Source: Tunturibacter empetritectus
GTDB lineage: Bacteria > Acidobacteriota > Terriglobia > Terriglobales > Acidobacteriaceae
Reading direction: 5' to 3'
DNA length: 64,000 nt
Assembly: GCF_040358985.1 (NCBI RefSeq)
Contig: NZ_CP132932.1
Coordinates: 2,728,001 to 2,792,000 of the forward strand
Notes under the pieces: generated by a model
Databases searched by the model: none
The model's input: only the letters and a program-made list of their open reading frames with translations
Told to the model about the DNA's origin: nothing
Shown: positions 1 through 64,000 of the stretch, piece after piece
How positions within the stretch are numbered: the first letter of the stretch is position 1
How the letters are laid out: each line of letters opens with the position of its first letter
Program-made: the position numbers and the translations under genes

Positions 1-489
1 CGCACCACCAACGAGGGCGCAGTCGGAACCTACATCCACGCTGGCGGAAAGATCGGCGTTCTGATCGAGCTCAACTGCGAGTCCGACTTCGTAGCCCGCA
101 CCGACGACTTCCAGGAGCTTCTCCGCGACGTCGCCATGCACATCGCCGCCGTTGACCCGCGCTTCGTCAGCCGCGAGGACGTCACCGAAGCCGACCTCGA
201 GCGCGAGAAGGACGTCTACCGCGCCCAAGCCGCTGCCTCCGGCAAACCCGCCGAGATCATCGAGAAGATGCTCACCGGCAAGCTCGCCAAGTTCTACGAA
301 GAGTTCTGCCTCCTCGACCAGCCCTTCATCAAGGAAGCCTCACAGACCATCGGCCAGCTCATCGCCAGCAAAGTCGCAAAGCTAGGCGAAAACATCAGCG
401 TCCGCCGCTTCGCCCGCTTCAAGGTAGGCGCCACCGACTGGACCGTAGCCCAGACCAAAGCCGCCCCCACCGACGAAGCCGCTTCCTAA
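1..489 (+). CDS. tsf: Elongation factor Ts, 3' part (partial)
   Basis: The frame is open from base 1, so the gene starts before the window; 162 C-terminal residues are visible. EF-Ts is the cytoplasmic nucleotide exchange factor that releases GDP from EF-Tu during translation. The stretch GTYIHAGGKIGVLIELNCES near the left edge, followed by DFVARTDDF, is the typical EF-Ts core, and the acidic helical region ending in VGATDWTVAQTK fits the dimerisation/C-terminal module. A strong terminator follows 25 bases after the stop, so transcription probably ends here rather than continuing into pyrH, which in many bacteria is the next gene but here lies 2.4 kb downstream. Confidence 0.95.
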   Translation, partial: RTTNEGAVGTYIHAGGKIGVLIELNCESDFVARTDDFQELLRDVAMHIAAVDPRFVSREDVTEADLEREKDVYRAQAAASGKPAEIIEKMLTGKLAKFYEEFCLLDQPFIKEASQTIGQLIASKVAKLGENISVRRFARFKVGATDWTVAQTKAAPTDEAAS

Positions 490-513
490 TCTGTAACCAT
501 CATCGAAACAAAA

Positions 514-539
514 AAAGCCCGGGCGTCGTCCCGGGCTTT
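514..539 (+). terminator. Rho-independent terminator of tsf
   Basis: A perfect 7-bp stem GCCCGGG/CCCGGGC (517-523 and 530-536) with a six-base loop lies between an A-run and a short T-run, 25 bases after the tsf stop codon. Confidence 0.85.
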
Positions 540-589
540 GCTTTCCTTCAAACGCTTCCGTTCTTTAGCTTTGTCCTTGCTTTTTTTTG

Positions 590-707
590 TTGTCATTCCG
601 CAGCGAAGCGGAGGAATCTGCTTTGTATCATGCTTGCCTCTACGCAACATCAATCCATCAAATCTCACAATCGTCATCCTGAACGAAGTGAAGGATCCCC
701 GTATTTG
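590..707. repeat. Two dispersed 'gtcatcctgaacgaag'-type repeats
   Basis: Copies at about 591-620 (gtcattccgcagcgaagcgg and following bases) and 671-707 (gtcatcctgaacgaagtgaa, then ggatccccgtatttg). Related copies occur near 2106-2135, 3723-3793, 3864-3895, 5318-5345 and, inside a gene, 36585-36668. This is a dispersed intergenic repeat; short open frames across it are not credible genes. The rest of 540-965 shows no gene. Confidence 0.7.
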
Positions 708-965
708 CCTTTGCTCCAAAATCGCGATGCTTGACGCCACACCCCACCTCCAATAATCTCCAACCATGCACTTCGTCTCTGCAGCCCGTTATTGTTGTCC
801 GTCCAGCCTCTAGGCTGACGACACCTCAGGGCACTGTAGAACCCTCCAGATCCATCGTCAGTCAGGCAACCAAGAGCGCTCTCATCTTGCTTTGACCACG
901 CGGTCAGGCATCCGCTTCCAGCGCCGACATCTCAGCCAACGACGAACAATCAGGAGACCATACCG

Positions 966-1406
966 ATGCGCAGATTCATAAGCCTTTCCCTCGCTGCCTT
1001 CACCCTCATCGCACCCATCACAATCAAGGCCCAGCCGGCAGCATCCACCGCAGGAAAGCCCTATCTGGTCGAGTGGGTCTACCGAGTCCAGTACGGCCAT
1101 CAGGACGAGTGGTGGTCCCTCTTCCGCAAGTATCAGATCGCCGCCCTCGACCGCGACCAGCAGCTCGGTTACGTCACCACTTACACCGTCTACGGCCCCG
1201 GTCTGCACACCTCAGAAGACAGTCGCTGGGACTACCGCATCGTCATCAACTACAAGGACCAACCCTCCTCCACTCACGAAGGCGAAGTCCTCCACCAACT
1301 CTTCTCCGACCAGAACACCCTCCACAAAGAGGAGAACCGCCGCTGGGAACTCACCTCGAACCACTACGATCTGCCCATCCACATCGTCGATCCCCACGCC
1401 GAGTAA
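966..1406 (+). CDS. Secreted protein of unknown function, 146 aa
   Basis: I do not recognise a named family. The N-terminus [23 protein letters not shown] is a clear Sec signal peptide with likely cleavage after the KAQ region, so the mature product of about 123 residues is exported. The mature part is rich in aromatic residues and Asp/Glu ([23 protein letters not shown]) and has no Cys; its size and pattern resemble a ferredoxin-like (dimeric alpha/beta-barrel) protein, but that is only an impression. The start follows an AGGAG at 951-955, a good ribosome site. The next gene begins 71 bases downstream, so co-transcription with the carbonic anhydrase is possible. Confidence 0.75.
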
Positions 1407-1477
1407 TTCGCACCATCATCCCACCACGAATTCACCACAACCCCACCATCAAGAAACCACTCCCAGGAGACACCGCC

Positions 1478-2062
1478 ATGAGCAAGATCCTCACCGAAGT
1501 CCTCTCCGCCAACGAAGCCTACGCCAACACCTTCGGCGCAAAGGCCAACCTCGCCCTCCCACCAGCCCGAGGCTTCGCCATCCTAACCTGTATGGACGCT
1601 CGCCTCGACCCTGCCAAATACGCAGGCCTGGCCGAAGGAGATGCCCACGTCATCCGCAACGCCGGCGGCCGAGCCAGCGACGACGCCATCCGCTCCCTCG
1701 TCATCAGCTACAAGCTCCTCGGCACCAAAGAGTTCTTCGTCATCCATCACACCGACTGCGGCATGCAGTTCTTCACCAACGACATCATCCGCGGCCTCCT
1801 CGCCAGCAGCCTCGAAACCGCCGCCCTCACCCCCGAAGGCTTCAAAGACGTAGGCCATGGCCCAGGCTCCACAGCGGCCGAGTTCGTCGAATTCCTCACC
1901 ATCAAAGACCAGGCCGAATCAGTCCTAGCAGACGTGACCCGCATCCGCACCAGCCCCCTCGTGCCGAAGTCCATCCCCATCTACGGCTACATCTACGACG
2001 TCAAATCCGGCAAACTCATCGAAGTTCCAGCCGCCACCACAACAGGCCGCGCTACGCCATAG
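1478..2062 (+). CDS. Beta-class carbonic anhydrase
   Basis: A 194-residue cytoplasmic enzyme interconverting CO2 and bicarbonate. Zinc and active-site residues are visible: C38, D40 and R42 in CMDARLDP, then H91 and C94 in HHTDCGM. The start at 1478 was chosen because AGGAGA lies just upstream at 1465-1470 and homology begins right after it; the same frame is open further upstream but runs through the preceding gene in another frame. It is of the compact type seen in actinobacteria and acidobacteria, and differs from the second carbonic anhydrase of this window (25726-26376). The upstream spacer carries several CACCA motifs. Confidence 0.9.
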
Positions 2063-2283
2063 GGAGTGGCGGTTTCGAAGTTCTTCGTAACGAGAAGGAG
2101 AAAAAGTCGCCATCCTGAGCGTAGCGAATGATCCCTTTATTCACCTTTGCTTTAGGTCAGTTCCGCCCTCAAACTATCGCCGACCGCAGCAAAAAATAAG
2201 GAGAGTCCTGCCACCACGCCCTTACCGCCGCAAGCCAAACAGGGGGAGCATTCTTGCTCCCCCTGTTCCTCTATCCCAGGCAT

Positions 2284-2709
2284 TTACTCCCAGCGAGCCG
2301 TACGCTCCGCATTATCGACTATCGTGTGCGCATAGTCGATATGCTCAATCGCCCGATCCCGCAACCCATGCGCCTGCGGAACATCCTCCGCATGCTCCAA
2401 ATCCCGGTGCGCGGCATAGAGCAGTTCATTAGCCTTGCGGAACCTGTCATGCGGGCTCAAACCCGTATCAATGTGGAACGGATCGTTCAATCCCTTGCCG
2501 TCATCGATCGAGGCGTGTTTGATCTCATTGATCGCCGCATCGATATGCTTGATCGCCTCATTGTCGTCATGCTTTACCAGACCCCACGCCCATCCATCAT
2601 TCAGATAGTGCCGCGCCGCTCGCAGATCGCTCAGCGCATGCAGATAAGCCGGATGTGGGCCCGGAACTTCCTGTGCCTGCATCGTCATCGGCGTCACCGC
2701 TGCAATCAT
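2284..2709 (-). CDS. Small helical, probably exported protein; start region frame-disrupted
   Basis: A 141-residue protein rich in His, Asp and Ala, with helical repeats such as [19 protein letters not shown] and [16 protein letters not shown]; function unknown. The visible start gives [13 protein letters not shown], which is only the hydrophobic end of a signal peptide. A better start exists just upstream in another frame: AGGAGA (2755-2760) followed by an ATG at 2747 encodes [13 protein letters not shown] and then stops in a TGA overlapping the ATG at 2709. Joined by one extra base, the two would form a normal signal peptide cleaved near MQA-Q. Either a frameshift has occurred or a 13-residue leader peptide is translationally coupled to the gene. 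Confidence 0.65.
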
Positions 2710-2747
2710 TCAGCTGTCAAAACCATCAAACGGACTTTACTAACCAT
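2706..2747 (-). CDS. Possible 13-residue leader or frameshifted N-terminus
   Basis: The ATG at 2747 has the only good ribosome site nearby (AGGAGA, 2755-2760) and encodes [13 protein letters not shown] before a TGA at 2708-2706 that overlaps the next ATG (ATGA). The basic start plus hydrophobic run looks like the first half of a signal peptide, so it is more likely the original N-terminus of the following gene separated by a one-base deletion than an independent peptide. Confidence 0.4.
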
Positions 2748-2927
2748 GTAACGTTCTCCTTGGGCTGCGTCGTATCGTGCCCGCACCCTGCAAGACCCAC
2801 CTCACCCCGCAAAGTTGTGCACAATAAATACGGGTTCCACCAAAGTTGTAAACAAACCGACCTTCGAGGTCGTCTATGTCCGCTATCCGATAATCCTCCC
2901 CCGCCCCATGCGATACTTAGTTCTGAC

Positions 2928-3632
2928 ATGTACAAAAGAGTCCTCCTCAAGATCTCAGGCGAAGCTCTGGCCGCAGGCAAAGGTTTTGGCATCGACGCCG
3001 TCTTCATCCACAAAATCGCCGCCGAAATCGCCGCCGTTCACGCCCTCGGCTGCGAGATCGGCATCGTCGTAGGAGGCGGAAACTTCTTCCGCGGCGTCGC
3101 CCAGCAGGCCATCGACATGGACCGCGTCGCGGCTGACCACATGGGCATGCTGTCTACAGTGATCAATGCAATCGCCCTCCAGGACGCCATCGAAAAGCTC
3201 GGCCTCTTCTGCCGCGTCATGTCCGCCATCGAGATGCACGAGGTCGCCGAACCCTACATCCGCCGCCGCGCCATGCGCCACCTCGAAAAGAACCGCATCG
3301 TCATCTTTGCCGCCGGCACCGGCAACCCCTTCTTCTCCACCGATACTGCCGCCAGCCTCCGCGCCATGGAGATCAAAGCCGACATCCTCCTCAAGGCCAC
3401 CTCCGTCGACGGCATCTACACCGCCGACCCCAAAGTCGACGACAAGGCCACCAAATTCGACCAGATCACTTACAGCGAGATGCTCCGCCTCAACCTCCGC
3501 GTCATGGACACCACCGCCGTCTCCCTCTGCCGCGACAACAACATGCCCATGATGGTCTTCAGCATGCGCGAGTCCGGCAACATCGTCCGCGTCGTTAGCG
3601 GCGAAAAGATTGGCTCCCTCGTCACCGCCTGA
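2928..3632 (+). CDS. pyrH: UMP kinase
   Basis: A 234-residue cytoplasmic kinase that phosphorylates UMP to UDP in pyrimidine synthesis. All family motifs are present: KISGEAL at the N-terminus, [39 protein letters not shown] (the UMP kinase signature), [13 protein letters not shown], and [10 protein letters not shown] near the C-terminus. Start 2928 gives the standard [12 protein letters not shown]; no clear Shine-Dalgarno precedes it. The usual neighbours are split up: tsf is upstream but separated by three unrelated genes, and frr is not downstream. Confidence 0.95.
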
Positions 3633-3722
3633 CCAGTCTTCTCTACCCACAACCAAATAAATCTTCATCTCGGACCGACGCCAACCCACCGAAACGTCAT
3701 CTCGACCACACAACCCACCAAA

Positions 3723-3895
3723 TCGTCATCTCGACCGAAGCTGCTCACAGTTTTATCGTGTGCAGCGCAGTGGAGAGACCCCCGTATTTGTTCTTGCTGC
3801 TGCTTGCCCTTTGGCTGTGCTGCTACGTTCTTTTGCCAGTCTTTCGCCTGCTGTGGCCGTCCATGTCATTCCGCAGCGTAGCGAAGAAATCTTCT
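3723..3895. repeat. Dispersed repeats upstream of the acyltransferase
   Basis: One long copy (about 3723-3793, starting cgtcatctcgaccgaagctg and ending cccccgtatttg) and one short copy (about 3864-3895, gtcattccgcagcgtagcga). Before them the motif cgtcatctcgacc is repeated around 3694 and 3726. The open frame from 3758 crosses these repeats, which argues against using 3758 as the start of the following gene. Confidence 0.65.
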
Positions 3896-3907
3896 GTTGC
3901 CAGAATA

Positions 3908-5182
3908 ATGTCGTCTTCTTCGCCCCTCCCCACGTCTAATTCAAAGAAACCGCGTTTGATAAGTTTGAAACGCAGCAGCATCCCACTCAAGCAGGACGAC
4001 CGTGTGAACCTCAGCCTTCTGGAACCAGAGATCGAGCAAGCGCCTGCCCCGCAGCCTGCAACCAGGACCACGCGCAAGCCGCCCTTGCCGGCTCTCACCG
4101 GAATCCGCACACTCCTCGCCATCTTCATCATTCTCTTTCACTTCACCCCGCCCCACTTGGGCCTCCTCTACCCCATCATCGACAACGGCTACGTCTTCGT
4201 CGGCGTCTTCTTCCTCATCTCCGGCTACGTGCTAACCTACAACTACGCCGACCGCGCCAGCACCCTCATCAAGCGCGAGTTCTGGCTGGCCCGATTCTCC
4301 CGCCTCTACCCCATCTACCTCCTCGTCCTGCTGATCTCCTTCCGCATGGTGCAGGACGAGTGGCACGCCCGCTCCCACTTTGAGTTCTGGCAGGGAATCA
4401 TCCTCACCCCTCTAGTCCTTCAGGGTTGGAACCCCTCCGTCGCCACCTTCTGGAACACCGTCGCCTGGACCCTTTCGAGCGAGGTAGTTCTCTACGCCGC
4501 CTTCCCCTGGCTCATTCGTCTGCCATGGCCCAAAAAACCGGCCCAGCTGGTTCTTCTCATCATCGCCCTCTGGGTCATCGGCCTCATCCCCCACTCCCTC
4601 TATCTCTGGCTCAACCCCGACCACATCGTAGGTCCGGTCGACCGCTATAGCTCGACCCAGCTCATCCGCTTCCTCAAGTACACCCCGCTCCCTTACGTCT
4701 GCACCTTCCTCATTGGGGTCACCCTGGGCAAACTCCAGCATGCCCTCACCATCTCCTCTCGTCAGCGCCTCCTGCTCTCGTCCGTCAGCCTGGCGCTCGT
4801 GGTTGTCTTCTTCTACACCCTCGTCCTCCGCGCGCCGTACCTCCTCATGCACGGCGGCCTCTTGACCCCTGTCTTCGCCGCCCTGGTCCTCGGCCTCAGC
4901 GGGCCTCACGCCATCTCGGCCCTCTTCTCCTGGCGCCCTCTTTTGCTCATTGGCGAGAGCAGCTACTGCCTCTACCTGCTCCACTTCAACGTCTTCCAAC
5001 TCATCCACCTCTACCATGTGCCGGAGCGCCTCCACCTGGCCGCTCTCGAGCCCTGGCTCTCCTACGCAATCCTCATTCTGCTCGCTCTGGCCGCTTTTCA
5101 CTTCGTAGAAACTCCCGCCCGCAAGGCCATCCTCAGCCGCTTCTCCCGTAAACCCCGCCCCCTCGCCCCAGCCTCTTCCTAG
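3908..5182 (+). CDS. Membrane acyltransferase, OafA/acyltransferase-3 family
   Basis: About 424 residues, of which the last 350 form roughly ten membrane helices. Family motifs: LTGIRTLLAIFIILFHF with the catalytic-type His, FFLISGYVLTYNY, RFSRLYPIYLLVL, WTLSSEVVLYAAFPW, and ESSYCLYLLHFNVFQ. Such proteins transfer acetyl or other acyl groups to surface glycans or lipids at the inner membrane; the substrate cannot be told from sequence. I place the start at 3908 because upstream codons in this frame fall in dispersed repeats; this leaves a cytoplasmic tail of about 60 residues. No glycan gene cluster surrounds it. Confidence 0.85.
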   Translation: MSSSSPLPTSNSKKPRLISLKRSSIPLKQDDRVNLSLLEPEIEQAPAPQPATRTTRKPPLPALTGIRTLLAIFIILFHFTPPHLGLLYPIIDNGYVFVGVFFLISGYVLTYNYADRASTLIKREFWLARFSRLYPIYLLVLLISFRMVQDEWHARSHFEFWQGIILTPLVLQGWNPSVATFWNTVAWTLSSEVVLYAAFPWLIRLPWPKKPAQLVLLIIALWVIGLIPHSLYLWLNPDHIVGPVDRYSSTQLIRFLKYTPLPYVCTFLIGVTLGKLQHALTISSRQRLLLSSVSLALVVVFFYTLVLRAPYLLMHGGLLTPVFAALVLGLSGPHAISALFSWRPLLLIGESSYCLYLLHFNVFQLIHLYHVPERLHLAALEPWLSYAILILLALAAFHFVETPARKAILSRFSRKPRPLAPASS

Positions 5183-6040
5183 TGTTGAGAGTCTTGAGTT
5201 CGTGGCAAATTCACCTTTGTTGTCGGCTTTATTTCTTTACGTCGCACTTTTGTCCCTAAGCAAAGTCGAATGGCGAAGCCCGCATTAGGCTGACGAACCC
5301 ATATCAGGTCTTTTTGCTGTCATCCTGAGCGCAGCGAAGGATCCCGAAGAGCTCAGACCTACCCGAACCGCCCATCCCTTCCGCCCATCATCTTCACGCC
5401 GTGTCTGACGTTTTGGCCTTTGCCTGCCCTCCGTCTTTGCTGTGTCCTTCTTGTCATCCCTCAGGGGATCTGCTGTTACCGTTGCCATCGATCCCCGAAA
5501 TCCTGTCAAGCCCCAAAAAAGCAAATTCCCGCGCCAGACAAGGACAAACGCGTGGCGTATTAGTTTCACTCCCTCAGCTATACTTAAATCAAGCTCAAAG
5601 AAGATGCCCTCGGACGAAAATCCGAGGGCATCGTTGTTTAGAAGCGAGCAGTGTCTAGAAGACACAGCCAGAAACATTGGCCATAACTCATTGATTTCAA
5701 GTATTTTAGCAATAAACCATTTAGGATGAGTAGCTTGCGGGCGGGTATGCCGTATAAACAGTTCAAACTAATAAACTTGCGCGCAAATACCCCAAGAGGG
5801 GGAGGGGGGTATCTCACAGGATAAGGCGTTGGAATAACGGAGGAGAGGACGAAAGAGCGACGTTAGAGGCTGTTTAAAAATCCTGTCGTGTTTAAGGGCA
5901 CGGCTTCAGCAGTGCCGCTAGAGCGTTGCAAGCATTGCGGCTTCAGCCGCTGAGGTCCGTCTTTCGCTTTCGGAGGGTATTCTTCATCACCCTTGTAGCC
6001 ATCAAACCGGAAGAGTGCTATCTGCTCATAAAAGAGGACG
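5183..6040. other. Long intergenic stretch with repeats and an orphan hairpin
   Basis: No convincing gene. It contains a dispersed repeat (5318-5345), the orphan hairpin at 5603-5632, a purine-rich tract (agagggggaggggggtat, about 5790-5810) and, at about 5870-6030, a region whose minus strand gives a 74-codon frame (5863-6087) with the composition of a spurious hypothetical. Confidence 0.6.
5603..5632. terminator. Orphan 12-bp perfect hairpin
   Basis: GATGCCCTCGGA (5603-5614) pairs perfectly with TCCGAGGGCATC (5621-5632) around a six-base loop. No gene ends next to it. The T-run after it is short (gttgttta). It could terminate an unannotated small RNA or be a relic. Confidence 0.45.
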
Positions 6041-6044
6041 CGAA

Positions 6045-6073
6045 AGAGCCCCGCGGGCAACGGGGCTTTTTCG
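6045..6073. terminator. Terminator below the propeller lipoprotein pair
   Basis: Stem AGCCCCG (6047-6053) with CGGGGCT (6061-6067) and five T on the plus strand. It lies 20 bases beyond the stop of the minus-strand gene ending at 6093 and may act in both directions, although the T-run is better on the plus strand. Confidence 0.7.
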
Positions 6074-6092
6074 TTGACACATAACAAACAGG

Positions 6093-7472
6093 CTATTCGA
6101 CGATGATCTGCGTAGGATGCGATCCGTTCGCTACGGCCACAGCACAGCTTGGCAGCGCGCCCGAGGGGAACGGAGTATTTTGCACCTGCTTCAACGTGCC
6201 GTTTTGAGGAGCGAGCTGAAACGCCGAGACATCGCCTTCGAGGTTGTTCGTCGCATAGAGGTAGATACCCAGCGCCGGCTCGATCGCAACGCAGGTTGGA
6301 CCCGTACCCGTCGCCGTCGAAGCAGAACCGACAGCGCCCGTCACATTCCCCGAGGTTTGATCGATCGTATAAGCGCCGACCGTACCCGAGGAGAAGTTCG
6401 CTACATACAGGAACTTGCCCCGAGGATCAATCGTCACACCCACCGGAAAGATACCAGTGGCGAACGGGCTGCCGTTGGTCATCGGAGTCAGCGACCCATC
6501 TGAATTCACCGTACTGCCATACAGTTGGTTCGTCGCCTGATCGGTAATGTAAACAAAACGCGAAGAAGGATCTGCCGCAATGGCGCTGGGTGTTGTTCCT
6601 GCGCCGTATCCGGTGGCGACCGTCTTGCCCGTGCTATCAGTCGTAATCGTGGTCCCAGGAGTAGGAGTCAATGTGCCCGTCGTCGAGTTCTGCACGAAGC
6701 CCAGAACCGTCGCCTTCGGTGTGGTCGGTGTCTCCTGATCGATCACATACACATAGTTGGTCAGGAGTCCGTTGTTGGCAGTAGCTGTGGGCGTCGTCGA
6801 CAGGATGCAGTTTGCAGAGCTGGTACCTCCGGCGGCCAATGGTTGGCAGCGCGGACGGCTCACCACAACGCCAAACGGTGTATTGCCAACCGGAACGTAG
6901 TTCAGAGAGGTCAGAGAGGTCGTGGTTCCAATCGTCGTATTTGCTACGGCTGTTCCCAGCGAGCCGTCTTTATTGATCGGGAAGATCGTAATACCGCCCG
7001 GCCCGGGCGATGCGGTCGAGTAAAGCTGCTGTCCCTGTGGACCGAGCTGATACTGGAACGTGACATAAAGGAAGGTGCCTGCCGCATCCATCGCAACTGA
7101 GGTCCCGTTGCTCCCCGTTATGTTGTACGTGTTCTGCAGGTAGATCTTCCCGTCGGTGCCGACCGAGTACTCTCCAATCGTTGAATCGTCGTGGTTCACG
7201 ACATACACATTCAACCCGTTCGGCGAGGCAATCAGGGTAACCGGATTCCGGCCTGCCGGGATCGGGGAATCCGCAAGCGGCGTCAACGAACCAATCTGGT
7301 AGTCCACCGCGTACGCATTGATGCCACCGTTGGGAGAGGTGCTCGTCAACGGTTTTGCCGTAGTCACATAAACGTACGCCAGCGTGTAGTCGCGGCTGCA
7401 CGCCGTTACGCTCACCAACGCAAAAGACAATATCGAGGCCACTGTTCCGCGACCCATCTTATTCCACTTCAT
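6093..7472 (-). CDS. Beta-propeller lipoprotein, lactonase-like
   Basis: A 459-residue exported protein. The N-terminus has a lipoprotein signal with lipobox VTAC (Cys about residue 25), so it is probably anchored to a membrane. The rest consists of repeats of the YncE/6-phosphogluconolactonase-like propeller type: YVYVTTAK, LNVYVVNHDDSTIGEY, GTFLYVTF, SRFVYITDQATNQL, GKFLYVANFSSGTVGAY, IYLYATNN. Each blade reads like 'seen as a name with a value', typical of the acidobacterial lactonase-family lipoproteins; enzymatic activity is not implied. A paralogue of the same design lies 105 bases upstream and the two are probably one transcript. Confidence 0.8.
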   Translation of the reverse strand: MKWNKMGRGTVASILSFALVSVTACSRDYTLAYVYVTTAKPLTSTSPNGGINAYAVDYQIGSLTPLADSPIPAGRNPVTLIASPNGLNVYVVNHDDSTIGEYSVGTDGKIYLQNTYNITGSNGTSVAMDAAGTFLYVTFQYQLGPQGQQLYSTASPGPGGITIFPINKDGSLGTAVANTTIGTTTSLTSLNYVPVGNTPFGVVVSRPRCQPLAAGGTSSANCILSTTPTATANNGLLTNYVYVIDQETPTTPKATVLGFVQNSTTGTLTPTPGTTITTDSTGKTVATGYGAGTTPSAIAADPSSRFVYITDQATNQLYGSTVNSDGSLTPMTNGSPFATGIFPVGVTIDPRGKFLYVANFSSGTVGAYTIDQTSGNVTGAVGSASTATGTGPTCVAIEPALGIYLYATNNLEGDVSAFQLAPQNGTLKQVQNTPFPSGALPSCAVAVANGSHPTQIIVE

Positions 7473-7577
7473 GCTTGCCTAACTCCAGGGCAAATCGTTT
7501 CCGCCCGTTCCTGCTGTCCCGATACTCAGGATTCCTCGAGACATCCTGTCCTGGTTCTCCAGCTGCCTTATTGCCAG

Positions 7578-8834
7578 CTAGTCTACGTTTCCGCTTACTG
7601 CGAGGCACGTCGCCTGTCCGGTCGCCGTGAACTTCGATCCTCGCTTCAGGTCTTGCAAGAAGCCTTGCGTCGAGATCGACTTGCCAGTCACAGTTCCATC
7701 TCCGTTGGACGTATAGATGTACTGATTCGACGGGTCCTCTACCATGCAAACCGGCCCGGCCCCCACAGAGTAAGGATTGTTACCCGGATCGATCGCCAGC
7801 AAAGTACTATTCGTCTGGACCTGGAACGCCGAGATGGAGCTGTTCGGATTCGTGGTATCGGTAGTCGACTGGTTCGCCACATATAAGAAGTTCTTCGCCG
7901 AGCCAGCTCCGCCAACCAGCGAGTAAACCGGATTCGCCCCTGGAGAGACATTTCCAATCGGTCCGCCCGTGATCGGATTCAAAGTGCATGTAGTAGCCGC
8001 GACCGAGAAGGGAAGAATCCGTCCACCAGGGTTGCTCGCAGTGGGAGCCGCATCGGTGATATACACCGCGCTTCCGCCGGTAATAATCGACGTAGCGCGT
8101 CCAGTCTGCGCATTGAACTTCTGTGTCGTCGTAAGGGTCAACTGACCAGCAGTTCCGGCTGCGTAAGGAGACACAGTCTGGTCAGCCGTGTTGAGAGTTA
8201 ACAAGCATCCGCCCGAGACCGCCATCATCGTTGGCGTTTCGCCAACGGGGAAGTAGGTCAACTGCAATCCCGTCTGAGGATCCTTGATCTGCTGATTCAG
8301 TACCAGTGTCAACCGACCCGTATTCGGATCGATCGAGAAGACCGTGATGTCACCATTGGCGGGAGGTGGCGCACCATCGAGCGATGGTGCCTGCTGATCC
8401 AGAACGTACAGAAAATTACCCGTAGTGTCGACCGCAGCCCAGACGGGAGTGCTTCCCTGGCTTGTAAAGCATTGCTGGAAGGTCAACACGCCCTGTCCGC
8501 CAACGCTGAACTCGCTGATGCTGCCGGCACTCCCGCACGGCAGGTTCGATGTTGGTCCGCTCCCGCCGCCCTTGTTGACCACATAGACGAAGCGGCCGCC
8601 AGGCTTCACCACAATCGACACCGGATCAGCTCCGCCGGAGGTAAACGGGGAGTGCGGCATCGCCGTCAGGTTTCCCGTAAAGTCGTCAATCTTAAATCCC
8701 GCAATCTGGTTGTACTGCGTTCCAAGAACCCACATGAACCCGATCGTGCCGCCACCGCACGCCGTCATGCCTAGACCCATCGCTACGGACACTACCAAGG
8801 CCTTTGAAACCCGGCCAATCCTGCTCAACTTCAT
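7578..8834 (-). CDS. Beta-propeller lipoprotein, lactonase-like (paralogue)
   Basis: A 418-residue lipoprotein with lipobox MTAC following MKLSRIGRVSKALVVSVAMG. Propeller blades are visible: NQIAGFKIDDFTGNL, GRFVYVVNKGG, GNFLYVLDQQAPS, KNFLYVANQST, NQYIYTSNGDGTV. The start at 8834 gives a canonical lipoprotein signal; the open frame goes 19 codons further without adding a signal. The blade pattern is the same as in the neighbour at 6093-7472, so the pair arose by duplication. Likely cell-surface or periplasmic; ligand unknown. Confidence 0.8.
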   Translation of the reverse strand: MKLSRIGRVSKALVVSVAMGLGMTACGGGTIGFMWVLGTQYNQIAGFKIDDFTGNLTAMPHSPFTSGGADPVSIVVKPGGRFVYVVNKGGGSGPTSNLPCGSAGSISEFSVGGQGVLTFQQCFTSQGSTPVWAAVDTTGNFLYVLDQQAPSLDGAPPPANGDITVFSIDPNTGRLTLVLNQQIKDPQTGLQLTYFPVGETPTMMAVSGGCLLTLNTADQTVSPYAAGTAGQLTLTTTQKFNAQTGRATSIITGGSAVYITDAAPTASNPGGRILPFSVAATTCTLNPITGGPIGNVSPGANPVYSLVGGAGSAKNFLYVANQSTTDTTNPNSSISAFQVQTNSTLLAIDPGNNPYSVGAGPVCMVEDPSNQYIYTSNGDGTVTGKSISTQGFLQDLKRGSKFTATGQATCLAVSGNVD

Positions 8835-9026
8835 GCGCTTCCTTAATCCTCGCCAGTGAACGGTTCTCCGTCCACCTTTTGCCGCGAGCAACTCTGTAGG
8901 GTACGATTCCTTCGCTTATTGTAGAAGCTGTCGCGACTTTGTGCCACTTATGCCCTTCATTCTGGTTGGCCTACCCCCAGCGTATGTGGTCACCACGTCG
9001 TGGTTACCGCCACCTTCCATCCACAC

Positions 9027-9050
9027 AAAAGCCCAGGCCGCAGCCCGGGC
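9027..9050 (-). terminator. Terminator of the M13 peptidase gene
   Basis: On the minus strand GCCCGGG (9050-9044) and CCTGGGC (9037-9031) form a seven-pair stem with one G-T pair, followed by TTTTG. It lies 20 bases past the stop at 9070. Confidence 0.65.
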
Positions 9051-9069
9051 CTCTGGTTCACTCGCACCT

Positions 9070-11148
9070 CTACCACACGCGACAGGAGTTCACCGGCATC
9101 ATTGCGTGGCCCGCTTTACAGCCAAACGCTTTGCCGAACTCATCGAAGTTCCGCACCGTGCCCTTCGCCCGCCACTCGCCCGTGCTATGTGGATCGGTCT
9201 TCGCCAGTACACGCGCATTCTGCTCCGTCTGATTCTGGCACCATAGCTGTCCGAAGGTAATAAAGAAGCGCTGCTGCGCGGTATATCCATCACGCTTCCC
9301 ATCAACATACCCAGGCTCGGCGGTAGCTCCCTGTTGCGTAAGAGCTGCTTCGAGCGCCTGGAAGGCAATTCGAATCCCACCATTATCGGCCGTATTCTCG
9401 CCAAGCGTCAGCTTGCCGTTAAGGTTCTGTCCCTCAGCCACCTTGAACCCGTCATACTCCTTCACCTCACAATCGGTGCGCTCGGTAAACTTCGCTCGAT
9501 CCTCGGCTGTGAACCACGGACGCACATTTCCCTTCGGATCGTACTTCGATCCCTGGTCGTCGAAGCCATGCGTCATCTCATGCCCGATCACGGTGCCGAT
9601 TCCGCCGAAGTTCACTGCCGGATCTTTACTGTTATCGAAGAAGGGAGGCTGCAGAATTCCAGCAGGGAAGTTAATGTCGTTGTTCGAAGGGCTGTAGTAC
9701 GCGTTCACCGTCGGGGGTGTCATCCCCCACTCCTTTTCGTCAACCGGTTTGCCTAGTTTGGCGTAGTTGCGAGCCCGCTCGAAACTCTGACCCCTCTCCA
9801 CATTGCCGAGATAATCGTCCCGCTTCACTGTCAACGAGCTGTAATCACGCCAGTTCTCCGGATAGCCGATCTTATTGCGAATTGCATCCAGCTTCGCCTT
9901 CGCTTCGACCTTGGTCGCATGGCTCATCCACGGCAGTTGCTGGATGTCCTGTCCTAGTGCCTGTTCAAGCGCCACCACCAGCTTGTCCATATTGGCCTTC
10001 GCATCGGGAGGGAAGTACTGTTTCACCCAGTCCTGACCCACGGCCTCGCCCAGTGCTGTATCGGTCGCGCGTGTGCAACGCTTCCATCGCGGTGTCTGCT
10101 CCTTCTGGCCTTGCAGCGTCGCCGAAAAGAAGTTGAAATTTTCATCCACAAATGGTTTCGACAAAGCAGGTGCAGCAGTCCTCAGCGCATGCCAGCGCAA
10201 ATAGCTCTTGATCGAATCCAAACTTGCCGCATCGATCTCGGCGTTCATCGCCTTGAAGTAGTCCGGTGTTGCAACATTCAGCGTACTGAACTCGCCAATC
10301 GTAACCTCCTTCAAATAGGTCTGCCAATCATAATCAGGAGACAGCGCCTCGAGATCCTCCTTGGACATGATGTGATATCGCTTCGCCGGATCACGCAGCT
10401 CAACTCGGTCCATCGAGCCCTTGGCGAGCGCCGTCTCGATGGCCATCACACTCTTAGCCTCATCCGACGCCTTCTCCGGAGTATCGCCCAGCAAGACAAA
10501 CATCTTCGCGACATGCTCGACATACTGATCCCGCAGCTTCTGGCTCCGATCATCCTCGGTCAGGTAGTACGACCGGTCCGGCAGAGAGAGGCCGCCTTGA
10601 ATCGTGCTTGCAATTTGTTGGCTCGAGTCCTTCTGATCCTGCTGCACATTCAATCCATAAAACACGCCCACAGAGTAGTTCTTCTGTAACTCCGCCACGA
10701 TCGTCGCCAGTTGTTTTTTGTCCTTCAATGACGCAATCGTCGCCAGCGCAGGCTGCAGCGGCTTTGTCCCCAGCCTGTCGGCCAGATCGACGTTCATACA
10801 TGCCGCGAAGTAGTCGCCATACTTGCGTTGCAGCGGATTCTTCGGATCGTCCGCCGCTGCCCTCAACTCCGTATAGAGCAGATAATTATTGCGTTCCGCT
10901 AACTCGTTGAACCGCCCCCACCGCACCTGATCAGATGGAACCGGATTTTTCTTCATCCAGTTGCCGCATGCATATTGATAGAAGTCGATGCAAGGGTCCG
11001 CGGTCTTATCGATTGCGGAAAGGTCAAGGATGATTGGCTGCTTTGGCTCCGAAGTTGGGCCTCCCGGTACATCTGTTTCCGTAAATGCTTGTCCCAGACA
11101 CACGGCAGTAGAAAGTATCAACAGGCTCGCTAAAGACTTGGAAATCAT
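9070..11148 (-). CDS. M13 family zinc metallopeptidase (neprilysin/PepO-like), secreted
   Basis: A 692-residue endopeptidase. After a signal peptide (MISKSLASLLILSTAVCLGQA) comes DPCIDFYQYACGNWMKKNP, the hallmark N-terminus of M13, a long helical domain, then the active site HEMTH (H523, E524, H527) and ENTADNGG carrying the third zinc ligand. It ends with NSCRVW, the usual family ending. The start at 11148 was chosen for the signal peptide; the frame runs on upstream without another plausible one. Such enzymes degrade peptides outside the cytoplasmic membrane. It lies below the MCE gene, separated from it by a terminator. Confidence 0.93.
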   Translation of the reverse strand: MISKSLASLLILSTAVCLGQAFTETDVPGGPTSEPKQPIILDLSAIDKTADPCIDFYQYACGNWMKKNPVPSDQVRWGRFNELAERNNYLLYTELRAAADDPKNPLQRKYGDYFAACMNVDLADRLGTKPLQPALATIASLKDKKQLATIVAELQKNYSVGVFYGLNVQQDQKDSSQQIASTIQGGLSLPDRSYYLTEDDRSQKLRDQYVEHVAKMFVLLGDTPEKASDEAKSVMAIETALAKGSMDRVELRDPAKRYHIMSKEDLEALSPDYDWQTYLKEVTIGEFSTLNVATPDYFKAMNAEIDAASLDSIKSYLRWHALRTAAPALSKPFVDENFNFFSATLQGQKEQTPRWKRCTRATDTALGEAVGQDWVKQYFPPDAKANMDKLVVALEQALGQDIQQLPWMSHATKVEAKAKLDAIRNKIGYPENWRDYSSLTVKRDDYLGNVERGQSFERARNYAKLGKPVDEKEWGMTPPTVNAYYSPSNNDINFPAGILQPPFFDNSKDPAVNFGGIGTVIGHEMTHGFDDQGSKYDPKGNVRPWFTAEDRAKFTERTDCEVKEYDGFKVAEGQNLNGKLTLGENTADNGGIRIAFQALEAALTQQGATAEPGYVDGKRDGYTAQQRFFITFGQLWCQNQTEQNARVLAKTDPHSTGEWRAKGTVRNFDEFGKAFGCKAGHAMMPVNSCRVW

Positions 11149-11286
11149 GTCGCACCTCATAAAAATCCCAATAGAAGGCAACGGCTCAGACAACAAGACG
11201 ATTCGTCTGCCGTCAAAAACGTAACTCTCCGTGATTCTACGAAGACGAGACGCCATATCACAAAGTTTCCGGCCCACGAAACGCAG

Positions 11287-11310
11287 AAAAAAGGGCTCAG
11301 GCCGAAGCCC
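11287..11310 (-). terminator. Terminator of the MCE-domain gene
   Basis: Minus strand: GGGCT (11310-11306) pairs with AGCCC (11297-11293), then six T. It lies 30 bases beyond the stop at 11341. Confidence 0.65.
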
Positions 11311-11340
11311 AACCCCTGCTTCCCGTCGCCGCATCTTCTC

Positions 11341-12426
11341 TTAAAAGATCTTCAGGTGGATCGTCAGGTACTTTTTTGGATCGCTTCGAATCGTCGTCAC
11401 CAGATCCGTGCTGGCCACCAGCAGCTTATTCAAGTTGGTGTAAGCGGCATCATCTTTCACCAGTTTGCCCAGCGTACCCCGCCCATCGTTTACTCCCGAC
11501 ACCAGCGTATTGACCTGTGTCAACGTATTGCTCAGATCCTGGCGAAACTTCGGATCCTTCAGCATCAGCCCAAGTCCACCCTTGCCAGCGTCGGCATCGG
11601 CCAGCAGAGAGTTCGCATGCGCAAGCGTCGAGTTCAGATTTTTATAAAGGGTGTCGTCTTTCAGCAGCTTGCCCGCCGTGCCCTTGCCGCTGTCGATCCC
11701 GTCCGCGATGTCCTGCAGCTTCGCAACCGTACCATTCAGACGGTTGTACAGCGTGTCGTCAGTCATCAACTTGCCGATCGATCCGCGGCCCGCGTTGATA
11801 TTCTTCTCCAGCTTCAGCAGCTCATCGACGGTATTATTCGCTTTGTTGTAAAGATCAGGATTATTGATCAGCTGTCCAATCGAACCCTTCCCCGACTGAA
11901 TGTTGTCGACGATGATGTTCATCTTCGCAAGAATCACATTCAGGCTCTCAATCGTTCCCTGGCTCGCCTTCACGACATCGGTCAAGCTAGGCGTCTCTAA
12001 AGTCTTCAAAACATCGCCGTCCTGCAACAGCGGCCCAACGGCAAACTGGCTGTTGATGTCCACCACCGTATCGCCCAGTACACCCACCGTCGACAACGAG
12101 GCCTTCGAATCCTTCTTCAGGTTGGTGGCGAACTTTTCGTTCATCTTCATCACCACCTTCACCGGCGTCAGCTTGTGCTCCGGCGAGTTGTCGATCGTCA
12201 CCGACTTCACCGTCCCGATCGTCACACCTTCCAGGTTCACCGCCGCCCCCGTCTTCAGCCCCGCCGAGTTCTCGAAGAAGGTCACCACCGTCAACTTATG
12301 CGAGAAGATTCCCAGCCCCGAAGAACTTGTCATCAGGAACAGCAGGGTCACCAGCACCACCGTCGAAATCAGTACAATCACGCCCACCTTCAATTGCGAC
12401 CACCGAACCTCCTGCTGGCTGGGCAT
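11341..12426 (-). CDS. MlaD/MCE-domain lipid-transport protein
   Basis: 361 residues. One N-terminal membrane helix (VGVIVLISTVVLVTLLFLM) anchors an MCE domain: TFFENSAGLKTGAAVNLEG and VTIGTVKSVTI, then VGVLGDTVVDI. The C-terminal half is a series of four or five imperfect repeats of about 40 residues with the core GKGSIGQL or GRGTLGKL followed by DDTLYxxLN, predicted helical; these resemble the helical tails that form tunnels in MCE assemblies. Proteins of this kind shuttle phospholipids between inner and outer membrane with an MlaE/MlaF ABC pair, which is absent here. AAAGGAG just upstream supports the start. Confidence 0.88.
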   Translation of the reverse strand: MPSQQEVRWSQLKVGVIVLISTVVLVTLLFLMTSSSGLGIFSHKLTVVTFFENSAGLKTGAAVNLEGVTIGTVKSVTIDNSPEHKLTPVKVVMKMNEKFATNLKKDSKASLSTVGVLGDTVVDINSQFAVGPLLQDGDVLKTLETPSLTDVVKASQGTIESLNVILAKMNIIVDNIQSGKGSIGQLINNPDLYNKANNTVDELLKLEKNINAGRGSIGKLMTDDTLYNRLNGTVAKLQDIADGIDSGKGTAGKLLKDDTLYKNLNSTLAHANSLLADADAGKGGLGLMLKDPKFRQDLSNTLTQVNTLVSGVNDGRGTLGKLVKDDAAYTNLNKLLVASTDLVTTIRSDPKKYLTIHLKIF

Positions 12427-12686
12427 AGCTCTCCTTTAAGACCGTTTCGCAAAACTTCACTGCCGCGGCGTTACACTGCCGCCTCCCGCCTGTAGCGCAA
12501 TCAGGGTGTCAGTAACTAGGAGAATACATTACCCTCCCAATCCATCACCCAGGAAAACTCCTGGCATCGCCTCGCGCTAAGTCGTCGATCTGTTATGGAT
12601 GCCCAAACCGCTCTAATGGTTTCAACTTCCCCTGATTTCAACCTTTTATGACCTTGCCGTACCGCCCGTGACGCGTGACCGTCACG

Positions 12687-13067
12687 CTAATCCTCCGCCA
12701 CCACCACCGCCATCGCCAACTCGCGGCTATGGGTCAAACTCAACTGTACCCTGCGCACCCCCATCGCCTTCGCCAACTCTGCCGCCCGCCCGCTCAAGTG
12801 AAGCGTAGGTTTACCGCTCGCCTCACGCCGCACCTCAAGCTCCTTCCACGTAACGCCTCGGCTAATTCCCGTTCCCAGCGCCTTCGCGCCAGCCTCCTTC
12901 GCTGCAAACCGGGCCGAAAAGCTCTCTGCGGCATTCTTCTTCTTGCGCACACAGTAAGCGATCTCTCCCTCAGTAAAAATCCGCTCCAGAAACCGCTCGC
13001 CGTACCGGTCGATACTCTCTTGTATCCGTCTCGTCTCGATCAGATCCGTTCCTACACCCAGCACCAT
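12687..13067 (-). CDS. acpS: Holo-[acyl-carrier-protein] synthase
   Basis: A 126-residue enzyme that moves 4'-phosphopantetheine from CoA to the serine of acyl carrier protein. Motifs: MVLGVGTDLIE at the start with the magnesium-binding Asp, ERIFTEGEIAYC, FSARFAAKEAGAKAL with the catalytic Glu/Lys pair, and LSLTHSRELAMAVVV near the end. Length is normal. It is transcribed away from the gene at 13208; no partner genes of fatty acid synthesis adjoin it. Confidence 0.93.
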   Translation of the reverse strand: MVLGVGTDLIETRRIQESIDRYGERFLERIFTEGEIAYCVRKKKNAAESFSARFAAKEAGAKALGTGISRGVTWKELEVRREASGKPTLHLSGRAAELAKAMGVRRVQLSLTHSRELAMAVVVAED

Positions 13068-13207
13068 GAGAACCTCGCTTGCGCCACCTTGTTACGCGAA
13101 CCAACAACAGACAAATCGCAAGTCATCTCTTTTCAACATTATCAAACAGTAAACCCACATGACCACAGTACCCCGTCAGAGACTCACGCTTCCCCCCTCC
13201 CCTTCCG

Positions 13208-13624
13208 ATGAACACCCTATCGGCAAGCACATTCGATTCGGCAGAGGCTCAACATCCCATGCAATCGCTTGATATTCAGGGCTTCAGCTACGAAGAGCGC
13301 CAAGGCCTTCTGCCCTCGCTCACCTCGGCCTTCGCAGACTGCGGAGGCTGGATCCTCAACCGCAGGACCACCTCGCCCACCACCATGGAGTTCCGCGTCG
13401 AGATCCAGCTCCGCGCCGTCATCGACCTCTACGCCTCCATCATCTCTTCTGGCCTCGAGCTCACCCGCGCCGGTCACCTTGGCTTTACCCACCTCTGCAC
13501 ATGCCGTAAAAATCTCGCCACCCCGGCTGACCTCGGTCAGATCATCACCATCCGTCTGGAGATTAGCTTCCTGGAAGACGCCACACTGCAGTCTCTCTTC
13601 CTCTCCGCCGGAGAGTGCGCCTGA
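13208..13624 (+). CDS. Conserved hypothetical protein, 138 aa
   Basis: No recognised domain. It has a mixed alpha/beta pattern with the phrases FADCGGWILNRRTTSPTTME and MEFRVEIQLRAVIDLYASI and a cluster FTHLCTCRKNL with two cysteines; no signal peptide. An equally long frame exists on the opposite strand, but the plus-strand product has the more protein-like composition. An internal ATG at 13259 (MQSLDIQGFSYEER) is an alternative start. It is convergent with the Fap-like operon, 16 bases from its last gene. Confidence 0.6.
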   Translation: MNTLSASTFDSAEAQHPMQSLDIQGFSYEERQGLLPSLTSAFADCGGWILNRRTTSPTTMEFRVEIQLRAVIDLYASIISSGLELTRAGHLGFTHLCTCRKNLATPADLGQIITIRLEISFLEDATLQSLFLSAGECA

Positions 13625-13640
13625 TCGTCCCACGCAACAC

Positions 13641-14918
13641 CTAATGCACGGTCAGTTTTTTCTGCTTCGGTCCCCACAGTCCCATCCGGAACGGCACACC
13701 CACTGAGAACTGCAGATTCGGCGTATCCGGCGTCAGCCCCACGCCAAAGCTCAGATCAATCGTCTTACCCGGCGCGTACACATAACTCGTTCCCAACCGC
13801 AACGTGCCTTCCACCAGATACGAAGCAGGAATATCCACCCCGTTCAACGTAGTGCTGCGAGTAAACCGTTGATCCCAACCAAGAGTCATCGATACGTCCG
13901 GGTTCAACGCCAGGATCGACCCAATCTGGAATCCCACCGCATCCCCCGGGTTGAAGTGCCCCACCATTGTCGCCGCCGGGTTACTCGGATCGTTAGCTGA
14001 AACCGTATGATCACCCTTCAGATTCGCCGTATAAGAAAGATTCCCGAAGAACACCACCGGATCGCTCGACTTCGCCAAAGTCAGGTTTCCCTGTATTGCA
14101 TTGAAGCCTGTCCCAAGCGCCACCTGGCTGCTCTGCAAATTGTAAGGATCTTTCCCCGTCGTCGATTTGAACCGCACACTTGCCAGCATGTCTGGAATCT
14201 TTCCATGCTCGCTGGTCAGCTGCCGCGAGATGCCGGCAGAGATATCGCCCAAACCAAAACTGCTCGAAGAGGTTTGGACATTATTCGCGTCCACCGTCCG
14301 AATCAACTCATACCCATAAGGAATCGTGAGATCGGCCTGGAGCTTATGCGGCAATCCAAGCCGCGCCGTGAAGTTTGGCAGAAGATAGTCCTCCCTCACA
14401 CGCTCCGAAGCGATATCACCCACCACCAGCACCGGCAGCAACGCAAAACCATTCACCGTCACATGGTCCGACGACGCGCTGAAGTAAGACGTGGTGTTGT
14501 CGACCTCCAGGGTTCCAGAGGGCAGCAGCAATCCGCCACGCACAATCAAAGCTTGATCCAGAGCCTCCGTTGCCTGCCGTTCCGTGCTGTCGTAGGTTGA
14601 CGTCGACACCACCGAGTTGATCACGCGACTGGTCGAGGCGGCCGGCAGAGTAGGACGATCCTCCACCTTCGCCGGAGTAGTAAAGCCTCCATTCATACGC
14701 CACTCAAGCTCATTCACGCGCTCCAGCAGATTGCGGATGATCGCATCGCGCTCTCGCAGCGCCTCCTGCAGCTTCAGATCCACAGGGTCTCTAGCCGCCG
14801 TTGTAGCTTTGGCAATCTCCTGTGTCTGCGGCTGACCATTCGCTGATGTCTGAGCAAGGAGTGATCCCGTGCTCGCCAGCAGAACCACAATCACTGATAA
14901 AACTCTTCGCCGCAACAT
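13641..14918 (-). CDS. Outer-membrane beta-barrel exporter, FapF-like candidate
   Basis: 425 residues with a signal peptide (MLRRRVLSVIVVLLASTGSLLAQ), a heptad-rich coiled coil at about 46-77 (LQEALRERDAIIRNLLERV), a linker, and then about 290 residues of alternating polar/hydrophobic strands ending in KKLTVH: VDNTTSYFSAS, KLQADLTIPYGYELI, MTLGWDQRF, IDLSFGVGL. This order, coiled coil then barrel, matches FapF, the trimeric channel exporting amyloid in pseudomonads; similar barrels are also annotated as phenol-degradation 'transporters'. It is the last gene of the operon, 16 bases below the C39 peptidase gene. Assignment rests on architecture and context, not on a sequence search. Confidence 0.7.
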   Translation of the reverse strand: MLRRRVLSVIVVLLASTGSLLAQTSANGQPQTQEIAKATTAARDPVDLKLQEALRERDAIIRNLLERVNELEWRMNGGFTTPAKVEDRPTLPAASTSRVINSVVSTSTYDSTERQATEALDQALIVRGGLLLPSGTLEVDNTTSYFSASSDHVTVNGFALLPVLVVGDIASERVREDYLLPNFTARLGLPHKLQADLTIPYGYELIRTVDANNVQTSSSSFGLGDISAGISRQLTSEHGKIPDMLASVRFKSTTGKDPYNLQSSQVALGTGFNAIQGNLTLAKSSDPVVFFGNLSYTANLKGDHTVSANDPSNPAATMVGHFNPGDAVGFQIGSILALNPDVSMTLGWDQRFTRSTTLNGVDIPASYLVEGTLRLGTSYVYAPGKTIDLSFGVGLTPDTPNLQFSVGVPFRMGLWGPKQKKLTVH

Positions 14919-14934
14919 CGACCCGCCTTTCCCT

Positions 14935-15615
14935 TCAGTACAAATAGTTGCTCGGAGCCGTAACTCCGATCTTGCGCGAGATCAGCGATTCATCCGGTAC
15001 CATGCGTGCGGCCACAGGAAGACGTTTGTCTCCGATCATTCGGTCGTCTGGCGGATGCACTACGAAGACGATGCCGTTCTTCCACAAGGTCTGAAACCGG
15101 TCGACTCGCATCGTGATATTGCCGAAGCCCGGATCGCCCAGAATCACATGCCCCGCCACAATGCCCTTTACCACCACAAAATGGTCGAAGCCTTTCTCTC
15201 GTATCGGGACGATCACAGAAGCTTTTTCCTGCGCCAGATCCTGGATCGTCATACCACTGAAAGCCTCAGCATGGTATCCCCGCGCCTCGGAAAAGTGTTT
15301 CAAATCGAGCAATGAAAATCCGCCTCGGGAGCGCACACGAGTCGCATCTACGCGATGAAGAAGCCACACCACAATCGAAGTCTCAGTCGTATCGTCCTTG
15401 AAGTCATAAGTAAGGAGTGTGCTCAACGCCGCGGCGCCGCAACTGACATCCCAACGCTGCTTCACGACGCCCTCATCGCGAATCTCTTTCAGGCTTCGGA
15501 CATTCTTGCTTCCCCTCGCCCCCGTTGCTTCTCCAGTGTTCTGAGCGCGCACGGGGGCTGGGAAGAGAACAAGACCCGCCAGTCCAGCAGCAAGTATCGA
15601 TCGTAAGCAGTTCAT
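14935..15615 (-). CDS. Periplasmic C39-family cysteine peptidase, FapD-like
   Basis: 226 residues: signal peptide (MNCLRSILAAGLAGLVLFPAPVRAQ), then a C39 papain-like domain. Catalytic residues visible: Q53 and C59 in VKQRWDVSCGAAALSTLL, H145 in FDHFVVVKG and D161 in LGDPGFGNI. C39 peptidases cleave precursor peptides after a double-glycine-type leader. Here the domain is not fused to an ABC transporter, as in FapD. Its start codon overlaps the stop of the preceding small-protein gene by one base (TGATG), indicating translational coupling. The likely substrates are the two products encoded just upstream, which share a leader-like motif. Confidence 0.88.
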   Translation of the reverse strand: MNCLRSILAAGLAGLVLFPAPVRAQNTGEATGARGSKNVRSLKEIRDEGVVKQRWDVSCGAAALSTLLTYDFKDDTTETSIVVWLLHRVDATRVRSRGGFSLLDLKHFSEARGYHAEAFSGMTIQDLAQEKASVIVPIREKGFDHFVVVKGIVAGHVILGDPGFGNITMRVDRFQTLWKNGIVFVVHPPDDRMIGDKRLPVAARMVPDESLISRKIGVTAPSNYLY

Positions 15616-16025
15616 CAGTGTTTCCCAGTCAGGTTGGACTGCACAATGCTCCCTACCGTCGAGTTCATATTGACGGTCAGGTTCAGCAGCACATTGATAT
15701 TGGAGTTCACAGCATTGATGTTGACCAGCGAACTCAGATTTTGCTGCGCGCTGCCATTCAACGTGAGCGTGCCCATGTTGGTGGTTGAGGTCAGCGGTCC
15801 GGTCAACACCTGCAGCGTACCGGCACCTGTCACCAGTCCGTTCGCAGTTGACGCCGACCCTTGAAACTGCACGACTCCATTCGACAAGCTCGCCGAAACG
15901 CCCGCTGCCGTAACCCGATCCATGGCAGCGTCGTTCAGCGATTGGCCTTTATGCTTGGTTGAGCTTTGGGCCAGTCCTGCTTGAGTTAGCAACGCAAGAC
16001 TCGCAACTACGAAAAGACGACGCAT
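15615..16025 (-). CDS. Small secreted fibril-like protein with C39-type leader
   Basis: 136 residues: signal peptide to about residue 19, a short basic stretch, then LNDAAMDRVTAAG (30-42) and a low-complexity Asn/Ser/Thr/Val/Leu-rich region without cysteines (TLTLNGSAQQNLSSLVNINA, NSNINVLLNLTVNMNS). The motif has L, M and V spaced as in double-glycine leaders (positions -12, -7, -4) with Ala-Ala in the place of Gly-Gly. The same motif occurs in the larger protein upstream. I infer it is a minor, nucleator-like subunit (compare FapB). It precedes the C39 gene and follows the large subunit by 73 bases. Confidence 0.75.
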   Translation of the reverse strand: MRRLFVVASLALLTQAGLAQSSTKHKGQSLNDAAMDRVTAAGVSASLSNGVVQFQGSASTANGLVTGAGTLQVLTGPLTSTTNMGTLTLNGSAQQNLSSLVNINAVNSNINVLLNLTVNMNSTVGSIVQSNLTGKH

Positions 16026-16098
16026 AAATCCTCCTTGATGCCACAGAGAAGCGTAGGGCGGGGCTCCCTGGTTAGAGGAGCCCTCCCTGCGGCCGTCT

Positions 16099-17454
16099 TT
16101 AGCGGGATTGCGAGATGCTGTTGACTTGGCTAAGGGTCGGCATCGTGGTCAGGTTTGTCGTATGAGCAATGTTCAGCCCATTGGCAACCATACCGCCGGC
16201 CGCGTTGACGATGTTCAACGCCTTCGCGTTCTGCTCTGCCGTACCGGCAAGGGTCACGCTATAGCTATTGGTGTCGCTGATCGTCGATCCATCGACTGCG
16301 ATGTTCTTCGCGGCGGCTGCATCGAAGCTGACTGCGCCCTGTATGTTTTGAATAACGTGGCTGCTCGTGGATTCGCTCTCAGAGTCTGACTTCATCTTGC
16401 TGGTCGCTATGCTGGTAGACGTAGCGGTCGCGTCGGAAGCTGTCGCACTCTGGTCGTGAGTGGTCGAGGAGGTATCGGAGGTGTTCAGGCTTGCATTCAG
16501 CGACTTCGCTGAGGTTTTAGACGCGGATTTATTCTTGGACCAGCTGGCCATCTCAGCTGTCTGGTCAGAGCTGTTTGCCGTGTTTGAAGCAGTGTTCGCC
16601 GTGCCAGCCGTGAAGTTGCTTGCAGATCCGTTATTCGTGGTGGCAAGATTGTCAGTCCCGCTGCCTACGGTCGACGATGTGGCTCCAAGGCTTGAAGCAC
16701 CATTGTTATTCGACGAAGTGCCGGCCGATGAGGAGCTTCCCGGCTTGGTGGAAGCCGAGGTCGCATACGTCTCGTTTGAAGCCGCTGTATTGTTGCTGGT
16801 GCTTGCATCGGTTGCCGTCTCGCTCGCTGTCCCAGAAGCCGACTTCACGTTGCTATACATCGATGAGCGGTTTGATGTAGTAGCAAGTGTCGCGGCCAGC
16901 GTTTTGCTTGAGCTGGTTGTGAAGTCGTCCGCATAGGATGCGCTGCTGGTATCCGTATGGTTATAAGAAGCATTGAGGCTCTTGGAAGAGCTGCTCGTCG
17001 CCGTCGCGGTGTCTGCGTAGGTGGCGTCGAGTTGGCTGTTTGCGCCCCGCTTGTAACCAGTGAGAACTGCTGACGATGAGCTATCCTGACTGATACCGTT
17101 GGCCTGCGTCACAGCGGTTGGTTTGGATGAGGCATCCGACAACGCGCTGCTGTCGTAGACGTTCACGCCATTGGCAACCAGCGCGTCAGTCGAACTCACG
17201 ATGTTGATGCCGCTGGCACCCATCAGTGCAGATCCCGAGAGATTCACCGCACCTGTGTTGTTTTCAGTAACGGTTGAGTTGTTGGCCGCGATCGAAGAGT
17301 TCTCTTCGCCGGCGGCGGTGACTTTGTCCATCTGGTTGTCACGCAGCGCTTGCTTCGCATGTTTGTCGTTGCTGGATTTCGTCTTGTTCTGGCCGTAGGC
17401 GGAGCCGCCGACGAGAACCGATGCGGTAACGAGAGTGCAAATGAGTTTATTCAC
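16099..17454 (-). CDS. Large secreted Ser/Thr/Asn-rich protein, candidate amyloid subunit
   Basis: 451 residues: signal peptide (MNKLICTLVTASVLVGGSAYG), pro-region, leader-like motif LRDNQMDKVTAAG (37-49), then a cysteine-free chain dominated by Ser, Thr, Ala, Asn and Asp. Two related modules bracket a 250-residue low-complexity linker: SGINIVSSTDALVANGVNV with VTQANGISQ near 81-123, and ALNIVNAAGGMVANGLNI with LSQVNSISQ at 412-450. Repeats separated by disordered linkers are the layout of FapC. First gene of the operon, preceded by a probable promoter and a 5' hairpin. It could instead be a non-amyloid adhesin; composition makes homology searches weak. Confidence 0.75.
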   Translation of the reverse strand: MNKLICTLVTASVLVGGSAYGQNKTKSSNDKHAKQALRDNQMDKVTAAGEENSSIAANNSTVTENNTGAVNLSGSALMGASGINIVSSTDALVANGVNVYDSSALSDASSKPTAVTQANGISQDSSSSAVLTGYKRGANSQLDATYADTATATSSSSKSLNASYNHTDTSSASYADDFTTSSSKTLAATLATTSNRSSMYSNVKSASGTASETATDASTSNNTAASNETYATSASTKPGSSSSAGTSSNNNGASSLGATSSTVGSGTDNLATTNNGSASNFTAGTANTASNTANSSDQTAEMASWSKNKSASKTSAKSLNASLNTSDTSSTTHDQSATASDATATSTSIATSKMKSDSESESTSSHVIQNIQGAVSFDAAAAKNIAVDGSTISDTNSYSVTLAGTAEQNAKALNIVNAAGGMVANGLNIAHTTNLTTMPTLSQVNSISQSR

Positions 17455-17526
17455 TTCTGCCTCCTGGGCTTTGTTGGCGAGCGCGACCTGCTACGCAGCA
17501 AGGCCGGCTGCATAGGGGACAAAATT

Positions 17527-17580
17527 GACGCACCACTCTGCGGGCGCACGCGGAGACTCAGCGGGCGCAGTTGGTGCGTC
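17527..17580 (-). promoter_or_regulatory. Long 5'-UTR hairpin of the Fap-like operon
   Basis: GACGCACCA (17527-17535) and TGGTGCGTC (17572-17580) are perfect inverted repeats; inside them CTGCG (17538-17542) pairs with CGCAG (17566-17570). In the minus-strand transcript this forms a stem of 14 pairs with a small bulge, 73 bases before the first start codon, followed by AATTTTG. It may stabilise the mRNA or act as an attenuator. Confidence 0.55.
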
Positions 17581-17584
17581 ACGT

Positions 17585-17613
17585 AACTATCCGGGGTTAG
17601 GGCTTCAACTCAA
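17585..17613 (-). promoter_or_regulatory. Probable promoter of the Fap-like operon
   Basis: Minus strand TTGAGT (17613-17608), 17-base spacer, ATAGTT (17590-17585). The expected transcription start, about 17578, coincides with the first bases of the 5' hairpin. The rest of 17614-18029 shows no convincing gene. Confidence 0.4.
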
Positions 17614-18029
17614 GCTGAATAAAGTCAGCGTAAAACGTAAAAAGCGGAATGCTGCATGCGAATCTGACTGGTCGTTCAAGCCGATCGCGTCCGTAATGTA
17701 GTTCGTGCATGAAGCCCGTCACTACTAATGAATGTCATCTCTGTCTTGCAGATAGTGCGCGACAGATGGAGCCCGTTTCAGAAGTATCTTTCAGACTTCC
17801 GACAGCATTACGACATGCAATTCACGTGCCATGTCGTGCCCCCGCATTCCACAGGGAATTCTCGTGCCTCTCACGCGTCATCATGCACCAGCTTGCAAAT
17901 TCCGAGGAAAAAGTTATCTCGCTGCCGCTCCCACGTCAGTAACTTCCTTGCTATGATCTGCGTAACTTACGCTGTTTTATTCTCCCGCCATCACCTCGCT
18001 CGTTATCTCAAGGCCGCCGCAGTCCACAG

Positions 18030-18635
18030 TCAGCGCCCAAGCTCCACCACCGTCTTGCGGTGCAGCACACTGTCAGAGTCGCCAATCACCAGCAATCCCG
18101 GCTGCTTCCAGCCATGCGTCAGAACCAGTCTCAAATCTGTCGCATCTCCAGCCACGTTGAAGATCGGCTCACTCACCACCGAAGCTCCGCCACCCACCTT
18201 CGTAGCCAATCCCACTCCATTGACTCCAGCCGATTCCTCCCAGCGACGCCCCTGCGCATCCGTCAGATAAACCTGTATCAAGCGTTCGCTCTGCGCCGAC
18301 CGTCCCCGATTTGTAACTCGGACGGTTACTCGCACCAGGCGCCGTCCATCGCGGACCATGAAGCCCTTCACCTCCTCCACCCCCGTGACCGTAAAGCACA
18401 TCTCATCAAAGCACTGCGGCTGCCCCACCGCTACCACTCTCTGTTTCTGCCCCAGCGAAACCGCTATCAGCACTGATAGATACACCACCCAAACCGCGGC
18501 CAGCCAGGCTGTCCCTCGACGCACTCGTGCCCGTTCGCCACGCAGCCACGACACCCCAATACCCACCACTCCCAGTGCCGTCCAACCCACCACGCCTGCC
18601 AGCAAAAGCTCGGTCAGCCTCACTCCCCACCCCAT
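18030..18635 (-). CDS. Membrane-anchored protein with DUF4352-like domain
   Basis: 201 residues. Two membrane helices at the N-terminus (LTELLLAGVVGWTALGVVGI and WLAAVWVVYLSVLIAVSL), then a domain facing outward with a beta-sandwich pattern: VAVGQPQCFDEMCFTVTGVE, RLVRVTVRVTNRGRSAQSER, VYLTDAQGRRWEES, DLRLVLTHGWKQPG. That pattern (a comparison of a property, then 'VRVTVRVTNRGR') is that of DUF4352/telokin-like extracellular domains. Start 18635 is the first ATG before the first helix. It is divergent from the ABC ATPase gene with only 24 bases between starts, so the two promoters overlap. Confidence 0.7.
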   Translation of the reverse strand: MGWGVRLTELLLAGVVGWTALGVVGIGVSWLRGERARVRRGTAWLAAVWVVYLSVLIAVSLGQKQRVVAVGQPQCFDEMCFTVTGVEEVKGFMVRDGRRLVRVTVRVTNRGRSAQSERLIQVYLTDAQGRRWEESAGVNGVGLATKVGGGASVVSEPIFNVAGDATDLRLVLTHGWKQPGLLVIGDSDSVLHRKTVVELGR

Positions 18636-18659
18636 TCGCGATAGACTTTCTATACGTAC

Positions 18660-19448
18660 ATGCCTCCTCATTCTTCCACGTTGCCCCCCCAACCCGACTC
18701 CCCCTCCACAACGCCTCTGCACTCGATGCCCGATGGCAGCGCCGCAATGCCCGTCATCCTCGCCCGCGATCTCGGCAAGACCTACCGCTCCGGCAAGCTC
18801 GAGGTCCCCGCACTTCGCAAGGTCAACTTCGCCATCACACCCGGCGAGTTTGTCGCTATCGTCGGCCCCTCGGGCTCCGGAAAGTCCACCCTCTTCTACA
18901 TCCTCGGCGGCCTCACCGGAGCCACCACCGGCTCCGTCCTCATCGACGGCGTAGACTTCGCCACCCTCACCGACGCAGAGCGAACCCGCACCCGCCGTGC
19001 CAAGATCGGCTTCATCTTCCAGCGTTTCAATCTCCTGCCCACCCTCTCGGCCATGGGCAACATCGAGATCGCCCATGACATCGCCAACCTCGGCGCCTCG
19101 ACTAAGCGAGAACTCGACAGCCCTCTTCTCACCCACCTTACCGAGATGCTCGGCATCCAGGGTCGTCTCGATCATCGTCCCAACGAGCTCTCCGGCGGGG
19201 AGCAGCAGCGCGTAGCCATCGCCCGCGCTCTCATCAACCGCCCCGCGATCGTCCTCGCTGATGAGCCAACCGGCAACCTCGATACGAAAAACTCCGATGC
19301 CGTTCTAAAAATGCTTCGCCAGTCCAGCCGCGAACTCAACCAGACCGTCCTCATGATCACCCACAATCCCGAGGCCGCACAGATCGCCGATCGAATCCTC
19401 CATATGCGCGACGGCGAAATCACTCATATTGAAACCGTTACTCGCTAG
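18660..19448 (+). CDS. ABC transporter ATP-binding protein, LolD/MacB type
   Basis: 262 residues containing a complete nucleotide-binding domain: Walker A GPSGSGKST, Q-loop FIFQRFNLLPTLSAMGNIE, signature LSGGEQQRVAIARAL, Walker B AIVLADEPTGNLDTKN, and H-loop MITHNPEAA. The LLPTLSAMGNIE and EPTGNLDT phrases place it in the LolD/MacB/FtsE-like group that drives FtsX-type permeases for lipoprotein or macrolide export. No permease gene adjoins it. The first 29 residues are Pro/Ser-rich and poorly conserved in character; internal ATGs at 18726 and 18747 are likely alternative starts, 18747 leading straight into PVILARDLGKTYRSG. Confidence 0.88.
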   Translation: MPPHSSTLPPQPDSPSTTPLHSMPDGSAAMPVILARDLGKTYRSGKLEVPALRKVNFAITPGEFVAIVGPSGSGKSTLFYILGGLTGATTGSVLIDGVDFATLTDAERTRTRRAKIGFIFQRFNLLPTLSAMGNIEIAHDIANLGASTKRELDSPLLTHLTEMLGIQGRLDHRPNELSGGEQQRVAIARALINRPAIVLADEPTGNLDTKNSDAVLKMLRQSSRELNQTVLMITHNPEAAQIADRILHMRDGEITHIETVTR

Positions 19449-19544
19449 CGCATCCGCTGGGCTTGAATTGTGAGAGCCAGCGACCGATAAGCGGGAGAAT
19501 AGTAACTAAATTCCGGTTACTTTGCGCAAAATACCGCTAAAGTA

Positions 19545-20507
19545 GTGCACAAATCCCCCCACAAGACCACTTTAGAATTGAAGTCGAGACTCCTCCCCCT
19601 GTACCATTCGCTTGTCGCAACTGATTTTTGGGGTAGCGATCTGCCGGGGGATTCTGTGACTTACACATACTTTCAACCAGAACAACAATTTACTGACTGC
19701 TTTAGGCGCAAGCCCTTTCTCTTCTCTCACAACCTGGACTCAAACGATCTCTTCTCGACGGCATCGGTCGAGAAGCTCGCCGAAATCTGGAGCCGCGACA
19801 ACACCAAATCCGGCTTCTTCTACCTCGATAGAAAGTTCAGAGAGTGGGGAAGCGATGATCACAAGGCCAGCTTGGTAGAGGCCTTTCGCCACTCTGACCT
19901 CAGCCGCATGAGGATGAAGCTCAGCTTCATTCATACGCAGCCAAAGTATGACAAGGTCCTCGAAACCATGACGCAAGAGCTCTCAGAGCTCACTCACGTC
20001 GACCTCGTCAAAGAGTACCGCGCGCCCATGGAGACTCTCTTCCTGACCTCGCCAAACGAGTTCACCCCGTACCACATCGACAGCGAAGACAGCTTTCTTC
20101 TTCAGATTCAAGGCACAAAGACCATCTATATCTTCGACGGAAGCGACAAAGAGATTCTCAAAGACCTCGATATCGAAAAGTATTGGGCGCAGAACGAGAT
20201 CGCACTCCGCGAAGAGATCAGGTCGCGTGGCGTCCGCTTCGATATGGAGCCCGGAACCGGCGTCCACATTCCCATGCACTTCCCCCACATGGTCGAAAGC
20301 GGTCCCACGTCTTCGATGTCCCTCAGTATCGGATACGAATCAATCGCCTTCGATCGAGATCTCTTCCGCGTCAATCACCAGCTGCGCAAACTTGGTCTCA
20401 ACCCCACACCCCCAGGCAAGAGCAAGGTCATCGACAACACCAAGATGGCTGTGGTCGCCGGCGCCAAAGGCATCACCAAGACACTCAAGAACCTTCAACA
20501 TAAGTAA
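19545..20507 (+). CDS. JmjC/cupin-like Fe(II)/2-oxoglutarate oxygenase family protein
   Basis: 320 residues, GTG start. The core resembles bacterial JmjC-type cupins: RAPMETLFLTSPNEFTPYH, then the metal pair H177/D179 in YHIDSEDSFLLQIQGTKTIY, and GTGVHIPMHFPHMVESGP with the third His. The C-terminal part (LRKLGLNPTPPGKSKVIDN) is typical of a subgroup often labelled cupin-like. These are hydroxylases with unknown protein or small-molecule targets; it stands alone. Low-grade start: a GTG without a clear ribosome site, in an AT-rich leader, so the real start may be further downstream. Confidence 0.75.
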   Translation: MHKSPHKTTLELKSRLLPLYHSLVATDFWGSDLPGDSVTYTYFQPEQQFTDCFRRKPFLFSHNLDSNDLFSTASVEKLAEIWSRDNTKSGFFYLDRKFREWGSDDHKASLVEAFRHSDLSRMRMKLSFIHTQPKYDKVLETMTQELSELTHVDLVKEYRAPMETLFLTSPNEFTPYHIDSEDSFLLQIQGTKTIYIFDGSDKEILKDLDIEKYWAQNEIALREEIRSRGVRFDMEPGTGVHIPMHFPHMVESGPTSSMSLSIGYESIAFDRDLFRVNHQLRKLGLNPTPPGKSKVIDNTKMAVVAGAKGITKTLKNLQHK

Positions 20508-20674
20508 CTTTCAAGAGTACGCCCTGTTTTTAGGTTAGGAAGTCAGAAAAACCTCTTGCAGGGGTCTTTCAATAAATAGCCATGCTGAGCGTGGTTGTTT
20601 AGTGGTCAAAACGTGGTCAGTTCAGGCACGTTGCTCCGTTTGGATAAATCTCGTGGTCTGCTAACATCCAAGGC

Positions 20675-21307
20675 GTGTTCAACCCTTTTCGCTCCGAACC
20701 TGAGCCTACGTTCGCCGACCTATATCGCCCAATGTCTGAGTCGGAGTTACAAAGCCTTTTGGCTGACTGGCACTCGCTGCTGCCAGAGGCCCGCATTGCA
20801 CTCGCCGCCGAGTTCGCTTCTCGCCGCATGGAGTTTACCGAGCCGTCAACGATTCCAGATGAGGCACCTCCAGAGTTTCGCGAACTTGTCACCGTTCGCC
20901 GGTACCGCGATCTCTCCGAAGCAATCGTGGCTCGCGCCGTTCTTGAATCGGCCGGCATTTTTTGTTTCCTCAAAGACGAGAATCTTGTCCGGCTCGACTG
21001 GCAGGTTTCGAACTTTATCGGGGGCATCCGCCTTCAGGTCGCTTCGACAGATGTCGATGCAGCCGAAGAGATTCTGTCACAGCCTGTCCCCACCGAGTTT
21101 GCTGTCCCGGACCAGCCAGGCTTCTCGCAGCCACGCTGTCCTCGCTGCACTTCCATCGACATCACCTGGGAGCGTCAGGGCCGTAAGGCGGCACTTGCCT
21201 CGCTCTACTTTTTTCCTTGCCACTGCCCCGTGGTTCTGAGTCCTGGCACTGCAACAGCTGCGACCTTCGTTGGGTCGATGAAGTCAACCAAGCTTGACCG
21301 CCGATGA
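20675..21307 (+). CDS. DUF2007-like protein with frameshifted C-terminal zinc ribbon
   Basis: 210 residues as read. The middle (VRRYRDLSEAIVARAVLESAG, IGGIRLQVASTDVDAAEEIL) is the DUF2007 'putative signal transducing' fold. After it, CPRC (about residues 154-157) begins a zinc ribbon but the second CxxC is missing in this frame. In another frame, from 21217, the bases encode LPLPRGSESWHCNSCDLRWV and end at a TGA at 21295-21297. Adding one T to the T6 run at 21209-21214 would join CPRC and CNSC into a normal treble. So this is either a one-base loss, a sequencing error in a homopolymer, or a phase-variable tract. Confidence 0.7.
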   Translation: MFNPFRSEPEPTFADLYRPMSESELQSLLADWHSLLPEARIALAAEFASRRMEFTEPSTIPDEAPPEFRELVTVRRYRDLSEAIVARAVLESAGIFCFLKDENLVRLDWQVSNFIGGIRLQVASTDVDAAEEILSQPVPTEFAVPDQPGFSQPRCPRCTSIDITWERQGRKAALASLYFFPCHCPVVLSPGTATAATFVGSMKSTKLDRR

Positions 21308-21351
21308 ATCGGAATAGATCACAAGCGTAAACATCTCTCAATTCTGGCCAA

Positions 21352-23349
21352 TTACTCCACCTTTTTCGAACTATTGCTGCGATCGTCATCCGGCAGCACA
21401 TGATCCGGATCCACCACGACCTCAGCAATCGGCGATTTGTTCTCAAGCGTCCACATATAAACTCCCTTTTGCAGCCAAGTCTCGACGGGAAGCGTAACGC
21501 GCACCTTCTCCCCGCTTTTGAACCGCACCTCAACAGGAGTTGGCAACACCAGCTGTCCACGGTTACTGATCGTGACAACCGATCCCTCCACCTTATCGAC
21601 GGCGACATCATACTTCCAGTTGTTGAGATACCATCCCCGCCAGAACCAGCTCAGGTCCTCGCCGCCTTCGCTCTCCATCGCACGAAAGAAGTCAGAAGGC
21701 GAAGGATGTTTGAACGCCCAGTCCTTGATGTACTTTCGGAACGCCCAGTCGAACCGCTCCGGCCCAAGGATCTGCTCGCGTAGCAGCACCATGCCGTATG
21801 CACCCTTGAAGTAGCTCACCGGATGCCCAAGCTGCCCCGGATAGCTATCCGCCGGCATGATCAACGTCCCTGCCTCTGCATTGTCCAGCACCTTTAGAAT
21901 CGTGTCCGGTGGCTCTCCTCCAGCCGAATACTCCGAGTCTCGCTTCGGTCCATACTTCCCGCCCGCGTACTCGGCTGACTCCTCAATATCGATGAACGTG
22001 TTGAACCCCTCATCCATAAACGCGTGCCGCCGTTCATTCGAGCCGACGATCATCGGAAACCAGCTATGTCCGAACTCATGCGCCGTCAGCCAGAAGAAGA
22101 ACGGTCCCTTGTCCTCAACGCCATCGAAGACCACACCGGGATACTCCATCCCGCTTGAAAACCCAGCGATACTTACCGCAGCAGGCCACGGGTACGGATA
22201 CCAGTGCTTCGAAAATCGTTCAATCGTATCCTTCGTATACTCGGTCGACTTGTCCCACGCGTCCGGGCCAACACTCTCCGGTGGATACACGCTCATCGCA
22301 AGGCTCTTCTTCCCATCCGGCAGATTGATCTTTGCTGCATCCCACACAAACACCGGCGACGCGCTCCACACCACATCCCGCGTGTGTTCCATGTGGAAGT
22401 GCCACGTCAACGTTCCACCCTGCTTCGGGCGGCTCGCAGGGTCACTCACCTCTGCAGGCGCGCGAATGTACACCGTCTTATCACTGTTCTTCGCCTGGTC
22501 CAACCGCTCCATCTCCGCCTTCGTCAGCACCTCCTTCGCATTCACCAACTCCCCCGACCCCGCCACAATCATCGCCGAAGGTGCCGTCACAAAATAATCG
22601 AAGTGCCCATACTCCAGATAAAACTCCGCGCCAATGTAAGGCAGCGTGTCCCACCCGCGCAGATCGTCATAGACGCACATCCGCGGATACCACTGCGCCA
22701 TGTCGTAGATCTCCCCACTCTTGGTCGCGCCCCACGAAGTCCTGCCACCCCAGACGCCAGGAATTACGTAGTGGTACTTGATGTGAATCTTCAGCTGGCC
22801 GCCATGCCCACCCAACGGAGTCGCCAGACGAATCTGCATCCGCGTATCGTTAATCAGATACTCCGCCTTCACGGTCTGCTTCCCCTGTTCGATCTCAACG
22901 GAATCGAAGACATAGCCTTCGGTCGAAGGCGTCGGCCCAGCCTCATCCCCTCCACGCCTACGCCTTGCTCCTCCGTTCGCAACTCGCGACCGCGAATCCT
23001 TCCGATAAATGTTCTGCTCCACCTGTACCCACAGACTTGGCAGCACCTCAGGACTGTTATTGGTGTAAGTGATAATCTCCGTTGTGCTCAGCTGCTTCGT
23101 TTCTGTATCGAGCGATGCATGCAACTCATAGTCCGCCTCATTCTGCCAATAGCTAGGCCCCGGCGAACCGTTGCTCGACCGATATCCATTGACCGGCTGT
23201 GGCAGAGTAAGCGGCGCAAACGTCAGTCGCGGGTCATACCCGGACGCCACACCAGCGCCAGCCTGCGCCAGCATTGGCTCTACGTTAAAACCAGGCCAAA
23301 AAGCAGTCAACAGCAACACGAATAGACGAACATCGCACCGGATCTGCAT
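21352..23349 (-). CDS. M1 family metallopeptidase, secreted
   Basis: 665 residues with a signal peptide (MQIRCDVRLFVLLLTAFWPG, cleavage near MLAQA). The N-terminal beta domain is followed by a gluzincin catalytic domain: SGMEYPGVVF (the GAMEN-like substrate motif) and the zinc site HEFGHSW (H424, E425, H428) with the third ligand Glu in RRHAFMDEGFNTFID. C-terminally there is an ERAP-like helical part. It hydrolyses peptides from the N-terminus outside the cytoplasm. No partner genes; it is divergent from corA. Confidence 0.93.
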   Translation of the reverse strand: MQIRCDVRLFVLLLTAFWPGFNVEPMLAQAGAGVASGYDPRLTFAPLTLPQPVNGYRSSNGSPGPSYWQNEADYELHASLDTETKQLSTTEIITYTNNSPEVLPSLWVQVEQNIYRKDSRSRVANGGARRRRGGDEAGPTPSTEGYVFDSVEIEQGKQTVKAEYLINDTRMQIRLATPLGGHGGQLKIHIKYHYVIPGVWGGRTSWGATKSGEIYDMAQWYPRMCVYDDLRGWDTLPYIGAEFYLEYGHFDYFVTAPSAMIVAGSGELVNAKEVLTKAEMERLDQAKNSDKTVYIRAPAEVSDPASRPKQGGTLTWHFHMEHTRDVVWSASPVFVWDAAKINLPDGKKSLAMSVYPPESVGPDAWDKSTEYTKDTIERFSKHWYPYPWPAAVSIAGFSSGMEYPGVVFDGVEDKGPFFFWLTAHEFGHSWFPMIVGSNERRHAFMDEGFNTFIDIEESAEYAGGKYGPKRDSEYSAGGEPPDTILKVLDNAEAGTLIMPADSYPGQLGHPVSYFKGAYGMVLLREQILGPERFDWAFRKYIKDWAFKHPSPSDFFRAMESEGGEDLSWFWRGWYLNNWKYDVAVDKVEGSVVTISNRGQLVLPTPVEVRFKSGEKVRVTLPVETWLQKGVYMWTLENKSPIAEVVVDPDHVLPDDDRSNSSKKVE

Positions 23350-23470
23350 CAGGGGTAGGTCTCGCTTTCTAGAATCTGAGGGTGTTTTCTAGATCATAGA
23401 CGTGTGCCAAAGTAGGATGGACTCGAGTTACGGTCTTTTTGGCTTCAAATCGCATACAAAAGGAACTCCC

Positions 23471-24355
23471 ATGCCCTGGTATCAACTCAACGACGCCAAC
23501 GACCCCAAGCTCGACGCGCTCGCCAAACAGTACAACCTCCACCCTCTTCATCTCGAAGACACGCGCAACGAAGACGAAGGCGTCAAGGTTGACTCCGGCG
23601 CAGCCTACACCTTCGCCGTCTTCAAGCCGGTGCGTCTCATCCCCGACCCCGACAATCCCGGCGAAGAGATGCCCTCCTTCTCACCTGTCGACATCTTCGC
23701 TGGCAAAGACTTCCTCATCACCATCTCCGACCCCACCTGCCCCACCACGGAGCAGGCCCTCGCCCGTGCCCGTCGCGACGGCGATGACGAACACCCCGGA
23801 AAACTCGTCTCCCTAATCCTCGACACCATCGTCGATCTCTACTTCCCGGCCATCGACCACTTCGACGACCGCATCGACCAGCTCGAAGACAAAGTCTTCG
23901 ACGATCCGTCGCCGGAGATCCTCCAATCCGTCTTCGCCATCAAGCGCGAACTCATCGACCTCCGCCGCGTTCTCGTCAACACCCGCGACGCAGCCCTCCA
24001 TCTCCAGCGCGATCCCAACACCATCATCGATGCCGACTATCAGCCCTACGTCCGCGACACCTACGATCACATCGCACGCCTGCTCGACTCTGTCGAAACT
24101 CAGCGCGACCTGCTCAACAACACGCTCGACATCTACCTCTCGTCCGTCTCAAATCGCACCAACGAAGTCATGAAGGTCTTGACGGTCTTAGGCACCATCG
24201 TCCTTCCGGTCCTCGCCATCTCCGGCATCTATGGAATGAACCTCAAAGGCCTTCCCTTTGAAGACTCGCCCCACGGGGCGGAGTGGGTCGGTGGTATCAC
24301 CGTCGTTATCACGGCTCTCATGCTGTTCGTCCTCCGCAGGCTGGACTGGCTTTAG
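23471..24355 (+). CDS. corA: CorA-type divalent metal ion transporter
   Basis: 294 residues. The N-terminal cytoplasmic part (MPWYQLNDANDPKLDALAKQ) and long central helix (IDHFDDRIDQLEDKVFDDPS) are typical, and the end has two membrane helices with the signature GIYGMN (Y254-N257) between them and a basic tail RRLDWL. CorA pentamers import Mg2+ (or other divalent ions) through the inner membrane. Start 23471 was chosen because AGGA lies at 23461 and family similarity starts there; the frame is open 23 codons further upstream. Confidence 0.92.
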   Translation: MPWYQLNDANDPKLDALAKQYNLHPLHLEDTRNEDEGVKVDSGAAYTFAVFKPVRLIPDPDNPGEEMPSFSPVDIFAGKDFLITISDPTCPTTEQALARARRDGDDEHPGKLVSLILDTIVDLYFPAIDHFDDRIDQLEDKVFDDPSPEILQSVFAIKRELIDLRRVLVNTRDAALHLQRDPNTIIDADYQPYVRDTYDHIARLLDSVETQRDLLNNTLDIYLSSVSNRTNEVMKVLTVLGTIVLPVLAISGIYGMNLKGLPFEDSPHGAEWVGGITVVITALMLFVLRRLDWL

Positions 24356-24492
24356 CCGATCGGCTCCATCTCATCAAAGCAATGGAAACCCCTGTTGACG
24401 AGGCAAAACTCACCTGAAAGGTGATCGCCGCACCTCTACCTAATCCTGCATCTTCTGAAGTACGGCGGCCACGCCGCCAAGGAGATTTGTTC

Positions 24493-24753
24493 ATGACCGA
24501 CTATCGTGTAAGTCAAGGGGACGTTCAAGAAGATCAAGTAACTGCAGCCATCGAAAAGGTAACTGCGCAGGTGCCATCCAGCGTTTATCTGGCCTTGGCA
24601 CTTGGCTCAATGGCCGTCTCGGTCGGCTTCCAAGCTGCTAAAAAACACCACGACGCTTTATTCGTAGGCCAGTGGGCGGCCCCATTCCTCATCCTCGGCA
24701 TCTACAACAAGCTCGTAAAACTTCATGGCTCCGATGGCGCTTCCCACGCCTGA
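24493..24753 (+). CDS. Small membrane protein, 86 aa, unknown function
   Basis: 86 residues from an ATG preceded by GGAG at 24481. An acidic N-terminus (MTDYRVSQGDVQEDQVTAAI) precedes a pair of hydrophobic stretches, SSVYLALALGSMAVSVGFQA and WAAPFLILGIYNKLVKLHG, joined by a charged turn AKKHHDA. No family recognised. It is convergent with the bestrophin gene, sharing the terminator at 24775-24798. Confidence 0.65.
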   Translation: MTDYRVSQGDVQEDQVTAAIEKVTAQVPSSVYLALALGSMAVSVGFQAAKKHHDALFVGQWAAPFLILGIYNKLVKLHGSDGASHA

Positions 24754-24774
24754 CCTTCCCAGATAGCTGAATAA

Positions 24775-24798
24775 AGCCCCGGAGTGAAAGCCGGGGCT
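24775..24798. terminator. Bidirectional terminator
   Basis: AGCCCCGG (24775-24782) and CCGGGGCT (24791-24798) form an 8-bp stem with an 8-base loop, lying between convergent genes. The minus-strand side is followed by TTTATT, so it is best placed for the bestrophin operon. Confidence 0.75.
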
Positions 24799-24814
24799 CT
24801 ACATACCTCGCTGC

Positions 24815-25729
24815 CTACCAAAGCACGCCGTCAATGGGCGTACTAGCAGCTGGCAGCGTCTTCTCACTCAGCATCTGCCTGAGATTCGTCTCGATCGTCG
24901 TGGTGATCGAAGTCAATGGAACGTCGTAGACCGAATTTTCAAAGGGATCCTCAAGATCCCGCCCAATCTTGTCCAACGCCAAAAAGATAAAGCCAACCAG
25001 CGTGGAGCCAAGCGGAGTAAACCACCCCATACTCGTTACCAGTGCCAGCGGAAGCAACACGCAATAGATCTGTACAAAAAGCTGTGGGAAGTAGTCATAC
25101 TGCTTGGGCATTGGGGTGTTCTTGATCCGTTCAGCACCCCCCTGCGCGTCTGCCAGATCGTTCAGGCTCTCATCCATTGCGCGCCACTGCAGCGCGTCAA
25201 TCCACTCCCTGGTCTGGCACTCCAGCAGCAACTTCCCCATCATTTGCTGTATCGCAAGCGGAACATTCTTCTCCACCCGCAGCGCCTCCAACTCGCGCTC
25301 GTCAAGGAGCGGCTTCAGCTCAGCCCACGGCTCCAATTTTCTTAGGTGTTGCCGCAACGCATGCACAAACGCGATCTGCAGATACACCATTCGCCGCTGC
25401 ATCTCTTTCAGCTCCGCAGCATCGCTACCCGTCAGCGACAACATCCCCGTCGTCACCTGCCGCGCCCAGCTTCGTGAGTTATTGACCACCGAACCCCACA
25501 GAATTCGCGCCTCCCACCACCTCGCATAGGCAGACTGGTTTCGAAACGCAACGATAATTCCGATCGACGACCCGAACAGTGCCAGCGGAATATGCGGCAG
25601 CGCCACCCACTGCCAATGCATCAGCTTGTACGCCGCCACCACCGCCAAGTCATAAAGCACCAGCAGTAGCAACGGCAAGCCGACGTATTTCAGCATCGCC
25701 GTAAGCTGTCGTCCGCGCGGAACGATCAT
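24815..25729 (-). CDS. Bestrophin-family anion channel
   Basis: 304 residues of the bestrophin/UPF0187 family: four hydrophobic segments and the conserved AFRNQSAYARWWEARILWG followed by VVNNSRSWARQV, later TSMGWFTPLGSTLVGFIFLA and the family tail LEDPFENSVYDVPL. Bacterial bestrophins form pentameric ion channels; some eukaryotic members conduct bicarbonate. Its ATG overlaps the stop of the upstream carbonic anhydrase gene (ATGA, 25726-25729), so the two are translated together, suggesting a role with bicarbonate. Confidence 0.9.
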   Translation of the reverse strand: MIVPRGRQLTAMLKYVGLPLLLLVLYDLAVVAAYKLMHWQWVALPHIPLALFGSSIGIIVAFRNQSAYARWWEARILWGSVVNNSRSWARQVTTGMLSLTGSDAAELKEMQRRMVYLQIAFVHALRQHLRKLEPWAELKPLLDERELEALRVEKNVPLAIQQMMGKLLLECQTREWIDALQWRAMDESLNDLADAQGGAERIKNTPMPKQYDYFPQLFVQIYCVLLPLALVTSMGWFTPLGSTLVGFIFLALDKIGRDLEDPFENSVYDVPLTSITTTIETNLRQMLSEKTLPAASTPIDGVLW

Positions 25730-26376
25730 TCGCCTGCGCCCTCAATCCTCACCGGCACAAACACCCGTCCGCCATCCTCCGAGATCCTCACCTCGCCCTT
25801 GCCGATGTCGTACACCCAGCCAGAAATCGTCAATTCCTGCCGCGCCATCGCTCCTGCCACCGACGGATGCGTCCGCAAATGCTGCATCTGCAGCAATACA
25901 TTCTCCTCCGTAACCCGCCGCAACAGCACATCGGGCTTCTCCTCATCTTCGGCCAGCGAATTAGCCACACTCAACGCCGCATGTGCATTGTTCAACCATT
26001 TCTTCACCGTCGGCATCTTCTCCAACGCCTCGGGATGCAGCAAGCCCTTCATCGCTCCGCAATCCGAATGGCCGCACACCACAACATGTTGTACCTTCAG
26101 AGCTGTCACGGCGTATTCGATCACCGCGCTCACGCCGCCAAGCATATCGCCGTACGCCGGTACCAGATTGCCGACATTTCGAGTTACAAATACGTCGCCC
26201 GGCCGAGATTGTGTAATCAACTCGGGATCGATTCGAGAGTCCGCGCAAGTCACAATCAAAGCATGAGGCTTTTGCGGCTCGCTCGCTGCTTTGACATACC
26301 TGTCCTTGTGCTCGGGGTAAACCCCAGTCCGAAACTTCCGTATCCCTACCTTCAGTTTTTCGAGTACAGCATCCAT
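25726..26376 (-). CDS. Beta-class carbonic anhydrase coupled to bestrophin
   Basis: 216 residues. Zinc ligands C44, H103 and C106 with active-site D46 and R48 (VTCADSRIDP, VVCGHSDCGAMKG); RNVGNLVPAYGDMLGGVSA and a dimer helix NNAHAALSVANSL are typical of the plant-like clade. The start at 26376 has GAGGGAG immediately before it; the frame is open 13 codons further. It hydrates CO2 in the cytoplasm. The 4-base overlap with the bestrophin gene implies a joint task in CO2/bicarbonate handling or pH balance. Confidence 0.93.
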   Translation of the reverse strand: MDAVLEKLKVGIRKFRTGVYPEHKDRYVKAASEPQKPHALIVTCADSRIDPELITQSRPGDVFVTRNVGNLVPAYGDMLGGVSAVIEYAVTALKVQHVVVCGHSDCGAMKGLLHPEALEKMPTVKKWLNNAHAALSVANSLAEDEEKPDVLLRRVTEENVLLQMQHLRTHPSVAGAMARQELTISGWVYDIGKGEVRISEDGGRVFVPVRIEGAGE

Positions 26377-26448
26377 AGCTCCCTCTCTCTCATGTACGTC
26401 AATCGATCTCACCACGCCTCATCGCGCAAGCTGCTGATCTATTCTGAT

Positions 26449-27087
26449 CTATTCCTTCCACTTAATATTGCATCCAACCGAAAATCGCTGATTCGTATCA
26501 GGTCGTTTACCCGCAAGGACCGCATCCATCGCTGCCCGCAGATCCTGCCCCGTCACTGGAAGGTCGTTGCCTGAATCCCCGCGTCGAGGCCGGCTATCAT
26601 CCAGCTGCCCACGGTACACCAGCGCCATCTCGGCATCGAACAAAAAGAAATCCGGCGTACAAGCCGCGTCATACTTCCGCGCCACCTCCTGCGTCTCGTC
26701 GTACAAATACGGAAAGCGGAACCCAAGCCGCTCCGCCTGCTTCTTCATCTCTGTGGGCGCGTCCTGCGGATAAGCCTCCACATCATTCGACGAGATAGCC
26801 GCGATCGCAATCTTTCCCTCATAGTCCTTCCCTATCCGCGCCAGCTCCTCCTCCACATGAATCACAAACGGACAATGCACGCAAAGAAACATCACCAGCA
26901 ACCCATGCCGTCCCGACGGCGACGTTCCTCCTCCGGTCATTAGATTGTCCGCATCAGACCGGCCATCGTCCCAGCTCGCAGCGAAGACATCATCCCGCCC
27001 CACGGCCCTGCCACTCACCACATCTATCAGTTCAAACGCCGGAGCCGTAGCTCCCAATGCGACCATCGCCGACTGTGTCCTGGACAT
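26449..27087 (-). CDS. Thioredoxin-like (AhpC/TSA fold) protein
   Basis: 212 residues, cytoplasmic. Peroxiredoxin-like opening (LGATAPAFELIDV) and active pair C69/C72 in FLCVHCPFVIHVEEELARI, with the conserved ISSNDVEAYPQDAP, KYDAACTPDFFLFD and RGQLDDSRP; the tail SVGCNIKWK is the subgroup's end motif. These are thiol-disulphide proteins of uncertain partner. It has no signal peptide, so it acts inside the cell. It follows the carbonic anhydrase gene in the same direction but is separated by 73 bases. Confidence 0.88.
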   Translation of the reverse strand: MSRTQSAMVALGATAPAFELIDVVSGRAVGRDDVFAASWDDGRSDADNLMTGGGTSPSGRHGLLVMFLCVHCPFVIHVEEELARIGKDYEGKIAIAAISSNDVEAYPQDAPTEMKKQAERLGFRFPYLYDETQEVARKYDAACTPDFFLFDAEMALVYRGQLDDSRPRRGDSGNDLPVTGQDLRAAMDAVLAGKRPDTNQRFSVGCNIKWKE

Positions 27088-27263
27088 CGTGCCCTCCGCT
27101 TCTTCACGATCATAGCCAACTCTGCCCTAACACCACTACCGTCGAAGCTCTTTCTTTCGTCTTCGCCCGCGAAATCTTTCGTTCTCTGCGACACCCTTCC
27201 GCGAGCCGGGAACCCACCTCACCATCCCCAAACCCACCGTGAGCGCCTTATCCTCAAGCCAGC

Positions 27264-27740
27264 ATGATCGTCCCACGCACCCTGACCGGCGGCCGCACCA
27301 CCCGCCACGCGCTCCCGGTCGGCCCAAACAACCTGCCTCTCTGCCGTTGGTGCGAACTCGAAATCCTCGCCAAACGCCGCCGCACCTTCTGCAGCGACTA
27401 CTGCGTCCATCAGTGGCGTCTCCGTACCGACCCCGGCTACCTTCGTGAGCAGGTCCTCATCCGCGACCGCGGCATCTGCAGCGTCTGCGCCATCGACACC
27501 CTCGCCGCCTATGCCGCACTGAAGCGCTCCCGAGGCCCGGCCCACACCGCCGGCCTGCGTCTCTACGGCATGAAGTCCATCGCCTCTCGCCGCAGCCTCT
27601 GGGACGCCGACCACATCCGTCCCGTAGCCGAAGGCGGCGGCCAGTGCGACCTCGACAACCTCCGCACCCTCTGCCTGCTCTGCCACCGCGAAGCCACCGC
27701 CCAACTCCGCCAACGTCTCCGCCTCACCCGCGTCTCTTAG
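27264..27740 (+). CDS. HNH endonuclease-like protein
   Basis: 158 residues. An N-terminal zinc knuckle (CRWCELEILAKRRRTFCSDYC) and a central CSVC pair precede an HNH motif: DADHIRPVAEGGGQCDLDNL followed by RTLCLLCHREAT, with the two CxxC-like ligands and both His residues. This is the McrA-like HNH fold acting on DNA, though the single-gene setting with no methylase or phage genes leaves the role open. It ends 7 bases before the stop of the convergent GT39 gene. Confidence 0.8.
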   Translation: MIVPRTLTGGRTTRHALPVGPNNLPLCRWCELEILAKRRRTFCSDYCVHQWRLRTDPGYLREQVLIRDRGICSVCAIDTLAAYAALKRSRGPAHTAGLRLYGMKSIASRRSLWDADHIRPVAEGGGQCDLDNLRTLCLLCHREATAQLRQRLRLTRVS

Positions 27741-27746
27741 TGCACC

Positions 27747-29333
27747 TTACCCATACGACTGATACTCCTTCCAGAACTCCGGCCACGGCAACCGCGGAGG
27801 TCCGCAAAGGAAGATATCCGGGTGCGATTGGCTCTCCTCGTTCTCCACGCCCGCCGAGTTTCCATTATGCCCAGCCAGCCTGCATGCCGAAAACGCCCTA
27901 TCTGCAGCCTCGCGCGAAAAGCCAATCACAATCAGCGTCGAAGGGGGCGCCGCAGGATACCCCCGCAGCCATGCCGAGTTTGTCATACTGATCGGCGGCG
28001 GCAGATGGTACGCCGACCCCAGAATCTCCAACGCTCCCTGCTCGCCGTAGTTTCCCACCAGCACGCCAACTTCACCTCGCTGCTCGGCCGGCAAAGAATC
28101 GCGGATCCCTGCAACCGTCTTCACCAACTCATCCCATCCGAACTCCTCCCGCAGGTCGCCATTGTTCTTCAGTGCGAACTGCTTCAGTGGCCCATCCGAA
28201 GCCAGGGGCACAATAATCGCGTACACAAAGACCCCATACACTGCCATCCCCGCAAAAGCCACGCTCAACACAACCCGTCGCCAAACCCGGCTAAGAGTCG
28301 CGACCCATCTCTCCCCGGCCACCGCACCCATCGCCAGCAGCATCGGATAAGCGGCCGCCAAATAGTACCCACGTCCTTTACCAAATAGAAACAGCGCCAA
28401 CGGCACCACGTACATCCACCCCAGCATCCGATACCGCTTGTCCCGCAGAAAACAGATCGCTCCAGCGATCCACAACGGCGCCGCCGCCAGATTCGCGCAG
28501 ATCTTGAACTGGTCCCATACGAAGCCGTTCGCCCGCCCCTGCCTCACATCCCGCGCATGAATGTGCTGCAAAAAATGCATCGAGATAAATCCATGCCGTA
28601 CCTGCCAGATGAAGTTAGGCGCAAAGATCAGGAGCGCCACCGCCACTCCGCCCCAGAACCAGCCACTCGCAAAGTAACGCCGGGCCGTACTGAGCAGCAT
28701 CCCACTCACAATCCCCGCGATATAAAACAGGATCGAGTACTTGGTCATCAACCCCAGTCCGACAAAGACTCCGATCGCCAGCCACCACCGCGGATTCTCA
28801 GTCTTCAACAGCCGAATTACGAAGTAAGCGATCAGAACCCACCACAGGTAGTCGAAGGAGGAGTACTGAAACTCCGTTCCCTCGAACACCGGCAGCCCGG
28901 AGGTTGCCACCGCAAACGCCGCCGCCACCTGCGCCACCCGGCCACCGCCAAGCTCCCGTGCCATCAGCCCCGTCACCACAATCGCCAGCGCCTGCGCAAC
29001 AACCGAAAACAGCCGCAACCCCACCATCGACGCCCCAAATAACTGCAGCCCCACCCGCTCCACAAACGAGGTAAACGGGGGATACGCGACGAATCCCTAA
29101 TCCAGATGCCGCGCATCGCTCAGAAACTGAAACTCATCCCGATGAAACCCATACCGCCCGTTCGTCAGCAGATGAACGAGTGCTACCACCAGGGCTATCC
29201 CCCACAAGGTTATAGAGTTAGATCGCAAGCCAGCCTCTGGTTGCACAAAACGCTCTTTCGGATTTGTCACTTCCATCCGCATCTCCGTTTGATTATCTGC
29301 CTGATTGGTTGTTGTCTTCCAAGCTTTACGCAT
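27747..29333 (-). pseudogene. GT39/ArnT-like membrane glycosyltransferase interrupted by one stop codon
   Basis: Two frames that are in register, 29333-29097 and 29096-27747, give one protein of about 529 codons broken by a TAG at 29097-29099. Upstream reads GRYGFHRDEFQFLSDARHLD, then stop, then GFVAYPPFTSFVERVGLQL. Members of this family have Trp here (HLDWGFVAYPP); TGG to TAG is a single change. The rest has about ten membrane helices (IVVTGLMARELGGG, WWVLIAYFVIRLL, FFWGGVAVALLIFAPN), as expected of a PMT-type transferase using a lipid-linked sugar. Without suppression only a short N-terminal peptide is made; a downstream start is possible but loses the catalytic DE motif. Confidence 0.8.
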
Positions 29334-29737
29334 CACGGTACACGCAAGTTCCGACGGGATTTTTTTTCTGGAGGAGTTTCTCTGGTTTTGCTTGGGGTTT
29401 TGGCAAAAAAGGGGGTGCAGAACGTGGTCTTTTGATGGTGAGTTCGTGGTGGATTGCTGGTGAAAGCTGGTCAGCTGACTGTCATTTTTCAGGCTTGAAA
29501 AACATGCCACTATTTCCGGATTTATTTCGAGGGGATTCCCATTTTGGGACTGCCCACTTTCCAAGGGGTCAAACGGCAGTCTCGCCCAGCGATCCATTCG
29601 CCTACCTGGTCTGTCTTGGTTCTGACAATACGTATGAGCCATAACCTGGAGAAGTATTGTGTTTATTGCTCCTCTCAGGTAATGTCCAGAGGCAATCATT
29701 AGCTCAGATAAATTTTCGGAATTACAGGCCTTCGTGT
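29334..29737. other. Intergenic region with iterated GTGGT motifs
   Basis: No gene seen. Between about 29421 and 29475 the sequence carries spaced GTGGT/GGTGA words (acgtggtctt, gatggtgagt, cgtggtggat, gctggtgaaa), related to the CACCAC runs of the opposite orientation near 54746-54830. Confidence 0.5.
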
Positions 29738-32700
29738 ATGAAGAATTGTGTCTCGATTGCAAAACTGCCGAATTTGTACCTGCTATCACTCTCGATTTTC
29801 AGCGTAATTGGCAGTCTCGCAATGATCGGTTGTGGGTCCGGGAGTTCGCCGCATTCCTCAGTTGGTCCCAGCTCCGGCACAGGCTCCTCTGGTGATTTCG
29901 TTCTCTCCGCCATTGGCTCACCAGCTAGCCTTGTGCCCGGCAGCAGCGGGTCGATCGTCTTCACGCTGGCAGCCATCAATGGATTCAATCAGCCCGTCAA
30001 TGTGTCCTTCACCGGTTTACCTTCTTCGATTGCCGTATCGCCGTCGTCCTTCTCTGTGCTACCTGGCGCACAACAGACCGTTGTCTTCAGCCCGTCGGCA
30101 GCAGCAGCCATCGGGAATACGTCGGTTACAGCTCAAGCAACCGCAGGGCTCCTGAGCCATACCATCACCGTTGTGGTGACGGTCATGACTCAACTCCCTC
30201 CCACGATGACGGCGCATGCGCCCATTCGCACACGGTATCTACGTACAAACAGTGCCTATGATCCTAACTCGCTGGAATTCGCCCCACCCCACTTCGCTGC
30301 ATACGACCCGGCCCATCGACAGTTCTTCGTAAGTAACGCACTCCTCAATGAGATTGATGTCTTTGACGCCACTACAGAGTCTCAGATAGCCGCGATCGCA
30401 GTGCCCCTCGCCTGGGGTCTCGATGTTGCTCCAACCGGAGATACCTTGTACGTCGCCACTTTGTTCGGGGATATCTACACCATCAATACGAGTACAAACA
30501 GCATCATCCAGCGCTATCCTTCAGCATCCATCGGTCCACAAGGCTACGCGCCAACCGAGGTCTTCGTCTTGGCGGATGGACGGCTTGCCCTGCTGGGTGG
30601 TGCCGGAGGACTCTCTGTTGATGGAAGCGCCAGCGTCGTAGTCTGGGATCCTCAGACCAACTCTCTCGATTCGGGGACGCCGAATCCTACCGAGCCATTT
30701 TTTCCGGGGACCGTCTGCCCCAACATTCAAAACATTGGAGCCTTCGCCGTAAGTGGCGATCGCACGCATGTGCTGGCAGCGACCATCGACTCTGGTGGTG
30801 GAGTTCTACCCGTTTGCTCCTACGATCCGATTGCCAAGAAGGCAGCGTTCAGCAAGTACGTCTCCGATACTTTTGTCCGACAGATTATTCCAAGTCCGGA
30901 TGGCAGTCGCTTCTTTTTGACGTCTAATCTCGACGGCGTCCTGGTCTTTAACGTCGCGACAGTCGCGTTGATCGGCCAGATACCTGGTCCCGCCAGCGAT
31001 GTCTCCGGTGTTCCGGGTTTACCCAACGCTGCAGGCGGAGCAGTCATGAGTCTCGATGGGAAGACGCTTTATCTCGTCGATCAATCTTTCGGTTCCGTTG
31101 CCGCCTTCGACACCACATCCCTGACGCTGCGCAATTGGATTCCAGCATTCAAAATAAGTGACACTCAGGATTTTCTAGTGATTGCGGCCGTCGATGAGAC
31201 CGGCCTGATTCTTGGGCCAATGGGTCATGGGGTTGGCTTCATCGATGCCGCCGTTACGACCGCAGCCACCTTGGCCGGACCGCTGGCCGTGACTCCATCA
31301 ACAGGGCCGGAGTCAGGCGGGACACAGTTGCAAATTGCAAATCTATATGTCACTCCGGCAAACGATCCTGGAACGCCGCTTCTTTACGTTGGAGCCTCAG
31401 CGGCGTCAAACGTCGAGGTATCGCCAAGCCCGAATAGCAATTCGGCTACCAACCAGATCACGGCTACCACTCCTGCATCCGTGTTCCCGGGCCCTGTAGA
31501 TATATCCGCAATTTTCAACAATAACGCCGTTGCGATTGCCCCTGAGGCGTTCAGCTATGGCCCTACGATTCTCGAAGTTGTTCCAAATGCCGCAACCGCC
31601 GAAGGTGGCACCACTGGTGCGGTGGTTGGATATGGCTTTGGCCAGAACACCACGGGTCTCCAAGTATCTGTTGGCGGGAAAAACGCACCTGTTACCCAGC
31701 TTTATCCTGCAGCTCCTTACAGTCCCTATCCCTTCCCGGTGGAGACGCTGCTCTTTACTATTCCTCCAGGAACGGCTGGGTCTTCCGTCGATCTAACCGT
31801 TTTTACCCCCACGGGGATCACCACCAGCTCTGGAGTGTTTCATTACGCCGCCCCAGTGACGAACTTCCCCATATCCGCCAATCTTCAGGCCGGATTCTAT
31901 GACGCGAAGCGCGATCTCTACTTCTTTAGCGATACGTCAAAGATCCAGGTTCTGTCCCGTAAGTCCGGTTGGCAGACGCCGATCTCTCTTCCCGGTACGA
32001 CCTCCACGTCAACTCTGCTCGCGATTACGGAATCTCCAGACAACTCCCTGCTCGCGGTCTCAGACCTTCATGGGCAGGCGATTTATGTGTTGAATCCAGA
32101 CAGCCCTTCATCGGCTCAGCGATTCGCTGTGCCCAGTTTCGCCAATTTCACTCCCATTGGCCCTGCCGGCCTTGCGGTGACAAATACTGGGAAGATCTAC
32201 TTTGACGCCGTTGATCTCGGGGGTACCGGAACTCCTGCATTTTATAAATTGGACACTCTTGCAGGCACATTTACGAGTCTCGGAACCCTTCAGAGTGGGG
32301 GAGCGCTCGACGCGGCGAGTCGAGTGCTTCTGAGTTCCGATGGTACCCGCGTCTACTCAGAGGTCGAGGGCGAAGCCTTTTGGCTCGACACTGCAACTGA
32401 TACTGTCCACTCTTCAATCTCAACCGCCAGTAATAGCGGCGGATATTCTGACCTTGCCCTCTCTGCTGACGGTTCCACACTTGTCACAAACGATGATCTT
32501 ACCGATTCGTCTCTCAACGCCATCTCGGTGCCAGCCTACATTGACTGGGAGACTTGGCTTCCATCTCCTACATACGGACAGAAGCTCTACTCCGATGGTT
32601 CAGTCCTCGTCCAGCCCCTGACTGATGGCATCGACCTGATCTCACGCAACACAGGGCGGCTCCTTTATCGGGTTCAGCTCCCGATCACGGTGGCCCAGGT

Positions 32701-32947
32701 GTACGATCCAGTCGTTCCTGCCACAAACGTCGGGGTGTACGGCATCATCACTGCGGCAGGCGTAAGTTTCGTCGATCTTTCTGCCTTGCCCATCTCTCCT
32801 TCGGTCAGGAATCCATTTTCTCAGGGGATCTCTCAGCATACGGATCCCTCCCACCCAAACAGTATGCCCCTCTCTTATCCCCACCCCCACCTGCTTATGC
32901 GCTACGACCTCTCTAACCCCAAAGCCCTCGGCGCGCCCCACTTCTAG
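29738..32947 (+). CDS. Large surface lipoprotein with beta-propeller and IPT/TIG domains
   Basis: 1069 residues. Lipoprotein signal with lipobox MIGC (after LLSLSIFSVIGSLA). An N-terminal Ig-like Pro/Ser-rich module (PASLVPGSSGSIVFTLAAI, PVNVSFTGLPSSIAVSPSS) is followed by a YncE-like propeller (AAYDPAHRQFFVSNALLNEI, GDTLYVATLFGDIYTI, GKTLYLVDQSFGSVAAFDT), two IPT/TIG domains near residues 510-700 (VTPSTGPESGGTQLQIAN, LEVVPNAATAEGGTTGAVVG) and a second propeller. Probably a cell-surface binding protein. The start was chosen at the ATG giving a lipoprotein signal; the frame is open 27 codons upstream. Confidence 0.78.
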   Translation: MKNCVSIAKLPNLYLLSLSIFSVIGSLAMIGCGSGSSPHSSVGPSSGTGSSGDFVLSAIGSPASLVPGSSGSIVFTLAAINGFNQPVNVSFTGLPSSIAVSPSSFSVLPGAQQTVVFSPSAAAAIGNTSVTAQATAGLLSHTITVVVTVMTQLPPTMTAHAPIRTRYLRTNSAYDPNSLEFAPPHFAAYDPAHRQFFVSNALLNEIDVFDATTESQIAAIAVPLAWGLDVAPTGDTLYVATLFGDIYTINTSTNSIIQRYPSASIGPQGYAPTEVFVLADGRLALLGGAGGLSVDGSASVVVWDPQTNSLDSGTPNPTEPFFPGTVCPNIQNIGAFAVSGDRTHVLAATIDSGGGVLPVCSYDPIAKKAAFSKYVSDTFVRQIIPSPDGSRFFLTSNLDGVLVFNVATVALIGQIPGPASDVSGVPGLPNAAGGAVMSLDGKTLYLVDQSFGSVAAFDTTSLTLRNWIPAFKISDTQDFLVIAAVDETGLILGPMGHGVGFIDAAVTTAATLAGPLAVTPSTGPESGGTQLQIANLYVTPANDPGTPLLYVGASAASNVEVSPSPNSNSATNQITATTPASVFPGPVDISAIFNNNAVAIAPEAFSYGPTILEVVPNAATAEGGTTGAVVGYGFGQNTTGLQVSVGGKNAPVTQLYPAAPYSPYPFPVETLLFTIPPGTAGSSVDLTVFTPTGITTSSGVFHYAAPVTNFPISANLQAGFYDAKRDLYFFSDTSKIQVLSRKSGWQTPISLPGTTSTSTLLAITESPDNSLLAVSDLHGQAIYVLNPDSPSSAQRFAVPSFANFTPIGPAGLAVTNTGKIYFDAVDLGGTGTPAFYKLDTLAGTFTSLGTLQSGGALDAASRVLLSSDGTRVYSEVEGEAFWLDTATDTVHSSISTASNSGGYSDLALSADGSTLVTNDDLTDSSLNAISVPAYIDWETWLPSPTYGQKLYSDGSVLVQPLTDGIDLISRNTGRLLYRVQLPITVAQVYDPVVPATNVGVYGIITAAGVSFVDLSALPISPSVRNPFSQGISQHTDPSHPNSMPLSYPHPHLLMRYDLSNPKALGAPHF

Positions 32948-33211
32948 TTCGGGGCACGGGTTCTTTTTCGCCCAGGGAATGGCGGGTATCCGTGGCAGCC
33001 CGATTCTGTGCCTCTTTCCCACATTTCCACCTTCTCTCCATAACCACGCCCCTTGTTCCGGGGCTGGTTTGCGCCTAGTCTCAAACCAGCACCGTTACTG
33101 AGCGGTAAAGTCGCCACTGGCGCGTAGATTCTGCAAAATCCACAGCAAAAGCCGCAATTTTCATGGGACAGACACATTAACCCCGCGTAAACAGGGGTAT
33201 TCGCACAACCA

Positions 33212-33227
33212 ACACAACATGTTGTGC
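33212..33227. promoter_or_regulatory. Candidate NrdR box
   Basis: CACAACATGTTGTG (33213-33226) is a perfect 14-bp palindrome that matches the known NrdR consensus (acaCwAtATaTwGtgt) at most positions. It sits eight bases upstream of a good -35 box for nrdJ. A usual second box was not found. Confidence 0.55.
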
Positions 33228-33234
33228 TTTATAC

Positions 33235-33263
33235 TTGACACACCCCATAGGGGGCGTTACTTT
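33235..33263 (+). promoter_or_regulatory. Sigma70-type promoter of nrdJ
   Basis: TTGACA (33235-33240), 17-base spacer, TACTTT (33258-33263). The leader to the ATG at 33447 is about 175 bases and includes a stem CCTCCCGG/CCGGGAGG (33375-33382 and 33393-33400). No cobalamin-riboswitch core could be recognised. Confidence 0.6.
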
Positions 33264-33446
33264 CACGACTGCAGCCACGCAAAACGCGGCCAAAGTTCCT
33301 TACATTTCACGACCCAGAACGCCGCCGGCCATTTGAGCCGGATACATATCCAGCGCTCTCGTCGTTAGTTTTTACCTCCCGGCCGAACGCCTCCGGGAGG
33401 CATCGGCAACTCAGATTTTTCATCAAATTAGAAGGAGTACTTCCCC

Positions 33447-36400
33447 ATGGCGACCATCCCCAACCAGACCCACACCCAAGGCCAGAGCGGCACCCAGACC
33501 ACACCCGGAGCAGCCGGCTTCAAGAACCAGCGCACCCCGGGCCTGACCTTCGATCGCCACTCCACCAAACCCGGCGTCTCCCCCTACGATGAGATCGTCT
33601 GGGAGCTCCGCGATGCCATCATCCAGGACTTCAAGGGCAAGATCATCTTCGAGCAGAAGAATGTCGAGGTGCCCGCCGACTGGTCCATGACTGCGACCAA
33701 CATCGTCGCCTCCAAGTACCTCCACGGCCTCAACGGCTCCGACGAGCGCGAGTCCGGCGTCCGCGCCCTCATCACCCGCGTCTCCGAGTCCATTCGCGAC
33801 TGGGGCATCGCAGGCGGCTACTTCGCCTCCCAGGCCGACGCTGACACCTTCTACGCCGAGCTCGCCCACCTCCTCCTCAACCAGAAGGTAGCCTTCAACT
33901 CGCCCGTCTGGTTCAACGTAGGCTGCGACCGTCTCGAGCCCAACTCCGACGCCCAGAACTGGCACTGGAACGCCACCACCGGCAAGGTCGAGTTCTCCGT
34001 CACCGGCTACACCAAGCCCCAGTGCTCCGCCTGCTTCATCAACTCCGTGCAGGACTCGCTCGACTCCATTCTCACCCTCGCCAAGACTGAGGGCATGCTC
34101 TTCAAGTGGGGCTCCGGCGCAGGCTCGAACCTCTCCAACATCCGCGGCTCCATGGAGACCCTCTCGGGCGGCGGCACCGCCTCCGGCCCGCTCTCCTTCA
34201 TGCGTGGCTTCGACGCCTTCGCAGGCGTCATCAAATCCGGCGGCAAGACCCGTCGCGCCGCCAAGATGGTCATCCTCAACGTCGATCACCCCGACATCAA
34301 CGACTTCATCCAGTGCAAGGTGAAAGAAGAGCAGAAGGCCTGGCATTTGATGCAGGCTGGCTACGACGGCAGCGGCCCCGACTCCGAGGCCTACAGCTCC
34401 ATCTTCTTCCAGAATGCCAACAACTCCGTCCGGGTCAACGACGAGTTCATGCGCGCGGTCGAGTCCGACGGCAGCTTCGTCACCCGCACGGTGAAGGAGC
34501 GCACCCCGGTGAAGGAGTACAAGGCCCGCGACCTCATGCACTCGCTCGCCGAAGCCACCTGGCAGTGCGGCGACCCCGGCATGCAGTTCGACACCACCAT
34601 CAACAAGTGGCACACCAGCAAGAACACCGGCCGTATCAACGCCTCCAATCCCTGCTCGGAGTACATGTTCCTCGATGACTCCGCCTGCAACCTCGCCTCT
34701 TTCAATCTCCTGAAGTTCCTCACCCCCGGCGGCCAGTTCGACATCCCCAGCTACCGCCACGCCATCGAGATCGTCACCACCGCCATGGAGATCATCGTCG
34801 ACTCCGCCGGCTACCCCACCGAGATGATCTCGAAAAACTCGCACGACTACCGCCCCCTCGGCCTCGGTTACGCGAACCTCGGTGCGCTCCTCATGGCCTT
34901 CGGTCTCCCCTACGACTCCGACGCCGGCCGCGACTTCGCCGCCACCCTCACCTCCATCCTCTGCGGCGACGCCTACTGGCAGTCCTCCCGCATCGCCGAA
35001 ACCTGCCCGCCCCTCGGCGCGGCCACCCCGCTCACCCAGCAGGCTTCCATCGAAGGCGGCGCCTGCCCCGGCTTCTACGTCAACCGTGAGCCCTTTCTCG
35101 ACGTCGTCCGCATGCATCGTGCCGAGGTCAACAACATCGGCAAGTCCAAGCAGAGCACCGAGCCCTTCTCCGTCCCCCAGCTCGACACCCTCATCGAAGC
35201 CTCCCGTCACGCCTGGGACGGCGCACTCGCCCACGGCGAAAAGCACGGCTACCGCAACTCCCAGGTCACCGTCCTCGCCCCCACCGGCACCATCGGCTTT
35301 ATGATGGACTGCGACACCACCGGCATCGAGCCTGACCTCGCCCTCGTGAAATACAAAAAACTCGTCGGCGGCGGCATGATCAAGATCGTCAACAACACCG
35401 TCCCCTCGGCCCTCATCAAGCTCGGCTACGACGAGGCGCAAGTCAACGCCATCGTCAGCTACATCGACGCCACCGGCACCATCGAAGGCGCGCCCGCCAT
35501 CAAACCCGAGCACCTCGCCGTCTTCGACTGCAGCTTCAAACCCTCCAAGGGAACCCGCAGCATCTCCTACATGGGCCACATCAAGATGATGGGGGCGACA
35601 CAGCCGTTTCTTTCGGGGGCGATTTCAAAGACCGTCAACCTGCCGCAGGACTGCTCCGTCGACGACATCGCCGAAGCCTACATGGAGAGCTGGCGCCAGG
35701 GCCTCAAGGCCGTAGCCATCTACCGCGACAACTCCAAGGGAACCCAGCCCCTCAACGTCACCGCTCAGACCGACGATGACAAAAAAGGAACAAGATCGAC
35801 GAACGTAGCCGGAACCCGCAGCACCAACGCCGTAGCCGCAGCAGCCCCCGCAGCATCGGTAGCGCCCGCAGTAGCAGCCCAGGTCGAGATCGACGAAGCC
35901 GTCGAAGCCGCCCGCACCGCCGCCCGCCAGCAGCTCACCGAGGCCATGGAGACCGCCACCGCCGCTCACGTCCGCATCCACTCTCTTGAAGTCCAGCTCA
36001 AGCAGATCGCCGAAGCCGCTCTCCAGAACTCCGATGCCGCAGACTCGCAAGCACCGCCCCGCGCCGTCCGCCACCGTCTCCCTGCCGAGCGCGCAAGCGT
36101 GACCCACAAATTCGGTTTGGCGGGTCATGAAGGCTACATCACCGTCGGCCTCTACCCCAACGGCCAGCCCGGCGAAATCTTCATCCGCATGGCCAAGGAA
36201 GGCTCCACCGTCTCCGGACTCATGGACTCCTTTGCCACCGCCGTCTCCCTCGCCCTCCAGCACGGTGTTCCTCTCCGTGTCCTCTGCGAGAAGTTCGCCC
36301 ACACCCGCTTCGAGCCCTCCGGCTGGACCGGCAACGAGCAGATCGGCTACGCCAAGTCCATCATGGACTACATCTTCCGCTGGATCCAGATCCGCTTCCT

Positions 36401-36959
36401 CTCCGGACACCAGTTCGACCTTTTCGCCGGCCTCACCCCCCAAAATCAGGGCCAGTCCACCATCCCAACCAGCATCCCCGTAGAAGGCACCGTCAACGCC
36501 CCCGGCAACCGCATCGAATCGCTCAACCTTAGCGGACCCTCCAGCACCTCGGTCCTCTCCAACCTCAACGCCTCTTCAAATGCCGTCATTCCGAGCGAAG
36601 CGCAAAGCGCGGAAAAGCCTGCCCTGAGCGGAGCCGAAGGGAGGAACCCCCGCATCTTGTCCTCCTCCGAACCCGCCCCCAACTTTGAGGAGACTTACCA
36701 CCCCACCACACCACCCCAGCAGGGAATCGCACCCGAGCCGTCGGCGACCATAGCCAAGGACCTCAGCGCACGCAGCGGACTCGAATCCCCCAACCCCATG
36801 TCCCTCGAAGACCGCGGCATCTACCACGCCTCCGACGCCATGAAGTCCATGTACGAGATGGGCGACTCACCCTCCTGCGCCACCTGCGGAGCCATCATGA
36901 CCCGCAGCGGCTCCTGCTACCGCTGCATGTCCTGCGGCAGCACCTCAGGCTGCAGCTAA
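33447..36959 (+). CDS. nrdJ: B12-dependent (class II) ribonucleoside-diphosphate reductase
   Basis: 1170 residues reducing ribonucleotides to deoxyribonucleotides with adenosylcobalamin. Motifs: [10 protein letters not shown] (C160), [10 protein letters not shown] (C193/C196), the active-site NPCSE (N401, C403, E405), and [20 protein letters not shown]. A Lys/Ala-rich linker at about 770-870 leads to a C-terminal dimetal-like domain ([20 protein letters not shown]) and a zinc-ribbon end [20 protein letters not shown]. Between the two, residues about 1047-1074 are encoded by a copy of the dispersed intergenic repeat. AGAAGGAG just upstream (about 33430-33437) supports the start. Strong terminator follows. 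Confidence 0.96.
   Translation: [1170 protein letters not shown]
36585..36668 (+). repeat. Dispersed repeat inserted in frame within nrdJ
   Basis: The bases gtcattccgagcgaagcgca, then gcctgccctgagcggagccg, then ggaacccccgcatcttg are the same family as the intergenic repeats near 590-707 and 3723-3793. Here the copy keeps the reading frame and codes [20 protein letters not shown] in the linker before the C-terminal zinc ribbon. Confidence 0.75.
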
Positions 36960-36977
36960 GAGCTTCAAGTTAGGTAT

Positions 36978-37012
36978 GGGGCGCGGTGGTTAATCACCGC
37001 GCCCCTTTTTTT
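36978..37012 (+). terminator. Rho-independent terminator of nrdJ
   Basis: GGGGCGCGGTG (36978-36988) and CACCGCGCCCC (36995-37005) form a perfect 11-bp stem with a six-base loop, followed by seven T. Confidence 0.95.
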
Positions 37013-37065
37013 GAAACCCAAGATATCTATCAACGAAGCTATACACATCGAGTAGAGAGGTCGCG

Positions 37066-38334
37066 ATGTCAGAGAAAACTTTCAGTACAGAGACAAACAA
37101 TAAGAATGCTGAGCTCGTATTCGGCTTGGTGGCACCGATTGGGACTGATGCAAATCAGGTTGCGGAAAACCTAAGTTCCCAATTAAGGGAATTTAGGTAT
37201 CAATCCGAGCTGCTGCGGTTGAGTGATTTCATTGAGCCATTTAGTGAAACACTCGGTCTGAATCCTGACTTGGAATTTGTAAATGAGTATGAGCGGATCG
37301 ACAAAAGGATAAAAGCAGCAAATGAGATGTACAGAGAGTTCAATGCCAATGTGAAAACAGAGGAGAGCAACGCGCTCCTTGCGCTGGCCGCAATTGATCA
37401 CATTTCAAGTGTACGAAAGAAGGATGCGCCCGACGATGCTTTGCTCGATCGAGCACATATTCTTGTAACGCTGAAGCGTCCGCAAGAGGTCAATTACCTT
37501 CGTAAGGTATATGGAATCGGACTACATATAATCGGCGTGTTTGCTACAGAAGAAGACAGGGTTAAGCATCTTCACAGAAGAGGGGTCATGTCACTAGAGC
37601 AAGCTTCATCTCTAGTGAAAACGGACGAAGATGACAAACAAGATGGTGGGCAACGGACAGGGGACGCTTTTCATCTGTCAGACCTCTTTCTTGACGTCGG
37701 AGGTAATTCCGATGATTGGAAACATCAATTAGGACGTTTCCTCGACCTGCTTTTCTCACATCCGTATAAGACGCCTACGCGCGACGAGCAGGCAATGTTC
37801 ATGGCGCATGCAGCATCTCTAAGATCTGCCCAATTTGGAAGGCAAGTAGGCGCGGCGATTGCATCTGAAGATGGAGATGTAATCGCAATGGGTTGCAACG
37901 AGGTGCCGAAGGCTGGAGGTGGGCAGTACTGGGACAAGGACGACGGTGATGAGAGGGATCATGTAAAAGGGCACGATTCTAACGACCTACGCAAAAACAC
38001 CATGTTGCAGGAAGTTTTATCGATTCTCCCTGAAAGTTTGCAATCTGATGAAGCCATCAGCGAAAAACTAAGGAAGACCTCCCTCTTTTCCATCACCGAG
38101 TTTGGCCGAGCGGTCCACGCCGAAATGGAAGCCATCCTGTCATGTGCGCGAAAAGGAATTTCGACAGTGGGGAAGACTCTATATACAACTACGTTTCCTT
38201 GCCATAACTGCGCTCGACATATCGTAGGCGCTGGTATCAAAAAGGTTGTGTATATTGAGCCTTATCCGAAAAGTAAAGCGAAAGAACTGCATGACGATGC
38301 CATAATCTTGGCGGGTTTGGGCGTAACGGTTTGA
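37066..38334 (+). CDS. Anti-phage dCTP deaminase, N-terminal and catalytic part
   Basis: 422 residues. An N-terminal nucleotide-binding-like domain (FGLVAPIGTDANQVAENL, then RAHILVTLKRPQEVNYLRK) is followed by a cytidine/deoxycytidylate deaminase domain with zinc ligands H351 and E353 in VHAEMEAILSC and C379/C382 in TTFPCHNCARH. This two-domain order is that of DCD/AvcD proteins, which deplete dCTP on phage infection (Hsueh 2022; Tal 2022). It stops at 38334, while the expected C-terminal segment continues in another frame (38331-38609). Base composition is visibly AT-richer than the flanks and codon choice differs, suggesting transfer. No room for an AvcI-like RNA immediately upstream (53 bases after the nrdJ terminator). 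Confidence 0.85.
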   Translation: MSEKTFSTETNNKNAELVFGLVAPIGTDANQVAENLSSQLREFRYQSELLRLSDFIEPFSETLGLNPDLEFVNEYERIDKRIKAANEMYREFNANVKTEESNALLALAAIDHISSVRKKDAPDDALLDRAHILVTLKRPQEVNYLRKVYGIGLHIIGVFATEEDRVKHLHRRGVMSLEQASSLVKTDEDDKQDGGQRTGDAFHLSDLFLDVGGNSDDWKHQLGRFLDLLFSHPYKTPTRDEQAMFMAHAASLRSAQFGRQVGAAIASEDGDVIAMGCNEVPKAGGGQYWDKDDGDERDHVKGHDSNDLRKNTMLQEVLSILPESLQSDEAISEKLRKTSLFSITEFGRAVHAEMEAILSCARKGISTVGKTLYTTTFPCHNCARHIVGAGIKKVVYIEPYPKSKAKELHDDAIILAGLGVTV

Positions 38335-38609
38335 ACGCGCTCTATGTACCATTCGTACCGTTTGTTGGTATCAGCCCAAGAAAGTATCTGGACATATTCA
38401 CAGTGAAACCGTTATACAGTAGAGAAGTCGACCGAAAACTAAGCACGGGCCAGGCTGTCAAATGGCAAAGAAATAAAACGCCATTACGACTAAAGATGGC
38501 ATCAATTTCATATGTAGAAAGGGAGACTATCGCGATCTCCCGACTGAATGATTCACTGAAGCAACTTCCGCTAGGTTTGGTTGACTCAAACGGGGAAGCA
38601 CAGGAATGA
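38331..38609 (+). CDS. C-terminal part of the dCTP deaminase in a shifted frame
   Basis: 92 residues from a TTG whose last two bases lie in the preceding TGA (TTGA). The sequence YVPFVPFVGISPRKYLDIF and MASISYVERETIAISRL is, by my recollection of the family, the tail of anti-phage dCTP deaminases (the PFVGI.PR.Y.DLF segment). Joining needs one extra base at about 38330. There is no ribosome site for the TTG and no canonical slippery heptamer. A split gene, an inactivating deletion or a read error are all possible. Confidence 0.7.
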   Translation: MNALYVPFVPFVGISPRKYLDIFTVKPLYSREVDRKLSTGQAVKWQRNKTPLRLKMASISYVERETIAISRLNDSLKQLPLGLVDSNGEAQE

Positions 38610-38615
38610 GGGTCT

Positions 38616-38789
38616 ATGAGCGCATCTGCCCAAAGCGTACGTCGTGTCCAAGAAATAAGAGAACGATTAAATGAGGCATCTAAAACAGTGGGGAAATGGA
38701 CAGATTCAAAGCGGGAAAGTGCAGAAGCAACGGTGTATTCAAAGCGGCTAGCTGCATACTACGAGTCGGCACCACCAATAAAGAAGTAA
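38616..38789 (+). CDS. 57-residue ORF at the end of the deaminase cluster
   Basis: ATG at 38616, seven bases after the stop of the preceding frame and with GAGGG directly before it. It encodes a charged, helical peptide opening with MSASAQSVRRVQEIRERLNE and ending in ESAPPIKK. Same AT-rich composition as the deaminase genes, and a strong terminator nine bases later closes the unit. Function unknown; its place in the operon makes it a candidate accessory protein. Confidence 0.55.
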   Translation: MSASAQSVRRVQEIRERLNEASKTVGKWTDSKRESAEATVYSKRLAAYYESAPPIKK

Positions 38790-38797
38790 ATCCTATC

Positions 38798-38830
38798 AAG
38801 GCGCCGAAAAGCTCGGCGCCTTTTTTTTTT
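38798..38830 (+). terminator. Terminator of the dCTP deaminase cluster
   Basis: AAGGCGCCGA (38798-38807) pairs perfectly with TCGGCGCCTT (38813-38822) around a five-base loop, followed by a run of ten T. Confidence 0.95.
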
Positions 38831-38835
38831 AACTT

Positions 38836-38975
38836 TCGGGTGCCCTACTCATGCCGGGTGCCCCACCCTACATTTGACGTACCTCTAATGATTAGGTGCC
38901 CCATCCTTCGCGCTTCTGCGAAGGATGGGATGTATAAGCTCGAAGAGCCTCATCATAGCGGGCTCCCCATTCTCC
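38836..38975. repeat. 'gggtgccccat' repeats with hairpin
   Basis: Several copies: cgggtgccct (about 38836), ccgggtgccccacc (about 38854), and aggtgccccatccttcgcgc with the stem ATCCTTCGC/GCGAAGGAT (38902-38926). Relatives lie at 39665-39712, 40559-40575 and 54097-54132. Confidence 0.6.
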
Positions 38976-39041
38976 ATTACTAATCAGCTCTATTCCCCAA
39001 TCGGTCTATACTCACTCCAAAATCTAAAGAGGACTTGACCG

Positions 39042-39608
39042 ATGACCCTGCTCAAACGCCGTTCGTTCCTCCAGCTCGCCGCCGCAGCCCTTCCCTCGAG
39101 CCTGTTCGCCAAAACCCTCCAGTCCCCACCCGCCACCCAACCACAGCCCGCCGTCCCCGTCCTCAGCGGCGGAGACCGCTATGACTTCAAACGCGTCCTC
39201 CCCAACGGCACCACCACCTTCAAAGTATCCTCCAAAGACTGTCGTGGCGACTTCTTCGCCATGGAGCACCATCACACCACCAAGGGCGGCCCGCCGCGCC
39301 ACCTTCACCACGTAGAGGACGAGTGGTTCTACGTCCTTGAGGGCGAATACTTCGTCGAGGTCGGCGGCAAACTCCACCACCTCAAAGCAGGCGATTCCGT
39401 CCTCGGTCCCCGCGGCGTTCCCCATGCCTTCGCCTTTGTCGGAGAAGGCTCCGGACGCTTCCTCATCACCTACGCCCCCGCCGGCAGAATGGAAGAGTTC
39501 TTCGATACCCGCGACCGCGCAGGCGGTCGAACAACCTACGTCAACGACGCCGAGAAGATGCGAGCCTATGGAATGGAACTCATCGGACCGCCTCTCGCCA
39601 TCACATAG
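39042..39608 (+). CDS. Cupin-domain protein with Tat-like signal
   Basis: 188 residues. The N-terminus MTLLKRRSFLQLAAAALPSS contains twin arginines (RRSFLQ) and a hydrophobic stretch, so it is probably exported folded by the Tat system. The rest is a single cupin: MEHHHTTKGGPPRHLHHVED, EWFYVLEGEYFVEVGG, HLKAGDSVLGPRGVPHAFAF. The metal-binding pattern (HLHHxxDE with a later H) is intact. Enzymatic role unknown. It is preceded by the gggtgcc repeats and followed by them. Confidence 0.82.
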   Translation: MTLLKRRSFLQLAAAALPSSLFAKTLQSPPATQPQPAVPVLSGGDRYDFKRVLPNGTTTFKVSSKDCRGDFFAMEHHHTTKGGPPRHLHHVEDEWFYVLEGEYFVEVGGKLHHLKAGDSVLGPRGVPHAFAFVGEGSGRFLITYAPAGRMEEFFDTRDRAGGRTTYVNDAEKMRAYGMELIGPPLAIT

Positions 39609-39786
39609 TCGCGCACCAGTGAGCATTCGAGCGAAGGCGGGTGGCCCATACATCAAATCAACCAATACCTTGGGTGCCCCATTCATGCGGTCTCATCGCA
39701 TGAGTGGGTTTTCTGGCGCAGCGCGGTTGTCTAGGACGGCCAATGAAAAAAGCGGTACCCTGAATAGAGACAAAGGGCAGGAGACC

Positions 39787-39993
39787 ATGCCTCTATCACC
39801 GCGTGAGTTACTGGAAAAAGAGTTGGAGTCCGTCGTGCGAGATATCGATGCGATCGAGTACCAGATCGCCAGCGATCCTCCCGACACCTCTGGCGAACTG
39901 CTGCGCCTGCGAGAGATCCAGCGCACCTATCGCGGCATGGCTGCAAGTCTCAGGCAGGCCATTGCGTTGGAAGACTCCCACCACATCGCATGA
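39787..39993 (+). CDS. Small coiled-coil protein, 68 aa
   Basis: 68 residues from an ATG preceded by CAGGAGACC. It is almost entirely helical and charged: LSPRELLEKELESVVRDIDA and LRLREIQRTYRGMAASLRQA. No signal and no known family. A 'gggtgccccat' repeat lies just upstream at 39665-39712. Confidence 0.6.
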   Translation: MPLSPRELLEKELESVVRDIDAIEYQIASDPPDTSGELLRLREIQRTYRGMAASLRQAIALEDSHHIA

Positions 39994-40121
39994 GTGGGCA
40001 TTCGCGCCTCAGTGCGAACCTTCGAAGAACCCCCAGCACACAACTCCTCCCAACTCAATTAGGATGGTTCACACGCACCAGCACCGGGCTCCCGTAAATT
40101 CATCCCAACCGCGAGACCACG

Positions 40122-40532
40122 ATGAAACTCACCTCAGCGCTCCTGCCCGCACTTCTCCTCTCCTCCGCCCTCGCCTTCGCCGCCGACTGGCACCACGGCA
40201 AGCTCATGGACACCGAGAAGATCGAAGTCCCCACCGGCAGCACCACCACCTATAACACCGACGCCAAAGCCAGAAACGGCAGATACTCCGAGAACACCAC
40301 CGCCCACTCCACCGACGACACCGACACCTACCAGGTCTTCACCATCCAGACCCCCACCAAAACCTACGTCGTCCGCCAGAAGCTCAACTTCCCCTGGTCC
40401 AAACCCGCCAACATCGCCCTCGGCGAAGACGTAAAGTTCATGGTTCAAGGCAACAAGATGACCATCCTCGACGACGACCAGAAGCAGCAAAAAGCCACAA
40501 TCGTCAAAGCCAGCGTTACTCAAACCCAATAG
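40122..40532 (+). CDS. Secreted protein of unknown function, 136 aa
   Basis: Signal peptide MKLTSALLPALLLSSALAFA with cleavage likely at AFA-AD. The mature 117 residues start WHHGKLMDTEKIE and contain a Thr-rich stretch and the conserved-looking VRQKLNFPWSKPANIALGED and VKFMVQGNKMTILDDD. The fold appears all-beta. I cannot assign a family; similar short exported proteins are common in acidobacteria. Confidence 0.7.
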   Translation: MKLTSALLPALLLSSALAFAADWHHGKLMDTEKIEVPTGSTTTYNTDAKARNGRYSENTTAHSTDDTDTYQVFTIQTPTKTYVVRQKLNFPWSKPANIALGEDVKFMVQGNKMTILDDDQKQQKATIVKASVTQTQ

Positions 40533-40558
40533 GCTACGGCTTAGGCTGAAACTTGATG

Positions 40559-40580
40559 TGCCGGGTGCCCCATATCTCGA
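40559..40580. repeat. 'gggtgccccat' repeat at the edge of a gene remnant
   Basis: gccgggtgccccatatctcg (about 40559-40579) directly precedes the first codon of the Sel1 remnant, so the repeat marks its 5' break. Confidence 0.5.
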
Positions 40581-40966
40581 CATTATCTGAGAGACCTGTA
40601 TTACTTTGGGATCGGCGTGAAGCAGGACAAGGCTGCCTCTGAGAGCTGGTACAAAACCGGCGCCCAACTGCACGATCCTGTCGCCTCCTACAATCTCGGC
40701 ACACTCTTCTCGGTGGATGCGGACCATCCGCATGATCTGCGCAAAGCCGAGGCTTATTTGCGCCCATCCGCCGCCGATGGATACATACCGGCAATTCACT
40801 CGCTGGGACTGCTCCTGGTCAACTATCCTGAGCTTGCAACGTCTTCACAAAAGGGCCACCCCTGTTGGAAACCTCAGCGGGCGCAGGTTACTGGAAATCG
40901 TTGGCGCTCACGGAAGAGCAGCATTCTTGCTTGGCGCGTTATGAACTAACGAGGGGTCTTGAATGA
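40581..40966 (+). pseudogene. Remnant of a Sel1-repeat protein
   Basis: The frame from 40581 reads HYLRDLYYFGIGVKQDKAAS, then SYNLGTLFSVDADHPHDLRK and AIHSLGLLLVNYPELATSSQ: Sel1/TPR-like repeats. After 40855 the similarity continues in another frame (PPLLETSAGAGYWKSLALTE, TGA at 40964-40966); one missing base near the A4/G3 run 40849-40855 explains this. There is no start codon in the usual place, since a repeat element abuts the 5' end. Hence a 5'-truncated, frameshifted relic. Confidence 0.65.
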
Positions 40967-40994
40967 CCCCCGCTGCGATCCCGTGAGACGCCCT

Positions 40995-43184
40995 TCATTC
41001 TCCGTCCTTCACGCAACGGAAGCCGAGCGCGCCGGACCTGTCATAACTTGGAGCCATCATCAACAGCTTTCCATGGTTATCGTTTCGATAGGCTTGGGGA
41101 AAATACCAGATAGATCCCTGCGGCTTGTAGTAGCTTCCTCCGCGCAAAATTCCTCCGCGCGTGTGCTCATCCACATATTCATCGGTCCACTGCCAGACAT
41201 TTCCGACCATATCCATCACACCGAAGGGACTTGCACCCGACGGGTGCGCATCGACGTTGTCAGGCCCGCGCATAGTGCGCCCGAAGTCTGGCTGCGGCAC
41301 TGCCTTGTCATCCCAGTGATCGCCCCACGGATAGGTTCTGCCATCCGTTCCCTGAGCTGCAAACTGCCACTCCCATTCGTGAGGCAGGCGCTTACCTGCC
41401 CACTTCGCGTACGCTCGAGCGTCCTCAATCGACACCCAGGTCACAGGTTTGTTATCCCATCCCTCGGGATAAGTTCCATTGCTCCAGTCCTTCAAAAAAT
41501 TGAGATCGTTGCTCGGATGATAGTGCGCTGCATCGAGAAACTTCTTGAACTCAGCGTTGGTCACGGGAAATTTGTCCATGTCAAACGCCTTCAACTTCAT
41601 AGGATGCTCGTGAAATCTTCGCGGAGTATCTTCCCATGGATATTGAACGTCGACCCCAACATCGTCAGAGCCCTCAACCTCAATGCCTTCCACGCGAAAT
41701 AAGTAGTCGCCACCCGGAATCTTGATCATGCCTTCAGGTGTTGCCGACGCCTGCTTAGTAGAAGCGATCTCTACAATGCTTTGCGGCAGGGTCTTCCACT
41801 CGTGCGAAAAACTCGCGAGCTTCGACTCTGTCATTGATTTCATCGTCCCCATCAACTCGTGCATCGCAGCACTCGGTTCACCCACCGTGGCCAGGATCAT
41901 TCCATATCCGTGCGCTTCAATCGGAAAAGACAAAATCGCGTCACTACCTTCTTTCTCCGGCGTCAGTTCAACCCCGTGATAGAGATCGAAGTAACGGGTG
42001 CCCTGTTCGAAGGGAATCGTCATCTGGCGTCCCTGAACGTCGTACTCATTGCGATTGACGATCGTCCACACAGCCTGTCCGTTCAACGGCCATCGGCTGG
42101 AGAAGATCCCATAGCGATGCATCGGATAAAGAGGTTCCCAGCCTGGGCTGACAAGGAAGGGTGCGACTCCGCGCTCCATCGTCGCCATTCTTCGCGTCGC
42201 CTCAGCGTCTCTTGGAGTCACCTGATTCCAGATCCCCCAGACGTTCTCCCAACTCTCCCATCCCTCGCCGTTGAAAAAGGCGTATTGCAGATCATCCGTT
42301 TTATCCCGATTCCATCTGCCCTGAATATTCACTTGGTGACGCGTCTCGAGCCACCGGTACTTATCAACCGTCGGCGCAAACTGAAACTTGTACTGACCCC
42401 ATGTCAGGACGTTCCACGCCAACGCCTCATCAGAAGGCCCATTCTCCGGTTCGAATGCGAGAGGGTGCCCCACCTTTTCGGCAGCAAGCGAGAATGCAAG
42501 AGGCACACCATCCTGCGTGTCACCGTTGATGCCGTCCGCATCGATCTCCTTCATGAACTCAGCGGTCGCCTGTGGCCAGGGCTTTCCCGGATCGCGCGTG
42601 CCCTGATCCCACATCATGATTGGAAAAAGCACCTTCACTCCGCGTCGATGAAACTCCTCAACCATATTGCGAAGCCCTTCGACCCCGCCCGGCATCGAGC
42701 GGACTATATCCTGCTGATTGCGATTGTCGATGCCCATGTTGGGGTAGGTCGCCCAGATCAGCACCGCATCAATCCCGCCGTATCGCTTCTTCAAATCGTC
42801 AAGATAGCGATCGACGGTGTATTTACCGGCCAATGGGTCGTAAAAGTAGCGATCGTGCACCATCATCTGCGGCTGTATGAAACTGGATTGAGCCCACTGT
42901 AGCGCGGGAAGGTCATACCTTGATCCGTCATAACCGACGCGAATTCGCCGTTCGGTGCGCCAATCCGTTACAGCCTTTATCCACTCATCGTGTGTCTTTG
43001 CCGTACATGGCACATTTCCACCCTCCCATGGCATATGCAGCGTCAGACAAGCTGGAGGCGGGATCTGTTGTTCTTTTGGCTGATAGCGCCAGTCCTGCGC
43101 CTTCCCTGGCGATGTGAGCCCAGCGGCAAAAAGGCAAAGACATATCAAAAGTGCAGATTGTTTCCGTCCCGTTAGAATATTCAC
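40995..43184 (-). CDS. Secreted two-domain protein: barrel-like domain plus FGE/SUMF1 domain
   Basis: 729 residues from a GTG with GGAGG upstream. Signal peptide ending near GKAQ. Residues about 80-420 look like an alpha/beta-barrel of glycosidase type (DGSRYDLPALQWAQSSFIQP, GIDAVLIWATYPNMGIDN, GVKVLFPIMMWDQGTRDPG, EIDADGINGDTQDG). Residues about 500-729 are a formylglycine-generating-enzyme (SUMF1) fold: IPGGDYLFR, DKFPVTNAEFKKFL, PVTWVSIEDARAYAKWAGKR, GNVWQWTDEYV, LRGGSYYKP and a tail GALGFRCVKDG. In such fusions the FGE-like part often binds sugar rather than modifying sulfatases. Last gene of the operon below ribokinase; no sulfatase is nearby. Confidence 0.75.
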   Translation of the reverse strand: MNILTGRKQSALLICLCLFAAGLTSPGKAQDWRYQPKEQQIPPPACLTLHMPWEGGNVPCTAKTHDEWIKAVTDWRTERRIRVGYDGSRYDLPALQWAQSSFIQPQMMVHDRYFYDPLAGKYTVDRYLDDLKKRYGGIDAVLIWATYPNMGIDNRNQQDIVRSMPGGVEGLRNMVEEFHRRGVKVLFPIMMWDQGTRDPGKPWPQATAEFMKEIDADGINGDTQDGVPLAFSLAAEKVGHPLAFEPENGPSDEALAWNVLTWGQYKFQFAPTVDKYRWLETRHQVNIQGRWNRDKTDDLQYAFFNGEGWESWENVWGIWNQVTPRDAEATRRMATMERGVAPFLVSPGWEPLYPMHRYGIFSSRWPLNGQAVWTIVNRNEYDVQGRQMTIPFEQGTRYFDLYHGVELTPEKEGSDAILSFPIEAHGYGMILATVGEPSAAMHELMGTMKSMTESKLASFSHEWKTLPQSIVEIASTKQASATPEGMIKIPGGDYLFRVEGIEVEGSDDVGVDVQYPWEDTPRRFHEHPMKLKAFDMDKFPVTNAEFKKFLDAAHYHPSNDLNFLKDWSNGTYPEGWDNKPVTWVSIEDARAYAKWAGKRLPHEWEWQFAAQGTDGRTYPWGDHWDDKAVPQPDFGRTMRGPDNVDAHPSGASPFGVMDMVGNVWQWTDEYVDEHTRGGILRGGSYYKPQGSIWYFPQAYRNDNHGKLLMMAPSYDRSGALGFRCVKDGE

Positions 43185-43220
43185 TCTTCCGCCTCCATCT
43201 TGCGTCCTGCCGTCTTCGTT

Positions 43221-44165
43221 CTATAACTCGTTCGCTCCGACGCCCGCCAACATCTGTTCCACCTCAGCCATTCTTGGCATGGAGGTTTGGGCCCCTGTCC
43301 GCGTCACGGAAAGCGCCGCTGCTGCTGCGGCGAAGCGTGCGCTCTCGACCGGATCTTTCTTCATCATCAAAGCCGTCGCAAACGCTCCATTGAAAGCGTC
43401 TCCCGCAGCTGTTGAATCCACTGCCTGAACCGCAAACGGCTCCAGTCGAGCACTCAATCCATCAGCCGATGCAAGATAGGCTCCGCGCGATCCAAGCTTG
43501 AGGACCACCCCTCGAACCCCTTTGCGCATAAGGGTCCGCGCCATCATCACGGGCTCGTCGACTTCAACCTCTCCATCCCCGATGAAGAATGCCGCCTCCG
43601 TCTCGTTTGGAGTGAACCAATCGACCTTGTCGAGAAGGTCCTTTGGTAATTGCTTCGCTGGCGCAGGATCGAGAATCAGCGGCACACCCTCACGGGCGCA
43701 GATCGTCGCCAGATGTTGAACAGTCTCCGTCGGAATCTCCAGTTGTGTTAGCACCATCCCTGCGCCTCGAAGAATCTCGATCTTTGCATCCAGATCTTCA
43801 GGCGTTAACTGTGCGTTGGCGCCTGGCGTGATCACAATGCAATTTTCCCCAGCTTCAGACACGACGATCACAGCAACACCTGAGCTGCATTGCGAAGTTG
43901 AGACACCGTCGACATTCACCCCCGCATCTTTCAGGTGCTCTTTAAGCTGCGTACCGAAGGCATCATCTCCGATCCTTCCAATCATCGCGACCGGAAACCC
44001 CAGGCGCGCTACTGCAACCGCCTGGTTCGCGCCTTTTCCCCCGGGATGAGTCTGAAAAGCTGTCCCGACGACGGTCTCCCCCTCAGTGGGAATCCGCGCC
44101 GTGTACGCGACGAGATCCATATTTATGCTCCCCACCACGACGACTCCCTTCTTTTCAACGGGCAT
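43221..44165 (-). CDS. rbsK: Ribokinase
   Basis: 314 residues, PfkB fold. VVVVGSINMDLVAYTARIP at the start, GGKGANQAVAVARLG for the sugar site, GVAVIVVSEAGENCIVITPG, and the catalytic signature DSTAAGDAFNGAFATALM with its Asp. It phosphorylates ribose (or a related pentose) with ATP to give ribose 5-phosphate. Start 44165 has a perfect AGGAGG seven bases upstream. It lies 24 bases after the permease gene and 36 before the FGE-domain gene, in one operon repressed by the divergent LacI-type regulator. Confidence 0.92.
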   Translation of the reverse strand: MPVEKKGVVVVGSINMDLVAYTARIPTEGETVVGTAFQTHPGGKGANQAVAVARLGFPVAMIGRIGDDAFGTQLKEHLKDAGVNVDGVSTSQCSSGVAVIVVSEAGENCIVITPGANAQLTPEDLDAKIEILRGAGMVLTQLEIPTETVQHLATICAREGVPLILDPAPAKQLPKDLLDKVDWFTPNETEAAFFIGDGEVEVDEPVMMARTLMRKGVRGVVLKLGSRGAYLASADGLSARLEPFAVQAVDSTAAGDAFNGAFATALMMKKDPVESARFAAAAAALSVTRTGAQTSMPRMAEVEQMLAGVGANEL

Positions 44166-44189
44166 AGGCCTCCTAACTCGCAAACAGGA

Positions 44190-45179
44190 TCAATAAATAG
44201 GAGCGAGCGCAATCGCGCTCAATCCGCAGAGGAACAAAATAAACATCCAAAACAGGTAAGTTTTGGCTCGAGCGGGCGCGGTTGCAAATTCCTTCCAGAT
44301 AAAGACTCCCCACGCGGCAGAGATCATGGTAGCGCCCTGACCAATCGAATAAGAGACTGCCGGCCCCACAATATGAGCGCGAGATGCCACAAAATTTAAG
44401 GTCGCGCCCGTACACCAGATCACTCCGCCGAGGATGCCCCAAAGATGCCACGATCCACGTGCCGAAGAGTACCCACTCATCGACACGGGCTGGCTCTTAT
44501 CCAACGGCTTGCGCATCAACAGGTAGTTGAATGGAACGGCGCATAGAGCGACGCCAATCGTAAAGAACATCGCCACAGCATACGGCCCAGGAGCGCCGTC
44601 GCCCAACATGGACCGTGAGACAAAGGGATAGAAGCTACCCATCAACAGACCCGCTGCCAGGCAGATGACGAACCCGCGCATGCTCAGCGATCGGCGTTCC
44701 GTCTCGCGCAGCCGGTACGCCATCGCATCAAGAACGATCGCTCCCACGACGAGTGCGATTCCTCCAAACAGCATCAACACATTGCCGCTTGGGGAAATAA
44801 TGTAGCTGCTGATTGCCCCGACAATAAGCGCTAGCCCGATTCCAACCGGAAATGCAACGGCCAAACCAGCAATCTCGATGGCGGCAACGAGCAGCAGGTT
44901 GGCGACATTGAAGAGGATGCCTCCTGTCACCGCTAGTCCGATGTGCGATGAATCCGCCGCCATCATGTCAGCTAGAAAGGGCCGGCCGACGCCTCCCATG
45001 CTTCCCAGCGTAAAGCCCAAGATCAGAGCTGCCAGGATCAAACCGATTACATAATCCCAGTAGAAGAGCTGGAATCGATAGCCCGGACACAACTTCATCG
45101 TGTTGGCCCACGAACCCCAACAGACCATCGTAACGAGCATCAACGAAAGAGCAATCGCATAGGTTTGAGGCTGAAACAA
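44190..45179 (-). CDS. Sugar/nucleoside permease, GRP/ureide-permease-like (DMT superfamily)
   Basis: 329 residues with about ten membrane helices. The opening MFQPQTYAIALSLMLVTMVC followed by WGSWANTMKLCPGYRFQLFY and YWDYVIGLILAALILGF is the hallmark of the family that includes plant ureide permeases and bacterial glucose/ribose (GRP) and rhamnose (RhaT-like) carriers. Later: GLAVAFPVGIGLALIVGAI and VGPAVSYSIGQGATMISAAW. Sitting before ribokinase under a LacI-type operator, the substrate is probably ribose or a ribonucleoside. First gene of the leftward operon. Confidence 0.85.
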   Translation of the reverse strand: MFQPQTYAIALSLMLVTMVCWGSWANTMKLCPGYRFQLFYWDYVIGLILAALILGFTLGSMGGVGRPFLADMMAADSSHIGLAVTGGILFNVANLLLVAAIEIAGLAVAFPVGIGLALIVGAISSYIISPSGNVLMLFGGIALVVGAIVLDAMAYRLRETERRSLSMRGFVICLAAGLLMGSFYPFVSRSMLGDGAPGPYAVAMFFTIGVALCAVPFNYLLMRKPLDKSQPVSMSGYSSARGSWHLWGILGGVIWCTGATLNFVASRAHIVGPAVSYSIGQGATMISAAWGVFIWKEFATAPARAKTYLFWMFILFLCGLSAIALAPIY

Positions 45180-45238
45180 TGGTCGAACTCCTTCTAGATC
45201 TCTGCAACCGCTGAAAGTCTACCGTATGGCTGCTTTTG

Positions 45239-45253
45239 ATGAAAGCTTTCAAA
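45239..45253. promoter_or_regulatory. LacI-type operator of the permease operon
   Basis: TGAAAGCTTTCA (45240-45251) is a perfect 12-bp palindrome within ATGAAAGCTTTCAAA. The same 15 bases occur at 46641-46655 before the TonB receptor. It lies about +10 to +21 relative to the predicted start of the leftward transcript, as expected for repression. Confidence 0.75.
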
Positions 45254-45266
45254 TAGAAGCCTCCGA

Positions 45267-45295
45267 AGCATAAAAAGACAGCGGTAGTTTGTCAA
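45267..45295 (-). promoter_or_regulatory. Promoter of the permease-ribokinase operon
   Basis: Minus strand TTGACA (45295-45290), 17-base spacer, TATGCT (45272-45267): a near-consensus sigma70 promoter just upstream of the operator. Confidence 0.75.
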
Positions 45296-45486
45296 GGAAG
45301 TTTTCTGCACTCCCTTCAATCGATCGGACAAAAATCACAATCGTTATAAGGTATGCGAGACTCAAAGTATGCCCCGGAGCCGCTCCAATCCTGAGCATCA
45401 CAGCACCAGTTCAGGCATTCGCCTTCAACGACACGCTCAAAAAAAGCACACGAGCCGGACGAACTCAAATCCGCAGGAGTTAGCGA

Positions 45487-46545
45487 ATGGCAAACATGAA
45501 GCAGATCGCAAAGGTAGCTGGTGTCTCACTCGGCACCGTATCCAATGTTCTCAACAAATCTGCTCCGGTGCGCGAAAACCTTCGCAAGCGGGTCATGGAC
45601 GCCGTCGATGCGGTCGGCTACCAACCCAGCCAACTGGCGCGTGGCCTTCGCCTGGACAAGACCAACATGATCGGCATGATCATTCCAGACGTAACGAACC
45701 CCTTCTTCCCGGCCGTAGTTCGCGGCGCAGAGGACGTCGCCTTCGCAAACGGCTATCGCCTGATCCTCTGCAACACCGACAACGACCATTCCAAAGAGAT
45801 CGTTCACCTCAATGAACTTCGAACGTTCCTTCCGTCCGGTCTGATCGTGATTCCGTCCAACTTCAGTGACCTCACCGCACAGGCCGAGTCGTATCGAAAG
45901 TCTGGAACAGCAGTAGTCTGTGTCGACCGTCTTCCCAAAGGGTGGGACGGCGACACGGTTACTGCTGACAACGAGAAGGGAGCTTATGAGGCCACCAGCT
46001 ACTTGCTTCGGCAAGGACATCGGCAGCTTGCGATGGTCATGGGCCCACGTCACCTGACAAATGCACAAGACCGCCTGGCAGGCTTTAAACGCGCTTTACT
46101 CGAAAAAAAGATCCCAATCGGTCCCGAATATATTCAGGAGGCAAGCTTCGACCAACACGGCGGTTACGCGAAGACTATGCTTCTTCTTCGCATGATCCCG
46201 AGGCCGACGGTGATCTTCGCAGCGAACGACATGATTGCGTTCGGCGCCCTGCTGGCCTTTCGCGAAGCCGGCCTCCACTGCCCCGAAGACATATCCCTGA
46301 TTGGTTTCGACAATCTTCAATTTGCCGAGATGACCAGCCCTCCGCTCTCATCCGTATCCCAGCCAGGCTTTCAAATGGGAACCAAAGCCGCTCAAATCCT
46401 GATTGATCGCGTCCGCGGCGATGACGGCCCGGCAAAGCATCTCGTCCTTGAAACCGCGCTGAAGATTAGAGATTCGGTGGCTCCTCCTGGCCTGACTTCG
46501 GCCCAGAAATCCCCCTCCTCTCGCCGGAGCAAACTTAGCAAATAG
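45487..46545 (+). CDS. LacI-family transcriptional regulator
   Basis: 352 residues. The N-terminal helix-turn-helix and hinge are complete (MKQIAKVAGVSLGTVSNVLN, VGYQPSQLARGLR) and the periplasmic-binding-protein-like effector domain follows (NMIGMIIPDVTNPFFPAVVR, ISLIGFDNLQFAEMTSPPLS). The sugar-sensing repressor binds the palindrome ATGAAAGCTTTCAAA by inference from its position in both flanking promoters. The start at 45487 has AGGAG just before it. Its own promoter is less clear (TATAAG at 45345-45350). It sits between the two transcription units it likely controls. Confidence 0.92.
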   Translation: MANMKQIAKVAGVSLGTVSNVLNKSAPVRENLRKRVMDAVDAVGYQPSQLARGLRLDKTNMIGMIIPDVTNPFFPAVVRGAEDVAFANGYRLILCNTDNDHSKEIVHLNELRTFLPSGLIVIPSNFSDLTAQAESYRKSGTAVVCVDRLPKGWDGDTVTADNEKGAYEATSYLLRQGHRQLAMVMGPRHLTNAQDRLAGFKRALLEKKIPIGPEYIQEASFDQHGGYAKTMLLLRMIPRPTVIFAANDMIAFGALLAFREAGLHCPEDISLIGFDNLQFAEMTSPPLSSVSQPGFQMGTKAAQILIDRVRGDDGPAKHLVLETALKIRDSVAPPGLTSAQKSPSSRRSKLSK

Positions 46546-46596
46546 TCGACCTTTTCACTGCGATCTGTTGTCTTCGGCGGTCTGCAGATTTTGCCG

Positions 46597-46626
46597 TTGA
46601 CAAGATCGCAATGCGTGTTCTAGTCT
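46597..46626 (+). promoter_or_regulatory. Promoter of the TonB receptor gene
   Basis: TTGACA (46597-46602), 18-base spacer, TAGTCT (46621-46626), with the operator palindrome 15 bases past the -10 box. Confidence 0.6.
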
Positions 46627-46640
46627 TCTCGGCGATCTAA

Positions 46641-46655
46641 ATGAAAGCTTTCAAA
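46641..46655. promoter_or_regulatory. LacI-type operator of the TonB receptor gene
   Basis: ATGAAAGCTTTCAAA, identical to 45239-45253, with the palindrome at 46642-46653. The ATG inside it opens the frame of the receptor, but it is operator DNA and has no ribosome site, so it is not the translation start. Confidence 0.75.
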
Positions 46656-46730
46656 CAGGCCCGACTCTTGAGCGATCTGCCCGAAAAGTGTCGAAAAGCA
46701 TTTCATAAACCTTCATTTTGGAGAGCCGAC

Positions 46731-49700
46731 ATGCGCGAGAAAAAAGGAACACAGCATCTCTGGAGTCGATCCCTCAGCGTATTGGTCCTGTTCTTGGCAG
46801 CGGCCACACTCCCAGCAATAGCCCAGTACAGCAGCGGAATCGAAGGAACCGTCACCGACCAGAGTGGCGCCGTAATTCCCTCCGCGCAGGTCACCGTCAC
46901 CAATCAAGATACGCAGGTAAAGCAGACCGCAATCTCAAACGCTCAAGGCTTCGTCCAGATTCTTCACCTGCCCCCAGGGCGCTACCATACGACCGTTGTC
47001 GCCACTGGATTTACCACTTGGGAGCAGAAGGATATCGACATTGAAGGAACCGATGTTCGCTCCATCTACCCCAAACTGCTGATCGGTTCCACGCAAGCCA
47101 CGGTCGAAGTCACAGCCAACTCCTCCGCAGTCGAAACGACAAGCGGAACGATCAGCCGAGTGCTTGAGAGACAGACTGTCGAGAATGCTCCGCTCGTCGG
47201 AGAAAACCTGTACGCCAGCGTAGCTACTCTCGCTCCCGGCGTTACTGGTCTCGGCGGATCATTCGGTGGCGCCAGCAGTTCAGGATCGCAGGGAACAAAC
47301 AGCTTCAACGCCGAACCGGGCTTTCAAATCATCGGCGCCGGTCAACGTCAGGAGGCCAACGAATATCAAGTCGACGGAACCAGCGTGAACGGCAACTCTC
47401 GTGATGGAATCACAAACCTAACTCCAGAGCCTGCTACCGTTGCGCAACTTAAGATCAGCACCGACGTCTTCTCGGCCGACAAGGGAAGACAGAGCGGAGC
47501 GTTGATCGAAGTCTTCACCAGGCCCGGAACAAACCGCTTCCATGGTGATCTTTCGGAGTTCTATACAGGTTCGGCGCTGACCGCCCGCACGGAGTTCCAG
47601 ACTAAGGTTCCTCGCTATCTTCGCAACGACTTCGGCGGATCGGTCGGCGGCCCTATCTTCAAGAACAAGACCTTCTTCTTCGGTTCTCTCTTCTGGAGCA
47701 AGAGCAGCCAGGGCGTCACGCTCACTCAACCGATGGAAACGCCCGAGTTCGTCAACTATGTGGAGACGAACTATCCCAACAGCCTCGCCGCGGCCTTCTT
47801 CAAAGGCGCACCAGCCGGTGGAATTCCAACCAGCGGCTTTCAAACAGTCAGCCAGATTGAGCAATCGCTCGTTAGCCCTTATCTCCCTCCAGGTATTCCA
47901 GGAGATCTTGTTGCTCTGGGAAACGTATCGATCAACCAATCGCCCATCAACAACGGGTTTCAAGGCCACGTACGTCTCGATCATAACTTCCACGATGGCA
48001 GCGATAAGCTCTTTTACAGCCTGTTCCGCAACACTACCCAAGGCGGCGTGGCCAATCCCCGGCCCAACCTGGCCTATGTGAGCCCTAACGCGACTTGGTA
48101 TCACAAAGTCGACTACATCCATACTTTTTCTGCCAGGCTGCTCAACGAGGCCAGTGTTTCTTACGTGCGCGCCGTCGGAGACCAGCCAGCCGCGCCTAAT
48201 GATCTTCCCAATCTCCCGAATGCTTATCCTGGCGGTCTCGGCGGAGGATTCTCATCCTGGGGTCCATCGGGATGGGTCCACAACAACTGGAACTGGCACG
48301 ATGTCCTTACCTACGTGCAAGGATCGCATAACATCCGTATCGGTGTAGACGTCGATCGCCAGCAGGATCTCGACAACTTCACTGCCGGTTTGGATCGACC
48401 TACGTTTTACTTCACAAATATCGTTGACTTCGCCGTCGACAAACCAAACTACCAGAGCGGTCCAATCGTGAACGTTCAGGCTGGTGGCACAGCACAGAGC
48501 CTCTACTCTCGTGTTCTCATGTTGCAGACAGCCCCGTTCCTCCAGGACGACTGGAAGGTCTCCAAGAAACTCACGCTGAACCTTGGCCTTCGCTGGGACT
48601 ACTTCGGTCATCTCGGCACCGTAAGCTACGGAAAGAATCCTCTGGCGCTATTTACTCCTGGCTCTGGCGGAACAGCTCAAGCTCAGATCGCAAACGGCTC
48701 GATGCTCGTCCGTGGTTCAAACGGTCAGGTAGTTGACAATGCCATGTGGCGCTTCGCTCCTCGTTTCGGATTCGCCTATGACGTCTTTGGCGACGGTACA
48801 ACGTCTATCCACGGCGGATGGGGACTCTTCAACAACAAAATCGGAGACCTGTCATACGTAGACGGAATTCGAACCAATCCACCTCAATTTGCAGACCCCA
48901 GTATCAGCATCTACAACGCTGGGACCACCCTGGCAAACTTCTCCTACGGCGCTAGTGCCAGCGGCCCAACTGGATTTGCGCCTCCACCCGGTATCTCGTA
49001 CGAGGTCGATCCCCATGGCGGCCTCGTCGGAACTCGCATTGGGGTCGGTGGTCTTCAACCCAATCTCGTTCCTCCTGAAGTGCAGGATTGGTCAGTTAGT
49101 ATTCAGCGAAGCATCGGCAGCAGTGTCGTTATCGAAGCTGATTACTTCGGCACATCCAGCACCCATCTCTACTTTCAGACCGACTCCAACCGCTACGCTG
49201 GCGATCTAATTCAACATGATGGGTCACTTTCTAGACTCAACTCCAGCTTCGGTGCCGTCGTCTATGGCCAAAGCATCGGGAAGGCGAATGCCGAAGTCGG
49301 AGCATTAGCCATCTCCAAGCGCTTCTCTCGAGGCTGGTCTGTTCATGCCATCTATAACTACGGCAAAGCCTTGGACTACACCAGCAGTAATGACAATGGA
49401 GTTGGCGGAGCAGAGAATGTCATCGACGTCAATAATCCACGCCGCAACTACGGCCGCTCCGACTATGACTCACGGCATCGAATCTCAATCGACGCTGTCT
49501 GGAATATTCCAGGTGTCGGAAAAGGAATTGAGCACCTGATTACAGGTGGCTGGACCCTCTCTCCCGTCATCGTCCTTCAATCTGGGCAGCCGTTTACGGT
49601 TTACACCACGGCCCCTTATCCATCAGGCGACTTCAACGCAGACGGCTATAACTATGATGTTCCCAACATGCCGGCTTTTGGCAGCAATAAGGCGACAAGC

Positions 49701-50015
49701 CGCTCCGATTTCCTCAAAGGGGTCTTCGCGGTCTCTGACTTCCCGCTACCAGCAATGGGAACCGAGGGAAATTTAGGGAGAAACACCTACAACGGGCCCG
49801 GACTGGCCAACACTAACCTTGCCGCAGAACGGCTCTTCCGATTACCGTTCCTTGGTGATGCCGGGAGCTTCCAGGTGCGGGGAGAGATTCTCAATCTCTT
49901 CAACAGAGTTAATCTGACCAATCCCGTAAGCGATCTCTCCAATGGTGAGTTCGGCAAATCTACAGACCAGAATCTTCCCCGCACTATTCAGGTGCTTGGC
50001 CGGATTCGATTCTGA
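46731..50015 (+). CDS. Oar-like TonB-dependent outer-membrane receptor
   Basis: 1094 residues. Signal peptide, then a carboxypeptidase-regulatory-like domain (GIEGTVTDQSGAVIPSAQVT, ISNAQGFVQILHLPPGRYHT), a plug (VLERQTVENAPLVGENLYAS, QVDGTSVNG) and a large beta-barrel ending in VLGRIRF. This is the acidobacterial type of receptor that takes up large molecules, usually glycans, using TonB. Start 46731 was chosen because GGAGAG precedes it and upstream ATGs fall in the promoter/operator. LacI-type control together with ribokinase and a sugar permease suggests a pentose- or nucleoside-containing substrate. Confidence 0.9.
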   Translation: MREKKGTQHLWSRSLSVLVLFLAAATLPAIAQYSSGIEGTVTDQSGAVIPSAQVTVTNQDTQVKQTAISNAQGFVQILHLPPGRYHTTVVATGFTTWEQKDIDIEGTDVRSIYPKLLIGSTQATVEVTANSSAVETTSGTISRVLERQTVENAPLVGENLYASVATLAPGVTGLGGSFGGASSSGSQGTNSFNAEPGFQIIGAGQRQEANEYQVDGTSVNGNSRDGITNLTPEPATVAQLKISTDVFSADKGRQSGALIEVFTRPGTNRFHGDLSEFYTGSALTARTEFQTKVPRYLRNDFGGSVGGPIFKNKTFFFGSLFWSKSSQGVTLTQPMETPEFVNYVETNYPNSLAAAFFKGAPAGGIPTSGFQTVSQIEQSLVSPYLPPGIPGDLVALGNVSINQSPINNGFQGHVRLDHNFHDGSDKLFYSLFRNTTQGGVANPRPNLAYVSPNATWYHKVDYIHTFSARLLNEASVSYVRAVGDQPAAPNDLPNLPNAYPGGLGGGFSSWGPSGWVHNNWNWHDVLTYVQGSHNIRIGVDVDRQQDLDNFTAGLDRPTFYFTNIVDFAVDKPNYQSGPIVNVQAGGTAQSLYSRVLMLQTAPFLQDDWKVSKKLTLNLGLRWDYFGHLGTVSYGKNPLALFTPGSGGTAQAQIANGSMLVRGSNGQVVDNAMWRFAPRFGFAYDVFGDGTTSIHGGWGLFNNKIGDLSYVDGIRTNPPQFADPSISIYNAGTTLANFSYGASASGPTGFAPPPGISYEVDPHGGLVGTRIGVGGLQPNLVPPEVQDWSVSIQRSIGSSVVIEADYFGTSSTHLYFQTDSNRYAGDLIQHDGSLSRLNSSFGAVVYGQSIGKANAEVGALAISKRFSRGWSVHAIYNYGKALDYTSSNDNGVGGAENVIDVNNPRRNYGRSDYDSRHRISIDAVWNIPGVGKGIEHLITGGWTLSPVIVLQSGQPFTVYTTAPYPSGDFNADGYNYDVPNMPAFGSNKATSRSDFLKGVFAVSDFPLPAMGTEGNLGRNTYNGPGLANTNLAAERLFRLPFLGDAGSFQVRGEILNLFNRVNLTNPVSDLSNGEFGKSTDQNLPRTIQVLGRIRF

Positions 50016-50023
50016 TCACGACT

Positions 50024-50064
50024 CCGCTGCGTATCAGTAGTGTCTCTATACTGATACGCAGCGG
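50024..50064 (+). terminator. Long hairpin between TonB receptor and TPR genes
   Basis: CCGCTGCGTATCAG (50024-50037) pairs perfectly with CTGATACGCAGCGG (50051-50064), and two more pairs extend the stem. There is no T-run directly after it, so it may be a weak terminator or a stabiliser that sets different levels for the two genes. Confidence 0.6.
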
Positions 50065-50089
50065 ATCTCATCTCCTGGGTTTTTCTGAA

Positions 50090-51559
50090 ATGACCAGCAA
50101 GCGGTTTATCTATCTCATTGGCGTCTCTCTCGTCGCCGCCTGCTTCGCTCAAGGTCAAGACTCCACGGCCGCTCGTAAGGCCGCAGCATCCGCACTCTCA
50201 TCTCGTCAGTACAACCAGGCTCTTCGCGACCTTGAACCGCTCTTAAAACAGCACCCTCGCGATCCAATGCTACTCACGATGCGTGGTGTCGCATTGGATG
50301 GCCTCGACCGCACCACAGAAAGCCTCTCGAGTTTCGACCGGGCGCTTTCGATTGATCCCGCCTTCGTCCCCGCACTCAAGGGAGCAGCGCAAATCTCTTA
50401 TCTCCGGGCCAATCCTCGTGCACTGGAATACGTCAAGAAGCTGCTGGCGGTTATGCCCGCCAACGATGTAGGCAACGCTATGGCTGGAGCGCTCTCCTAC
50501 CAGGCACATGACTGCGCAGCCGTGATCACATACTTCACCCTCAGTAACGATCAGGTATATCGCGATCCGAAAGCGCTCGACGAATTCGCTGATTGCCTTC
50601 TGAAACAAGGACAAAACGATGTGGCCCTGCATGTCCTTCTGCGCGGAACTCAATTGCATCCCGAGAGAGCTGACCTAACCTACAATCTTGCCGTGGCACA
50701 GCTGCGCACTCACCAGCCAGCAGAAGCGATCAAAACACTCACGCCTCTCTCAAACTCCAACGACTCCGATCTGCTCAATCTCTTGGCCTCAGCTTACATT
50801 CAAACAGATCAGCCCGACGATGCCTTTCATGCCCTCGAGAAGGCAATTGAGCTTAAACCAACGGATCAGACAAACTATCTCGACCTCGCCATACTCTGCC
50901 TCGAGCACAACCAGGAAAACAGATCTGTCAAAGCAGCAACTGCGGGAATCGCACGAATCCCAAACGCTGCATCTCTCTATCTCATTCGGGGTGTCGCCTA
51001 TGCGCAGCTAGCCCAATACGACCAGGCTGAAAAAGACTTCGTGGATGCCGCGCAGCTCGAACCAGATCAGCCGCATAGTGTAGTTGCCATGAGCATGCTG
51101 TACTCCGATCGCAATCAACCCGATAAAGAGAAGGCGCTCCTCACCAAGCAACTAGCCATCACTCCTAAAGACTCTGTCACAAACTATTTGCTTGCCGACC
51201 TCATCATCCGTGCCGGAGTTCAACCTGGACAGCCGGCATTTCAGGAAGCGAAAGGCTATCTCGCCACCTCTCTCGCTTCGAAGCCAGACTCCGCCGAAGC
51301 CCAGATCCTTATGGGCCACCTGCTGGAACAGGAAAACGATATCTCAGCCGCGGTGGGTCACTACAGCAAAGCGATCGAGTTAGAGCCGGACAACCGTTCT
51401 GCACTCGACCGTCAGTTCATTCTTCTGCGCAGGCTGCACCGCAACGACGAGGCGGCTCAAATCCTCCAACATCTCAAATCGGTGCTGAATAATGAGATCG
51501 AACAGGAAAGGAAATCCTTCCCTGCCCGCACCGCCAATACGCATCAGGCGCAGCCCTAG
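50090..51559 (+). CDS. Secreted TPR-repeat protein
   Basis: 489 residues: signal peptide (MTSKRFIYLIGVSLVAACFA), then about ten tetratricopeptide repeats (KAAASALSSRQYNQALRDLE, ESLSSFDRALSIDPAFVPAL, DDAFHALEKAIELKPTDQTN, GHYSKAIELEPDNRSALDRQ). Such superhelices bind peptides or partner proteins. It follows the TonB receptor by 74 bases with a hairpin between, and probably shares its control. Partner unknown. Confidence 0.82.
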   Translation: MTSKRFIYLIGVSLVAACFAQGQDSTAARKAAASALSSRQYNQALRDLEPLLKQHPRDPMLLTMRGVALDGLDRTTESLSSFDRALSIDPAFVPALKGAAQISYLRANPRALEYVKKLLAVMPANDVGNAMAGALSYQAHDCAAVITYFTLSNDQVYRDPKALDEFADCLLKQGQNDVALHVLLRGTQLHPERADLTYNLAVAQLRTHQPAEAIKTLTPLSNSNDSDLLNLLASAYIQTDQPDDAFHALEKAIELKPTDQTNYLDLAILCLEHNQENRSVKAATAGIARIPNAASLYLIRGVAYAQLAQYDQAEKDFVDAAQLEPDQPHSVVAMSMLYSDRNQPDKEKALLTKQLAITPKDSVTNYLLADLIIRAGVQPGQPAFQEAKGYLATSLASKPDSAEAQILMGHLLEQENDISAAVGHYSKAIELEPDNRSALDRQFILLRRLHRNDEAAQILQHLKSVLNNEIEQERKSFPARTANTHQAQP

Positions 51560-51562
51560 TCA

Positions 51563-52807
51563 TTATGGTTCAGCCGGCGAATACACCTTGATCCAGTGAG
51601 TACGCATCCTCGTCCGAATCACCCGGTCGCCGGTCTCAGAGACGATTGCATTTGTCTGCTCTATCGGCATGTGGCAGTCGATGCAGTTGCCTTTGATCGA
51701 AGCGCCCATCGTCTTTTCCATCCCACAGCTTTCCACACGATGGCACGTCAAGCATCTCTCGGAGTACGCCGCGGCCGGCCGCTCAGCCGCATGCACATCA
51801 TGACACGTGGAGCAACTCATCTCCGAAGACGATAAGTAACATCGGCTCCGCTTCAGGAGGCCCACTTGGTTCGCGTGCACATCAGGATGCATGTCTGCGC
51901 TCGCAGTATCCTCGCTCAGATATCGCGCAAGCGGCTCCCCGGGTAGGAAGGAAAATGCAGGCGCGTTCTCCTTCTGTGCGGCACCGTTATGGCAAAGTGC
52001 GCACAGGTCCACCTGCCTGTCTCGCGCGAAATGCTTCGGGTTCAAGATCAGCGTCTCCTGCAAGTGCCTCTTCGTCTCTCCCTTTGCAAAGAGCGCCGCA
52101 TGCCGCGATCCCGGCCCATGGCACACCTCGCAGGAGATCCCCGGGACCAGACTTCCTCTGTCGTACCGATTGCCCATCGGGTCGTCCGATAGCGCTTTAA
52201 TATAGCTGACGTGGCACTCCAGACATCGCGCAGACGCAGGCCGATCAAAGTTTGGCGGACCATTCCTATAGCCCGGACTATTAATCCATCGGCCGCCATC
52301 CGACCAGTAGCTCACCGGTAACTCGAACAACTCATCTCCTCGCCAATACAGATAGCTCTGCCCACGCACTCCTGAGCCAATCACCACACCAATCTCTTCG
52401 CTTCTCCTCTGGAGGTCTCCGGCAAAACCAGTAACTGCCGAAACGTAGTAATCCGCGCCTCTCTTCTCCATCTCATAAGAGATACCGGGGTCGCCGATAG
52501 CTGGCGCAGGATCAGCTATCTTCAGAGTGTTTGAGCCCTCTGCAAAAGAACCGAGTATGGCCTCGGCTGTCGGATTCTGTGAAGTGAGGCGATGCGCCGT
52601 ATGCACATAAGACAAGCTCTGGTCGGCGTGGCACGACTTGCATGTTGCATCGCCCACATAGCCTTCGCGAACATGGGATCCCTGCGCTGTGTCATGCAAT
52701 ATCTGTAATCCGTGACTGGTCCTCGCGTGTGCAATCAAAATCAACCCCATCGCGCACACGGCAATTGTTGGGCCTGATGAGTTCACCCTTAGCGCACCCC
52801 ATTCCAT
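51563..52807 (-). CDS. Seven-haem c-type cytochrome
   Basis: 414 residues with an N-terminal membrane/signal segment (AVCAMGLILIAHARTSHG) and seven CxxCH haem sites: CKSCH, CLECH, CEVCH, CALCH, CSTCH, CLTCH and CIDCH. The spacing and the phrase GISCEVCHGPGSRH are those of cytochrome c554-type multihaem proteins, and the HMP-like end (KGNCIDCHMPIEQTNAIVSE) is common in acidobacterial TPR/cytochrome proteins. Role: electron transfer outside the cytoplasmic membrane. It is tail-to-tail with the TPR gene, three bases apart. Confidence 0.88.
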   Translation of the reverse strand: MEWGALRVNSSGPTIAVCAMGLILIAHARTSHGLQILHDTAQGSHVREGYVGDATCKSCHADQSLSYVHTAHRLTSQNPTAEAILGSFAEGSNTLKIADPAPAIGDPGISYEMEKRGADYYVSAVTGFAGDLQRRSEEIGVVIGSGVRGQSYLYWRGDELFELPVSYWSDGGRWINSPGYRNGPPNFDRPASARCLECHVSYIKALSDDPMGNRYDRGSLVPGISCEVCHGPGSRHAALFAKGETKRHLQETLILNPKHFARDRQVDLCALCHNGAAQKENAPAFSFLPGEPLARYLSEDTASADMHPDVHANQVGLLKRSRCYLSSSEMSCSTCHDVHAAERPAAAYSERCLTCHRVESCGMEKTMGASIKGNCIDCHMPIEQTNAIVSETGDRVIRTRMRTHWIKVYSPAEP

Positions 52808-53004
52808 AGCTCATCCAGACGATACAACAGAATCTTGAGGCCCAGTCATAGAAACATGCGGTCCCAAGATCCCCCGGTTAGCGTCCAGAACAAGCCCTGT
52901 GGCATGGACTATTGGTGCAGCTTTACGGTGATCGGCCAGCCGCTGGCACGCTAAATCCGCGCTCTCCCATGCACCCGAAGCCCAATTAGAATCATCCGAT
53001 CCAC

Positions 53005-53478
53005 ATGCCCATTATCCACGCAGGCCGCTACTCCACCCACATCGAAGGGCCCTTCGTCGTCTTCCTCATAGGTTTTCGCATCAACCGTTTCTTGGCCGTC
53101 AACAAATGGCTCTCCGTCGGCAAAGCCATGGGACCCATGCTCAGCGAGCTCTACGCCAACCCGTCCCTGGGCTTCCTCGGCGGCTTCTCCTCCGTCTACT
53201 GGCCCGGCGTCATGGTCACCCAGTACTGGCGCAGCTTCGACCAGCTCGTCAATTACGCCCAATCCCGCAACGCCGCCCACCTTCCCGCCTGGAAGGTTTT
53301 CAACCAGAACATCGGCGACGACGGCTCCGTCGGCATCTGGCACGAAACCTATCAGGTCGCCGCCGGCAAGTACGAATCCATCTACGCCAACATGCCCCGC
53401 TTCGGCCTGGCCGTCGCTGGCACCCACGAACCCGCTACCGGACACCTCCGCGACGCCCGCTCCCGCATGCAGCCCTGA
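53005..53478 (+). CDS. DUF4188 / monooxygenase-like protein
   Basis: 157 residues, cytoplasmic. The pattern IEGPFVVFLIGFRINRFLAV, then KAMGPMLSELYANPSLGFLG, MVTQYWRSFDQLVNYAQS and WKVFNQNIGDDGSVGIWHET is that of the DUF4188 family, related to aldoxime dehydratases and small monooxygenases of the dimeric alpha/beta-barrel type. Substrate unknown; no partner genes. Confidence 0.8.
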   Translation: MPIIHAGRYSTHIEGPFVVFLIGFRINRFLAVNKWLSVGKAMGPMLSELYANPSLGFLGGFSSVYWPGVMVTQYWRSFDQLVNYAQSRNAAHLPAWKVFNQNIGDDGSVGIWHETYQVAAGKYESIYANMPRFGLAVAGTHEPATGHLRDARSRMQP

Positions 53479-53525
53479 ACCGGCCCAGTGCGTCCGATCA
53501 AGCGCGTTCTATCAAGCGCGTCCGA

Positions 53526-53819
53526 TCAAGCTCCCTCAGCGATCCGAAAGTCTCTCTTTACATTTGGCCCAAGCGCAGCCAGAGCCTTCTTATAATCCGC
53601 AGTCTCATACGCAGCCAAAGCATCCGCGTAGCTGTCAAACTCCACCACTACCGTCATCTGCTTCAACCCAGCCTCCAAAGCCGTAACCTCGCCACGCGGC
53701 GACACCAGAAGACGCACCCCAAACGGCTTCAGCGCAACTCCAGCCAACTCTGCATAGCTCTTCATCGTCGCATCATCCCCAACCGTCTGGTATGCAACCA
53801 CCCAATAACCCTTCTTCAT
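53526..53819 (-). CDS. DUF1330 family protein
   Basis: 97 residues starting MKKGYWVVAYQTVGDDATMK, followed by LLVSPRGEVTALEAG and VVVEFDSYADALAAYETADY: the DUF1330 dimeric alpha/beta-barrel fold. GGAGAG lies just before the ATG at 53819, so I prefer it to the longer frame (up to 53897). Convergent with the DUF4188 gene. Confidence 0.82.
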   Translation of the reverse strand: MKKGYWVVAYQTVGDDATMKSYAELAGVALKPFGVRLLVSPRGEVTALEAGLKQMTVVVEFDSYADALAAYETADYKKALAALGPNVKRDFRIAEGA

Positions 53820-54096
53820 ATCACTCTCCATTCGCACACTTGGATGCGGCCCACCGAAGCTACGACTCATCTCTCCGGTGGCCGCCCCGGACTTCATCTT
53901 CCATCCGACTTCAACCTGCCGTGCCCGAGCCCCCGACCCTTCTTCTCCTCACCACCGGCGCCCTGGCTCTTCTCCTCGCCACCCGCATTGCCCCGCCAAC
54001 CGACTGAACCAAACCCGAACGCCCACGTCAGCCACGCATCCCGAACGGTTGCCCACAAGAGTGCCTCAAACAAGAGTTGACTTATCAACAATGTCC

Positions 54097-54132
54097 GGGT
54101 GCCCCATCCTTCGCGCTCTTGCGAAGGGTGGG
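54097..54132. repeat. 'gggtgccccat' repeat with hairpin
   Basis: gggtgccccatccttcgcgc, then tcttgcgaagggtggg: CTTCGC and GCGAAG form the stem. Same family as 38895-38930. The rest of 53820-54233 shows no gene. Confidence 0.6.
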
Positions 54133-54233
54133 TTGTAAGACTTCAATCTGCGAACGGTCGGGCGCTCCACATCTCGATTCTGTGAAGGAGCCATCGAGAG
54201 CGAATCTCACTAGCTTCGCCGGCAACCGAGTCT

Positions 54234-54638
54234 TCACAACCGTTCTGCCTCTTCGACCGTCGCGGCCCTCGGAAAGAACTTGTCTACCTTGGTCATCTCA
54301 AACAGTTGAAGCACGCGCGAACTCACCCCGGCCAAAACCAACCGAACTCCTCTGCTCTGGCACCGGACATAGTGGCTGACGATCAAACCAAGCCCCGCAG
54401 AATCCATATACGGGACCTCTGTCAGATCCAGAACGTGGCGAGGAGCAACAGGGGGCGCATGCGGATCGCTCCCCTCCTCCGATTCAAACGTACTGCGAAG
54501 TACATCAGGCGAAAGGGAAGCGTGCATGTCCCGCGCCGTAAACGGTCCGGACAATCGAAAGACGACTGTGCCGGGCTTCTCGCCTTGACTGCGTTCAATC
54601 GTGAACTTCGAACTCTTCCAGACCTGGGCTACCGTCAT
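54234..54638 (-). CDS. STAS-domain anti-anti-sigma-like protein
   Basis: 134 residues. The core HVLDLTEVPYMDSAGLGLIV contains the phosphorylatable Ser in DSAG and is followed by RCQSRGVRLVLAGVSSRVLQ and TKVDKFFPRAATVEEAERL, all typical of anti-sigma factor antagonists (SpoIIAA type). The protein would act by binding an anti-sigma kinase; neither such a kinase nor a sigma factor is adjacent. Confidence 0.85.
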   Translation of the reverse strand: MTVAQVWKSSKFTIERSQGEKPGTVVFRLSGPFTARDMHASLSPDVLRSTFESEEGSDPHAPPVAPRHVLDLTEVPYMDSAGLGLIVSHYVRCQSRGVRLVLAGVSSRVLQLFEMTKVDKFFPRAATVEEAERL

Positions 54639-54745
54639 CGAGCCAATAACTCCCTGTCCCCAAGCTCATTCCCAAAACGGGAAACCCCAAAAATAAACCC
54701 AGAATTCGTGTCACATCTTTCGTCACCATAATTATGACTGCTTAT

Positions 54746-54850
54746 TCGCCACGTTCACCACACAAAACACCACAACCGCACCACAAAAACACCACGTCAA
54801 AATACCCGTTTTTCTCAAAACCCCCAATAAAACACCACAACCTCACCCCT
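54746..54850. repeat. Run of CACCAC motifs
   Basis: A near-regular series: ttcaccacac, acaccacaac, gcaccacaaa, acaccacgtc, acaccacaac, at spacings mostly of about 10-12 bases, in an otherwise A-rich tract. A similar run is at 1409-1456, and the complement (GTGGT) at 20600-20625 and 29421-29475. No gene in 54639-54975. Confidence 0.5.
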
Positions 54851-54975
54851 AAAAAAAATGAGCCAACCGCTGCCCCACCTCGATCTATGAAAGAGGCTTC
54901 GAGAAGCGCTTACCCTCCGACGCGGTACGCTTCCTAATCCTTCTCTAGCGCATCAAATCGTAAGGAGGGTCATCC

Positions 54976-55392
54976 GTGCGCCATACATTCCAAACCCTAC
55001 ACCTCGCACTCCTTACTCTAGCCTTCGTCATTTACAGCCAGAGCGCCTCCGCCCAAACTACCCAGGCGCCCTCCACCGGAAATACGCCCGCTCAGACGCA
55101 ACCGCGCAGCCCCGGAGGTGACGTCGGAAGCGGAACCGGCGACATCGGCAAGGGTGCTGCCAAAGGGACCGGATCTGCAGCCGAGGGCGTCGGCAAAGGT
55201 GCCGGCGATCTTGTTACCCTCCACCCCATTGACGCTGCGGGCAACGTTGGCAAAGGCGCAGGCGTCGCAGGCAAAGACGTCGGAGTTGGAGCCGTCAAGG
55301 GCACAGGCAAAATTACCAAGGGCACTGGTCGCGGTATAGGCAAGATCTTCCACCACGGCCATCACGACGAGGACGCAACTCCGTCCCATTAA
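54976..55392 (+). CDS. Secreted glycine-rich protein
   Basis: 138 residues, GTG start with AAGGAGGG at 54962-54969. Signal peptide ending near SASA-QT. The mature chain is a run of glycine steps: GSGTGDIGKGAAKGTGSAAE, then GNVGKGAGVAGKDVGVGAVK and TGKITKGTGRGIGKIF, closing with HHGHHDEDATPSH. The periodic GKGxG pattern suggests a flexible or beta-rich structure; the His/Asp tail may bind metal. No family recognised. Confidence 0.7.
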   Translation: MRHTFQTLHLALLTLAFVIYSQSASAQTTQAPSTGNTPAQTQPRSPGGDVGSGTGDIGKGAAKGTGSAAEGVGKGAGDLVTLHPIDAAGNVGKGAGVAGKDVGVGAVKGTGKITKGTGRGIGKIFHHGHHDEDATPSH

Positions 55393-55772
55393 CCCAACTA
55401 GCACACAAATCCAATCTTAGAGACCGCTTAAGTCAATTGGAATGTTACGGATAATCACAAGCCACATGTGCTGAGCTAGCCAATGCGCTGGTTTGGGCCG
55501 TCTACTCATTCCACCATCAGACGGCTGAGCAGTTGCTCTGTGAGCAGCCACAAGCCATCGCTTGCGGGCAAATAAGTTGCGTCGTCAACAACGATGCGTC
55601 GCCGCCTAATGGCTCTTTTCCGGGCTGAAGCGAAGAGGCCTGCAATTTCCTTGACACCACAAGTTCTACTCAACTAATGTCGCGGCGCTGCCATTGGATG
55701 CCTTCGCCGACCGCGAACGACCGGGCTCCTTGACTCAAAACGAATCCAGCCAATTTCCTCAGGGAGCCACTC

Positions 55773-58700
55773 ATGAAAATCCGGATTGGAACACAGCGCC
55801 TTCTGTGCAGGGCCAGTTCTCACGCCCTGATGTTTTTGCTATGCGTTTTCGCGTCGGCCCCGGCTTTTGGAGCCGATCCGGCTATCACCTCGGGGAACAT
55901 ACGCATTCACTACCACCGACCGGACGGCAACTATAGCGGCTGGACGGTCTACGCCTTCGATAACACCACGGAAGACACTGGCAACTATGGCGGCGGCCCG
56001 GTTGAGGTGACTGGCACGGACAGCTTCGGCGCGTATTTTGACGTTGGAGTAACAACCGGCGCGCAAGAGGTTGGGATTATTATTCACAACCCGACGGCTT
56101 CGGGCGGAGACCAAAAGGACACTCCAAACAATCTGTTTGTCGATCCGGCTACGCAGGGGATTGAGTATTGGGCTTACTCCGGGATAGCCAAACTGTATAC
56201 AGCCGCACCCAGCCTGACCAATCCCACCGCGCTACCGCCAGGATACGTCCGCGTACACTACCACCGGACGGATGGCAACTATGGCGGCTGGACGATCTAT
56301 GCTTTTTATGACACAACGGAGTACACCGGAGACTACAACAGTGGGCTAGTACCTGTGACGAATACTGACGCGTATGGAGTGTATTTTGATGTAGCAGTTG
56401 TCCCAAACGCGCAGAACCTTGGGCTGATCATTCACAATCCATCGGCGTCGGACGGCGACCAGAAAGACCCGGGAACGAACGAGTTTGTAGATCCGACTAC
56501 GGAAGGTTTTGAGTACTGGGGCTACACAGGGATTGGGAAACTGTACAAGAGCCAGCCGAGCCTGACCAATCCCAGCGCGCAGTTACCCGGATACGCTCGC
56601 ATCCACTATTACCGGCCTGACGGAAACTACGCGAACTGGACCGTATATGCGTTTAACGACACTGCAGAATATACCGGCGACTTCAACGACGGACTGACTG
56701 GAGTGACCAGCCATGACTCCTATGGCGCGTACTTCGACATAAGTCTGATTCCCAATGCGCAGAACCTTGGATTCATCATCCACAATATCTCTACCGGCGT
56801 TAAAGATCCCGGGCCTGACATGCATCTGAATGTCGCCACCAATACCCAGGCGTGGGCGATTTCAGGGAACGCGATGGTCTTCACGTCAACGCCAACTCCG
56901 ACCCAGATACTGGATAGTCTGCTGAATGTGGAGCAGGCATACTGGCTTGATCGCCAGCGAGTGGCTATTCAACCGCAGTTTGCTCAAAGTGGCGATACCT
57001 TCGCGATCAGCACCAGCCTGACCGGCGGCCTTTCTGTGACGCCCACCGGTATTACGGGAGGCACCAATATTCCGCTCACTGTTAGCGGAGCCCTGACTGC
57101 GGATGAATTGCTCCGTTACCCGCAATTGAGTGGGTATACCGTCCTTCAACTACCGGCGAATACGCAACTTTCAACTTTGCAGACGGCTCTGGAAGGGCAG
57201 CTCGCTTTTTCAGCGATCGGTTCGAATGGAGCGTTGCAGTATGCCACTGGCATACAGTTTGCGGGTGTTCTGGATGACCTCTATTACTACCCAGGCAAGC
57301 TTGGCGTTGTCTTTCACCATTGGGACGATACAGGTTGGCACGACTGGCCTGACGACGAGGACTGCGCCATGAAGCTAAAGCTGTGGGCACCCACGGCGCA
57401 GAGTGTCTCGTTGCAAATCTTTGACCACGAATCCGATACGTCGCCTTCTGCCATTGTGGCAATGCATGAGCATAATGGTGTATGGGTCGCAAAAGGGGAG
57501 CCTGGTTGGAAAGATAAGTACTACCTTTACAGCGTGAAAGTCTGGGTGTCAGCCGACGGCGCGGTGGACACAAATGTAACCAGCGATCCCTATTCAATCG
57601 ATATCGCCTTGAACGGCACCAAGAGCAGGTTTACCGATCTCGACTCCCGTGAGACGAAGCCCGCAGGCTGGGACGAGGATACTTCGCCTCCGCTGCGAAG
57701 CCTCAGCGACATGAGCATTTATGAGTTGCATGTACGCGACTTTAGCGTGGACGATCTCACGGTTCCATTGGCTCATCGTGGTATGTACGATGCTTTTGAG
57801 GATCATGGCTCGGACGGTATGAAGCATCTTCGCTCTTTAGCTGCCAGTGGGCTGAAGGCAATTCATATCCTGCCTTCCTTCCACTTCGCCAGCGTGAATG
57901 AAGACAAATCCACATGGATCATCCCCACAGGTCTCGCGGCATATCCGCCGGACGGGCAGCAGCAGCAGGCGGCCGTCACCACAAGCCAGACCAATCCTGC
58001 GTACAACTGGGGATATGATCCCGTGCACTACATGACGCCTGAGGGCAGCTACGCAATCAATCCGGATAACCGCGTGCGCGAGTATCGAGGAATGGTGGAT
58101 GGGCTGCACAAGGCGGGACTGCGTGTGGTTCAGGATGTGGTCTTCAACCACACAAACGCCAGCGGCGAAGGTCCGAACTCCAATCTCGACGAGGTGGTGC
58201 CAAACTACTATCAACGCCTCGACGCGAATGGAAATCTTGAGACAGGTTCGTGCTGCCCCGACACAGCAAGCGAACATCTCATGATGGAAAAGCTGATCAT
58301 CGACACCCTCGTGCTCAATGCGCGAGACTATAAGATCGATGGCTTCCGCTTCGACATACTGAGCTTCATGTTCACATACAACATTCAGCATATTCAGCAG
58401 GCACTGCAGGCGCTTACTCCCGAGAAAGACGGCGTTGACGGATCGAAGATCTACCTCTACGGAGAAGGATTCAACTTCGCAGATACCGCGAACAATCAAA
58501 TAGGTCCGAACGCTTCACAGATTAATCTTTATGGGTTTGGAGTTGGCACCTTCAACGACCGCATACGTGATGGCATCCACGGCGGCAGTCCGTTTACCGA
58601 TGAGCGGGTGCAGGGCTTTGCCACAGGGCTCTTCACCGATCCAAGCGATTACACCAATTCGAATCCGCCGTTGAGCGGTCAGCAAAGCCAGTTGCTGCAA

Positions 58701-59576
58701 TACTCTGACTGGATCGATGTAGGACTGACGGGCAACCTGCGCGATTACAGCTTTATCGATAGCGCTGGGGCGACAGTAACCGGCGCTCAAGTGAACTACA
58801 ACGGGCAACCGACGGGATATACGAAGAGCCCAATTGAGGCGGTGAATTATGCCTCAGTCCACGACAATCAGGACCTCTTCGATAAGGTACAGCTAAAGTC
58901 GAGCTACAACGACAACATTGCTACTCGTGCCCGGAGGCAGGTGATGGGCATGAGCCTGGTTACGCTGGGAGAGGGAATTCCGTTCTTCCAGGCAGGCGAT
59001 GATCTGCTCCGCTCCAAGGATATGGACCAGAACAGCTATAACTCCGGAGACTGGTTCAATAAAATCGACTGGAGCGGGAAGACGGCAAACTGGGGTATTG
59101 GCCTGCCTATTGCAAGCCAGAATCAGGCCCAGTGGCCCATCATGACGCCGCTGCTCAGCAACTCCGCGTATACGCCTCTTCCAGTAAATATCGCGTACAG
59201 TGAAGCAGCGTTCAGCGAACTGTTGAATATCCGCTATAGCTCAGAGTTGTTCCGCATGTCCACGTTTAGCGAAGTGCAGCAGAACCTAATCTTCCTGAAT
59301 ACGGGGCCAAGCCAGACGCCGGGGCTAATCGTCATGAAGCTGGACGCGAATGGTGGCAACTACGGAATGTACAAGCATATCGTAGTGATCTTCAACGCGA
59401 CCAATGCGTCCGTGACTTTCACCAACAGTCGACTGCAGGGTTTGGCCCTGCATCTGCACCCAGTGCAACGAAGCTCTAGTGATCCGGAAACGAGGCTATC
59501 CACGTTCAACTCTAAGGAGGGGACTGCGACAGTACCCGCACTCACAACCGCAGTCTTTGTGGGCGAATCCGAGTAG
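55773..59576 (+). CDS. GH13 pullulanase with three N-terminal PUD modules, secreted
   Basis: 1267 residues with a signal peptide (ends near AFGA). Three tandem pullulanase-associated modules of about 110 residues follow (IRIHYHRPDGNYSGWTVYAF; VRVHYHRTDGNYGGWTIYAF; ARIHYYRPDGNYANWTVYAF), which bind alpha-glucans. After linker domains the GH13 barrel has DVVFNHT, GFRFD with nucleophile D861, YLYGEGFNF with acid/base E898, and VHDNQD with D1031. It cleaves alpha-1,6 bonds in pullulan, starch or glycogen outside the cell. AGGGAG precedes the ATG. No starch genes adjoin it. The 380 bases upstream show no other gene. Confidence 0.92.
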   Translation: MKIRIGTQRLLCRASSHALMFLLCVFASAPAFGADPAITSGNIRIHYHRPDGNYSGWTVYAFDNTTEDTGNYGGGPVEVTGTDSFGAYFDVGVTTGAQEVGIIIHNPTASGGDQKDTPNNLFVDPATQGIEYWAYSGIAKLYTAAPSLTNPTALPPGYVRVHYHRTDGNYGGWTIYAFYDTTEYTGDYNSGLVPVTNTDAYGVYFDVAVVPNAQNLGLIIHNPSASDGDQKDPGTNEFVDPTTEGFEYWGYTGIGKLYKSQPSLTNPSAQLPGYARIHYYRPDGNYANWTVYAFNDTAEYTGDFNDGLTGVTSHDSYGAYFDISLIPNAQNLGFIIHNISTGVKDPGPDMHLNVATNTQAWAISGNAMVFTSTPTPTQILDSLLNVEQAYWLDRQRVAIQPQFAQSGDTFAISTSLTGGLSVTPTGITGGTNIPLTVSGALTADELLRYPQLSGYTVLQLPANTQLSTLQTALEGQLAFSAIGSNGALQYATGIQFAGVLDDLYYYPGKLGVVFHHWDDTGWHDWPDDEDCAMKLKLWAPTAQSVSLQIFDHESDTSPSAIVAMHEHNGVWVAKGEPGWKDKYYLYSVKVWVSADGAVDTNVTSDPYSIDIALNGTKSRFTDLDSRETKPAGWDEDTSPPLRSLSDMSIYELHVRDFSVDDLTVPLAHRGMYDAFEDHGSDGMKHLRSLAASGLKAIHILPSFHFASVNEDKSTWIIPTGLAAYPPDGQQQQAAVTTSQTNPAYNWGYDPVHYMTPEGSYAINPDNRVREYRGMVDGLHKAGLRVVQDVVFNHTNASGEGPNSNLDEVVPNYYQRLDANGNLETGSCCPDTASEHLMMEKLIIDTLVLNARDYKIDGFRFDILSFMFTYNIQHIQQALQALTPEKDGVDGSKIYLYGEGFNFADTANNQIGPNASQINLYGFGVGTFNDRIRDGIHGGSPFTDERVQGFATGLFTDPSDYTNSNPPLSGQQSQLLQYSDWIDVGLTGNLRDYSFIDSAGATVTGAQVNYNGQPTGYTKSPIEAVNYASVHDNQDLFDKVQLKSSYNDNIATRARRQVMGMSLVTLGEGIPFFQAGDDLLRSKDMDQNSYNSGDWFNKIDWSGKTANWGIGLPIASQNQAQWPIMTPLLSNSAYTPLPVNIAYSEAAFSELLNIRYSSELFRMSTFSEVQQNLIFLNTGPSQTPGLIVMKLDANGGNYGMYKHIVVIFNATNASVTFTNSRLQGLALHLHPVQRSSSDPETRLSTFNSKEGTATVPALTTAVFVGESE

Positions 59577-59928
59577 GCGAGCCGGTCGCTGTTCCTAAGG
59601 GCGGAATGAGAGGTAATAACTCAGCTCGTGACTCGCGGCTAACTCTATAAGGACATGAGTTAAAGGACGACCCACTCCTTCCTTCTAGAGGACTTGATCG
59701 ATAGTTTAAATTCAGCAAATTTCATGCCAACTATCCAAGTACTGGAATCACATGGCTCATCTTAAGGAAGGCATTCAAGGATAAGCGGGCGGTTTTTCTG
59801 GCTGCTTTCGATCACGAAGCGACGCGTTGAGAGCATCGGAACCAGGGGCGGCTCCAAACTCTCATGGCGGCGTAGTGTAGGGCCATTCCGAGAATTGCTA
59901 ATAGCAGGTAATCAGTGCTGCATTATCC
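59577..59928. other. Intergenic region, no gene seen
   Basis: About 350 bases below the pullulanase gene with no credible open frame, hairpin or repeat; it runs into the regulatory elements before the isochorismatase gene. Confidence 0.5.
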
Positions 59929-59964
59929 TTAGAATTTGTTTAGAATTAGAAATGTATTAAACAA
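59929..59964. promoter_or_regulatory. Candidate MarR-type operator region
   Basis: TTGTTTA (59936-59942) and TAAACAA (59958-59964) are inverted repeats; TTAGAATT occurs twice (59929-59936 and 59940-59947), 11 bases apart. The region is AT-rich and ends 17 bases before the isochorismatase start with AAGGAGA between. Confidence 0.45.
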
Positions 59965-59981
59965 TCAACAAGGAGACCTTT

Positions 59982-60578
59982 ATGCCCACCGTCACACCAC
60001 GGTTCTCGCCCACCGACAGCATTATCCTGCTGGTTGACCACCAATCGACCACCATCGACTGGGTCAAGAGCCTGCCCAAAGCCACTGTTATCGCTAGTTG
60101 CCGCGTCCTCGCCCGAATGGGCGTCACCTTCTCGATACCGCTCTTTGTCACCACCACCATGGAGGAATACGTAGGCCCCACGCTGCCCGAGATCGAGGAG
60201 GTCGCCCCCGACGCGTTCGCTGCGCGCTTCAAGCGTGGCGGCATCCTCAGCTGCTTCGACCAGCCCGAACTCACGGCTGCCCTCAAGGCCACCCGCCGCA
60301 CCAACCTCATCCTCGCGGGGCTCACCACCGACATCTGTCTCTTTTGGGCCGCCCGCGACGCTGTGCGTCTCGGCTACAACGTCAACGTCATCGCCGACGC
60401 CTGCGGCACCATGTCCACCATAGGCGACGACACAACTTTCGACCGTCTCCGCGCCCTCGGTGTTACTGTCAGCGTCGTCAACCAGATCGTCACCGAGCTC
60501 GAGAACGACTTCGGCAGCCCCGACGGTCTCAAAGCCCAACAAATCCTCTCCGACGAAGTCATCTCCAAGCTCACTTAG
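59982..60578 (+). CDS. Isochorismatase-family hydrolase
   Basis: 198 residues of the cysteine-hydrolase fold, YcaC-like. The catalytic triad D19 (LLVDHQS), K84 (ARFKRGG) and C119 (TTDICLFWAARDA) is intact, and the fold motifs NVNVIADACGTMS and RLRALGVTVSVVNQIVTELE follow. It hydrolyses an amide or enol ether; substrate unknown. A good AAGGAGA ribosome site precedes it. It opens a rightward set of three genes facing the MarR regulator gene. Confidence 0.85.
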   Translation: MPTVTPRFSPTDSIILLVDHQSTTIDWVKSLPKATVIASCRVLARMGVTFSIPLFVTTTMEEYVGPTLPEIEEVAPDAFAARFKRGGILSCFDQPELTAALKATRRTNLILAGLTTDICLFWAARDAVRLGYNVNVIADACGTMSTIGDDTTFDRLRALGVTVSVVNQIVTELENDFGSPDGLKAQQILSDEVISKLT

Positions 60579-60591
60579 CATTGCGCACTGT

Positions 60592-60627
60592 GCCGCGCCC
60601 GAGGCAAACTCTCCGGGCGCGGCCTCT
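60592..60627 (+). terminator. Hairpin after the isochorismatase gene
   Basis: GCCGCGCCCG (60592-60601) pairs with CGGGCGCGGC (60614-60623), ten pairs, with a weak T tail (ctcttta). Likely a partial terminator before the porin gene. Confidence 0.6.
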
Positions 60628-60643
60628 TTAGAAAGGCCAAACA

Positions 60644-62056
60644 GTGAACACTCGGGATCCCTTTTGCATCGCGGCGACGCTCGCACTAATGCTGCTATGC
60701 GCCCACTCCCGTCTCACCGCCCAAACTGCCACCCCACCGCCCTACACACCTCAGGTCTGGGACATCGACTGGTCCTACCTCGCCGAGCCTGCCGCGCGCG
60801 ATAGCGTTGCCGCCGACTGGACGGACCGCCTCCACTACATCCCACTCGGCGACACCAGGTTTCTCTCTATCAACGGCCAACTCCGCGAGCGTGGCGAGTA
60901 TCAGGATCACCCTGCCTTCGGCGCGCAGCCACCCGATAACGGCTACCTCTTGCAGCGTTATCTCTTCAGCGCCGATCTGCACCTCAGCCAGCGCTTCCGC
61001 ACTTTCATCCAGTTCGACAGCGGCCTTATTGACGGACGCGACGGCGGACCGCGCCCTGGCATCGACGAAGACAAGCTCGACGTCAACCAGGGCTTCATCG
61101 ACATCACTCCCTTTAAGTCCGCTGATAACAACCTCACGGTTCGCGCCGGTCGCCAACTCATCTCCCTGGGTTCTACACGTCTCGTCGCCACTGGTGCCGG
61201 CCTCAACGTCGAGCAGCCCTTCGATGGCTTCCGCCTTACGCTCCTCGCCGGCTACTGGACCGCCGATGGTATCGCTGTGCGCCCCACCGAGACGAAGACC
61301 GGCTTCTTGGACAACGAACCGAACCCCGCTGAAGAACTCTGGGGGCTCTACGTTAGCCGGGCGCTTCCGTCCTTCCACACCAATTTGGATCTCTATTACT
61401 TCGGCTACGACCACAAGTCCGTCCGCTACGCACAGGGTACTGGTCGCGAGCAGCGTGAGACCATCGGCGCGCGCATCTGGTCCCACACCTCCACGTGGGA
61501 CTACGACTTTGAATACACAGGCCAGTTCGGCCGTTTCAACACCGGCGAAATTAGTGCCATGGGAGCCGGATATCACCTCGGCTACACCTTTACCCATGCC
61601 CGCTTCGCGCCGCACCCTGAAGTTGACGGCGGCGTCCTAAGCGGTGATCACAACGCCCACGACAACACACTCGGCACCTTCAATCCACTGTTCCCCAACG
61701 GCAATTACCTCAGTCAGAGTATCTTGCTCGGCCCCTTCAATCTCATCATCGTGCGCCCCACCTTCAAGACAGCGCTCACCCGCAAAGTGAGCAGCAACAC
61801 TAATGTTGAACTCCTCTGGCGGCAAGCCACACGGGATGGGGTCTACAACATCGTAGGCATTCTCACCCATCCTCCAGACAACTCCACCGCACGCTCCATC
61901 GGCACGCAAATCCAGCAGGGATTTGATTACAACTTCACCCGCCATCTCAGCGGCTCCCTGGTCTATGAACATTTCTTCGCCGGCGAGTTCCTGAAGCAGA
62001 GTCCGCCCGGCCACAGCCTCAACTTTATCTCTCCGCAGCTGACTTGGAACTTCTAA
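60644..62056 (+). CDS. AlgE-like outer-membrane channel
   Basis: 470 residues, GTG start, signal peptide ending near LTAQ. The mature protein is a beta-barrel of the alginate-export family: INGQLRERGEYQDHPAFGA, DLHLSQRFRTFIQFDSGL, LTVRAGRQLISLGSTRL, a turn DGFRLTLLAGYW, and the last strand LNFISPQLTWNF. Such barrels pass anionic polysaccharide or small acids. It is 65 bases after the isochorismatase gene; despite the hairpin between them, they could still be one regulated unit. Confidence 0.82.
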   Translation: MNTRDPFCIAATLALMLLCAHSRLTAQTATPPPYTPQVWDIDWSYLAEPAARDSVAADWTDRLHYIPLGDTRFLSINGQLRERGEYQDHPAFGAQPPDNGYLLQRYLFSADLHLSQRFRTFIQFDSGLIDGRDGGPRPGIDEDKLDVNQGFIDITPFKSADNNLTVRAGRQLISLGSTRLVATGAGLNVEQPFDGFRLTLLAGYWTADGIAVRPTETKTGFLDNEPNPAEELWGLYVSRALPSFHTNLDLYYFGYDHKSVRYAQGTGREQRETIGARIWSHTSTWDYDFEYTGQFGRFNTGEISAMGAGYHLGYTFTHARFAPHPEVDGGVLSGDHNAHDNTLGTFNPLFPNGNYLSQSILLGPFNLIIVRPTFKTALTRKVSSNTNVELLWRQATRDGVYNIVGILTHPPDNSTARSIGTQIQQGFDYNFTRHLSGSLVYEHFFAGEFLKQSPPGHSLNFISPQLTWNF

Positions 62057-62074
62057 CGCCCCACGAGACTTCCC

Positions 62075-62533
62075 ATGCAAACACCTCTCGAGCAAGCACT
62101 CGTCTTCGGCATCGTCCTACTCAATGCCTACAGCTTCGGCGCCAATTGTGTGGAACGCTTCGTTAACTATCAAACTTGGCCTCTCATTGCCGCGGCCTCT
62201 TTCACGGCGTATCACAAAGCGCAACAGCCGCTGATCCAGGCCTTCGTAGTTGCTCCCATCGCCGTTGGGTTCGTGTTGCAGATATGGTTTCTGCGGATTG
62301 TGCCCGTCGCCGTGAACCCAATGGTCCCGTGGGTGATGATCATCGCGTCCGCAGTCGGCGCAGTCTCTACGGTGACGCTTCAGCTTCCCATCCATGCCGC
62401 CTTGAACCGAGACGGTTACTCGCCCGCACTGATGAGAAAACTGCTGCGCACCGACTGGATCAGGAAGGGGGCTGACGTCGTCAGGCTGGCCGCAACCGTT
62501 GTCCTAATGCATCAGATCGTCAGCGCTCATTAG
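62075..62533 (+). CDS. Four-helix inner-membrane protein, unknown function
   Basis: 152 residues with four predicted membrane helices (EQALVFGIVLLNAYSFGANC, AFVVAPIAVGFVLQIWFLRI, VPWVMIIASAVGAVSTVTLQ, VVRLAATVVLMHQIV). Family not recognised with certainty. It follows the AlgE-like gene by 18 bases and overlaps the 3' end of the convergent MarR gene by 14 bases. Confidence 0.72.
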   Translation: MQTPLEQALVFGIVLLNAYSFGANCVERFVNYQTWPLIAAASFTAYHKAQQPLIQAFVVAPIAVGFVLQIWFLRIVPVAVNPMVPWVMIIASAVGAVSTVTLQLPIHAALNRDGYSPALMRKLLRTDWIRKGADVVRLAATVVLMHQIVSAH

Positions 62534-63011
62534 GTGCTAGCCCACGCAACTTGCGTAACAATTGCGCTGCTGCGTTCTTCTCTTCGGTCGAAAGATGATG
62601 CATTGCCTCAACCAGATCTTTTGCATGAAGAGGAAAGATCTTCCTCGCTAGCACGCGGCCCTTTTCTGTGATGATCCCCATCACGATGCGCCTATCTTCG
62701 CTCCTCGATTCGCGCGCAATCAACCCGCGTTTCTCTAACTTCTTCACTGTGTAAGTTGTACTCGCGCCCGTGAGCAGAATCCTCTCGCTTAGTTCACCGA
62801 GTGGCGTTGGTCCGCCGTGAAATAGAACCATCAGTACTGAGAATTCGGTCATAGTCAGCCCATGCTTCTGCATACGCGGGCGAACATAGTCGTCGACAAA
62901 CTTGAATGCCCTGCCAATCGAAAGAATGAGCTGTAGGGACGCTGACCCTTCCGGGGTGGGTCCCTGCGGCCTTCCCTGCGCGGAGTCGCCGCCCAATTGA
63001 GATCCCTGCAT
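62520..63011 (-). CDS. MarR-family transcriptional regulator
   Basis: 163 residues. The winged helix is complete: LTMTEFSVLMVLFHGGPTP, LSERILLTGASTTYTVKKLE and RGLIARESRSEDRRIVMGII with the wing DRR motif, flanked by dimerisation helices. It would bind a palindrome as a dimer; the inverted repeat at 59936-59964 is a candidate target. It is convergent with the three-gene set it may control. Upstream (63012-63222) no gene was seen. Confidence 0.88.
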   Translation of the reverse strand: MQGSQLGGDSAQGRPQGPTPEGSASLQLILSIGRAFKFVDDYVRPRMQKHGLTMTEFSVLMVLFHGGPTPLGELSERILLTGASTTYTVKKLEKRGLIARESRSEDRRIVMGIITEKGRVLARKIFPLHAKDLVEAMHHLSTEEKNAAAQLLRKLRGLAPNER

Positions 63012-63222
63012 CCAGCAATTTTATCGCTCTCTGCTCTCTGCCGCTCGAACTCTGCCTGACGTTTTGCGGCCCGTTCAACCCGAGTTCACGTGGCAATGCG
63101 CGCTTCAGTCCAATTCGCGACTCGGTCGGATGAAGGTGGCCAAGTGCAGCATGGCTAAAGCGTCGCCGGGTACGGCGCCGGCTGCCAAATCGCTCGACGC
63201 CAGATTGCCATCGTTTCTACGA

Positions 63223-64000
63223 TTACATCGTCGGCTGTCTTGCGGGGAGGACCGGCATTTGGAGCGTAACCTGAGTACCGTGTCCCGGTGGGCTCACAAT
63301 TTCCACATTGCCACCGTGAAGCTGCGCAATGCTCTTCACGATTGCCAGCCCTAGGCCAGTTCCCCCCGAACCGTGGGACCGCGCTGAGTCGACTCGGAAG
63401 AAGCGGTCAAAGACTCTTGGTAGGGCTTCTGCCGGGATACCGATGCCCGTATCGGAGACTTCGATGTGAACCGTGGAAACATCTGCATTTGCGCTCAACA
63501 CGACTGTTCCGCCGGGTGGGGTGTGAGCTAACGCATTTGCGACCAGGTTGCCTACCGCCCTTTGCAAAAGCGTGCGGTCCAACTCGGCAACAACCGGTTC
63601 GCTGGCAACGGCAGCGGTGAGCGAAACTTCGCCGTCCACAGCCGAGGCTTCGTAGTATTCCCTTACTTGGTCCAGCAATTCGCCCACATCCACCCGCTCG
63701 CGGCGTAAATAGGACAACGGACTCTCCGCCCGTGCGAGAAAGAGGAGGTCGCCGATCAGATCCGACAGCCGCACAGCTTCCTCGAGGCAGGATTCGATCA
63801 CATCGCGATATTCGCCGGAAGTGCGCGCGCGGGCGAGAGCCACTTCTGCCTCGCCGCGAATGTTATTCACGGGCGTGCGCAGGTCGTGCGCGATGTCTGC
63901 CGAAAACCTCGAAATGCGCTCGAACGACTCCTGCAGGCGATCCAGCATCTCGTTGAAGGTGCCTGCCAGAGATGCCAGTTCGGACGGATATCCTTCCGGA
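63223..64000 (-). CDS. Sensor histidine kinase, C-terminal part (partial)
   Basis: The frame continues through the right edge (EGYPSELASLAGTFNEMLDR, end of a HAMP domain). Then the phospho-acceptor box SADIAHDLRTPVNNIRGEAE, N-box NLVANALAHTPPGGTVVLS, the DTGIGI and GGTGLGLAIVKSIAQLHGG motifs of the ATPase. HAMP-HisKA-ATPase of the heavy-metal (CusS) type is the closest match. The partner response regulator should lie beyond the edge. Confidence 0.92.
   Translation of the reverse strand, partial: PEGYPSELASLAGTFNEMLDRLQESFERISRFSADIAHDLRTPVNNIRGEAEVALARARTSGEYRDVIESCLEEAVRLSDLIGDLLFLARAESPLSYLRRERVDVGELLDQVREYYEASAVDGEVSLTAAVASEPVVAELDRTLLQRAVGNLVANALAHTPPGGTVVLSANADVSTVHIEVSDTGIGIPAEALPRVFDRFFRVDSARSHGSGGTGLGLAIVKSIAQLHGGNVEIVSPPGHGTQVTLQMPVLPARQPTM

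Follow-up and report, generated by a model that had tools for sequence, protein, structure and literature searches.

Among the closest described systems to the locus analysed here is the Fap system of Pseudomonas (fapABCDEF), in which one operon encodes a FapF-type outer-membrane barrel, a secreted C39 peptidase (FapD) and large and small repeat-bearing proteins. FapA is often absent from true Fap. A second system, Fil (FilA-C), carries the NCBIfam name 'putative pilus system' and likewise places a C39 peptidase beside a FapF-type barrel; the gene after the barrel in Fil loci is presumably FadL-like. Among the open-licence papers listed by a search on the Fil proteins, nothing was on target. 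Secretion of FapC needs the periplasmic activity of FapD and its catalytic cysteine (PMC5557850). The target of FapD was called unclear in that paper and yet to be determined in a 2018 paper (PMC6173800), and a 2025 review names FapE and FapF as the presumed substrates of FapD (PMC12822426). In the available text of PMC5557850, the FapE N-terminus is described as absent from mass spectrometry, and FapA is reported to show no processing, though FapA has a leader-like stretch.

The preliminary description of the present locus presented a Fap-like operon outside the Proteobacteria as a novelty, but homologues of FapD and FapF had been published there before (PMC6173800, PMC12822426). Co-located fapD and fapF homologues were reported in 2018 from five further phyla, among which Acidobacteria may be included (PMC6173800), and Fap operons in 2025 from Desulfobacterota, Nitrospirota and Bacillota; the main text of the latter source, as available, does not name Acidobacteriota (PMC12822426). 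What is new here is the occurrence of double-glycine-type leaders on both secreted proteins, not found in the open-licence papers searched, PMC5135000 included.

Operon layout and conservation

The window (the whole stretch of DNA analysed, 64,000 nucleotides) comes from an acidobacterium, as had been supposed, namely a soil Edaphobacter. Four minus-strand genes at 13641-17454 encode, in the order described earlier, a large secreted protein, a small secreted protein, a C39 peptidase and a barrel (Table 1). The gap between the large and small genes is 73 bases, the small and C39 genes overlap by 1 base, and 16 bases lie between the C39 and barrel genes. The same order recurs in related genomes: it is kept in 16/16 relative loci, which were fetched via the C39 protein and picked by a strong match to it, and the four genes also follow it at L041 (another genus) and L043.

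A scan of positions 13400-18100 gave no sigma-70-like sites (2.1 in shuffles) and five terminator-like sites (4.0 in shuffles). The hairpin between the large and small genes had fold z-scores of -0.8 to -5.8 across 16 loci, with -1.8 for the copy in the Edaphobacter operon, and double-sided changes were found at 11 of its 19 consensus pairs (9 sequences).

Table 1. Features of the operon, in window positions
Feature	Position	Strand	Remarks
Large secreted protein gene	16099..17454	(-)	451 aa, GTG start
Leader of large protein	17311..17346	(-)	residues 37-48, LRDNQMDKVTAA
N-terminal repeat region, mature large protein	17086..17310	(-)	conserved columns, alignment A3; approximate boundaries
C-terminal repeat region, large protein	16102..16323	(-)	conserved columns, alignment A3; approximate boundaries
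RNA hairpin, large/small intergenic	16026..16098	(-)	5' of small gene's ribosome-binding site
Small secreted protein gene	15615..16025	(-)	136 aa
Leader of small protein	15903..15938	(-)	residues 30-41, LNDAAMDRVTAA
C39 peptidase gene	14935..15615	(-)	226 aa
Barrel gene	13641..14918	(-)	425 aa

Outer-membrane barrel and C39 peptidase

Judged by its sequence, the barrel is a FapF homologue, which bears out the earlier assignment. It matched the NCBIfam model of FapF at 6.7e-30 (104 bits, below the NCBI equivalog cut-off of 700) and that of FilC at 8.2e-16 (58 bits, below the cut-off of 630), and aligned over residues 138-410 with the solved FapF structures 5o67/5o65 at about 9e-22. Its N-terminus, read by eye, is coiled-coil-like at about residues 45-78. 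Among 80 loci retrieved with a C39 alignment alone, a barrel was found within 3 kb of the C39 gene in all 80 by a model iterated on those loci, and in 77 by a model made from Edaphobacter barrels alone.

The C39 domain was recognized by Pfam at 6.5e-16 (58.8 bits, cut-off 22). The best NCBIfam match of the protein was FilB (1.1e-34; 120 bits, below the cut-off of 475), and FapD followed at 2.3e-28 (99 bits, below the equivalog cut-off of 330), so that homology to FapD, as proposed earlier, was recovered by profile. The closest PDB match of its profile was 6mpz, a double-glycine-motif protease (4.7e-12). The Cys, His and Asp noted in the preliminary description of a stand-alone peptidase are present as Cys59, His145 and Asp161, and these residues and Gln53 are invariant in 18/18 aligned C39 proteins. 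On these profile matches, the protein is a secreted stand-alone homologue of FapD and FilB. By FilB comparison, Fil-like C39 proteins of the Marinobacter family and Pseudomonadaceae reached 268-288 bits; loci of Marinobacteraceae were Fil-like where tested. In C39 trees the Edaphobacter protein joined neither the Fap nor the Fil group but a third one, which also contains proteobacterial loci. Support was 100/99 for the Fil group and 93/90 for the one uniting true FapD with Fap-like rows, with deeper branches supported at 86-93, which is not strong.

Large and small secreted proteins

The large protein consists of a Sec signal, a C39-type leader, an N-terminal repeat, an S/T/A/N-rich linker and a C-terminal repeat. 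Homologues are present in 16/16 relative loci, and conserved columns among 17 mature sequences back the repeats previously described at both ends. The mature chain ranges from 167 to 630 aa over 17 loci, with a linker of highly variable length. No match to the large protein was found among the Pfam and NCBIfam family models, nor by sequence search of the PDB. Its single Cys is residue 6, within the signal peptide, and the mature protein is without any Cys, in agreement with the reported lack of CxxC in the subunits. The small protein has a Sec signal, a C39-type leader and one repeat resembling those of the large protein; by eye, both proteins carry the same repeat kind. Small-protein homologues occur in 16/16 relative loci and in 11 more distant loci (alignment A2), ten of which are proteobacterial in the wide sense. 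Among conserved N/Q positions of the large protein, a distance of 11 had the top count (four pairs, tied with distance 25), and the small protein has one pair at 11; this spacing is a hint only. The structure model of the mature large protein had a pLDDT of 38 and was unusable. That of the mature small protein reached 64.6, with about the first 31 residues alone well predicted and the repeat poor.

A 31-repeat model of the Fap repeats did not find them in the large (E 1.3) or small protein (E 1.9). On Pseudomonadaceae FapC it gave two matches at 1e-43 or better and a third at 1.4e-5, from loci that had also contributed to the model. An identity of the two proteins with FapC and FapB is not supported by this model. 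Models of FapE and FapA matched none of the four window proteins, as had been claimed; in a further set of 31 the FapE model found two at 8e-104 and the FapA model one at 2e-56, among Pseudomonadaceae proteins. The FilA model likewise had no match among the four. The small-protein profile was also compared with the small proteins that 16 Fap-like loci encode, in two rows of which (L123, L127) the mature start was misplaced. The comparison gave a probability of 1.7% and E 0.03; its score of 17.3 barely exceeded the 16.8 reached by the best of 30 column shuffles, too weak for a claim of homology.

Double-glycine-type leaders

Directly after the Sec signal, leaders of double-glycine type occur at exact spacing in 17/17 large and 17/17 small homologues. 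They end in A-A, not G-G, in both Edaphobacter proteins and in A-G in many relatives. The DNA pattern of the leader core has two occurrences in the 5.0 Mb genome, both in the large and small genes of the operon. Of 66 more distant loci, 51 had the motif in a neighbouring gene, compared with 9 of 502 control ORFs; it occurred in 49 of 83 neighbour ORFs, where shuffles gave an expectation of 1.9. The motif had been defined after inspection of 26 of these 66 loci. On 40 later-fetched loci it was present in 10, with a leader-bearing neighbour in 8 of 11 of the Brevundimonas family and 2 of 29 of the Marinobacter family (Marinobacteraceae); a loosened motif found six, below the ten of the first. 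The 2/29 in Marinobacteraceae, a Fil-like group in which the protease thus mostly lacks an adjacent gene with a leader, speaks against a universal leader rule.

In true Fap loci, a stretch of leader spacing with looser end residues is present in FapE (10/10) and FapA (4/4), and was found in neither FapB (0/5) nor FapC (0/4). In 5/5 fetched Pseudomonadaceae loci, this spacing recurs on FilA-like proteins in a stretch that ends in G-Q. The leader tag is probably what the export protease of the FapD family cuts. The leaders on both secreted proteins had been missed in the preliminary description.

Discussion

The Edaphobacter operon shares with Fap the FapF-type barrel, the secreted C39 peptidase, the large and small repeat-bearing proteins, their union in one operon and the stretches of leader spacing, which in Fap lie on FapE and FapA. 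It differs in that FapA and FapE are missing, the subunits are without Fap repeats or CxxC and carry the leader themselves, and the gene order is large-small-C39-barrel. The notion of a Fap-like operon holds in the sense of divergent FapF and FapD homologues; as Fap proper it fails on the missing FapA, FapE, Fap repeats and CxxC and on scores far below the cut-offs. With Fil, the operon has in common the C39 gene beside a FapF-type barrel, FilB as the top NCBIfam match and the leader spacing of FilA-like proteins, whereas its C39 protein falls in a separate tree group and the FadL-like gene after the barrel is missing. Unnamed loci with VTAG leaders (Geobacteraceae, Marinobacter, Ectothiorhodospira, Desulfobulbaceae and others) share its side of the C39 trees and have C39 followed by barrel; their small protein is homologous, their repeats are similar, and both the large and the small protein bear leaders. 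In those loci, however, the large-protein linker has a different composition, the leaders mostly end in A-G, and several have two large proteins. Curli was rejected, as CsgG has no match in the whole genome (4/14 control genomes match).

We conclude, with a probability of about 0.68, that the four genes form an operon for fibre secretion of FapD/FapF type, a reading based on the FapF and FapD homology, the four-gene order in 16/16 relative loci and the exactly spaced leaders (17/17 and 17/17). Sec would carry the large and small proteins through the inner membrane, the periplasmic C39 peptidase would cleave them after the leaders LRDNQMDKVTAA and LNDAAMDRVTAA, and the FapF-like barrel would export the matured chains. 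Assembly would take place outside, with the large protein as the probable major subunit, in which a variable S/T/A/N-rich linker would lie between two repeats that stack, and the small one-repeat protein as a probable minor or nucleating subunit. That the subunits are amyloid is the least certain step, at about even odds; neither structure model supports an amyloid fold, and the repeats are not Fap by model.

The same export machine may instead deliver a non-amyloid adhesive layer or filament with the S/T/N-rich chain as a flexible spacer, which we consider rather unlikely. Such a product would suit the pilus name of the Fil proteins, the C39 match that is closer to FilB than to FapD, the lack of modelled Fap repeats, the wide range of chain lengths and a large-protein model that is unfolded or unresolved; but the repeats of both subunits contain conserved Asn/Gln reminiscent of curli and Fap repeats, the barrel is far better matched by FapF than by FilC, and the C39 tree parts Edaphobacter from the Fil group (100/99).

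An uptake role for the barrel, as a channel of COG4313/Phenol_MetA_deg type with unrelated neighbours, is highly improbable in view of the FapF match, the barrel beside the C39 gene in 80 scanned loci and the conserved four-gene order, even though Pfam assigns it to PF13557 (E 1.6e-6) and FapF itself is similar to the Phenol_MetA_deg-type family (PMC6173800). Very little likewise speaks for a bacteriocin-like export locus with the small protein as a leader-bearing toxin or signal peptide. The protease family and the leader spacing are those of bacteriocin-exporter double-glycine peptidases (C39/PCAT), whose leader consensus is given as LSxxELxxIxGG (PMC12724294), and one distant small protein matched a CTB bacteriocin model both over its leader and beyond it (E 2.5e-4, 21 bits, cut-off 32). 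Unlike those exporters, the Edaphobacter C39 protein is stand-alone, secreted and without an ATPase, at 226 aa below ABC-exporter size, and its substrates would first pass through Sec, with Sec signals upstream of the leaders. The large protein shares leader and repeat with the small one, and no candidate immunity gene was seen in the operon.

The preferred reading of a fibre-secretion operon admits a wider proposal, which we hold in even balance: FapD-type proteins would be periplasmic double-glycine leader peptidases, acting on a leader that sits on the subunits here and on FapE and FapA in Fap, with the present operon in a third lineage beside Fap and Fil. In this compact operon of four genes, an explicit and short candidate cut site occurs at fixed spacing in each of the two secreted proteins; with this site and the equal spacing in FapE and FapA, the question of the FapD target becomes directly testable. 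If the proposal is true, leader cleavage would gate each subunit in the Edaphobacter lineage, with substrates that cross by Sec, are trimmed and then pass the barrel, and the operon would be a member of a third fibre-system lineage and not a reduced Fap. The operon also outlines a class whose fibre systems would escape surveys demanding Fap repeats.

Operon organization and homology

The four minus-strand genes reported in the preliminary description are present in that order in the 5,030,191-base genome, and the C39 protein is identical in Edaphobacter lichenicola M8UP22, which bears out the acidobacterial host and places it in the genus Edaphobacter. Both secreted proteins and the C39 protein start with a Sec-type signal, as judged by eye. 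The genes are spaced by a one-base overlap, 16 bases and 73 bases, which fits one transcript for all four; a consensus scan found no promoter for the operon.

Features and their coordinates
Feature	Sequence	Positions	Strand	Remark
Operon: large protein, small protein, C39 peptidase, barrel	window	13641-17454	minus	
RNA hairpin	window	16026-16098		gap between the large and small genes; same gap in L041 (another genus) and 14 of the loci L047-L063
Small gene	window	13208-13624	plus	convergent with the barrel gene; retained near the operon in many relatives
Large secreted protein, 630 aa	L111, MAG labelled Deltaproteobacteria/Myxococcota	4374-6266		in a C39/barrel locus

The hairpin is strong, quite divergent in sequence between loci and conserved in pairing, with double-sided changes at 11 of 19 consensus pairs (nine sequences). 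Of the 16 gaps, 13 have a z of at most −3.3, and the remaining three have −1.8 (the window), −1.6 and −0.8. Because a scan called no terminator-like site in this gap, the hairpin may shield the message of the large gene instead of terminating transcription.

The proposed kinship of barrel and peptidase with FapF and FapD was confirmed by NCBIfam profiles: the barrel matches FapF (6.7e-30) and FilC (8.2e-16), and the C39 protein FapD (2.3e-28) and, more strongly, FilB (1.1e-34), all four scores being far below the curated cut-offs. Barrel residues 138-410 match solved FapF chains at about 9e-22, and the best PDB match of an 18-protein C39 profile is the double-glycine-motif protease domain 6mpz (4.7e-12). 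Neither the large nor the small secreted protein has a Pfam or NCBIfam match, even with E values as high as 1 allowed.

As had been described, the large protein carries repeats at both ends. The linker between the N-terminal and C-terminal repeats is highly variable in length, and the mature chain ranges from 167 aa in L055, which has almost no linker, to 630 aa in L056 (17 loci, excluding the cut sequence of L061); in L026 the repeat pair appears by eye to be doubled. The small mature protein (93-98 aa, 18 loci) has a single repeat resembling that of the large protein, and aligns with the small proteins of 11 distant loci at 38-44% identity. From the alignments we judge by eye that the repeats of both proteins are homologous. 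A model built from 31 Pseudomonadaceae Fap repeats found none in the window proteins (large, E 1.3; small, E 1.9); three FapC proteins of Pseudomonadaceae matched it, two at 1e-43 or better and one at 1.4e-5. Since this model also misses large proteins from a number of Fap-like loci, among them L129 from Vibrio (E 8), the negative result is not proof of a separate origin. The large protein of L111 contains several repeats of related look, about eight by eye, and may link two-repeat subunits with long repeat fibres.

Leaders on both secreted subunits

The large and small proteins each have, a short way behind the signal peptide, a segment with double-glycine spacing: a hydrophobic residue at −12, Leu/Met at −7, a hydrophobic residue at −4, Ala at −2 and Ala/Gly/Ser at −1, counted back from the presumed cut. 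The consensus given for double-glycine leaders in PMC12724294 is LSxxELxxIxGG. The leader is present in 17/17 large and 17/17 small proteins (the window and 16 relative loci). A DNA pattern of the leader core, requiring Asp at −6 and covering one Leu codon only, has exactly two sites in the genome, one per secreted-protein gene, and its reverse has none.

The comparison was extended to 66 loci at greater distance (L064-L130 except L128). In 51 of them a neighbouring gene carries the motif, three of the 51 (L094, L115 and L125) having accidental-looking matches; the overlapping site classes comprise 37 directly upstream of the C39 gene, 14 directly downstream and 15 farther upstream. As the motif was defined after inspection of 26 of these loci, the remaining 40 are considered separately: 30 carry it, including two accidental-looking matches and several near-copies of inspected loci. 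Of 502 hydrophobic-core ORFs taken as a control, a set that surely includes many non-genes, 9 have the motif, and shuffled stretches gave an expectation of 1.9 matches versus 49/83 observed.

Both subunits would be exported across the inner membrane by Sec, cut at the leader by the C39 peptidase in the periplasm, passed through the barrel and assembled outside the cell. This route is supported by analogy with published FapD and FapE behaviour: according to PMC5557850, FapD acts in the periplasm, its Cys38 is required for FapC secretion, and the FapE N-terminus is missing in mass spectrometry, with no processing seen for FapA-D. The same paper describes the FapD target as unclear and the Fap proteins as devoid of canonical C39 sequences. 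The subunits may be amyloid, a reading based on analogy and on conserved Asn/Gln positions in the repeats. Our searches of open-licence literature found no earlier report of a leader on both subunits, or of a leader spacing matching FapE and FapA.

Comparison with Fap, Fil and related systems

FapD exceeds the cut-off in 12 of 59 genomes of the Stutzerimonas family, and in all ten of these available as loci FapE has a leader-like segment, identically spaced and with R-G-[RK] at its end. Such a segment occurs also in FapA (4/4; Phe or Ile at −7, ending S-G), and in none of the subunits FapB (0/5) and FapC (0/4). The pattern used in this comparison had been loosened after inspection of five loci, all of them among the ten. 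Many of these genomes contain a second FapD-like locus (L146-L150, Pseudomonadaceae), some alongside true Fap, whose C39 and barrel proteins match FilB and FilC; its FilA-like neighbour carries a stretch ending G-Q (5/5 fetched), and a further gene is presumably FadL-like. In Ralstonia- and Brevundimonas-type systems the leader ends R-G-G and lies on a gene that is FapE-like by position, the protein of L126 being unnamed by NCBIfam. Among 31 aligned leader-region proteins, NCBIfam models identified two FapE (8e-104), one FapA (2e-56) and two FilA (6e-15); the table gave no protein names, and the set contained exactly those counts. One leader-bearing protein of the 31 matched the alphaproteobacterial CsgH curli-chaperone model (E 0.0033).

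The unaltered first motif was found in 10 of 40 loci fetched afterwards, namely 8/11 of a Brevundimonas-family set and 2/29 of a Marinobacter-family set (L154-L182). Three further Brevundimonas-set loci have leaders by eye that the search missed through its limits or its pattern: L184, L186, and L188, the last with Thr at −12. A FapD-like peptidase occurs in 77/81 Marinobacter-family genomes, many with two, and 27 of the 29 loci examined have no leader-bearing neighbour. In eight inspected loci the upstream genes are unrelated, and two C39 proteins tested were FilB-like (7e-81 and 1e-79). These loci count against the leader-bearing neighbour as a general rule; in the Marinobacter family the substrate of the protease is different or encoded elsewhere.

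Distribution and phylogenetic position

The C39 protein has strong matches (E under 1e-80) in 16 of 37 genomes of the genus (own included) and weak ones in two; adding a single weak match from the class brings the count to 19/61. All 16 relative loci with a strong match, from 15 genomes of which one contributes two, retain the order large-small-C39-barrel, and the operon is intact in L041, from a different genus of the same family. Two genomes of the genus have only remnants: barrel and large-protein fragments lie between ABC-transporter and acpS genes in L044, and a barrel fragment adjoins ABC-transporter and 13208-type genes in L045, both loci having no C39 match; these remnants at the corresponding place point to operon losses.

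Across the phylum, strong FapD-like and FapF-like matches lie side by side in 14 of 396 genomes (own included). Twelve of these belong to the family of the host; the other two, L039 and L040, come from a second family and are arranged differently. When named genomes were scanned with the C39 alignment, 124 relatives were obtained. The best 80 of these comprise 18 from Edaphobacter, Granulicella and kin, a remainder mostly of Proteobacteria, Thermodesulfobacteriota or Myxococcota, two Omnitrophota, two acidobacterial MAGs (L077, L108), and single, possibly misbinned MAGs labelled Verrucomicrobia and Thermoleophilia. With a model iterated on the same loci, all 80 have a barrel gene no more than 3 kb from the C39 gene; a model of Edaphobacter barrels alone detected one in 77/80.

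The preliminary description took Fap to be a system described from Proteobacteria; Fap parts outside that group were already in print. A 2013 survey, in its excerpted text, lists Beta-, Gamma- and Deltaproteobacteria only (PMC3792158); FapD/FapF homologues were reported from five further phyla in 2018 (PMC6173800). A 2025 paper (PMC12822426) reports Fap from Desulfobacterota, Nitrospirota and Bacillota; the word Acidobacteriota does not occur in its main text.

A first C39 tree of 78 rows, leaving out L055, L061, L075, L080, L103, L107, L118, L121 and L122 as near-copies or cut, separated an Edaphobacter-type group (100/100) from a Fap-like group (100/100), with unnamed loci bearing VTAG-type leaders on the Edaphobacter side. 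A second tree of 51 hand-picked rows, including seven true FapD and nine Fil-like proteins, recovered true Fap (100/100) and Fap-like (99/95) rows joined at 93/90, Fil-like rows (100/99), and Edaphobacter (100/100) inside the VTAG group (89/81). Based on the groupings in both trees, the window C39 protein is placed by its sequence outside the Fap and Fil groups, with the order of deep branches not firmly supported. The designation as a Fap-like operon holds for the FapF and FapD homologues and not for the position of the peptidase or for repeats recognizable by the Fap model. Since L108 falls among Fap-like rows and L077 among VTAG rows, the Acidobacteriota may possess more than one kind of such system.
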